From contig DYPL01000023.1 of the NCBI GenBank assembly GCA_020719945.1, forward strand, positions 1 through 35,535: a stretch of DNA of 35,535 nucleotides, written 5' to 3'. The DNA comes from Turneriella parva. Its GTDB lineage: Bacteria; Spirochaetota; Leptospiria; Turneriellales; Turneriellaceae. Every line of letters begins with the position of its first letter. Position 1 is the first letter of the stretch. Positions 1-35,535 of this stretch are shown here, one piece after another. Position numbers and translations under genes: made by a program. Under the pieces are notes generated by a model that was not told the origin of the DNA, did no database searches, and saw only the letters and a program-made list of their open reading frames with translations.

Positions 1-455
1 TCTTCATCGGAGAGGGCAATGGGCCCTTCGTCTTCTTCTTCTGTGAAGAAGGTAGACTCCATAGTCTGGTTCGGAGCAAGATCCGATATATATAAATCAT
101 TTTCAAATATGGGTTCTTCGGGCAAGTCCTCATCCAAAACAGGAGAGTCGTAATGAATTGCAGGGCCCTGAATTGTTTCCGTTTGGATGGAAACATCTCC
201 GCTTGAATCGTCTGGGTCATCATGCTCAGGAATGTAAAAGTCTCCGTCTTCTTCTATCGCAAGGGATTCTTCAAAGATATCGTCGGACAAATCAATGTCC
301 TCATTTTTGTAGCCGTCTTCAGCGGTATAAATGTCATCTTCCCATGGCGCAACTTCCGTGCTGCGAGCCATGAAAATGTTCTCGGATACATCGTCCAAAG
401 TAAGGGAACCGCCACCCATTGCGCTTGAAAATGGTTTTTTATCCGTAAATCCCAT
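1..455 (-). CDS. Acidic protein of unknown function, C-terminus outside the window
   Basis: An open frame on the minus strand starts at ATG 455 and runs off the left edge with no stop, giving 151 codons. AGGA lies 11 nt upstream of the ATG, which supports this start; a second in-frame ATG lies 12 codons later. The translation is strongly acidic, with many Asp and Glu (for example EDDIYTAEDG and FFTEEEDEGP) and no signal peptide or membrane segment. It looks like a low-complexity, probably disordered N-terminal region, possibly leading into a domain beyond the edge. It is divergent from exbB, with 188 bp between the two starts. I do not recognise the family. The coding call rests on the long open frame, the plausible ribosome site and the coherent composition. 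Confidence 0.6.
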   Translation of the reverse strand, partial: MGFTDKKPFSSAMGGGSLTLDDVSENIFMARSTEVAPWEDDIYTAEDGYKNEDIDLSDDIFEESLAIEEDGDFYIPEHDDPDDSSGDVSIQTETIQGPAIHYDSPVLDEDLPEEPIFENDLYISDLAPNQTMESTFFTEEEDEGPIALSDE

Positions 456-643
456 AGAATCTTAAGTCCTGTATATGCCTTACCCTAATCTATCGGACAA
501 TATAGCAGTAAACATAATAATGAATCTTTCCCGTTGCAGGCGGTTACATTTAGCCGAATACCGAAATTATTTTTCTTTACTTTCTATCAAGGTTTAGGAT
601 TCTTGCGAAGCGGATTATCGCAAGTAAACAACAGGAGCCATCC

Positions 644-1555
644 ATGACAATTTCTCTGTTCAAGACAACCAAACAAAAAATGATTTCTATTCTCTTAACG
701 CTGTTTCTTGCGTTATTTTTCGTCTCCCCGGTGACCTCACAAGCAGCAGCAACTTCTTCTGCTGCAACAGAAGCTACCGAAACTACAGAAGGTACCGAGC
801 CTGCGGAAACAGCCGAAGCTCCAGAGACAGATGCAGCGGCAGATGCCCTTTCCAAAGCCGGTGAATTTCATCTCGGCGAAGACCCCACGGTTTGGGTGAT
901 GCTTGCCATCTCAGTTCTTGCTCTCGTCGTAACTCTCGAGAGAATCTGGGTCTTGTTATCCAACGGCGGCCACAACCAAGGGCTCGTTCGCCATGTTACG
1001 GATGTTCTCAGCCAGTCACCCACCAAAGCAAAAATAGACGAACTTGCCGAGACAATCAATGCAAAGCATTTTGGTCTGGAAGGACGCGTGGCAGCCGTTA
1101 CTCTTAAGGGCTGGTTCCATGGAGAAAAAACCATGGGTGAATATTCACACGCCGCTCTCACAGCAGAAAGAAGAGCTCTCGATAAAAATCTCGTCATTCT
1201 CTCTACGCTTGGGAATAATACCCCCTTTATTGGTCTGCTCGGAACGGTACTCGGTATCATGAAATCATTTCGCGACCTCGCATCGTCAGGTGGTGGTCCA
1301 GAAGTCGTGATGAAGGGGATTTCAGAAGCTTTGATCGCGACAGCCATGGGTCTTGGAGTAGCGATTCCAGTGGTTATTGCCTTTAACGCACTGGCTACAG
1401 CCGTAAAAAACAAGCTCTCCAATGCGGAAGAAATTTCTACTCTGTTGAGAGCCATCCGCATGTCTAATGATACCGGCATGAGCAGCGTAGTTTCTGAAGA
1501 ATTTTACAAGGCTAAAACACAGACTGCCGAGTCCTCAAGCGAGACATTAGGGTAA
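644..1555 (+). CDS. exbB: ExbB/TolQ/MotA-family proton channel subunit
   Basis: This is the channel subunit of the inner-membrane complex that uses the proton gradient to energise TonB-dependent outer-membrane transport. The 303-residue product has a hydrophobic N-terminal segment at about residues 13-31 that looks like a signal peptide. A low-complexity Ala/Glu/Thr linker follows (about 35-70), then the usual three membrane segments near 82-104, 186-206 and 223-246. The family core is visible in FIGLLGTVLGIMKSF and in the small-residue helix ALIATAMGLGVAIPVV. The signal peptide plus acidic linker makes it longer than E. coli ExbB (about 244 residues) and is seen in some ExbB subgroups. The ATG at 644 has AGGAG 7 nt upstream. 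exbD begins 4 nt after the stop, and exbD and a tonB-like gene follow, so an Exb role is favoured over MotA or TolQ. Confidence 0.9.
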   Translation: MTISLFKTTKQKMISILLTLFLALFFVSPVTSQAAATSSAATEATETTEGTEPAETAEAPETDAAADALSKAGEFHLGEDPTVWVMLAISVLALVVTLERIWVLLSNGGHNQGLVRHVTDVLSQSPTKAKIDELAETINAKHFGLEGRVAAVTLKGWFHGEKTMGEYSHAALTAERRALDKNLVILSTLGNNTPFIGLLGTVLGIMKSFRDLASSGGGPEVVMKGISEALIATAMGLGVAIPVVIAFNALATAVKNKLSNAEEISTLLRAIRMSNDTGMSSVVSEEFYKAKTQTAESSSETLG

Positions 1556-1559
1556 TACC

Positions 1560-1997
1560 ATGGCCGGCGGCGGAACAAATAACGACGGACCTATCAGCGA
1601 CATCAACATGACGCCGCTGGTAGATATAATGCTCGTTCTCGTGATTATCCTCATGGTGACAGGGGAGTTTAGCAATAAGGCAAGATTGCGCGAAATTGAT
1701 CTTCCCAAAGTGTATTCCGGTGTCACCAAGCAGGAAAGAAAAAAAGTCGCTATTACCATCACACCAGATAACAGGATATGGTTTCAGGAGTCTGCTATTT
1801 CCATAGATGCCCTTGAGGCCAAACTAAAGGCCAAAAAAAAGGTGACGCCAGAACTGATGGTTATTTTGAGGGCAGAGGGTGGCACCAGCTACAAAGATGT
1901 CATGAAGACTCTCAATATTATCAAAAGCGCAGGAGTCTCCAATGTTTCGATGGCTGTAAACTCTGAGCCTAAACGGAAGCAGGAGGTTGTTCAGTGA
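1560..1997 (+). CDS. exbD: ExbD/TolR-family biopolymer transport protein
   Basis: This is the partner of ExbB: a single-pass inner-membrane protein with a periplasmic domain. The 145-residue sequence shows the family N-terminus DINMTPLVDIMLVLVIILMV, in which the Asp of PLVD at the start of the membrane helix is the conserved protonatable residue. A periplasmic ExbD domain follows, with the ILRAEGGTSYKDVMKTLNII segment. AGGG sits about 7 nt before the ATG. The downstream TonB-like gene overlaps it by four bases (GTGA), which points to translational coupling. TolR is the alternative name, but no TolA, TolB or Pal gene is nearby. Confidence 0.92.
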   Translation: MAGGGTNNDGPISDINMTPLVDIMLVLVIILMVTGEFSNKARLREIDLPKVYSGVTKQERKKVAITITPDNRIWFQESAISIDALEAKLKAKKKVTPELMVILRAEGGTSYKDVMKTLNIIKSAGVSNVSMAVNSEPKRKQEVVQ

Positions 1998-2689
1998 AAT
2001 ATAAACTTTCTAAAAGTGCATTTGCTGTAACAGAAATTGATGGAATAGAAATTGAATCCGGGTTAAAAGTGTATCCGGGTTTGTCTAATTCTTATTCTAT
2101 TATTCGCAAAAGAAAATGGTTTGTTAAATACCGGGAATACTGGTTACCGTTTTTCCTGTTTTTTGTGGGTAGTGTAGGAATGGCCCTGAAAGCCTTCATA
2201 CCAGAATTTGACGACAGTTCTGTTTATGAAGAATTGCCCATTGTAGAATTTGGCGACATTCCTGTAAAAAGTAAAACGGCTGTAAGGCCAAGGTACGAAA
2301 TCGACGAAGTCTTTGGCAATGAATATGTCAAGAAAGATGTCGAAGTCGTTAAAGTGATTTCAACAGATGAACTCTTCTCCAGTACTGCTATGGGCGGCGT
2401 ACCGGGTGGGGCAACCCGCCCTGTTGATTTAAATCCCGAGATAGTTCCGCCCTATACACCCGAGGCGCGGGCAGCCGCTATAGAAGGAACCATTGTTCTG
2501 GAAATTATTGTCGATGAGTCAGGGAAGGTGACCCATGCCCGGGTAGCAAAAGACAATCTTGGACACGGATTGGCTGCGAGTGCTATCAAAGTGTACAAGC
2601 ACGAAAAACAGTTCTCTCCGTCTATGGGACCAGACGGAAAACCCATGCGCGTAAAGTTCTATCAGCCGCTTCGTTTTCACCTGATGTAA
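1994..2689 (+). CDS. TonB-family energy transducer
   Basis: This protein is predicted to carry energy from ExbB-ExbD across the periplasm to outer-membrane receptors. The 231-residue product has about 50 cytoplasmic residues, one membrane helix near residues 51-70 (WLPFFLFFVGSVGMALKAF), a periplasmic spacer, and a C-terminal TonB domain. The domain is marked by PPYTPEARAAAIEGTIVLE and the Val-Asp-Glu-Ser-Gly-Lys-Val turn. The cytoplasmic stretch before the helix is longer than in E. coli TonB, and the spacer lacks the usual Pro-Glu/Pro-Lys repeat. The start is GTG at 1994: a perfect AGGAGG lies 7 nt upstream and the GTGA overlaps the exbD stop. I see no receptor gene nearby, so the substrate is unknown. 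Confidence 0.88.
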   Translation: MKYKLSKSAFAVTEIDGIEIESGLKVYPGLSNSYSIIRKRKWFVKYREYWLPFFLFFVGSVGMALKAFIPEFDDSSVYEELPIVEFGDIPVKSKTAVRPRYEIDEVFGNEYVKKDVEVVKVISTDELFSSTAMGGVPGGATRPVDLNPEIVPPYTPEARAAAIEGTIVLEIIVDESGKVTHARVAKDNLGHGLAASAIKVYKHEKQFSPSMGPDGKPMRVKFYQPLRFHLM

Positions 2690-2730
2690 CATGAATTGAC
2701 GCTACTCCTTGTTCCTCGAGACTGGTTATC

Positions 2731-4383
2731 GTGAAAAAACCCAAATATATTTTTGTTACCGGTGGCGTAGCCAGTTCTCTGGGAAAAGGTGTAACCATCG
2801 CGAGCATTGGTGCACTATTAGAAGCCCGCGATTTTAAGGTTACCATCCAGAAATTAGATCCCTACCTCAATATCGACCCAGGTACCATGAGTCCTTACCA
2901 GCATGGAGAGGTATATGTAACAGAAGATGGAGCAGAAACAGATCTAGATCTGGGATATTATGAACGCTTCACTTCGGCAACGCTTGCAAGAGAAAATTCA
3001 GTCACCACGGGACAAATTTACAACTCGGTTATCCAGCGTGAACGCAGAGGAGAATATCTTGGGAGAACGGTTCAGGTGGTTCCGCACGTCACGAATGAGA
3101 TAAAGAACCGAATTCTTGCTCTAAAAAAAAATAATCCTGATATCGATTTCATTCTTGTAGAAATAGGTGGAACCGTTGGCGACATAGAGTCCGTTCCCTT
3201 TCTCGAAGCAATTAGACAGTTCCGCCTTGATCAGGGTGCAGAAAACTGCATGTACATCCACCTCACGTTTATTCCAACCATCACAGAAGGCGGGGAAATC
3301 AAAACCAAGCCGACACAGCATTCCGTGAAAGAGTTGCTGAAACATGGTATCCAGCCAGATATTTTAATAGGCAGAACGCATAATATACTTGAAGAGGAAG
3401 TAAAAGAAAAAATTTCTCTCTTTTGTAATGTCAGAAAAAGTCGGGTTATATCTGCACCTGATATTCGCCACACTATTTACGAACTCCCGCGCATTTATCA
3501 TGACGAAAAATTAGACGATGAGATCATTCAATATTTTAATCTTCAGGAAAAGTCACCGCTTTTTGGAAGTTTCAGCAATCCGGTTCTCGAAAAATGGGAT
3601 AAGGTTCTGCGGATCCATGAGAAACCGGAAAGACAGGTCAAAATAGCGGTCGTCGGGAAATACATTGCACTGCACGATGCCTACCGTTCCCTGTACGAGG
3701 CGATAATGCATGGCGGTCTGGCCAACGACGCCAAAGTAGAAATCCTAAAATACAGTTCCGAAGATATTTCCGCTGCCAACGTTGCCGATATGCTTTCTGG
3801 TTTTGGCGGAATTCTGGTACCTGGTGGATTTGGCAGCCGAGGTATCCAGGGCAAGGTAACGGCCATTCAATATGCCAGGGAAAACAAGATTCCGTATTTT
3901 GGAATTTGTCTTGGAATGCAGACAGCGGTGATTGAGTTTGCGCGCAATGTTTTAGGGTTTTCGGGCGCGCATTCAACAGAGTTTGATCCCGATTCGCACT
4001 ATCCCGTTATTTCTCTCATGGAAGAGCAGGTAGATGTATCAGACAAGGGCGGCACCATGCGATTAGGCGCATATCCGTGTAAATTAAAACCCGGATCTAT
4101 CATGGAAGAGGAATACAGGGCTCCACAAATAGTTGAGCGCCACAGGCATAGATTTGAATTTACAAACAAATACAGAGCAGATTTTGAAAAGGCTGGAATG
4201 ATTATTTCCGGTACTTCTCCGGATGATTCTCTCGTAGAATCAGTAGAAATTTCCAGAAAAATTCATCCCTGGTTTGTAGCGACTCAATTTCACCCGGAGT
4301 TTAAATCGCGACCTCTAAAACCACATCCATTGTTTGCCGGTTTTATACGGGCAGCCATTCGCTATTCCCAGGACAATGGCTAA
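2731..4383 (+). CDS. pyrG: CTP synthase
   Basis: Makes CTP from UTP, ATP and glutamine, the last step of pyrimidine nucleotide synthesis. The 550 residues match the usual length (E. coli 545). The N-terminal amidoligase domain opens with KYIFVTGGVASSLGKG, the nucleotide-binding loop, and contains DPYLNIDPGTM and GEVYVTEDGAETDLDLG. The C-terminal class I glutaminase domain carries the nucleophile Cys393 in GICLGMQ and the His521/Glu523 pair in HPEF. The start is GTG at 2731, which gives the expected N-terminus; no clear ribosome site is visible. It lies 41 nt after the tonB-like gene and may be read from the same transcript. Its stop overlaps the rarA start. Confidence 0.98.
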   Translation: MKKPKYIFVTGGVASSLGKGVTIASIGALLEARDFKVTIQKLDPYLNIDPGTMSPYQHGEVYVTEDGAETDLDLGYYERFTSATLARENSVTTGQIYNSVIQRERRGEYLGRTVQVVPHVTNEIKNRILALKKNNPDIDFILVEIGGTVGDIESVPFLEAIRQFRLDQGAENCMYIHLTFIPTITEGGEIKTKPTQHSVKELLKHGIQPDILIGRTHNILEEEVKEKISLFCNVRKSRVISAPDIRHTIYELPRIYHDEKLDDEIIQYFNLQEKSPLFGSFSNPVLEKWDKVLRIHEKPERQVKIAVVGKYIALHDAYRSLYEAIMHGGLANDAKVEILKYSSEDISAANVADMLSGFGGILVPGGFGSRGIQGKVTAIQYARENKIPYFGICLGMQTAVIEFARNVLGFSGAHSTEFDPDSHYPVISLMEEQVDVSDKGGTMRLGAYPCKLKPGSIMEEEYRAPQIVERHRHRFEFTNKYRADFEKAGMIISGTSPDDSLVESVEISRKIHPWFVATQFHPEFKSRPLKPHPLFAGFIRAAIRYSQDNG

Positions 4384-5599
4384 TCTGTTTTCATCTGACG
4401 AAGACAAACCATTATGGAGCAGGGTTAGACCAAACAGTTTTTCGGAATTTACCGACTACAGCGGATTTTCTGAAATCAGGGACCGGTTTCTCAAAAATCC
4501 GTTTTCCCTGCTGCTGTACGGTCCTCCCGGCAGTGGAAAGACTACCTTCATAGAAATACTTCTAAAAGAGACAAATCTACCTTCTTATTCGCTGGTTTCT
4601 ACATCCGCCGGAATCGAAGATCTGCGCAGGCTTATGCAAACCGAGAAAAGGCGCTTTGCTTTGTTTATGGACGAGTTTCATAGATTTGGGAAAAACCGCC
4701 AGGATTTTCTGCTAAAGCCCATGGAGGAGGGTAAAATCATTCTCCTTGCCGCAACGACCGAGTCGCCGTCGTACTATATCAGCCGTCCCCTTCTTTCGCG
4801 ACTGACGGTAAAGAATATTCAGCCAATTTCAGAAGAGCGGTATATTGCAACACTCGCCGCTTCGTTGCGACGAAACAATTTGGCAGAGCCAGAGAACAGC
4901 ATTCTCAGATTAATTTCTTCGTTTGTGTATCCAGACTTTCGTCGGGCTTTCCAGGCATTAGAGTATTTTTCCGGGATTTCAGAAAATAGCGATATAGAAA
5001 ATATAATACAAATATATTTAGAAGAAAATAAGGTAATTCACAAAGATATAATCACATCGGAATACGATTATCTAAGCGCATATATTAAATCCATGCGCGG
5101 AAGCGATCCGGATTCTGCCGTTCTATATCTTGCAGCAATGCTTCACCAGGGTACAGATCCGATAATCATAGCAAGGAGACTCATCGTGTTTGCATCGGAA
5201 GATATTGGGCTTGCGAATTCTCAGGCTTTGCTTCTCGCGTCGGATATATTTACCGCTGTAGAAAAGGTGGGAATGCCAGAGGCCAGAATTCTTTTGTCTC
5301 ATGGGACAATCTATATGTCTTTGTCTCCTAAGTCCAACTCTGCGTATGCAGCAATAAACAGCGCATTACAATTTGTAGAAAGCAATCAGGTTGCTCCGCC
5401 GCTTTCAATTCTCAATTCTTCTTCGCAAATCAAAAACTACAGGTATCCGCACGATGCGGGTGGCTGGGTAGAGCAAAATTACTGGCCGTTAGATCTTCCG
5501 CCCCGGCAATTTTACAACCAGGCGAACACACTTTTTTCTCCGAGTGCAGAAAACAAGTTAAACGAAGCTCTCGAAAAAATTCGGAATCCTAAAAAATAA
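4376..5599 (+). CDS. rarA: RarA/MgsA-family AAA+ ATPase
   Basis: Replication-associated recombination protein, a clamp-loader-like ATPase that acts at stalled forks. In the 407-residue product, Walker A is GPPGSGKT at residues 49-56, and Walker B with the RarA-type extension is DEFHRFGKNRQDFLL. The family C-terminus is clear in YIKSMRGSDPDSAVLYLAAML and ARRLIVFASEDIGLAN, which separates it from RuvB and DnaX. The start is taken as ATG 4376, which overlaps the pyrG stop and begins just before the usual core. The frame is open for 14 more codons upstream, but those lie inside pyrG. It ends against the convergent crotonase gene with no spacer between the two stop codons. Confidence 0.92.
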   Translation: MANLFSSDEDKPLWSRVRPNSFSEFTDYSGFSEIRDRFLKNPFSLLLYGPPGSGKTTFIEILLKETNLPSYSLVSTSAGIEDLRRLMQTEKRRFALFMDEFHRFGKNRQDFLLKPMEEGKIILLAATTESPSYYISRPLLSRLTVKNIQPISEERYIATLAASLRRNNLAEPENSILRLISSFVYPDFRRAFQALEYFSGISENSDIENIIQIYLEENKVIHKDIITSEYDYLSAYIKSMRGSDPDSAVLYLAAMLHQGTDPIIIARRLIVFASEDIGLANSQALLLASDIFTAVEKVGMPEARILLSHGTIYMSLSPKSNSAYAAINSALQFVESNQVAPPLSILNSSSQIKNYRYPHDAGGWVEQNYWPLDLPPRQFYNQANTLFSPSAENKLNEALEKIRNPKK

Positions 5600-6322
5600 T
5601 CAGGGTAAGAGGCTGAGCGAGTCAGCCAGTGAACGTGCGTCATGGGATGCCCGGTTCCGCAGGCTCTCCTGCCAGTGGGTGCTGCGAGATTGTTCTTTTA
5701 TGTTGCGTAAGTTTTCTGCTCGTATGGAATTCAATTGCTTTATCAACAAGTTATAATTATTTTTACCGGCTTCCTCCAAAGGCCGACTGATTCCCAGGGG
5801 AGCCAGTTCCCGAATTTTTACGAGCTCTCCGCGCAGTATCAGATTCATCCAGAAATCAGAAGGCAGTATTCTTTCCATTGCTGATAGAGCAGACTGAGGA
5901 AATGGGAGTCCTATTTTTACTTCGGGAAATCCGAATCTTCCCGGCTGGTCTGTAGAAAATCGATAATCCGCCATTAAAAATAAAATGGCAGCGGCGCCCG
6001 TAGCATGGCCAGAAACTATACTGAGCACAGGGAGCGGGAAAATAAGAAGGGAAAGCATGGCCTGTAAAACAGTCTCAAATTCTTCACGCATGGCCTCCAT
6101 GGAATTGCGTGAAAAAGAATGCAGATCCAGGCCATTGGAAAAAAAAGAGGGCGATTCGCTTGTAAGGCTCAGTGTGCGCAAAGAGGAATCCGTGGAGAGT
6201 TCCTTTAGTATTTCCGAAAGGTCTAAAAAGTCCGCATGGGTAAGCTTATTTTCTCCGGTATTGCGCAGAGAGATAATGGTATTTTTTCCTGCGGCTATAT
6301 TCCATGCATTAAAACTTTTCAA
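5600..6322 (-). CDS. Crotonase-fold protein, enoyl-CoA isomerase/hydratase-like
   Basis: A 240-residue member of the enoyl-CoA hydratase/isomerase superfamily, acting on acyl-CoA thioesters in the cytoplasm. The oxyanion-hole regions are recognisable: [11 protein letters not shown] and [19 protein letters not shown]. In classical hydratases the second of these holds a catalytic Glu; here that position is Ile. The second Glu is kept in [10 protein letters not shown]. This single-Glu pattern fits delta3-delta2 enoyl-CoA isomerases better than hydratases; that reading is inference. It is the last gene of the che transcript. The only plausible start is TTG 6322, which overlaps the receptor gene by 14 nt, so translation may be coupled. 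No other fatty-acid gene is nearby. Confidence 0.8.
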
Positions 6323-8093
6323 AATCTTTTTTATCGCCAGGGTTAAGAATCTGATCAGGTTTTTTTATTTCGCCTTGCGACATCGCACCGCGCGGTTTAA
6401 CGTCTTTACCGGGCATTGTCGGTAAAGTCGAATATTGCTTTGCCGGTGTTTGCGTCTTGGCTGGTTCTGATTTTGAGATGGGAGGTTTTTCTATTGCTTT
6501 GTCTACTCTGGCTGGCCCGGATTTTATCCTTTGGTGGCTCTGGATGCTGGATTCCTGTTTGACCGAGCTCTGGTGAAAAAATTTGAGAATGTTAATCAGG
6601 TTTTCAGATCTTTTTTCAAGCATTTCTGCTGTTGCAGAAAGTTCTTCCGCTGTCGATGCTGTCTGCTGCGTTATGTTATCCAGTCGTATCATGGCAGAGC
6701 TGATCTGGTTTACATTTGTCTTTTGATAGTCGCTCGTTGATGCAATTTCCTGAACATGATTCGCAGTTTTCTGTATCATCGGTACAATAACGCCCAGCAT
6801 GTCATTGGCTGTTTCTGCAACGGAAACAGACTTGGTTGCCAGAGAAACGATTTCCTTGGCAGCGCTCTGGCTTGTCTCTGCCAGCTTGCCGACTTCGGTT
6901 GCAACAACGGCAAAACCGCGACCGTGTTCACCCGCCCGCGCAGCTTCTATAGTTGCATTCAGAGCGAGAAGATTGGTCTGGGATGCAATTTCGTCGATGA
7001 TCATGATTCTTTCCAGGATTTTTTTCATGGCCTCGCTGGTTTCCATTACGGCCTGTCCACCATTCTGAATTTCGACTGCGCTGCGTCTTGCAAGGGAGTC
7101 GGTAGAGGATGCATGGTCTGCGTTAGAACTGATGGTTGCTGCCATTTCTTCCAGGGAGGCAGAAGTTTGTTCCACGCTGCTGGCCTGTTCATTTGCAGCC
7201 TGGCTGAGCACCCCCGAAGTTTCTGAAAGCTCCTTTGCAGAAGAGACAAGAGCATCCGAGTTCTCGCGCACTTCTGCTATTATTCGCGCAATTTTGTTTG
7301 CCATTTCGCGAAGAAGTTCGAGAAATTGACCAATCTCATCGCGTCCATGTTTTGTTATTTTTACGGACAGGTTTCCACGGGAAATTTCCTGAACCGCTTC
7401 ACTGGCCCTAACTAAAGACGAGCTTATGCTCGCGATAAAGAGTGTGGAAGAAATCACGGAAAAAAAGAGGGCTGCCACTAGAGAGACAATAATTAATAAT
7501 TTGGAAAAATTAATAATTGTGGTGCTCTGGTTTTTCTGGTTATTGGCAAAGGCAAGCTCTCGTTCAATGATGGAAGATAAAGAAGCATCAATGTTGCGGA
7601 AAGACTTTGGAAAATCCCGGCTCAGGATAGTATTAGCAGTCGAAAAATCATTCGCCTTATAAGCCTCGAGAAGGGGAACGAGGCCGTTTTTTTCAAGTAT
7701 ATCGAGTTCTTTTTCTATAATTGAAACAAAATTGCGGGCTTCTTTATCCAGATTCAAAGCAGTTAAAATTTTAATTTCGTTATGGACTTCTTTTTGTGCA
7801 GTTTGGAGTTTGGAGAGATGGATCTCCAAGCTGTGATCTAAATGAAATTTACTCTCAGCAATCTGCGGGTTATGCATGGCAGCTTTGTAGCCTTCGTTCG
7901 AAATAATCTGAAGATTTCTGGAAAGTTTGCTGAAGTGTATTGTCGGCAAAAAGCTTTCGTCAAAAACAGAATGAATTGCCTTCGCATTCTGGTTCAGGAT
8001 AAAAAATCCCAGTATGCCCAGAAAAAAAACGAGCAATAGATTCAGGGAAGAAAGCAGAAAGAGCTTTGTTTTAATGCGAAGATTACCAAGCAT
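6309..8093 (-). CDS. Methyl-accepting chemotaxis protein, transmembrane, four-helix-type sensor
   Basis: A 594-residue receptor. TM1 is at about 10-33. A mostly helical periplasmic domain at about 34-204 resembles the four-helix-bundle MCP sensor type. TM2 is at about 205-228, followed by HAMP (about 229-281, with [18 protein letters not shown]) and a signalling domain with its hairpin tip near 370-400. The tip reads [21 protein letters not shown] and [15 protein letters not shown]. It is Gly where most receptors have Arg in EVRxLAERS, and Ser where E. coli Tsr has Phe373. A Pro/Lys-rich linker of about 90 residues ends in the pentapeptide DFEKF, which fits the CheR/CheB docking pattern x-aromatic-x-x-aromatic. 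It is separated from cheW by 9 nt and overlaps the crotonase gene. The ligand is unknown. Confidence 0.95.
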
Positions 8094-8102
8094 GAATAGA
8101 CC

Positions 8103-8600
8103 TTATATTGCCGAAAGAAGTGACTCGCCGGCTTTTTTGGCATGGCGTATATATTCCATGTCTTCAAAGTTGAGAACTTCCTGCATGTTGAGTATTATCA
8201 CAAATCTGTTCTTTAGTTTGGTAATACCGTTAATAAAATTAGTATTGATGGTACTGCTGAATTCTGGCCGTGGTTCTATGTCTTTCTCGGCAATATTGAC
8301 CACTTCGCTAACGGAATCCACGAGAAGCCCAATATGTGTCTGTCTGCTTGCCAAAACCAGATCGACAATAATGATGGCAGTCCTTTTGGTCAGGGCAATT
8401 GGCTGGTCGTTAAACCTGTAATTGAGATCAATTACGGGTACACCTGTATCGCGCAGGTTAATGACTCCTGGAATATGCGGAGGCAGCATGGGGATATGCG
8501 TTATTTCATCGTGGCTCACAATTTCGTGAACGCTGTTTATATCCAGTCCAAAAAATTCCTTTCCGACACTGAAGGTAAGATATTGATTTCCCTGTGACAT
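8103..8600 (-). CDS. cheW: CheW-type coupling protein (second of two)
   Basis: A 165-residue adaptor that links receptors to CheA. The whole protein is one CheW domain: YLTFSVGKEFFGLDINSVHEIV at the start, then PHIPGVINLRDTGVPVIDL, which contains the conserved Asn-Leu-Arg of the receptor/CheA interface, and IGLLVDSVSEVVNI. A short C-terminal extension after residue 150 carries no domain. AAGGA lies upstream of the ATG at 8600. It sits between cheB and the downstream receptor, so it may serve that receptor, but there is no direct evidence for such pairing. Confidence 0.95.
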   Translation of the reverse strand: MSQGNQYLTFSVGKEFFGLDINSVHEIVSHDEITHIPMLPPHIPGVINLRDTGVPVIDLNYRFNDQPIALTKRTAIIIVDLVLASRQTHIGLLVDSVSEVVNIAEKDIEPRPEFSSTINTNFINGITKLKNRFVIILNMQEVLNFEDMEYIRHAKKAGESLLSAI

Positions 8601-8617
8601 ATTTTCCTTCCTTATCC

Positions 8618-9775
8618 TTACTTTGAATACTGGATTATTTCCTGAGGAATGGACGCCAAAGGTAATTCCTTTGAAACTCCACCTTTCAGAACTGCTTCTT
8701 TGGGCATGCCGTAAACTATGCAGCTTGCCTCATCCTGGGCTATTGTAAAGCTGCCTGTCTCTTTCATCTCAAGCATTCCAAGCGCGCCATCGTCGCCCAT
8801 TCCGGTTAGAATGACTCCCATGGCGTTGGCTCCGGCTTCGTTTGCGACAGAGCGAAATAGAACGTCGACAGAAGGACGATGCCTGTTTACAAGCGGGCCG
8901 TCGATCACTTTTACCCTGAATTGTGAACCATCGCGAACCACGAGCATGTGGTGCGATCCCGGAGCTATCAAAACTCTACCCGGCACGACTCGGTCTCCGT
9001 CTTCTGCTTCTTTCACTTCTACTTCGCAGATATTGTTTAATCTATCGGCAAAAGCGGTAGTAAACTTTTCAGGCATGTGCTGAACAATCACTATTCCTTG
9101 GACTGATTGAGGCAGTTTTTTCAGGATATCTTCTATGGCCTGTGTCCCGCCCGTAGATGCACCCAAAGCAATAAACTTTTCTGTTTTAATGGGCGCATGG
9201 ATTTTTCTTTTTTCGAGTACAGCGTCTGCTGACAGTTTAGGGCGTATTTCTAATCCCGGGAAGACAGGCTTGGCGGGGGGGGCTGGAGCAGCCTGTGCAG
9301 GTGCTGCGGGTGGCGGGGAAGCAGGACGAGGGGCAGTTTGTATTCCATGCAGTTTTCCTACGCGCGCCATTGCAGCAGAACGCACGGCGCCAATCAGGAT
9401 TTCACCAGAATCCGTCAGAAAGTTTTTAACGCCCAGTTTGGGTTTTGTGATAATATCAACGGCACCGGCTGCCAGTGCCTGGATGGTAGCTTCGGCTCCT
9501 TTCTCGGTGAGGGAAGAACACATTACCACGGGAGTAGGGTGCTCAGACATAAGCTTCCGCAGGAATGTAATTCCATCCATGCGGGGCATTTCAATGTCGA
9601 GTACGATTACATCAGGATAGTTTGGCTCTTTTAAATATTTTTCGGCAAAAATTGGATCTGCTGCTGCTCCTACAATTTCAATATCTGGGTCGGTTTTTAA
9701 AATCTCGCTCAGCACCTGGCGAACCAGTGCGGAATCGTCGATAATCAATACTTTAATTTTTCTGTTCAGTGGCAT
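8618..9775 (-). CDS. cheB: CheB protein-glutamate methylesterase/deamidase
   Basis: Removes methyl groups from receptors and deamidates receptor glutamines; activated by phosphotransfer from CheA. The 385 residues comprise a receiver domain (about 5-125, acidic pair Asp13/Asp14, phospho-acceptor Asp60), a Pro/Ala-rich hinge at about 149-172, and the methylesterase domain. The catalytic triad can be placed: Ser207 in GASTGG, His233 in VQHMP, and Asp329 in TGMGDDG. The hinge is unusually rich in Pro and Ala. It follows cheD by 10 nt in the cheR-cheD-cheB order. Confidence 0.97.
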
Positions 9776-9785
9776 AAAAATCCCG

Positions 9786-10274
9786 TTATTTTTTATCGGC
9801 GTGCTTTAACCAGACATCGCCGCTCCATAAGTCAAAAATAATATTTCTATGTCCCTCACCGCCAACATGCTCTGCTTTTAACTGAAATCCATGTTTAGCG
9901 ATGAGTTCTTTGGCCATTTCTATGTTTCGTTCGCCCACAGATGGCCCGGTTTTTTTCCAGACGTTCTTAAACATGTCTCCGCCGCCAAACATTTTTACAT
10001 GGAATTCAGACGCTTTGGATCCGGAATTTCGTATTGCCTCGAGAAATATTTCCATCGATTCATCAATGTAGCGGGCTGTTTTTTCCCCCGATGGTTCCGA
10101 GCCACCTCGGGCCGGGAGCAGGGAGTGGCTCATCCCGCCAATTTTTTTGGTGGGATGCCAGATGCAGAGTGCCACGCACGATCCAAGGAGAGTTTTGATT
10201 CGCGTATCGGAATCTCCCCAGTAGATTTCTCCAGGCTGCAAAAAAATTTCGATAACAAAGTCAGGTGTATCCAT
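9786..10274 (-). CDS. cheD: CheD chemoreceptor glutamine deamidase
   Basis: Deamidates receptor glutamines and in some bacteria modulates CheC phosphatase. The 162-residue product shows the family signature [26 protein letters not shown], with catalytic Cys33 and His50. MFGGGDMF and the C-terminal [21 protein letters not shown] also fit. Only 2 nt separate it from cheR. No CheC or CheX gene lies in the window, so its role here is probably enzymatic adaptation, as inference. Confidence 0.95.
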
Positions 10275-10276
10275 AA

Positions 10277-11128
10277 TTAAATTTTCTGGTAAATGGTGGG
10301 AGCTTTTAATTTTACCCTGTCCGTAATTCCATGCAGACTTTCTGCATGGCCAACAATAAAAAATCCATCCGGAGTCAAATATTCTATTATCCGGTTTACA
10401 ATTTCTGCCTTTTTCTCTCTGTTAAAATAGATCATTACATTGCGAAGAAAAATGACCTGAAATTTTCCGAGTTCGGGAGGCAAATCTGTATTCAAATTTA
10501 TTTTGCCAAAAGATACATTATTACGCAGTTCATGATTGATGGTAAAAAAGCCTTCCATGCTGCGAACACCCTTGAGACAATACTTTTTCAAAAAAGGTTC
10601 TGGTATGTTTTCAGAGTCTTCGAGCGGATATACTGCATTCACTGCATCTTCGAGAACCTCTTCGTTAATGTCAGATCCAAATATTTCCCAGCCACTGTAA
10701 CCAAAATTTTCTGCGAGGATCATGGAGATGGTATAGGCCTCTTCGCCAGATGAAGAAGCGGCGCTCCACACTCTGAATTTTCCACCTTTCCATTGTGGTA
10801 GAACTGTATCGCGCAAAAAATCAAAGTGTTTGGATTCCCGAAAAAAGTATGTCTCATTGGTTGTCAGCTGGTTTACGAGAACCTGCCGTTCTTTTTCGTT
10901 ACCCGTTTCATGGGATACCAGCTCAAGATATTCCCCGTAACTGTGAAAATGGTAATGGCGCAGTCTTTTTAAGAGACGCCCGGCTATAAGCGCTTTTTTG
11001 GCATCGCTCATATGAATTCCAGCTATATCAAAGATCAACTTTTGAAATTCAGTAAATTGTGCATCCGTCAAGGGTGTTACATTGAATGGTCCATCGAGGA
11101 CGGTAGCTGTTCCATGGGATGCGTTCAT
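10277..11128 (-). CDS. cheR: CheR chemoreceptor methyltransferase
   Basis: Transfers methyl groups from S-adenosylmethionine to receptor glutamates. The 283 residues comprise an N-terminal helical domain (about 15-100, including NQLTTNETYFFRE) and a methyltransferase domain whose SAM loop is FRVWSAASSSGEEAYTISM near residues 118-136. CheR more often has Cys where this loop has the first Ser of SSS. The beta-subdomain that binds the receptor pentapeptide (FFTINHELRNNVSFGKINL) is present. IFLRNVMIYF and GFFIVGHAESL complete the fold. Its ATG shares one base with the cheW stop (TAATG), so the two are translationally coupled. Both local receptors end in a pentapeptide that could dock to it. Confidence 0.97.
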   Translation of the reverse strand: MNASHGTATVLDGPFNVTPLTDAQFTEFQKLIFDIAGIHMSDAKKALIAGRLLKRLRHYHFHSYGEYLELVSHETGNEKERQVLVNQLTTNETYFFRESKHFDFLRDTVLPQWKGGKFRVWSAASSSGEEAYTISMILAENFGYSGWEIFGSDINEEVLEDAVNAVYPLEDSENIPEPFLKKYCLKGVRSMEGFFTINHELRNNVSFGKINLNTDLPPELGKFQVIFLRNVMIYFNREKKAEIVNRIIEYLTPDGFFIVGHAESLHGITDRVKLKAPTIYQKI

Positions 11129-11643
11129 TATTCGGCCCTATCTCCTTCGTGGCCAAGGGTAAGATGTTTCTTAAAGTTAGAGAGGTCAATAATGTCGAGC
11201 ACTTTTGGCACGTTGAGCAAAATAATAAAGCGTTTGTTCACTTTACCCATTCCACGAATATATTCGGGGCGAATCTTGGCACCAAAGGTGGGCGGTGGCT
11301 CAATCTGTTCAGGGGGGATGTTTAGCACTTCGTCTACTTCGTCGACGATTACTCCAATGCTGTGCTTTTCTTTTTCTACTTCCTGTTCTACAATAACGAT
11401 GCAGGTAAGTTTTGTAATCTTCTGGATGGGTAGAGCAAAACGGGAGGCCAGACTGATAACAGGAACAACATGACCACGAAGGTTATATACACCTTTAATA
11501 AAATGCGGGGTCATTGGTACGCGGGTAATTTTTCCGTACTCAATAATTTCTTTTACAACCAGGATATTGATGGCAAAATAATCCTGATTGACTTTTAAGG
11601 TCAGATACTGGCTTTCTTCCTGCTGGTACATTTCACTGTCCAT
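11128..11643 (-). CDS. cheW: CheW-type coupling protein (first of two)
   Basis: A 171-residue single-domain adaptor between receptors and CheA. YLTLKVNQDYFAINILVVKEII opens the fold, followed by HFIKGVYNLRGHVVPVISL, with the conserved Asn-Leu-Arg-Gly, and IGVIVDEVDEVLNIPPEQIEPPP. AAGGAG lies 7 nt before the ATG at 11643. It diverges clearly from the other CheW of the operon, so the pair is not a recent duplication. It lies directly between the upstream receptor gene (9 nt gap) and cheR (1 nt overlap). Confidence 0.96.
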   Translation of the reverse strand: MDSEMYQQEESQYLTLKVNQDYFAINILVVKEIIEYGKITRVPMTPHFIKGVYNLRGHVVPVISLASRFALPIQKITKLTCIVIVEQEVEKEKHSIGVIVDEVDEVLNIPPEQIEPPPTFGAKIRPEYIRGMGKVNKRFIILLNVPKVLDIIDLSNFKKHLTLGHEGDRAE

Positions 11644-11652
11644 AGAATCTCC

Positions 11653-13074
11653 TTAAAATTGTACAAAATCATCGCTGATTTTTCTATCTCCAGGGGAGAC
11701 TGGTTTCATCTTTGACGGTTTTGCGGGAGTAACTGGTATTACAACCTGCTGCGCTCTTTTTTCTTTTGGTGGTGCTAAATCTGGCTTCTGTTGGGCAGGC
11801 ACTGCCGCCTTTGATGGCGCCGGTTTTGCGTACGTTGCGGTAGCAGTTCTGTGTTGTGCCGGCATTTCTTTTTTGTCCGAAGTGAAGTAGTTTGTTTTTT
11901 CCTGAGAGGCGTTGCTTACTTTGAAAAATTGAACCGTAACGGCGAGAGATTCTGCCTGGTTGCTGAGTTCAGAAATGGTTGCTGCCATTTCTTCAGAAGA
12001 ACCGGCATTCTCCTGTGCCACCTGATTAAGCTGCTGGATGGCTATGGAAATTTGATCCACTCCCTTATTTTGCTGTTCGGATGCCGCAGAGATTTCCTGT
12101 GTCAGATCGGCTGTTTTAAGAATGTTGGGTAGAATTTGTTCAAACAGAGAGCCGGCATTTTGCGCCACTTTTACGCTGGTCGTCGAAAGAGTGCTGATTT
12201 GCTGTGCTGCTGTTTGCGACCTTTCTGCCAGTTTGCGGACTTCACCAGCGACAACAGCAAAACCTTTGCCGTGTTCGCCTGCCCTTGCTGCTTCTATGGC
12301 TGCATTGAGTGCGAGCAGGTTTGTCTGGTAGGCTATGTCTTCTACTATGCTGATTTTTTCTGCAATAGAGATCATGGCGTCGACTGTTTTACGAATTGCA
12401 TTGCCACCTTCTTCCGCCTGCTTTGCTGTGGTCTTTGCGAGTTCGTCGGTTGCTCTTGAATTTTCCGCATTCTGCGCAATGGTGGCAGCCATTTCTTCGA
12501 GCGATGAACTCGTTTCTTCGAGAGAAGCTGCCTGTTCCGACGCTCCAGAAGACAAATTCTGAGCTGTTGCGGCAAGCTGGTTTGTGGCACTGGAAACAGC
12601 TTGGGCCTTTTCGCTGACCGCGTGCACGACATCGCGAAGTTTCTCAATCATGTTATTGATTGCTCCAGCGAGTTCATCTGTTTCCGACCGGGTTGTAATT
12701 TTGACGGTGAGATTTCCGGAGGCAAATACCTTGATAGACTCAACCAGGATTTTCTGGTTCGCGAGAAGCATGGAAAGTGAATGAACGAGCTGTTTCATCT
12801 CGTGGGTTTTTACGTCCGGGAGGGTAACATTCAGGTTTCCCGAATCAATATCTGCCAAAGACTTTTCAATAATCTGAAATGGCCGCCCGATCTCCCTGCG
12901 AACGCCTCCCATAGAGATAATAGAGACGAGAATGGTTAATCCGGCAAACGCGAACATGAGCATTCTAAAAAGAAACTGCTCCGTGGGGATCGCTAAAAAT
13001 CCTACGGCGGCAGCCCCCATAGTAAAGAAGGTAAGCGATGCAATGGTGAGAAAAAATCGGTGCTGTAGTTTCAT
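11653..13074 (-). CDS. Methyl-accepting chemotaxis protein without a periplasmic sensor domain
   Basis: A 473-residue receptor. Two membrane helices (about 7-29 and 36-56) are joined by a very short loop, so no extracellular ligand domain exists. Two consecutive HAMP-like segments follow (about 65-120 with [11 protein letters not shown], and 120-165 with [19 protein letters not shown]). Sensing is therefore probably from the membrane, the cytoplasm or partner receptors. The signalling tip near residues 250-280 is canonical: [21 protein letters not shown] and [16 protein letters not shown] Pro/Ala/Lys-rich tail ends in DFVQF, a CheR-docking-type pentapeptide. It begins 2 nt after the cheA stop. 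Confidence 0.95.
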
Positions 13075-13076
13075 AA

Positions 13077-15254
13077 TTATCCGTATTGCTGGTTTATGGC
13101 ATGTTCTATCAGGCGCGGAATATCAAGAATCAGGGCAACATCGCCGTTGCCCATAATTGTGGCACCGCTTATTCCATGCAGCTGATCAAATATTTTTCCG
13201 AGTGGTTTGATTACCGTCTGCGACTCGCCCAGTAAGTCGTCTACTACGAGCCCGGCTTTTTGCTGGCCATAGGTAACAACGATTACGTTTTCCCGTTCGC
13301 TCCCCATGTTCTTTTCGCGGAAAAAAGTATTCAAGCGAAGATAGGGAAGGAGTTCCCCACGAAGGCTGATAAAATTTCCACCTCGTTCGCTGTTTTTTTC
13401 AATGTCTTTGACTTCCACGGCTTCTGTAACCATATCGAGAGGAATAACATATTTCGCGTCGCCAACCGTTACAATAAAACCGTCAATGATGGCTAATGTC
13501 AACGGGAGGCGAATGCTTATGATAGTGTTTTTTCCCTCGGTACTGTCAATATCTACCGTACCGCGCAACGCTTCAATGTTGCGTCTCACGACGTCCATGC
13601 CAACACCGCGCCCGGAAATATTCGTTAATTTCTCTGCCGTAGAAAATCCCGGTTCAAAAATAAAATGGTATATATCTGAATCGGAGTAGTATTGTGCCTT
13701 GTTGGCCAGCCCCCGCTCCACCGCTTTTGCGAGAATTTTATCTTTGCCGAGACCTTTTCCGTCGTCACTGATCTCTATCACGATAGAGCCCGTGTCGTGG
13801 AAGGCATTGAGAAGAATGGTTCCCTTGCGCGGTTTTCCTGCCGCTTCCCGGTCTTCCGGATCTTCGAGTCCATGGTCCAGAGAATTTCGGATCAGGTGCA
13901 TCAGAGGATCATTGATATTATCGATCAGGTTTTTATCGAGTTCTGTTTCACCACCCTTAATGAGAAGTTCCACTTCTTTTTTAAGATCGCGGCTTATATC
14001 GCGCACAATGCGTTCAAATTTGCGAAAGGTTTCGCCAATCTGAACCATGCGGATGTTCATTACATTGTCGCGCAGCTCCTCAATTAGGCGATCCATTGCC
14101 GAGGCTGCCTCGAGCATGGCCGTACTGTTTTCCCGTTTAGCAATCTGCGAAATATTGGCTTCCGTGATAACGAGCTCGCCAACGAGATTGATGAGAAGGT
14201 CCAGTTTTGCTGCTTCAATGCGGATAAACTTTTTCGACTGTTCTTCTTTTCCCGAAGTTTTTGCTGGTACTTCTTTTTTCTTTTCGGGATGATCCTTGGT
14301 ACTCTGCTTTATCTTCGGTTCCGTTTCTTCGACATCGCCAGCGTCTGCGACGGCGGGGGAGTCCGAGCTCGTCTGTTCCAGGTCGGCAGGAACTAAGGTT
14401 CCCATTTTCATCAGGATGCCAGTAAGCCGCTCTCTCGATTCTGGAAGTTTCTGGAAGACTTTTTCGTACAGCGTGCTTGCGCTGTGGGGAGGAAAAATAT
14501 GGATCGTTGCATCTTCTTCGAGAAACTCAAAGACGGAGCGAACGGTTTGTTCGTCGTCGGTTTGCGCATCCAGATCTATTTCGAACCCAAGATAAAAAAT
14601 TTCGGGGTTAAAAAGATCCGCGTCGGGCAGTGAATCGTGGACAGGATACAGATTTTTGATTGAGCCAATTTTTTTCAGATAATGGATGAAAGAGAATGGA
14701 TCGAGGCCATCTGCCAGAACGGAATGAGCAAACCGCAGGGAAATATGCCAGTAGGGAGACTGTATTCCATTGGTTGGCCGCTGCAATGGCTCTACAGTTT
14801 TAGGCTGTGTCGGTTTAGCCGATTCTTCTTTTTTAACCGTTACAGATTGTTTGCCTCCCTGAAAAAAGACAGATAATTCGGAGAAAAGCTCCTGGCCTCT
14901 CTGGGAATATTCTTCTGGAACTGCCTGGCCTTCTTCGGCTGTCGTGTCGAACTCTACGAGAGTCTCAATGTGGTCATGGCATTTGAGAAGGGTAGCAATG
15001 AGGTCCGGTGTCACGACGGCCTCTTTCTGGCGCAACCGGTCCATCATGGTTTCCAGGGTATGCGTAAAATGAACAATATTATCATACCCAAACATTCCAG
15101 AGGAACCCTTGATAGTATGAACAGCCCGGAAGATTGCGTGTATCGCTTCCTCGTTGCCGGGGTCTTTTTCGAGCTGGAGAAGATACTCCTCCATGCCGGC
15201 GAGCAGTTCTTCGCTTTCGAGCAGGAATGTTTGTTTAATGCTTTCTAAGTTCAT
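13077..15254 (-). CDS. cheA: CheA chemotaxis histidine kinase with a non-canonical middle domain
   Basis: The central kinase of the operon; it phosphorylates CheY and CheB. Of 725 residues, P1 (HPt) spans about 1-105 with phospho-acceptor His46 in [10 protein letters not shown]. The canonical CheY-binding P2 is not visible. Instead residues about 165-290 form a different domain with [26 protein letters not shown] and an acidic [13 protein letters not shown] end, a type I recall from CheA proteins of some F7-like or alternative-function systems. P3 begins near 350 ([20 protein letters not shown]). P4 has the N box [13 protein letters not shown]1 DDGKGL, the F box and G2 [10 protein letters not shown]5 is CheW-like. 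The ATG overlaps the STAS stop by four bases (ATGA). Confidence 0.97.
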
Positions 15255-15640
15255 ATTGCTCTGAAGTAATGTGAGTTTTTATTTAAGCCGTATTTAAGAT
15301 AAAACAGATTGCGTTCTTTCGGAGCAATATGAACTTTATCTCCAAATATTCCTATGGCTCCGTAAATATCCAGTACTTTAATAACGGCTTTTGAATGATT
15401 TCTAAGGAGAAACCGCCTGCCTTCCCGGGCTGCTTCTCTTTTGAGAATAAGAAACATCTGGAATCCGGCTGAATCAAATTCTTCGACGCCAGAAAGATCA
15501 ATGGTCACATTGTTGTACTCTGTCCAGTACGCATGCAGTTCTTCCCAGCCATCTTTGGCGTTGCGGATAGAGAGGGTACTGCTGGCGTTGAGAAATATGA
15601 TGTCTCCGTCTTCTTTATTTACAGTGAAAATGGTTGCCAT
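15251..15640 (-). CDS. STAS-domain protein, anti-sigma-factor-antagonist type
   Basis: A 129-residue protein formed of a single STAS domain, the fold used by SpoIIAA/RsbV antagonists. The motif VTIDLSGVEEFDSAGFQMFL places Ser57 in Asp-Ser-Ala-Gly, the position phosphorylated in SpoIIAA-type proteins, so regulation by a Ser kinase and PP2C phosphatase is possible. The start at ATG 15640 has AGAGGA 7 nt upstream. The frame is open for 28 more codons, but those overlap cheY. It lies between cheY and cheA, with a 4-nt overlap into cheA. STAS genes are known in some che operons, where their role is poorly defined. No anti-sigma kinase gene is seen in the window. Confidence 0.9.
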   Translation of the reverse strand: MATIFTVNKEDGDIIFLNASSTLSIRNAKDGWEELHAYWTEYNNVTIDLSGVEEFDSAGFQMFLILKREAAREGRRFLLRNHSKAVIKVLDIYGAIGIFGDKVHIAPKERNLFYLKYGLNKNSHYFRAI

Positions 15641-15660
15641 GCTCGTTCCTCTCTTTATTT

Positions 15661-16026
15661 TTATATTGTCAACTTTTCTACTGCTGTCAGAAGCTGCTGG
15701 GGCTGGAATGGTTTTACCACCCATGCTTTGGCTCCAGCCTCTTTGCCTTTTTCTCGCTTCTGCTGCTCTGTCTCTGTTGTCAGCATAATAATGGGAATAG
15801 ATCTATGGGGGCTTGCCGCATCCTTGACGTTACGGATAAAGGTTATTCCGTCCATATTCGGCATGTTGAGGTCCGTTATAATGAGATCGCACTTGATGCT
15901 CTTCAGTTTTTCGAGGGCATCGACTCCGTCTATGGCCTCCGTAACCTGATAACCACTACCTTTAAGAGTGAGGTTTAGTACCTGGCGGATAGAAATGGAA
16001 TCATCAACGATCAATATGTGGCTCAT
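15661..16026 (-). CDS. cheY: CheY-like single-domain response regulator (second of the tandem pair)
   Basis: A 121-residue stand-alone receiver domain. The acidic pair is Asp8/Asp9, the phospho-acceptor is Asp52 in LIITDLNMPNMDG, the switch Thr is in IIMLTTETEQQ, and the conserved Lys lies in VVKPFQPQQL. There is no output domain, so it must act by binding a partner. AGGAG lies about 10 nt before the ATG. It is clearly paralogous to the next gene upstream, sharing SIRQV...LTLKG.GY and EAIDGVDAL, which suggests an old tandem duplication. The STAS gene follows 20 nt later. Confidence 0.95.
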   Translation of the reverse strand: MSHILIVDDSISIRQVLNLTLKGSGYQVTEAIDGVDALEKLKSIKCDLIITDLNMPNMDGITFIRNVKDAASPHRSIPIIMLTTETEQQKREKGKEAGAKAWVVKPFQPQQLLTAVEKLTI

Positions 16027-16072
16027 GTGTGCTTTTCTCCTGCTCTGAATATCGTCCTTTTAGAGCTATTAG

Positions 16073-16444
16073 TTAAATCATGAGCTTTTCTACTGCCGAG
16101 AGAAGTCTTTCCGGGAGAAATGGTTTTACGAGCCATGCCTTTGCACCGGCTTTCTGTCCTTCGAGTTTTTTCTCTTCTTCTGCTACCGTTGTGAGCATGA
16201 TAATGGGAATAAACTTATACGTATTGTAGGCTGGGTCTGACTTGACTGTTTTAACAAATGTAAGACCGTCCATGTTTGGCATATTTACGTCGCAAATCAT
16301 CATGTTGATTTCGTTCTCTGTGAGCTTTTTCAGGGCATCGACCCCATCGATAGCTTCGATAACGCTGTAGCCGGCTCCTTTGAGCGTAAGCGATACAACC
16401 TGGCGTATCGAGGCCGAGTCGTCAATAATCATGATCGTTTTCAT
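16073..16444 (-). CDS. cheY: CheY-like single-domain response regulator (first gene of the che operon)
   Basis: A 123-residue receiver domain: Asp8/Asp9, phospho-acceptor Asp52 in MMICDVNMPNMDG, Thr in IIMLTTVAEEE, and Lys in LVKPFLPERL. It lacks an output domain. The ATG has AGGAG 7 nt upstream. It is the promoter-proximal gene of the operon, with an 87-bp gap to the SUKH-like gene on the same strand. It and the downstream paralogue share the same C-terminal pattern (LLxAVEKLxI). One may signal and the other act as a phosphate sink, but the sequence does not decide this. Confidence 0.95.
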   Translation of the reverse strand: MKTIMIIDDSASIRQVVSLTLKGAGYSVIEAIDGVDALKKLTENEINMMICDVNMPNMDGLTFVKTVKSDPAYNTYKFIPIIMLTTVAEEEKKLEGQKAGAKAWLVKPFLPERLLSAVEKLMI

Positions 16445-16531
16445 TTATTCTCCTTCCATCCATCCAATAAAGAGGGTTTAGTTTCTCGCATTGTAAACTT
16501 CATTCCCGAATAAAGGTGTCAATAGGTTTTC

Positions 16532-16909
16532 TTATTCAGGATTGACTGGTGCATTCGTCATTTTGTAAATATGGGTCACCCAGTCTGGAAAAGAATCAAA
16601 TATCTTTGTAACGTTGTCTTCCTGTATCATGAAAATTTCTCGAAACTCTTCATTGAAAGCGAAGAAATTGTTGTTCCAGCGGGCAAAAACGGTAAAGCCC
16701 GGATGGGCAAATTCGCGGTAGGGTTCCAGAAAATACACGTTGTCTGCATCAAAACTTCCGGCTGTCACGAGATCCTTGTAACATTCCGGGAAATTCGCGT
16801 TGAGTTCCTTTTCCCAGGAGGAAATCTGCGACGTTGAAAAGAATGGCCTTTCGAAATATCTTCCGGATTTTTGAAACTCCCCGAGTATTTTTTCTATTTG
16901 TTCGTTCAT
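16532..16909 (-). CDS. Small SMI1/KNR4 (SUKH)-like protein
   Basis: A 125-residue soluble protein starting at ATG 16909. The segment SSWEKELNANFPECYKDLV, followed by a Gly-containing turn and an alternating aromatic/acidic strand pattern (VYFLEPYREF, FTVFARWNNNFFAF), resembles the SUKH fold. That fold is common in immunity proteins against contact-dependent or polymorphic toxins and also occurs in stand-alone regulators. The match is by eye and is moderate. The frame is open a further 86 codons upstream, but that part would run into the divergent lipoprotein gene and is rejected. No toxin gene is adjacent; it lies just upstream of the che operon on the same strand. Confidence 0.6.
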   Translation of the reverse strand: MNEQIEKILGEFQKSGRYFERPFFSTSQISSWEKELNANFPECYKDLVTAGSFDADNVYFLEPYREFAHPGFTVFARWNNNFFAFNEEFREIFMIQEDNVTKIFDSFPDWVTHIYKMTNAPVNPE

Positions 16910-16991
16910 ACCGTCCCGTTGCAGGGAGGTTTCAAAGTGGCAATCTTTTTTGCCTGCTTGACGATGAGTACAGGATCTGGTTTTCTGTAGC

Positions 16992-17960
16992 ATGCGCCGA
17001 ATTATTTTTCCTTTCCTGATCTTGATATTCGCGACCCAGTGCGCTCGCAGCGTTGAATCTCGCATCCAAGAGCTGCCGTCCTGTGGTTCTGCCGCTGAAC
17101 CACAGTGTTTGCAGGTTGGTACTTTAAACCTGGAATGGTTTCCTGACGGAAGAAACGCTGAACACACGGAATACAGAATCCGCTATAAAATGCAGAAAGC
17201 TGCAGATGCCATTCTGAAAAATCATCTCGACCTGATTGCCATCCAAGAAATTCACAACCGCGAGCTGTTTGCAGAGTGGGTTCTTGCGTATTTAGGCGAT
17301 CAATTTGCGTACACGGTTGGCAGAAGTGGACAGGATTTGTCCCTCGCCATTTTGTGGAGAAAGTCGCTCCTGGAACTCAAGGAATGGGGCGAGATAGATG
17401 AAAGCGGTAAGATAACGGGGTTTGCTTCGCGCTCACGCCACAGGTATCCCCTTGCTGCCCGTTTTGCTCTTTCTGGTTCTCTCAGAGAATTCTGGTTTGT
17501 TTCGGTGCATTTGAAATCAAATTCAAAAACGGGATCCTGCCAGGTTCGCCAGCAACAGGCAAACAGTTTGTCGCGCTTTGCACTATCCCTGAATTCTGAT
17601 TTTATAATTGCGGGAGACTATAACGATATTTGGGAAGAGCAGGGCATTTGCGGCAAAGCGAAAACCTATGGCGAAGATCCTCTCGCTGCATTCGAAACCT
17701 CTCCCTTTGCTATTCTCACCGGCGACAGCGATATTTTTCCGGAAACGGCAGTCAGCTACATTAAAAAGCCGTATCGTTCGCGGATAGACCATATCGTGAC
17801 ATCGCGCGGAATTGAAAGCGAAATGCAGTTTGTGAGCGGCAACCGACGCGCTGTAATTATAGAACACGAAACAAAAAAATTTACAGACCACCAGCCTGTC
17901 ATTGTGTGGTGGAAACCGCAGGCTGTTATGGATAACGGGCCAGAAATTAGCAAGCCCTGA
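16992..17960 (+). CDS. Lipoprotein of the endonuclease/exonuclease/phosphatase (EEP) family
   Basis: A 322-residue enzyme with a signal peptide ending in a relaxed lipobox (IFATQC, Cys17), so it is probably membrane-anchored and exported. The EEP core is complete: the Asn strand TLNLEWFPD, metal-binding Glu in IAIQEIHN, VSVHLKS with a catalytic His, IIAGDYND with the Asp/Asn pair, RIDHI, and the final Asp-His of FTDHQPV. Members cleave phosphodiester bonds in nucleic acids, lipids or inositol phosphates; the substrate cannot be told from the sequence. A perfect 9-bp inverted repeat lies inside its 5' part. It is followed after 39 bp by a second lipoprotein gene. Confidence 0.85.
   Translation: MRRIIFPFLILIFATQCARSVESRIQELPSCGSAAEPQCLQVGTLNLEWFPDGRNAEHTEYRIRYKMQKAADAILKNHLDLIAIQEIHNRELFAEWVLAYLGDQFAYTVGRSGQDLSLAILWRKSLLELKEWGEIDESGKITGFASRSRHRYPLAARFALSGSLREFWFVSVHLKSNSKTGSCQVRQQQANSLSRFALSLNSDFIIAGDYNDIWEEQGICGKAKTYGEDPLAAFETSPFAILTGDSDIFPETAVSYIKKPYRSRIDHIVTSRGIESEMQFVSGNRRAVIIEHETKKFTDHQPVIVWWKPQAVMDNGPEISKP
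17081..17105. repeat. Perfect inverted repeat inside the EEP lipoprotein gene
   Basis: CTGTGGTTC and GAACCACAG are exact complements of nine bases separated by seven bases. In the gene this codes for the stretch between the lipobox and the enzyme domain (around CGSAAEPQ). I saw no second copy in the window. Confidence 0.7.
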
Positions 17961-17999
17961 ATCCTGCATAGCCGACGGTAAATAAAAAGTAGAGGCAAT

Positions 18000-18905
18000 A
18001 TGAAAAAGCAAAAACAAAAGCAAATGATCCTTATCGTATTCATGATCGTTACAGGTACGTTTTCCTGCGGAAAAATTCCTGTCTCCCAGAATAGACCAAC
18101 ATCGACTCTCGGACAGGCGTATGCCATGAATCGCTCCATTCTGCAAAACGGAATTCGTGAAATCTTTTATCGTTCGCTCGTTTCCCGTGGCGTATTGACG
18201 GGGCAGAACACTCTCAATGTTTTCGATTTTGACCATACTCTGGCGAATACCACTACGGCTGTTCCCGTGTACCAGTCCCAGGATCCCGATAAAAAAATTC
18301 TGCGCACCATTGACTCCAAGTGCATGGTGTATGACAAAAAAAATGAGTCCGCTGATTTTTCTGTGTTTGAGAAAGAAGACACGCTCGCCTTTGCGCCAAT
18401 TCTGGAAAGCGTGGTTAGATTTGAAAAATATATTAACGATCCCGAACAAAGTGCGTATGTGATTACAGCCCGCAGTGCGGCCCGCACGTACACGGCGGTC
18501 TATGAGTTCTTATGGAAACATGCAGAATTGCCCGACGGAGTGATTGCCGTCAACTCGGCTTCCATGCAGGAGCGGGTGTGGAGTCGCATCGCGCTGCCAC
18601 AGGGCTGGAGCCGTCTGCCGTCTGGTGCCGATAAGCCGTTATTGATTGCTGCTCTTCTGGAGCTCTCTTCTCCATCGGGCGAAGTGAAAACGGTTCGTTA
18701 TTTTGAAGATACGGATAAATATTTTAATACGGGTGCAGAGTTTCTTGCAGAGCGCTTTCCCGGTGTACGCTTTGAATTCTATGATTATGTAAGAGACAAA
18801 AATACGTTTACCGAAATGCTTGCGCTCGTGATCGAAAACGGTAAAATTCTCCCGCAGAATGGATTTGTTTATCCATCTTACGACAGTGGGGATTGTCCTA
18901 AATAA
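18000..18905 (+). CDS. Lipoprotein with a HAD-superfamily phosphatase domain
   Basis: A 301-residue protein with a signal peptide and lipobox VTGTFSC (Cys23). HAD motif I is FDFDHTLA with Asp76, Asp78 and Thr80; motif II is YVITARS with Thr156; Lys212 is a candidate motif III residue; motif IV is the acidic YFEDTDKYF (Glu236, Asp237, Asp239). All catalytic positions appear present, so it is probably an active exported phosphatase. It has a long insertion between motifs I and II. AGAGG precedes the ATG by a few bases. It ends 4 nt before the convergent GH18 gene. The substrate is unknown. Confidence 0.78.
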   Translation: MKKQKQKQMILIVFMIVTGTFSCGKIPVSQNRPTSTLGQAYAMNRSILQNGIREIFYRSLVSRGVLTGQNTLNVFDFDHTLANTTTAVPVYQSQDPDKKILRTIDSKCMVYDKKNESADFSVFEKEDTLAFAPILESVVRFEKYINDPEQSAYVITARSAARTYTAVYEFLWKHAELPDGVIAVNSASMQERVWSRIALPQGWSRLPSGADKPLLIAALLELSSPSGEVKTVRYFEDTDKYFNTGAEFLAERFPGVRFEFYDYVRDKNTFTEMLALVIENGKILPQNGFVYPSYDSGDCPK

Positions 18906-18909
18906 TTCC

Positions 18910-20166
18910 TTACATTTTACCAGCGGGGATTCCGGAATAGATTTTTTCGAGAGTCCCCTGGATTTTAGGATCGTTATCTCTTGTGAGTTGCCAGAACGAA
19001 AATCCGCCAATGTTGTATTTCTGTAGAATCTGTATTTTTTCTGAGAATGCTTTATTGTTCATGTAAAAAGCCAGATGGTCGCAGCCATTTTTTCTGTACC
19101 AGATCGATGGATCATCGTATAGTTCGTCCGCATGGATAGACGCGAAGGGAGTAAGATGTTTCCAGGTGGATGCAGAGGGATGATTGCTCAGCATTTTAGA
19201 AACGGATGTAGGTTGTTCCACCTGCCCCAAATGGCTTAACCGGCTAGCGTCCGAGTAATACACGGATGTAACGGGTACACTGCAGTTGAGCGACCAGTCG
19301 TAACCATATGTAGGAATGGCCATAAAAATTTTATGGGCCGGAATTTTGTCACGGGCATACAATAGAATATCCTCAATCCAGGATGATGGCGCCTGGGGGC
19401 CCGGGCCCGGGTTCTTATATTTCCGTGGATGTTTTTCGTAAGCCATTATTTTAATCTGGTCTGCATGGCGCCCCAAAAACTCGTAATCGTGGGCGAGTGG
19501 GCCTCTCCAGGTTTCGCGAAAATCGACACTGGTTTTACTGCCGGAGCATTCTACCGCTTTGGCTATGTTCACGCCTTCGCTGTTTTGAGCGTATGTTTTG
19601 GGATGAACAGAAACAGATAGAATTTTTCCTTCCTTCCGAAGTTCAGCAGAGATTCTTTTAATAAATTGATTAAAAGAATCTTTCTGGCTGCACTCCATTC
19701 CCTCGTAATCAATGTCGATACCGTCGTATCCGTATTCCCGTATTTCTGACAGTATCGTGCGTATATGAAACTCCATGACAGCCGGATTAGAATGGTAGCC
19801 AATGACCGCGTTTATCTTCTCTGAGTTTGTCTGCCAGCGGAAAATAGTTGGGACAATTAGAATATTCGGGTTGATTTTACGCAAATCTGCCATTCGTTCC
19901 TTTTTCTGTTGTTTGGTCCAAGCAGAGCGAATGCGCCCGTCATTGCTGTTAGATCCATTTAGAGTGTAAATGAAAGGATGTATAATGTGAAAATGCTTTG
20001 CTTGGAGTTTCATCGCTTCGTAGTCAGAAAACCAGGTGGCAGAACGAAAATGGTTTTCTCCTTTTACAGGTGCGGGCTCCTGCTTCTGGTTGGCCGGGAG
20101 CATATATAGCAGAAACGCCGCGAGAAAAAAAGGCAGGGCAAACGGGAACATGGAAGAGGGTTTCAT
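18910..20166 (-). CDS. Exported glycoside hydrolase family 18 protein
   Basis: A 418-residue protein with an N-terminal signal peptide or membrane anchor (about 7-24). The GH18 active-site motif DGxDxDxE is complete at YDGIDIDYE (Asp148, Asp151, Asp153, catalytic acid Glu155). The barrel ends with GGFSFWQLTRDND, typical of the family, and KIMAYEKHP and FMAIPTYGYDW supply later barrel strands. The general layout resembles YaaH/SleL-like N-acetylglucosaminidases acting on peptidoglycan rather than secreted chitinases, but no LysM domain is present. The substrate assignment is inference. The gene is divergent from the 692-residue protein gene with about 90 bp between the starts. Confidence 0.88.
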   Translation of the reverse strand: MKPSSMFPFALPFFLAAFLLYMLPANQKQEPAPVKGENHFRSATWFSDYEAMKLQAKHFHIIHPFIYTLNGSNSNDGRIRSAWTKQQKKERMADLRKINPNILIVPTIFRWQTNSEKINAVIGYHSNPAVMEFHIRTILSEIREYGYDGIDIDYEGMECSQKDSFNQFIKRISAELRKEGKILSVSVHPKTYAQNSEGVNIAKAVECSGSKTSVDFRETWRGPLAHDYEFLGRHADQIKIMAYEKHPRKYKNPGPGPQAPSSWIEDILLYARDKIPAHKIFMAIPTYGYDWSLNCSVPVTSVYYSDASRLSHLGQVEQPTSVSKMLSNHPSASTWKHLTPFASIHADELYDDPSIWYRKNGCDHLAFYMNNKAFSEKIQILQKYNIGGFSFWQLTRDNDPKIQGTLEKIYSGIPAGKM

Positions 20167-20255
20167 TCTGGTACATTATCGAAATATATTCTCGCCAAGT
20201 GTATCCTGCCTATAAAAAATATTTGTTCGCATATTTCCAGAATTTATCTGGTCCT

Positions 20256-22334
20256 ATGGCTATGGCGTTTTCTGAAGCTACTTTTCCCGTTCCGTATTAT
20301 GCATTTTTCACAGAAAACGAAATCAGTAAAATGCTCAACAGCTTTGGCATCCAGGATAAAGATGAACACCAGTTGTTTGGACTCATCTGCCGGTACATGG
20401 CCCGTGAGGGTTCTCCCGTTATCGATTCTGATGATTTCATATTAGACTCTGTTCAGTGGGCAGAGCTCAACAACATGCACAGACTGCGCCATCCCCAGAA
20501 TCTGCGCAGACTCTACGAGCAGATTCTCCTGCGGTTGTCAGAAAAAAAACTCTGCGATTTGCGCAGCCAGTCTGGAGAAGTGAAAAAAATTGTATGGCTG
20601 GAACCGCAAACAGAACAGCTGAATGCGATTTATCTGCAAATGCAGAACGATGCATCGGTTCCCTTTCCAGACGATACAAATCTTACTCTTCCCGTTCCGG
20701 AAAAAACTCTGGTTGTAACGGGCATCGACGATCTTAGTCTGGAGATGATGCAGAATGCCACGGAACAAAACCGCATACTGCGCATCAATTTTCAGGATTC
20801 TGCAATAGGTTATCTTATTATTCCCGCCAAACATATTCTCAATATCCAGAAACTGGCTCTCAACAAAATGCGCCATTTCCTGTTTCCCGCCGGCGGAAGA
20901 TCGCGCATCATAGACGAGGTGTCCCGCGAGATGCTTGCGATCATGCCCGAGAAAAAAACAAATCCGGAAAAAATAATGAGGGTGCTGCAGGGGCAGGAGA
21001 CAGAGAGTCCGCTCTTTTTTATTAACCTGATGTCCCGCATATCCATTCAGATAAAAAAAGAAAGGGAAGAAAAACACCAGAAACTTCTTGAACAGTCTGT
21101 TCGAATTGTTTATGCTCTCAAAATGGAAGAAGAAAAGCTCCAGAAAGAACAGCATGTCAAAGAAAAAAAAGAAAAGCATATCTCTACTCTATTAAACTCC
21201 ATGAAGCAGACTGGTGGAGTGTGGACGCGCAACGATTTGTATTCAAAAGCGGATTCTCGCGAAATGCCATGGGCCGAAGTCGCCAGTCAGCTGAATGCCG
21301 CTGATTTTCGCTTGCTCTCTTCTGAAATGCTCGACACCTATTCCAAGTCCAGAAGATCAAATGCCGGAGATAATATTTTCCCTGAAATTTATCGACTTTC
21401 CGGAGAAGGGTTTGAAGTATTCATTCACAAAGAAAATTATCACGATGTGTTTCTTCGGGAGCGCGAAAGAATAAGAAAAGAGATGGGAGAATTTTTTATC
21501 ACCCGCTGGTTTGCTCTCATGAAAAAAGGGCGAGAGTCGCCAGAGATGCAGTACGACGATTTTTTTTATAAAGACTCGGAAAAATATCTTTCGCGCCGCT
21601 TTCCTGAGTTTTCTGCCATGCTGGCATATCCCGTTTACCTGTACGATTCCGTTCAAACAAAGGACAGGCCAGATCAATACATGGGAGAACTCAATAAATC
21701 GGTCTTTATGGAAGGGAATTCTTTTGCCTTCCGGGCGGTCCATGTCATACTCGGTCTTTACAGAAAAGATCTGCTCTCTCGAGCGCGTGCCCTGCTGCCC
21801 ATATGGGTTAGATTTCCTTTAATAGCCTGGATCCTGCGCTTGTTTCATTTCAAGGGTGGGAGTGAACTCGATACTTCAGAGAGTGAAGAACTCCAGGAGA
21901 CGCATGCGGTTCAGAAGAGAGGGGATGATTCCGAAAAAATGACCGAGCAGCTGAAAAAAGAACAGGAAGAAGAAAACAAAAAGAAAATGGCCCGCGAATG
22001 GGGGAAGGTAATTGAAATGTTGTCCACCGGTATTGTTGGCGTAGACACAACAGAAGAAAGACTGAAAAAACTCGAGTCAGCGTGGAATATTAAACTGGGA
22101 AATGCGCGGGGTAATATTCGCTCAGAAATTGACGAAGAAATTCTAAGTCGCTCCGATAAAATATTTGCGATGTACCTCAAAATGCCGTCCATTGAACCTG
22201 CGCGGGTAAAACGAGATCTTGATTTCATGGTCGAGAATGTGATTCGCATTGCCGGCGACAATGTGCGCGACCAGAAAAGCCTGCGCGATTATGCGACGCT
22301 GTTGGCCCTGGCACAAATTCGTCGAAAGTTATAG
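20256..22334 (+). CDS. Large coiled-coil protein of unknown function
   Basis: I do not recognise this 692-residue protein. It has no signal peptide. Lys/Glu-rich stretches predicted to be coiled coil lie at about 264-308 (KKEREEKHQKLLEQS and following) and 561-585 (QLKKEQEEENKKK). A hydrophobic patch at about 518-533 (VRFPLIAWILRLFHF) could be a buried or membrane-touching helix. The frame is open 86 codons further upstream, but that part overlaps the divergent GH18 gene and its start region, so ATG 20256 (or 20262) is preferred; no strong ribosome site is visible. The last 27 codons and the stop lie in the first copy of a 115-bp tandem duplication. No function is proposed. Confidence 0.75.
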   Translation: MAMAFSEATFPVPYYAFFTENEISKMLNSFGIQDKDEHQLFGLICRYMAREGSPVIDSDDFILDSVQWAELNNMHRLRHPQNLRRLYEQILLRLSEKKLCDLRSQSGEVKKIVWLEPQTEQLNAIYLQMQNDASVPFPDDTNLTLPVPEKTLVVTGIDDLSLEMMQNATEQNRILRINFQDSAIGYLIIPAKHILNIQKLALNKMRHFLFPAGGRSRIIDEVSREMLAIMPEKKTNPEKIMRVLQGQETESPLFFINLMSRISIQIKKEREEKHQKLLEQSVRIVYALKMEEEKLQKEQHVKEKKEKHISTLLNSMKQTGGVWTRNDLYSKADSREMPWAEVASQLNAADFRLLSSEMLDTYSKSRRSNAGDNIFPEIYRLSGEGFEVFIHKENYHDVFLRERERIRKEMGEFFITRWFALMKKGRESPEMQYDDFFYKDSEKYLSRRFPEFSAMLAYPVYLYDSVQTKDRPDQYMGELNKSVFMEGNSFAFRAVHVILGLYRKDLLSRARALLPIWVRFPLIAWILRLFHFKGGSELDTSESEELQETHAVQKRGDDSEKMTEQLKKEQEEENKKKMAREWGKVIEMLSTGIVGVDTTEERLKKLESAWNIKLGNARGNIRSEIDEEILSRSDKIFAMYLKMPSIEPARVKRDLDFMVENVIRIAGDNVRDQKSLRDYATLLALAQIRRKL

Positions 22335-22479
22335 TAGGGCTTTTGCCTCCGGCTCGCTTCGCGTTGCCGGCGACAATGTGCGCGACCAGAAAAGCCTGCG
22401 CGATTATGCGACGCTGTTGGCCCTGGCACAAATTCGTCGAAAGTTATAGTAGGGCTTTTTGCCTCCGGCTCGCTTCGCG
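22249..22479 (+). repeat. Near-perfect tandem duplication, 115 + 116 bp
   Basis: Copy 1 is 22249-22363 and copy 2 is 22364-22479. They are identical except for one extra T in a T run (four versus five T after AGGGC). The unit covers the last 27 codons and stop of the 692-residue gene plus about 30 bases downstream, ending in GCCTCCGGCTCGCTTCGCG. Copy 1 gives the real gene end; copy 2 is an untranslated duplicate. The near identity suggests a recent event. Confidence 0.97.
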
Positions 22480-22555
22480 TTCACCCTGTGGGTACAAAAC
22501 ACTGAAGCCGCATTTTTTAGATAATCCGGGCATCCCTGATTGCCGATTGTATTCT

Positions 22556-23809
22556 ATGAAGAAAGGCCTTTTCCTTTTCCTGCTTACCGTATCTTTGTTC
22601 GCTAAAAATCCTGTTGCTTATGGCTTTTTTTCGTATAACAATACGCAAACGGTGGAGCTGGAAATTATTGGACAGGTAAAATCAAAAACGTTTTCCATGC
22701 ATGAAAAAAGTTACCGCCTGTTAGATTATGACCTTCGTCCCATGGTACTTACCTCCAGTCTTTTTTCTCCCGAAATGGTGAGACCAGGAGACAAAGTGTA
22801 TATTCTTGAGAAGGATCCAGATCACCAGAGAATCAAAAATGGCCTGATTGTGGCCGAGGCAGAAATATATTCCGTGTTTGATACAGAGTTTCAGGGATGG
22901 ATGCTCCGCGCGAGTGGAAATTTGTCTATGGTTCGCAGCGGTCATTTTGTAGCCGTGGCTAATAGTACGCAGGAAAGACAGGATGCTGTTTTGCTGTATG
23001 CCTCAGCGAAAAGAGAGTTGGTGCGGGGCAACAGATCTCAGGCCATCAGTCTGTTTCGACAGAGTTTGCAGAAAGATCCAGGACAACCAGAAACCTATTT
23101 GCAGCTTGCTCTGCTTTCTGATGGCGGTGCGCGCCATGAAAATATTCGGGAGGCTTGGAAACGGATGACGCGGTTTAGCCAGGCAGAAGACCTTTTGTCT
23201 CTTCCTGGATTGTACGTGCAGGGCGAAATGGAATCCCTGCGCGATAAGGAAGAGCCAGAGCGATTGCGTCGCATGGTGGCTCTTTTAGAAGAGATTCGCG
23301 TGTTCGGGGAAAGAATCCAGCTCTATGAGCAGAGTTTTTCCGGGGACGTGCTTGAAATGCTGCATACGAAGGGATTGCCCGATACAAATTTTCAATACCA
23401 GGCAGGGCGTCTGTATTCTGCCATTCATTCCATTTTGCGGGAAAACAGTGTGCGTACGGTTGTAGACTGGCTCACACCGGTAGAAAGAGAAATTCTTTAC
23501 CGCGATATTTTTCTTCCGTACCGGGCCGAAAAAACCGAACAACCCAAAAAAAGCTGGGATAAGGCATTTCTGTTTGCAGCCATTTATCATTACGAGCTCG
23601 CTCATGAGCTATCCCCCGATTCCGGAGAGGCTGCCCTTTCTATTGTAAGGCTTTCTGTTCGAGAATTAAATTCAGAAATTCCAGAGAACAAGAGAGAATA
23701 CTTTTTAGATCTTTTAGAACATTATGGAAAGCATGTTCTTACTCTACAGAGTAACCCTGATGAAATGCTCTATGTGCGGAATGTCCTGAAAAGATTTAAC
23801 CAGTTCTGA
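22556..23809 (+). CDS. Exported protein with a TPR-like region, function unknown
   Basis: A 417-residue protein starting at ATG 22556 with a clear signal peptide (KKGLFLFLLTVSLFAKNPV). Residues about 20-130 look beta-rich (VELEIIGQVKSKTF, FVAVANSTQE). A TPR-like helix pair follows at about 145-185 (YASAKRELVRGNRSQAISLF, DPGQPETYLQLALL), and the remainder is mainly helical. The frame is open upstream through the duplicated DNA, but that translation is a shadow of the 692-residue gene's tail, so the later start is chosen. It probably works in the periplasm; I do not recognise the family. A strong intrinsic terminator follows it. Confidence 0.75.
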   Translation: MKKGLFLFLLTVSLFAKNPVAYGFFSYNNTQTVELEIIGQVKSKTFSMHEKSYRLLDYDLRPMVLTSSLFSPEMVRPGDKVYILEKDPDHQRIKNGLIVAEAEIYSVFDTEFQGWMLRASGNLSMVRSGHFVAVANSTQERQDAVLLYASAKRELVRGNRSQAISLFRQSLQKDPGQPETYLQLALLSDGGARHENIREAWKRMTRFSQAEDLLSLPGLYVQGEMESLRDKEEPERLRRMVALLEEIRVFGERIQLYEQSFSGDVLEMLHTKGLPDTNFQYQAGRLYSAIHSILRENSVRTVVDWLTPVEREILYRDIFLPYRAEKTEQPKKSWDKAFLFAAIYHYELAHELSPDSGEAALSIVRLSVRELNSEIPENKREYFLDLLEHYGKHVLTLQSNPDEMLYVRNVLKRFNQF

Positions 23810-23844
23810 TATTCGGCTACTCTGTGGGGGCATGCTTTTGTGCT

Positions 23845-23872
23845 CCGGCAAGCAGATAGCCGGTCTTTTTTT
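23845..23872 (+). terminator. Rho-independent terminator
   Basis: A perfect CCGGC/GCCGG stem with a nine-base loop is followed by TCTTTTTTT, 36 bp after the stop of the exported TPR-like gene. It also stands between that gene and the convergent glycosyltransferase pseudogene. Confidence 0.75.
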
Positions 23873-23892
23873 CATCACTCCAGTAACGTCCG

Positions 23893-24378
23893 CTAAAAGC
23901 GCAAATTCAGAATCGTTGCGGCGGTTACGGTACAGTCTATGCAGCGCCGTACCCTTTGTCTATCTATGGCTGGCGTTTCGCTCAACTGGCCGGGATGCCC
24001 GCCGCGTTTGATCGCCAAGGGCTCGGCCAAAAAGCAGACAGGGTTTTCGGGAAGAATCCGAATCCAGTATTCATAGTCTTCTGCCACGCGAAAGGGTCGG
24101 TGCTTTCAAACAGGGAGCGTTCCATGACGATAGAGGAAACGGCAATGAGGCAGCGCTGCACAGAGCGGCGAACAAAGTCACCCCCGGTTTTTGTGAAGTC
24201 GCAAATAGCGAAATCGGGGATCCCGAATGCTCTGCGCAGTGTCTGCAAAATCGTCGCTCCCGTCTTCCACCACTGTGAGGGTGAGATTCGTTAAACGGGA
24301 AGCAAGTACCGATTCTACAGCCTCCAGAGTGAAATCCCTTCGGCAGCAGGTGGGGATAACAACGTCTACGAGACTCAC
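23893..24378 (-). pseudogene. Degraded family 2 glycosyltransferase
   Basis: The first 66 codons from GTG 24378 encode a textbook GT2 N-terminus: MSLVDVVIPTCCRRDFTLEA, then VVEDGSDDF, where the Asp pair begins the nucleotide-sugar site, and RLHKNRG. A stop follows at once. In another frame the next bases read RSVQRCLIAVSSIVMERSLFE, a segment that in intact relatives lies well downstream, so the centre including the catalytic DxD region appears deleted. The frame shifts again before VAEDYEYWIRILPENP and AIKRGGHPGQLSETPAIDRQ, a typical GT2 tail, and the C-terminus is lost. The start overlaps the TPR gene stop (TAGTG), a relic of coupling in the surE-TPR-GT2 chain. It is almost surely inactive. 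Confidence 0.85.
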
Positions 24379-25187
24379 TAGAGCACGGAAAGATGTTCGC
24401 GGATCGTTTTATTGTTGGGAGCCAGACTGAGTGCTTTCTGCAGAGCCTTTTTGGCTGCCACCGCATTGCCCTGTTTTTTGAGCAGCATGCCAAGCGTGTC
24501 GAGATAGGCTGGATTTTCTGGTTCGTGCTTCAGGGCCTTTTTGGCAAGATCTATAGCCGTGTGAAGATCTTTGTTTTTGCGGTAATATATCCAGGCAAGA
24601 GAATTGCAGGCGTTGGCATTGCCGGGTTCCATTTTCAATATTTTTTTCAGAGTTTCTTCGGACTCGGGCAGTTTGTTCTGCTGCTCCTGTGCAAAGGCAA
24701 GCATGTTTAAATATTGCAGATCCGTTGGCTTTTTGCGCAGCGCATCGCGAAGAAAATTTTCTGCTTCGGAATATTTGCGGGTGCGCAGCCAGAGAAGAGG
24801 AACCCATTTGTCAAACTTGACCAGTTTGCCATCGTCGAGATTTTGGAGTTCTGTGGCTATGGCGGCTGCGCGATCATAGTTGCCGGTTTTGTAATGGCAC
24901 ATTGCCTGGTATTGAAGCAGCTCCAGATCTCCCGGGAGGGAAGCATAGGCTTTTTCAAAGAACGTGAGGGCGCGTTCTGCTTGGCCCTGGCGATAGTGCT
25001 TTAGACCTTCTTTGCGGTAATGTGCAATATCTTCTACTTCGCGCAGGCTGAGTTCTTTGACAGGCTTTGCGGAAATTTTGGCCGGCTCTTTGGGAAAATC
25101 ATCTTTGACTTTATCGAGAAGAGCTGCAATAAAATCTTCATTAGTGTTCGGTTGCCATGTTGGCGAGAGTTTTGTAGTCTGTTGCAT
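24378..25187 (-). CDS. Tetratricopeptide repeat protein
   Basis: A 269-residue protein without a signal peptide. TPR units run from about residue 55 to the C-terminus: AHYRKEGLKHYRQGQAERAL, LLQYQAMCHYKTGNYDRAAA, WLRTRKYSEAENFLRDALRK, LNMLAFAQEQQNKLPESEET, NSLAWIYYRKNKDLHTAIDL and LDTLGMLLKKQGNAVAAKKAL. The role is probably protein-protein scaffolding. The ATG at 25187 lies 47 nt inside surE; no other ATG is close, so either the overlap is real or a non-ATG start is used. Its stop overlaps the GTG of the glycosyltransferase pseudogene. No specific function can be given. Confidence 0.85.
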   Translation of the reverse strand: MQQTTKLSPTWQPNTNEDFIAALLDKVKDDFPKEPAKISAKPVKELSLREVEDIAHYRKEGLKHYRQGQAERALTFFEKAYASLPGDLELLQYQAMCHYKTGNYDRAAAIATELQNLDDGKLVKFDKWVPLLWLRTRKYSEAENFLRDALRKKPTDLQYLNMLAFAQEQQNKLPESEETLKKILKMEPGNANACNSLAWIYYRKNKDLHTAIDLAKKALKHEPENPAYLDTLGMLLKKQGNAVAAKKALQKALSLAPNNKTIREHLSVL

Positions 25188-25875
25188 CTATGGTTAAAGG
25201 TGTCACGGAAATCCAGTGGCTGTAAAATGCCTCAAAATCGGTGCCTTCTTCCTCCTCATATCCCAAAAACGAGCCACCGAGGTTGAGAAACCATGCGTTC
25301 TCTCCCCGGTTGTCCCTTGTATATGAGTCTCGGTATTTTCTCGTTCCCAATTTAGTCCATTTTATTCCGTGGATCTCGTCGTGATCCGGATAGTTGATAT
25401 TGACCAGATAGGGTTGATTCAGAGATGCATGCAGCCCCGGAATAAATTCCTTCATAAAGCGGGCTACGGAATGAAAATCGCCATCGGCTGCGAGATGACC
25501 GGAAGAAATCGCAATGCCGGATATTCCATGCACAAAGGCATGCCGGGCGGCTCCGACAGTGCCAGAATAGAAAACATCGGCGCCCATATTGACGCCCTTA
25601 TTGATGCCACTGACGACGAGATCAAAGGGTTTGTGGAAAAATCCGCCATACAGGGCAATGTTCACGCAATCAGCGGGAAAACCCTCCACCATGAGAGTCT
25701 GGTCGTTTTCCTGGTGAACGTAAATATTGTCGTAAATGGTGATGGCGTTAGAGGTACCGCTGCGCTCCCGCGCCGGCGCGGCAACATAGACTTCTGCAAT
25801 TTCGGAAAGTTCTTCGTGAAGAATCGTGAGTCCGGGAAAAAAAAGACCGTCGTCGTTTGTGATGAGAATCCGCAT
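25141..25875 (-). CDS. surE: SurE 5'/3'-nucleotidase
   Basis: A metal-dependent nucleoside monophosphate phosphatase of the stationary-phase survival family. Starting at ATG 25875 gives the classic N-terminus MRILITNDDG, with metal ligands Asp8 and Asp9, and a length of 244 residues, normal for SurE. Further signatures are APARERSGTSNAIT (metal-binding Ser/Asn region), GFPADCVNIAL and DLVVSGINKGVNMG, with YSGTVGAARHAFVHG after it. AGGA lies 7 nt upstream of this ATG; the frame is open 11 codons further but that is not needed. It is divergent from the Nudix gene with a short shared promoter region. Confidence 0.95.
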   Translation of the reverse strand: MRILITNDDGLFFPGLTILHEELSEIAEVYVAAPARERSGTSNAITIYDNIYVHQENDQTLMVEGFPADCVNIALYGGFFHKPFDLVVSGINKGVNMGADVFYSGTVGAARHAFVHGISGIAISSGHLAADGDFHSVARFMKEFIPGLHASLNQPYLVNINYPDHDEIHGIKWTKLGTRKYRDSYTRDNRGENAWFLNLGGSFLGYEEEEGTDFEAFYSHWISVTPLTIDATDYKTLANMATEH

Positions 25876-25948
25876 GAGACATCCTGCGAAAAAGGCATGG
25901 CGGGTCATTCAATTCTTTACGACAGGTTTAAGCTTGTCTAATTGTACC

Positions 25949-26407
25949 ATGAAACTTGCAACGCTCTGCTACATAGAAAAAGACGGAAAAACGCTGATGA
26001 TGCTGCGAAACCGCAAACCCGGGGATATCCACAAAGGCAAATACAATGGTCTTGGTGGAAAGCTGGAGCCGGGTGAATCTCCCGAAGAATGCGTAGTGCG
26101 CGAGGTTTTTGAAGAATCCGGTCTTACCATTGAACCGCACTTTCGAGGCGTTATTACGTTTCCGCTGTTTACTCCGGGCGATGACTGGTATGTGTTTGTA
26201 TACACGGCAGATGATTTTTCGGGTGAGCAGATAGATTCGCCCGAGGGAACGCTGGAATGGGTGCCAACGGAATCTCTTCTGGAGCTCAATCTATGGGAAG
26301 GCGATCAGCATTTTTTGCGGTGGCTTCGCGATGGAAAAAAATTCAGTGCAAAAATAATCTATATAGAAAAAGAACTCAAAGACGTTCAGGTTTCGTTCTG
26401 GAAATAG
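25949..26407 (+). CDS. Nudix hydrolase, MutT-like
   Basis: A 152-residue hydrolase of nucleoside diphosphate derivatives. The Nudix box fits the consensus exactly: Gly37, Glu43, then REVFEESGL at 51-59. The opening MKLATLCYIEKDGKTLMMLR and the substrate-side segment GDIHKGKYNGLGG resemble 8-oxo-dGTP diphosphatases (MutT/MTH1 type), so nucleotide-pool sanitising is likely but not proven. The frame is open 41 codons upstream into surE on the other strand; ATG 25949 gives the normal family start. It is convergent with the ThiF-like gene. Confidence 0.9.
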   Translation: MKLATLCYIEKDGKTLMMLRNRKPGDIHKGKYNGLGGKLEPGESPEECVVREVFEESGLTIEPHFRGVITFPLFTPGDDWYVFVYTADDFSGEQIDSPEGTLEWVPTESLLELNLWEGDQHFLRWLRDGKKFSAKIIYIEKELKDVQVSFWK

Positions 26408-26437
26408 GAGGCCTACGCGGCCAGCGCTTTATTGCAA

Positions 26438-26454
26438 TCCGGCATTTTGCCAGA
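26438..26454 (-). terminator. Weak hairpin between convergent genes
   Basis: On the minus-strand transcript TCTGGCA and TGCCGGA pair over seven positions (one G-U) with an AAA loop, 11 nt after the ThiF-like stop. The tail is not a proper U run, so termination is only possible, not clear. Confidence 0.3.
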
Positions 26455-26465
26455 GGACAAATGAT

Positions 26466-27191
26466 CTATTGATTTGTATTCTCCCTATGGGATAACGTTC
26501 CAGGATGATACGGGCATGTTTGCGAAGGAGCTTGGCGCAGTGTTCGCGCGCCCGATGGGGTAATCCGAATCAGGTTTCCTGTTACAGGTTTCTGGAGTAA
26601 CAGGAGGATGGCGTAATAGGCCATGGCAGAACCCGCAAACTGGGGCAGGGCTGATAACACACCTTCGCTAAAACTTTCTCTCAATTGCTGTGTCGTGCCG
26701 GCTTCGGGGAAAAGGCAGTGAAAACAGGGAATGCCAGGAGCCCGGCGCTGCTGCAAAAAAATATTGCCCTCAAGAGGAGACAGGGCGCCAAGAATGGCGG
26801 GAGTGTTGCTCTGCCAGGCGAACAGAGCCAGCTTCTGCTTATGGGGCAGGCTGTCCGTGGCGTCTATCAGAAGATTGTACTGGCCGCTAAAGGGAAAACT
26901 TTCGCGAAAGGCTTGAATGGATATATCCGGATTTATGTCAGCAAGAAAATCGCGCGCAGCGTCTGCCTTGTAGCGACCAATGTCTTTCATGCGATACAGC
27001 AACTGGCGGGATAGATTCGATGCAGATACGGTGTCGGGATCATACAGGGTAATATTACCCACACCGGAAGAGGCAAGAGCTGGCAAAAGAGAGCTGCCCA
27101 GGCCGCCTGCTCCCGCAACGAGGATGCGGGAATGCGCAAGCCTTCGCTGGCCTTCTTCGCCAATGGTGGCTATCTGGCGGCTGTAATCCAT
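26466..27191 (-). CDS. ThiF/MoeB/HesA-family E1-like adenylyltransferase
   Basis: A 241-residue enzyme that would adenylate the C-terminus of a small ubiquitin-like sulfur carrier (ThiS or MoaD type) for thiamine or molybdopterin synthesis. MDYSRQI is the usual start, followed by the ATP loop GAGGLGS at 27-33, the SNLSRQ motif with its catalytic-site Arg, and LIDATDS with Asp110. The zinc site has a normal first pair (Cys156, Cys159 in CFHC), but the second is Cys226-Pro-Tyr-His229 where MoeB and ThiF have CxxC. No ThiS, MoaD or rhodanese domain is nearby, so the partner is unknown. The start overlaps the previous gene by 22 nt. Confidence 0.88.
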   Translation of the reverse strand: MDYSRQIATIGEEGQRRLAHSRILVAGAGGLGSSLLPALASSGVGNITLYDPDTVSASNLSRQLLYRMKDIGRYKADAARDFLADINPDISIQAFRESFPFSGQYNLLIDATDSLPHKQKLALFAWQSNTPAILGALSPLEGNIFLQQRRAPGIPCFHCLFPEAGTTQQLRESFSEGVLSALPQFAGSAMAYYAILLLLQKPVTGNLIRITPSGARTLRQAPSQTCPYHPGTLSHRENTNQ

Positions 27192-28024
27192 TGTGAGAGT
27201 GTCTGCTGCTGAAAGCGGCTGAAGGCAGCAGTATCAACACTTTCCTCAGGGTATAAGGCAAGAAAGCGAAAACGGCGTTTTCCGTGAGAGGCAAGGCAGT
27301 AGCTGGCTGTGGTATGTTCTGCGGCAGAAAAAAGAAGGCATTTGCCAATGGGAAACGCTTCGCTCGAGACGAGTTTCCAGCCATTTTGTTTGCGGAGAGA
27401 TTTTTCCAGTCCAAGGGAATAGATTTCGAGAGCTTTGGGAGACGAAGCCGTCGGCTCAATCTCATCAAGACTGATCTCTGCCTCTATGGTGCCGGTAGAG
27501 TCTATCAATAGAGTCTGGCCGACGAGCCTGCGCTCGGCAGAAAACCAGGCGGGGATTGTATAGGGATAACCGGCAAAGACTTCTGTTTCAGCCTTATATA
27601 TGGGGTTCATTGCCAGTCGCGAAACATGAGCGGTAATTCGGGGAGAGAGATCGGGAGCCCGCGAAGGCAGAGATGTAAAGCAGTAATTGAGAACTCCTTG
27701 GGGAAGTACTTCAAAAGAGCAGAAAAGCTGTTCGCTCTGGCCCGGCTTTGGCTCGGGAGAATACAGCCTTCCGTTTTTTTTCATGGCAGAAGCAGATATG
27801 AGAGTCCGCTCCATAAAATCAATTTTAATAAAAGGGGCAGGAAGAGCGAGGCTGCCCCGCAGGTAAGCAGGCTCTCCGCCTGATTTGCGAAGGAGAAACA
27901 GATAGCGGCCAGTTTCGGTGGTCTCTTGGAGTCCGCGCAAATCAAAATCCTGCGCAAATGCGAAAGAAGGGGGCAGAAAGGAGAGCGCAGCTAGCAGAAG
28001 CAGGCTGCGCAGAAGGGTCTTCAT
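27170..28024 (-). CDS. Exported protein of unknown function
   Basis: A 284-residue protein with a strong signal peptide (LLRSLLLLAALSFLPPSFAFA, cleavage near residue 25). The mature part seems beta-rich, with pairs of Cys near residues 105-120 and 245-265 that could form disulfides in the periplasm. I do not recognise the family. Its ATG shares one base with the stop of the HEAT-repeat gene (TAATG), and its end overlaps the ThiF-like gene, so the three appear co-translated. No link to sulfur-carrier chemistry is visible in its sequence. Confidence 0.7.
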   Translation of the reverse strand: MKTLLRSLLLLAALSFLPPSFAFAQDFDLRGLQETTETGRYLFLLRKSGGEPAYLRGSLALPAPFIKIDFMERTLISASAMKKNGRLYSPEPKPGQSEQLFCSFEVLPQGVLNYCFTSLPSRAPDLSPRITAHVSRLAMNPIYKAETEVFAGYPYTIPAWFSAERRLVGQTLLIDSTGTIEAEISLDEIEPTASSPKALEIYSLGLEKSLRKQNGWKLVSSEAFPIGKCLLFSAAEHTTASYCLASHGKRRFRFLALYPEESVDTAAFSRFQQQTLSQWITAAR

Positions 28025-28491
28025 TATTTTTTAATTTTTTTGCGGAGGCGGTCTATCATGTCGGCGATAAATGGATCGTCGCGGTGGTTGGCATCGGCAT
28101 AGTCGAGAGCTTTTGTGGTGTGTTCGTTATCAAAGTCCTTGAGGTTGAAAAGACCAACCAGGGCAGAATAGACCACGTCTTTGCTGGCATCGTTCTCTAC
28201 GGCCATGCGAAGAGGTTTAACGGCCTTTTTGTCTTCAATGCGACCTAAAGCGGTAGCAGCGTGTGCCCGTACATTGGCGTTTTCGTGGTTGGCGAGAACT
28301 TCAAGGAGAGGGTCTACAGCGTCTTTTACCTTTTTATCTCCAAGATAGCGCTCAGCCTCGATGACGACAGATGTATCGCTGGATTTGAGGTCTTTAATAT
28401 TGTCTTCGTTGCTTTTTTCTGCGGCAAAAATACCGGTAGTCAAAGCGATCAGGGCAATGGCAAAAATGTTTTTAAGTTTTGAGGTAGTCAT
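28024..28491 (-). CDS. Exported HEAT-repeat protein
   Basis: A 155-residue protein starting at ATG 28491, where GGAGG lies 5 nt upstream. A signal peptide (about 1-23, ending IFAAE) is followed by HEAT-like helical repeats: VVIEAERYLGDKKVKDAVDP, NVRAHAATALGRIEDKKAVK and a third more divergent unit. The Lys-rich C-terminus is IDRLRKKIKK. HEAT repeats generally bind proteins; a periplasmic scaffold is the most that can be said. The frame is open 17 codons upstream, but the ribosome site and signal peptide choose this start. Confidence 0.82.
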   Translation of the reverse strand: MTTSKLKNIFAIALIALTTGIFAAEKSNEDNIKDLKSSDTSVVIEAERYLGDKKVKDAVDPLLEVLANHENANVRAHAATALGRIEDKKAVKPLRMAVENDASKDVVYSALVGLFNLKDFDNEHTTKALDYADANHRDDPFIADMIDRLRKKIKK

Positions 28492-28581
28492 GGATCCTCC
28501 ATTGGATTTGTTCCACTCTACATGCATAGAAGTGTCTGGCAAGTATTTTTTGTATTTTTCTTATGCAACCCGGAGAGATAG

Positions 28582-28605
28582 CGGGGTCTACCCCGAAGGG
28601 GTAGA
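28582..28605. promoter_or_regulatory. Two alternative hairpins sharing one arm (GGGG-CCCC-GGGG)
   Basis: TCTACCCC and GGGGTAGA pair perfectly over eight bases with a GAA loop (28587-28605). The CCCC arm can instead pair with the preceding CGGGG (CGGGG-TCTA-CCCCG, 28582-28595). The site lies upstream of the HEAT-repeat gene and downstream of the outer-membrane protein gene, both on the minus strand. Neither strand has a U run after the stem, so it is not a standard terminator. Confidence 0.55.
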
Positions 28606-28652
28606 AAAAAATCTTAGCGACAAAAGCAGGGCCCGCCGTGCGGCTGTGCCTC

Positions 28653-30089
28653 TTAATTCCCTATGACATCGCGCACAGTGGGAATTTTATCGCCCTGTTC
28701 TTCTTCGCGCTCTGCCTCCTCTTTATCTGGTTGTTCAGTATCAACCTTATCCGGCGTTTTTTCTGGTTCACTCTTGGGCGGTATCCCCTGCGGGGCAATT
28801 TGGCTCAAAAAGAAATCCGCTGAAATCTGAACTTCCCAGGCATTCTCCGAAGGGTTCGCAAGATATGCTCCATGCACGGCAAATGGTGAGGTCATAGATT
28901 GGTAAGAGAATCCCGCATTATACGCTATTTCTGTGCTGCCCAATCCGGTATCGCGCTCAAGCGACTGAAAAGCTGCACCGGAATCGGGCTCTGTCTTGCT
29001 GCTTTTGCCGGTATCGTAGAGAGTAATCGAATTTTCAATTCCGCCGAGAAGCGTGAGTTCCCTGTTCCCCGCCACGGGAAACTGAAACATGACGGGCATG
29101 TTCAGGGAAACGAGCTGTTGTGAAATTCTCATGGTGCCATAGTTTTCTATAGCGGCCAGCGTGTTTCCGTATTCGTACTGTAGCCCGGGAGCCACGAAAA
29201 ATTTTATACGTTCATTTTGAATGCCTTGGCGGTAAAATCCAATTATCTGATAATTTTGCCCAATAACTGCAGCACTTGTATCGGAGCCTGTGTTTTTTTC
29301 GTTCCAGCCCGTTATTTCCGCCTGGCCGGAAAGATCCCAGCCGAAGGCGCCTCCCGCAAACATCGTGAACCATCCAAACGATTCTATTTCAAGACCATAG
29401 CCGCCGCCGAGCTGCGAGTACGTCTCCTGGACAGTGCCAGTCCCGGCGTTGTCGTCTTGAATGGAGTCTTCTATGGTTTTGTATGCCAGGGCAAAATTCC
29501 AAACGTTATTTTGACCTTTGTCGGATCCGCCCGCGTGCAGCCCCGCTTTCATGGTTCGGTTGAGCTGGTCGTATTTTGCGGCGCCACTGTACGTATAGCT
29601 TTCGTCTTGCGCCTGTGCCGCCAGGGTTTCGTAATCGGTTACTCCCGATGCATGTCTTATAGATATTTCGCTGGAATCTACGGTAAAGAAGGCCGCGAGT
29701 CCCATTCCTGCAAGGCTGGTTCCGATTTGCGCCACCGCTGCGTAGTCGTCGTTTCTGCCAGAGACCGTTTGCCCTGCGGCGGTTTCGTTTTGTCTGTATG
29801 CGGAATCGTTGCGAAAGGATACTCCGTAATAGAGCATGGAAATTTTTCCCGCCGTTGAAAACAGAGCTCCCTGCCGGGGATTGCCGACATTGCCAGAGTA
29901 ATGCGCAGAGACGACATCGCGCGAGGCAAGTGAATAAAAAGAGGGCAGCGTAATGGTATCCCATGTGTCAGTGAGGAAATTGCGCTCTGCTCCAATGCTG
30001 TTAGCTGGACTTTTTTCGAGCACGCTTATTTCTGCTGCGAGCGGGCTCAGGATAGAAAATAAAATTGCGGTAATTGTATTTGTCTTCAC
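28653..30089 (-). CDS. Probable outer-membrane beta-barrel protein with acidic C-terminal tail
   Basis: A 478-residue protein with a signal peptide (about 1-19). The body is full of alternating polar/aromatic strands rich in Gly, Tyr and Phe (for example GKISMLYYGVSF, FAVHGAYLANPSENAWEVQISADFF), consistent with a beta-barrel of porin type; this is a pattern judgement, not a family match. After the last strand comes a 40-residue Pro/Glu/Lys tail (PEKTPDKVDTEQP and on), which is unusual because barrels normally end at the final aromatic. The start is GTG 30089, overlapping the phosphatase stop (GTGA). The gene is therefore coupled to the phosphatase. Confidence 0.7.
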   Translation of the reverse strand: MKTNTITAILFSILSPLAAEISVLEKSPANSIGAERNFLTDTWDTITLPSFYSLASRDVVSAHYSGNVGNPRQGALFSTAGKISMLYYGVSFRNDSAYRQNETAAGQTVSGRNDDYAAVAQIGTSLAGMGLAAFFTVDSSEISIRHASGVTDYETLAAQAQDESYTYSGAAKYDQLNRTMKAGLHAGGSDKGQNNVWNFALAYKTIEDSIQDDNAGTGTVQETYSQLGGGYGLEIESFGWFTMFAGGAFGWDLSGQAEITGWNEKNTGSDTSAAVIGQNYQIIGFYRQGIQNERIKFFVAPGLQYEYGNTLAAIENYGTMRISQQLVSLNMPVMFQFPVAGNRELTLLGGIENSITLYDTGKSSKTEPDSGAAFQSLERDTGLGSTEIAYNAGFSYQSMTSPFAVHGAYLANPSENAWEVQISADFFLSQIAPQGIPPKSEPEKTPDKVDTEQPDKEEAEREEEQGDKIPTVRDVIGN

Positions 30090-32293
30090 AGTTTATTCAG
30101 TGCCCTCATTGTTTTTTCGTCATCTGGTTTAATTTCGAGTACCCGCTCAAGACATTTGCGGGCAAGTACTTTTTCTCCCGTTTTTGCATAGACTCTTCCG
30201 AGCAGTTTCCAAGCCTGAACCGATTGAGCAGAAAAGCCAATTGCCTTTTCGAGCGATTCGCGCGCGGCAGTATATTGATTTTGTCGAAATGCTATGTAAC
30301 TCCTGTAGTAGTGGTAGAAGAAGCTTTCGGCGTGGATGTGCTGTATTGTATCGAGTGCTTCCTCGAATTTTTTTTCGTGAATAAGCGAGACAATTGTTTT
30401 TTGGATCTCATTACTGCCTTTGAGCGATTCTTCGTTTTCCTTTCCGAGATACGATATCCGCAGGAGTGAAATATCGTCTCTTATTTCTCCCGCCTGCAGA
30501 ATGGATTCGTACATGGATTCAATTTCACCGTCTGCTTTTTCTACCACATCGAGAAAGAAATCATCGTCGGGGTCTTCCCTGTCAATAAAGTCACTGCGCC
30601 CGTCAGAACCGAGAATGACAATATCTCCCGGTTTTAATTGTTCCTTTAAAACTTCGAACGTTTCTTGGAACGGATTGCCTATTTTGTACATTTGCCGCGA
30701 TGTTCCAAACCACGAGGCCTTGCGATCGCGGTACAGAACGGGTAATGGATGCTCAGCATTAAAATAATAGACCTGGCCTTTTGTTTCTTGGACGAGTCCA
30801 AGAATACAGGTGATGAACATGGCACCGTCAAAACTTTCGAAAATCCGCTGCATTTCGTGAAAGGCATCGCGGAGCCATTCTTTGGGAGTCTGTGTTTTTA
30901 CGGATTCATTGGTCTGGGAGCGCACCATGATGGCATTGATGAGTGCCCCCATCACGAGAGCCCCGCCGGCTCCCTGCATGGATTTTCCCATGGCATCGCC
31001 GTTAAAGAACATGGAATAATGTTCGCCGCGCAACTGTATATTTCCCGTAACACAAAGATCGCCCCCGAGTTCTGAGCTCCAGTGCTTAAACGAAAACTTT
31101 TTCTTTTGCCGCAGAATAAAAGAAGTATTCACAGTTTGCGAGCGATTTCTGTCTCTAAACAGCGGGTTTGCAATCAGCGTGGTGAGGTAATAGTCGGCAT
31201 CCTGCTGCTGCTTGAGTGCCTGTACAGCGGCAAGACTTTCCGAAAGCTCCAGTGTGCGCGCATCGATAAGGACTTCCAGATTTTCTGAGTAGCTGCGGAT
31301 TGCCGTCACCATTTCGTTGAATGTTTTTCCTAATTCTGCAAATTCATCGTTGCCGGATTCCGGAACGCGAATTTCGTAGTTTCGCTCGCTGACTTTTTTT
31401 ACGGCTGTTCCAAGCATTTCGAGGGGTTTTGCCAGCCAGCGCGCCAGAAAAAACGAACTTGCGGGAATCAGCAGTATGGCTATTCCCAGCAGCAGAAAAC
31501 TCATTTCGCGGAGTTTTTGCAGTTCGTACATTTGTGACTGCGCGGATATGTCTATGCCAAGAACCGCGATCATGTTGCCAGCAGCGTCCCGGATAGGGGC
31601 GGCAGCCGTCATCCAAGTGCCCCACTTATCTTTCTCAAATTCTTTGGCTGTGGTTAGAATATTTTTCTGCAGACTTTCCTGGATGGTAAGCCCTTCTACG
31701 GGAAAAATGAGGCCTGGATTGGTAGGTTCTTCTTCGTCGTCAATGCTGCCGTTTCCGTTCATGTCTATGGCTTCGTAATCTGCATCGGCCAGAAAAATGG
31801 AGTAACCGGGATGCAGCGGATGCGGAATTAGCAGATACGCATAGCGAATCCCGGGCCGGTTTCCCTGAGCGTCGCGAATAATCTGGTGGAATTTTTTCCA
31901 TTGCGCGTCTGCCGGCAGGGTAGAAGCTTTTATGGCTCTAAGCTCCTGGATAATGCGCCCGTATTCCGGCATGGTAATAATAGAATCTATGTCTTCCGGA
32001 GAAAGGCTGTCTTCGCTTTCTTGCACAGCCAGCAGTTCTTTTTCCGTGATGGGGATCGCTCGGGAGAGAATTTCCTGTGTGAGCAGGCGCAGATCTTTCT
32101 GTAGACCCGGGCTAAAGCGAAGCAGGCCACCCTGCAATATGTCGCGCAGGTGAGATTCGGTCTGCTGAGTAATAATATTACTGCTTACGCTGTAGAGATA
32201 GAAAAGTCCAGCTCCCATAAGAATTGCTATTAACGCACCGGTCAGGAGCATCATTTTGAGGGCAAACGGAAATCTGGCAGAGAGCGGTTTCAT
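30086..32293 (-). CDS. Membrane SpoIIE-type PP2C phosphatase with EF-hand sensor, HAMP and TPRs
   Basis: A 735-residue signalling protein. TM1 is at about 12-36 and a periplasmic sensor at about 37-262. The sensor holds the loop DMNGNGSIDDEE at 177-188, a textbook EF-hand calcium site (Asp177, Asn179, Asn181, Gly182, Asp185, Glu188). TM2 is at about 264-286, HAMP at about 287-340, then a coiled coil. The SpoIIE/PP2C domain spans about 395-615, with acidic metal positions at GGD412, FNGD433, GSDG (Asp564) and RDD (606-607). Two TPR units end the protein (about 635-735). It should dephosphorylate Ser/Thr-phosphorylated regulators, typically STAS proteins. Confidence 0.9.
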   Translation of the reverse strand: MKPLSARFPFALKMMLLTGALIAILMGAGLFYLYSVSSNIITQQTESHLRDILQGGLLRFSPGLQKDLRLLTQEILSRAIPITEKELLAVQESEDSLSPEDIDSIITMPEYGRIIQELRAIKASTLPADAQWKKFHQIIRDAQGNRPGIRYAYLLIPHPLHPGYSIFLADADYEAIDMNGNGSIDDEEEPTNPGLIFPVEGLTIQESLQKNILTTAKEFEKDKWGTWMTAAAPIRDAAGNMIAVLGIDISAQSQMYELQKLREMSFLLLGIAILLIPASSFFLARWLAKPLEMLGTAVKKVSERNYEIRVPESGNDEFAELGKTFNEMVTAIRSYSENLEVLIDARTLELSESLAAVQALKQQQDADYYLTTLIANPLFRDRNRSQTVNTSFILRQKKKFSFKHWSSELGGDLCVTGNIQLRGEHYSMFFNGDAMGKSMQGAGGALVMGALINAIMVRSQTNESVKTQTPKEWLRDAFHEMQRIFESFDGAMFITCILGLVQETKGQVYYFNAEHPLPVLYRDRKASWFGTSRQMYKIGNPFQETFEVLKEQLKPGDIVILGSDGRSDFIDREDPDDDFFLDVVEKADGEIESMYESILQAGEIRDDISLLRISYLGKENEESLKGSNEIQKTIVSLIHEKKFEEALDTIQHIHAESFFYHYYRSYIAFRQNQYTAARESLEKAIGFSAQSVQAWKLLGRVYAKTGEKVLARKCLERVLEIKPDDEKTMRALNKL

Positions 32294-32380
32294 ATGATGC
32301 GCGCCATAGAATCGAAATTATTGCATACCCGCAAGCGAAAAACTTCTTCCCCGTGTAAGCGCTCGTTTTGAGGTTGTACC

Positions 32381-33478
32381 ATGTTTGGAAAAAAGAAAGA
32401 AAATATACAGGATATAGTAACAGAAATACTGTTAGGTGCAGAAATTCCAGGATTGGGAAAATCAGCGGCAGCAGCCGGAGCTGTTCTCGAGGTCTCCGAG
32501 GAAACAGGAATTTTCACGTTTCTCGTGAAGAATCTTCCCAGTCGCAAGAGCCAGATAGAGCTCGATGCAGCAGCGCGGACTCGTCTTTCTGAGCGAGGAA
32601 TTGATCAGAGCAAAATTATAATCAAGTTCGATGCTCCTCCTGCCCCCAAAGTAGAAACCACCGTTATTACACCATCGGCACCTCCATCGAACACCATTCC
32701 CGGAGTGAAACGCGTATTTGCGGTGGGCTCTGGAAAGGGCGGCGTCGGAAAATCTACTGTAACTGTTAACCTTGCGGCATCCCTTGTGAAGGCGGGCTAC
32801 AAGGTGGGCATACTCGACGCAGATATTTACGGGCCTTCCATCGGAAAAATGATGGGGCTCAATGGACGCCAGCCCGTAGAAGTGCGCGGAGACAGAATTA
32901 TTCCTCTCCAGAATCATGGAATTACGGTTATGAGCTTTGCCTTCCTTATAGAAGAAAATGCGCCGGTTATCTGGAGGGCCTCCATGCTGAATAAAGCCAT
33001 GAACCAGCTTTTGCACGATGTAGAATGGGGAGAGCTCGATTACATGATTATAGATCTGCCGCCGGGAACGGGAGATACGCAGCTCAATCTTTCGCAGATG
33101 GTTAAAACAGATGGCGCCGTCGTTGTAACGACTCCGCAGAACGTGGCGCTCCTCGATGCCACCCGCGCCGTACACATGTTCGAAAAGGTAAATATTCCCG
33201 TGGTGGGCGTAATCGAAAACATGAGCGAGTTTATTTGTCCGCATTGCGGCAAGCCTTCTCATATATTCTCACACGGAGGCGGAGAGACTCTTGCCGAGGC
33301 ATCGGAATCGGCTCTGCTTGGGCGCGTTCCTCTCACCATGCGGCTCATGGAGTCGGGCGAAAAAGGGGAGCCTCTGGTGTTGTCTGCCGATACAGAAGAT
33401 CCCCAGGTTGCTCCCGTGCAGTCTGCCTATGCGCATATTCTACAGAACTTTCTTTCTGTGATCGCGCATATTGACTGA
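32381..33478 (+). CDS. mrp: Mrp/ApbC/NBP35-family iron-sulfur carrier ATPase
   Basis: A P-loop ATPase that binds and transfers [4Fe-4S] clusters to target apoproteins. The 365 residues comprise a small N-terminal domain (about 5-85), which looks like a diverged MIP18/DUF59 domain without its usual DPE motif. A Pro-rich linker follows, then the ATPase domain with deviant Walker A GKGGVGKST at 118-126, DADIYGPS, and DLPPGTGDTQLNLSQ. The cluster-binding pair is Cys286/Cys289 in CPHCGK. The start ATG has GAGG 7 nt upstream. It is divergent from the phosphatase, with 87 bp between starts, and is followed by a 12-bp stem-loop. Confidence 0.95.
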   Translation: MFGKKKENIQDIVTEILLGAEIPGLGKSAAAAGAVLEVSEETGIFTFLVKNLPSRKSQIELDAAARTRLSERGIDQSKIIIKFDAPPAPKVETTVITPSAPPSNTIPGVKRVFAVGSGKGGVGKSTVTVNLAASLVKAGYKVGILDADIYGPSIGKMMGLNGRQPVEVRGDRIIPLQNHGITVMSFAFLIEENAPVIWRASMLNKAMNQLLHDVEWGELDYMIIDLPPGTGDTQLNLSQMVKTDGAVVVTTPQNVALLDATRAVHMFEKVNIPVVGVIENMSEFICPHCGKPSHIFSHGGGETLAEASESALLGRVPLTMRLMESGEKGEPLVLSADTEDPQVAPVQSAYAHILQNFLSVIAHID

Positions 33479-33488
33479 AATCTACAGG

Positions 33489-33517
33489 CGCAGGTTGTTA
33501 CGTCATAACGGCCTGCG
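33489..33517 (+). terminator. Stem-loop after mrp
   Basis: A 12-bp stem (two G-U pairs in RNA) with a five-base loop starts 10 nt after the mrp stop, followed by an interrupted T-rich tail (ACTTTGAGTTCC). It probably ends the mrp transcript; the imperfect tail lowers the confidence. Between it and the FapA-type gene end lie about 130 bp in which I see nothing. Confidence 0.6.
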
Positions 33518-33650
33518 ACTTTGAGTTCCATTTGTTTATGTCACGTTCTAAACCAATAGAACAGTGGCTCGTTTGGCTGTATGTTGGCCGCCGTCAAAAC
33601 CCACCCGTGAGCGGAGAAACCATTACGATTGCGGGATCTGTGACAGTCGG

Positions 33651-35330
33651 CTACTCTCCCTGGCCTTTTCCGGAAGATCTGGATTTGGATGGCGGCGCAG
33701 ATCCCTCGGCAATATCTCCATCGGGGCCAAGATAAATGGCCGTGCGCAAATTGGTACCGCGCAGTGGACTTCTAAACTGCCTGTTTTTGCCGAGGTTAAT
33801 TTCTACCTTGGGGTACAGTTGTTCCAACACATACACAAAGGATCCAGACAATGGGGGAAAGGAAGCCCGCGCAGTGTCAAACTGGTCCTGCAGGTTTTCT
33901 ATTTTGGAGGAATAGCGATCTGCTGCTTCGTTTAGTTTAATTAAATTTTCAAAGTCTTTCTCTTCTGCAGTTTTTTTGATCTGTTTGTCTTTGAGATGAG
34001 CAATTGCTATTTCGATTTTTTTTCTTGTTTCCTGTAGGGCAGAAATTTCTTCGCGGATGGCATGCAGGGATTCAAGGACTTCTGGAGGAGTGCCCACGGT
34101 GAGCCGCGTATGTGTTTCTACTTTTGCTCCGATTTTTTTACAGGTTATGCTCTCGCCGGCTATGGATTCTCCACCAATGAGTTCTCCTCTTCCCCCTGTA
34201 ATTTCAATGCTTTTGCCTGCAATGAGCTGGGAGTGCATGGCAGCCTCTGCAATGATGATACTATTGCGCGCTTTGGCTCTTCCCTGTTCAATAAACCGGG
34301 CGTAAATATTGCCGCCAGATTCTATGGAGCCTTCGCCACGTCCCATGAATCCACCGGCCAGAATTATGTCTCCATCTGCTTTCAGGGAAATATTGCCAAC
34401 ACTCATCTTTAGTATTATGGATCCTTTGGTCGTTAGGCTGAATCCGTCGGCCACGCGATTTTCTACGATCACCGAACCCGGAAAATCAATGTTCCCGGTT
34501 GAGTAATCAACCTGGTCTAACAGGATTACTTCGTCTATGCGGATTTCCCCGTAATGCTCGGCAACGGGCCTTCCTTCTATGCTCGCGATGAGAAACTCTC
34601 CTTCCACGTGCGTGTTTGGTCCCTGCGTAAAGGCAGCCGGCGTTCCTGCCATGACTGGAATTTTTTTTCCGTCCACTGTAAAACCCTCAACGCCCGTTCC
34701 AGGAGGCACAATTCTGGCAAGAGGCTCTCCCGCTGATACATGCGTAATGAGGCCAATTTCGCGGTGATCCACCTGTCCGGCCTCGTTTTTTTTGGGAGTT
34801 GGTTTGTGAGAAGTATCGAATAAAATCTGGACAAACCCGTTTTCGCCATGAACTGGCGTGCGACCACGAGCGACGACAATATGCCGCAGGTATTCTGGCT
34901 TTTGCGCAATGGAATCGAGAACGTCTTCGAGGTAACCCATGGTAATGCCCGATTCGCGAAGCCCATGGACGAGATCGGCTCTCGAGAGCGGGCGGCCACC
35001 TTGGGGAGGGTGAAGGTACAAAGAGGCAGACATGGAGTCTTCCGCAAGGAAAACTTCTGCCTTGGCATCTATGGCCTCGGAACCGGGATAATCTCCGATT
35101 AAATACTTTTCGCCACTGGCGTCGCGAACCGCTCGATCTACCGCAATCCAGTCTACATTTTTCAGCGACATCAGAAATATGCGCGAGCGAACTTCTTCGA
35201 GCGATGTTTTTTTGCCGGCCAGGGGTTTGTCTATAATCAGCATGGCTTTACCGTTTTCGTTCAGCACAGAAAAGCCGGGGGTAGATTCGTTTTCAAGTTC
35301 TTTAAGGAGGTCGTCGGCAAAATCCGGCAT
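33651..35330 (-). CDS. FapA/DUF342-family protein
   Basis: A 559-residue cytoplasmic protein. The N-terminal part (to about residue 190) is variable. The DUF342 core follows: REIGLITHVSAGEPLARIVPP, PGTGVEGFTVDGKKIP, then a right-handed beta-helix of hydrophobic/Gly repeats (FPGSVIVENRVADGF, GDIILAGGFMGRGEGSIES, GNIYARFIEQGRAKA, KSIEITGGRGELIGG). A coiled coil of about 70 residues follows (LESLHAIREEISALQETRKK), with a short tail. FapA-type proteins have been linked to polymer or polysaccharide binding and to flagellar or signalling loci, but the molecular role is unsettled. ATG 35330 is preferred over TTG 35351, which opens seven codons earlier; neither has a strong ribosome site. Confidence 0.88.
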   Translation of the reverse strand: MPDFADDLLKELENESTPGFSVLNENGKAMLIIDKPLAGKKTSLEEVRSRIFLMSLKNVDWIAVDRAVRDASGEKYLIGDYPGSEAIDAKAEVFLAEDSMSASLYLHPPQGGRPLSRADLVHGLRESGITMGYLEDVLDSIAQKPEYLRHIVVARGRTPVHGENGFVQILFDTSHKPTPKKNEAGQVDHREIGLITHVSAGEPLARIVPPGTGVEGFTVDGKKIPVMAGTPAAFTQGPNTHVEGEFLIASIEGRPVAEHYGEIRIDEVILLDQVDYSTGNIDFPGSVIVENRVADGFSLTTKGSIILKMSVGNISLKADGDIILAGGFMGRGEGSIESGGNIYARFIEQGRAKARNSIIIAEAAMHSQLIAGKSIEITGGRGELIGGESIAGESITCKKIGAKVETHTRLTVGTPPEVLESLHAIREEISALQETRKKIEIAIAHLKDKQIKKTAEEKDFENLIKLNEAADRYSSKIENLQDQFDTARASFPPLSGSFVYVLEQLYPKVEINLGKNRQFRSPLRGTNLRTAIYLGPDGDIAEGSAPPSKSRSSGKGQGE

Positions 35331-35377
35331 GCGGGAAAGGGAGCATTCCAAACGGGCCTGTCAAGTTTTTTGCGTTT

Positions 35378-35535
35378 TTATTGAAAGAAATGCCTGATTT
35401 GAAAGAAATTGTAAAACCCAAATACATACCTGACAGTGGCTGCAAATTCTCTCAAGACAGTTTGATTAAAGCGCTCAATCTTTCCATTGCGTTTCAGAAT
35501 ATTGCACACGGTCGAATGCGACAATTCGATTTCGC
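35378..35535 (-). pseudogene. Remnant of an IS transposase (rve/HTH type), right edge
   Basis: On the minus strand an open frame enters from the right edge and stops at TAA 35378. Its first residues, EIELSHSTVCNILKR, look like the helix-turn-helix that precedes the integrase core in IS481/IS3-like transposases. They run directly into NGKIERFNQTVLREF, the motif found near the end of the rve catalytic domain. About 150-200 residues that normally separate these are missing, so the gene seems collapsed by an internal deletion. After LREFAATVR the sequence becomes Phe-rich and loses family character. More of the element may lie beyond the edge. Confidence 0.6.

Follow-up and report, generated by a model that had tools for sequence, protein, structure and literature searches.

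Our analysis points to a transmembrane phosphatase of the SpoIIE (PPM-type) family whose periplasmic Cache sensor has probably gained an EF-hand-type calcium loop; calcium bound there would tune the output of the enzyme through its HAMP domain. The protein is encoded in the window, that is, the whole 35,535-nucleotide stretch of Turneriella parva DNA analysed here, and its features are listed in Table 1.

Table 1. Features of the SpoIIE membrane phosphatase, with window coordinates.
Feature	Residues	Position	Strand	Basis
TM-Cache sensor-TM-HAMP-SpoIIE-TPR membrane phosphatase	735 aa	30086..32293	(-)	ORF and Pfam
First membrane helix	~8-36	32186..32272	(-)	hydropathy windows >1.6
Predicted periplasmic Cache/PDC sensor	37-262	31508..32185	(-)	AF2 model, fold matches
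Putative EF-hand-type calcium loop, DMNGNGSIDDEE	177-188	31730..31765	(-)	sequence
Second membrane helix	~263-283	31445..31507	(-)	hydropathy
HAMP	282-333	31295..31450	(-)	PF00672, 49.7 bits vs cut-off 25
SpoIIE phosphatase domain	425-614	30452..31021	(-)	PF07228, 94.5 bits vs cut-off 25
C-terminal TPR	~668-728	30110..30292	(-)	PF14559, PF07719, above Pfam cut-offs

The loop follows the EF-hand consensus, as originally predicted, with Asp at position 1, Asp or Asn at positions 3 and 5, Gly at position 6, a hydrophobic residue at position 8, and Glu at position 12. Its placement between two membrane helices, facing the periplasm by topology, was also borne out, since hydrophobic segments flank it on both sides, at about residues 8-36 and 263-284. 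The original prediction had nominated beforehand the retention of the Asp/Asn/Glu pattern in orthologues as one of two observations on which it should stand or fall. We made this comparison with 19 of 30 loci, the window included (alignment A1), leaving out nine whose loop region was unaligned (L022-L030) and two whose alignment begins only at residue 115 or 131 (L016 and L020). The calcium-ligand pattern at positions 1 (D), 3 and 5 (D or N), 8, and 12 (E) is kept in 19/19 sensor-aligned sequences, with positions 1 and 12 invariant and positions 2, 4, 7, and 10 free to vary; the only departure from the EF pattern is an Asn at position 6 in two of the 19. Outside the loop, pairwise identity among these sequences is 23-85%, with a median of 32%. 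Furthermore, when six sensor columns were drawn at random, their conservation matched that of the EF-consensus columns (1, 3, 5, 6, 8, and 12) in 3 of 20,000 draws. Shuffling the window protein's sensor 20,000 times produced a strict EF pattern once and a looser PROSITE-like pattern 58 times; this looser pattern has a single match among the 11,151 residues of 32 window ORFs, which is the loop itself. Taken together, the shuffles, the column draws, and the conservation of ligand positions rule out a chance motif.

The predicted structure qualifies the original claim of a canonical EF-hand loop. An AF2 model of the sensor based on a 59-row alignment, which replaced a first model (19 rows, pLDDT 84, loop blocks 61 and 82), reached a pLDDT of 94.0 and a pTM of 0.90, with values of 92-94 in the ten-residue blocks containing the loop; the model holds no ion. 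In it, a strand precedes the loop, and a 3-residue helix and then a strand follow. The loop therefore stood, but not as part of a helix-loop-helix EF-hand: the model lacks flanking E and F helices, and its strand-loop-strand arrangement leads us to reject a true EF-hand domain. Instead, the sensor is, as modelled, a Cache/PDC domain with a single EF-hand-type loop inserted in a beta-hairpin. The strand before the loop bears the conserved FxxD motif, and the one after it reads IGxxY in most relatives and PGLIF in the window protein. The model has the Cache/PDC hallmark of a long N-terminal helix packed on the PDC sheet, between the two TM helices. Cache domains rank top in fold searches, with the best matches at Z 12-13 and rmsd 2.3-2.9 A over 131-140 residues, including by VIA-align WalK 4ywz (Z 13.4, 2.7 A over 139), DcuS 3by8 (Z 12.4, 2.4 A over 133), and CitA 1p0z (Z 12.2, 2.3 A over 131). 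Pfam dCache_1 matched 7 of the 19 members at E<=1, the best at 6.5e-5, and gave no match for the window member. When solved structures were searched by sequence with profiles A2 and A5, the matches were mostly EF-hand proteins aligned on the loop (for A5, among the best 60 of 280), with a few weak others, chemoreceptors among them, in the matches listed. Thus, the matches listed indicate no solved loop-bearing Cache domain.

Periplasmic calcium binding by the loop is the most likely reading of this ligand-specific conservation. One Ca2+ would be chelated by D177, N179, N181, the S183 carbonyl, D185 (often via water), and E188. The bound ion could stiffen or move the Cache hairpin, and this change might be relayed via TM2 and HAMP to the phosphatase, switching its activity. 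The enzyme would then dephosphorylate an anti-sigma antagonist of the STAS type. Partner-switch proteins are present in the same genome, with 18 STAS and 8 HATPase_c_2 matches above cut-off. Observations that count toward the calcium reading are that ligand positions are held while others vary, that the loop occurs on several outputs, and that the catalytic Asps are invariant. Counting against calcium as the signal, the loop is missing from many relatives (13/62 class sensors, L016, L020, and all 16 spirochaete genomes examined outside the class), and at millimolar Ca2+ the site could always be occupied.

An alternative is that Ca2+ is bound for structural reasons rather than as the signal, holding the hairpin in place for a Cache pocket that senses a different ligand. 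We consider this scenario less likely, yet it has points in its favor. Eight sensor residues besides the loop (R119, Y153, D172, D222, W224, G225, P233, and D248) are invariant in A1, as would be expected with a second sensed ligand, and in the available part of a survey of Dx[DN]xDG loops, most are extracytoplasmic and stabilization is a common role (PMC3123361). However, the loop is kept across different outputs, and its clean natural absence with conserved flanks suggests that it is dispensable for the fold. It is much less probable that the ion bound by the loop is Mg2+, Mn2+, or a lanthanide. The ion specificity of EF loops is incomplete, and profile A5 also matches lanmodulin by sequence among the matches listed; yet Glu at position 12 is the Ca2+-preferring residue, found in 59 of 60 loops of a wider set whose search pattern allowed D or E, and the Pro typical of lanmodulin loops at position 2 was not found in the 19 orthologues. 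Finally, an acidic surface turn that resembles an EF loop and binds no ion would agree with the below-cut-off scores of the window protein against Pfam EF-hand models (EF-hand_5, E 0.15), but is very improbable given that exactly the ligand positions are conserved, in alternation, at a median identity of 32%.

Five SpoIIE residues, D412, D433, D564, D606, and D607, which we take to be the metal-binding Asps, are Asp in 19/19 aligned sequences. HAMP and C-terminal TPRs on a SpoIIE protein, noted in the original prediction, were recovered with Pfam; the combination is not unique to this protein, as L096 passes Pfam for all three domains and the arrangement recurs in the class. The C-terminal TPR region is aligned in most rows of A1, and TPR signals fall below the Pfam cut-off in some related cyclases. 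A scan of window positions 32200-32500 found no promoter or terminator. When 14 window genes were compared with the 15-17 kb neighbourhoods of seven relatives (tblastn, E 1e-5), the phosphatase itself was the sole match, which speaks against a conserved operon around it and leaves the neighbour genes uninformative on its role.

The loop-bearing Cache sensor is associated with at least five outputs: SpoIIE phosphatases (other SpoIIE proteins likewise carry the loop), class III nucleotide cyclases, Hpt-type kinases, and HisKA kinases in spirochaetes of the window's class, and Hanks Ser/Thr kinases in Planctomycetota. A sensor tree was built without the loop columns from the 97 sensors, of 136 unique ones, that passed filters on E value (E<1e-13) and coverage. 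In it, SpoIIE rows group in one place with Hpt kinases and in another with L085, a cyclase confirmed by Pfam (SH-aLRT 98 for each), so outputs switch under one sensor type. Many forks stay open because the tree has just 98 columns, and the window row sits on a long branch; loop-bearing L193 and L124 lie outside it. Output labels were assigned by blastp to references, and a Pfam scan of 29 proteins besides the window's found an output domain in 28. L067, labelled a cyclase, showed HAMP alone on a truncated frame, and L072/L073 have Hpt with no HATPase match. Of the 62 sensors that the class contributes to the tree set, 13 have no loop, and some related cyclases lack it with flanks kept; the Cache fold thus seems independent of the loop. 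Among SpoIIE loci, L016 and L020 have no canonical loop and a different Cache sensor subtype (E 1.7e-8 and 1.2e-7 with the loop masked). Therefore, it does not hold that all SpoIIE relatives carry the loop.

Canonical loops were found in at least 25 of 48 genomes of the window's class and 11 of 294 Planctomycetota genomes. Profile A5, whose rows were selected for having the loop and which was kept out of the conservation counts, matches 59 of 247 Spirochaetota genomes at E<=1e-8, 35 inside the class and 24 outside. In 16 of those 24, none of the loci (L150, L151, and L236-L249) has a canonical loop; in the other eight, no match starts before profile position 44, which leaves most of the loop outside it. 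A5 also matches 20 of 297 genomes in the phylum of Desulfonatronum, where a canonical loop was confined to the seed among all 20 loci examined, and 8 of 349 in the phylum of a Gammaproteobacteria MAG, where among 10 loci the loop occurs only in the seed, L173, which may reflect transfer or a binning error. A scan of named genomes used peptide patterns located on the loop itself, so the loop is present by design in the at least seven loci it returned.

The occurrence of the same sensor on cyclases, histidine kinases, and protein kinases suggests that it could serve as a reusable receptor for external calcium. We tentatively propose, at somewhat less than even confidence, that the Cache domain with its EF-type loop is a portable receptor for extracellular calcium, hitherto undescribed, which bacteria have coupled to protein dephosphorylation, to the synthesis of cyclic nucleotides, to phosphorelay, and to Ser/Thr phosphorylation. 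Spirochaetes of the class would use it in parallel through several paralogues with different outputs per genome. To our knowledge, the ion site is defined in few bacterial receptors of external Ca2+, and many Cache domains lack a known ligand. For this sensor, the ligand, the residues to mutate, and loop-less natural controls can be proposed from sequence alone, across five types of output. Were the proposal correct, spirochaetes and planctomycetes would link external calcium to phosphatases of partner switching, to cyclic nucleotides, and to Hanks kinases.

We found no description of a loop-bearing Cache sensor in open-licence PMC papers. The available text on CasA of Vibrio fischeri describes a calcium-responsive diguanylate cyclase in which the sensor acidic residues D236 and E293 matter; like the window protein, CasA has a Cache-type sensor that lies in the periplasm, flanked by two TM regions, in its case tied to the Ca2+ response. 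Unlike the window protein, which is modelled as a single PDC unit, CasA has a GGDEF output and a predicted dCache_1, and the term EF-hand is absent from that text (PMC8576532). The Cache superfamily of Upadhyay et al. 2016 shares the fold and spans many outputs (kinases, phosphatases, cyclases, STK), but its available portion describes no calcium loop, in contrast to the EF-type loop in one hairpin here (PMC4822843). The non-EF Dx[DN]xDG loops of Rigden et al. 2011 share the ligand pattern, the strand-loop-strand settings, and an extracytoplasmic bias, whereas the terms cache, sensor, and histidine kinase are absent from the text available and the host fold here is a signalling receptor (PMC3123361).

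The window protein also weakly matches the SiaA-type family NCBIfam NF038263 (residues 247-394, 58.7 bits vs cut-off 700), over only the end of the sensor, TM2, HAMP, and the linker. SiaA is not known to carry an EF loop or a TPR. SiaA-type membrane phosphatases of Pseudomonas share with the window protein the architecture of a TM sensor, HAMP, and phosphatase.

Our results point to an EF-hand-type calcium loop in the sensor of the SpoIIE phosphatase, whose layout is given in the table below. The claim that residues 177-188 match the EF-hand consensus was confirmed in DMNGNGSIDDEE, and the strict pattern arose in 1 of 20,000 shuffles of the sensor. Our search gave 29 loci besides the window protein; 18 of them, picked for alignment across the sensor, were assessed for conservation together with it (19 sequences). 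In all 19, loop position 1 was D, positions 3 and 5 were N or D, position 8 was I, L, or M, position 9 was D, S, or E, and position 12 was E; position 6 was G in 17 and N in two, while positions 2, 4, 7, and 10 varied. With the loop left out, pairwise identity of these sensors was 23 to 85% (median 32%), and equal conservation of the six EF-consensus columns was reached in 3 of 20,000 random six-column draws from the sensor. The calcium-ligand positions thus look as though they are under selection. The conservation among orthologues on which the original prediction depended was borne out across the aligned set; SpoIIE loci L016 and L020, which have a different sensor subtype, are without the loop.

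Features of the phosphatase and the basis for each
Feature	Position	Strand	Basis
Phosphatase ORF, 735 aa	window 30086-32293	(-)	sequence
Membrane helices	residues ~8-36 and ~263-284		hydropathy
EF-hand-type loop	residues 177-188, window 31730-31765	(-)	sequence
HAMP domain	residues 282-333		Pfam, above cut-off
SpoIIE domain	residues 425-614		Pfam, above cut-off
TPR	residues ~668-728		Pfam, above cut-off

Residues 37-262 gave no Pfam match above cut-off. The segment between the membrane helices should be periplasmic, because the HAMP and catalytic domains come after the second helix. An AlphaFold2 model of the sensor from 59 sequences (pLDDT 94.0, pTM 0.90; local pLDDT of 92 and 94 for the pair of ten-residue blocks spanning the loop) placed a strand at 164-170, then the loop, a three-residue helix at 186-188, and a strand at 195-198. 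In a VIA-align fold comparison, the first rows include WalK (Z 13.4, 2.7 A over 139), DcuS (Z 12.4, 2.4 A over 133), and CitA (Z 12.2, 2.3 A over 131), and Cache/PDC sensors predominated among the 50 entries listed. Given this secondary structure and these matches, the sensor is predicted to be a Cache domain of one PDC unit that bears an EF-type loop between two strands. The earlier description of an "EF-hand loop" stands for the loop itself; its predicted setting is strand-loop-strand and not a helix-loop-helix EF-hand. Strand-loop-strand is among the settings listed by Rigden et al. (PMC3123361) where such loops bind Ca2+, with an extracytoplasmic bias; the term cache is absent from the portions of that paper used here.

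It is very probable, judging from sequence, that the loop binds Ca2+, and we lean toward Ca2+ regulating the protein. In the most likely mechanism, Ca2+ would bind the loop in the periplasm, the Cache hairpin would change on binding, and HAMP would carry the switch to the phosphatase. Alternatively, Ca2+ at the loop could possibly be a structural ion rather than a signal. The phosphatase is probably active, since Asp is kept at residues 412, 433, 564, 606, and 607 in all 19 aligned relatives. A partner-switch target for it is plausible because the window genome has SpoIIE, STAS, and HATPase_c_2 sets (17, 18, and 8 matches above cut-off, respectively). In this 2.4-Mb genome most SpoIIE matches fall in reading frames 400-1030 aa long, pointing to an extensive phosphatase-based signaling set. 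The phosphatase's contig also carries a STAS-domain gene (window:15320-15616, minus strand), a possible partner-switch component. The adjoining gene (window:28653-30089, minus strand) encodes a 478-aa protein whose start resembles a signal peptide and which had no Pfam match in a search to E 1; its GTG start shares four bases with the phosphatase stop, an overlap that suggests co-translation.

Among known systems, CasA of Vibrio fischeri, a diguanylate cyclase that responds to calcium, has a predicted dCache_1 sensor in which D236 or E293 changes cause partial loss of the calcium response; the term EF-hand is absent from the sections of its paper used here (PMC8576532). No ligand could be assigned to the dCache domain of DvhD (PMC13090378). 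The calcium and insertion passages of Upadhyay et al., who defined the Cache superfamily and its outputs, describe no EF-type loop in Cache domains (PMC4822843), and the relevant parts of a review of Ca2+-linked systems including LadS, CarSR, CvsSR, and PhoPQ do not contain the term cache (PMC10574481). In open-licence PMC, a query for bacterial Cache domains with an EF-hand returned two papers, both dealing with eukaryotes judging by their titles, and no description of a loop-bearing Cache sensor was found among the matches listed.

The same sensor is found with other outputs. A profile built on the sensor by itself matched 37 of the 48 class genomes (E<=1e-3); in the window genome it picked out a single sensor of this kind. 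At least 25 of these 48 genomes have canonical loops, or 26 if G011 is counted, where the gene is split across two frames (L250); the pattern accepts D as well as E at position 12 (L105 is an example). In 14 of the 25 loop-positive genomes the loop is found with more than one output label, and Pfam identified class III cyclases, Hpt/HATPase kinases, a HisKA/HATPase kinase, and SpoIIE phosphatases among chosen proteins. A second profile, built from loop-bearing sensors (E<=1e-8), had matches in 24 genomes of Spirochaetota outside the class, with the loop in none of the 16 examined. Among Planctomycetota, this second profile matched 29 of 294 genomes; across 30 of its 33 matches, canonical loops are present in 11 genomes, in one HisKA hybrid kinase (L193) and ten labeled Ser/Thr kinases, seven with Pkinase confirmed by Pfam (L184, L185, L186, and L189 to L192). 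A named-genome scan found at least seven loci, all with the loop by design because its patterns were on the loop itself; the matches listed include four MAGs named Leptospiraceae, Spirochaetaceae, or Spirochaetia, a Gammaproteobacteria MAG (SpoIIE), a Planctomycetota MAG, and a Desulfonatronum MAG (cyclase). In the gammaproteobacterial locus (L121:5581-9598), the loop-bearing SpoIIE gene is followed by a second ORF; read by eye, this ORF seems to resemble Cache, GAF, and SpoIIE sequences and to lack the EF loop.

The family is still found by a loop-masked profile. In a 97-row alignment, the EF loop occupies the site after FxxD where ordinary relatives have a short turn, e.g., FLVDSEEPGSDGYSPPGQ; cyclases L102-L104 and L107 read FLADADY-DTEG(E/F)ENPIGN, with the loop missing. 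Among class rows, picked like the tree rows at E<1e-13, 49 of 62 have the loop, and 11 of the 13 loop-less rows are labeled cyclases; all 24 SpoIIE rows have the loop. On a tree built without the loop columns (98 columns, many open forks), in which gain and loss are not distinguishable, loop presence requires 5 changes and output type 11 (output "other" rows left out). Hpt kinases (SH-aLRT 98) and the cyclase-labeled rows L085 and L067 (98) each cluster with SpoIIE rows, and of these two cyclase-labeled rows Pfam confirms only L085; the kinases from planctomycetes come together in a single cluster (97), separate from the spirochaete set. Our reading is that one sensor type has probably had its outputs exchanged, and that the sensor can apparently persist where the loop is absent. 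Longer or degenerate loops (DADGDGAFDGDDDYEG, DDDGTGEPYEG) occur in a cyclase subgroup (L105, L106, L111, L109, L069, and L110), which would fit a site undergoing change or loss. Related Cache sensors from the Planctomycetota search (L197, L202, L209, and L212) carry shorter, Asp-rich DxDxDG-like loops at the same hairpin, hinting that metal loops may have evolved there repeatedly.
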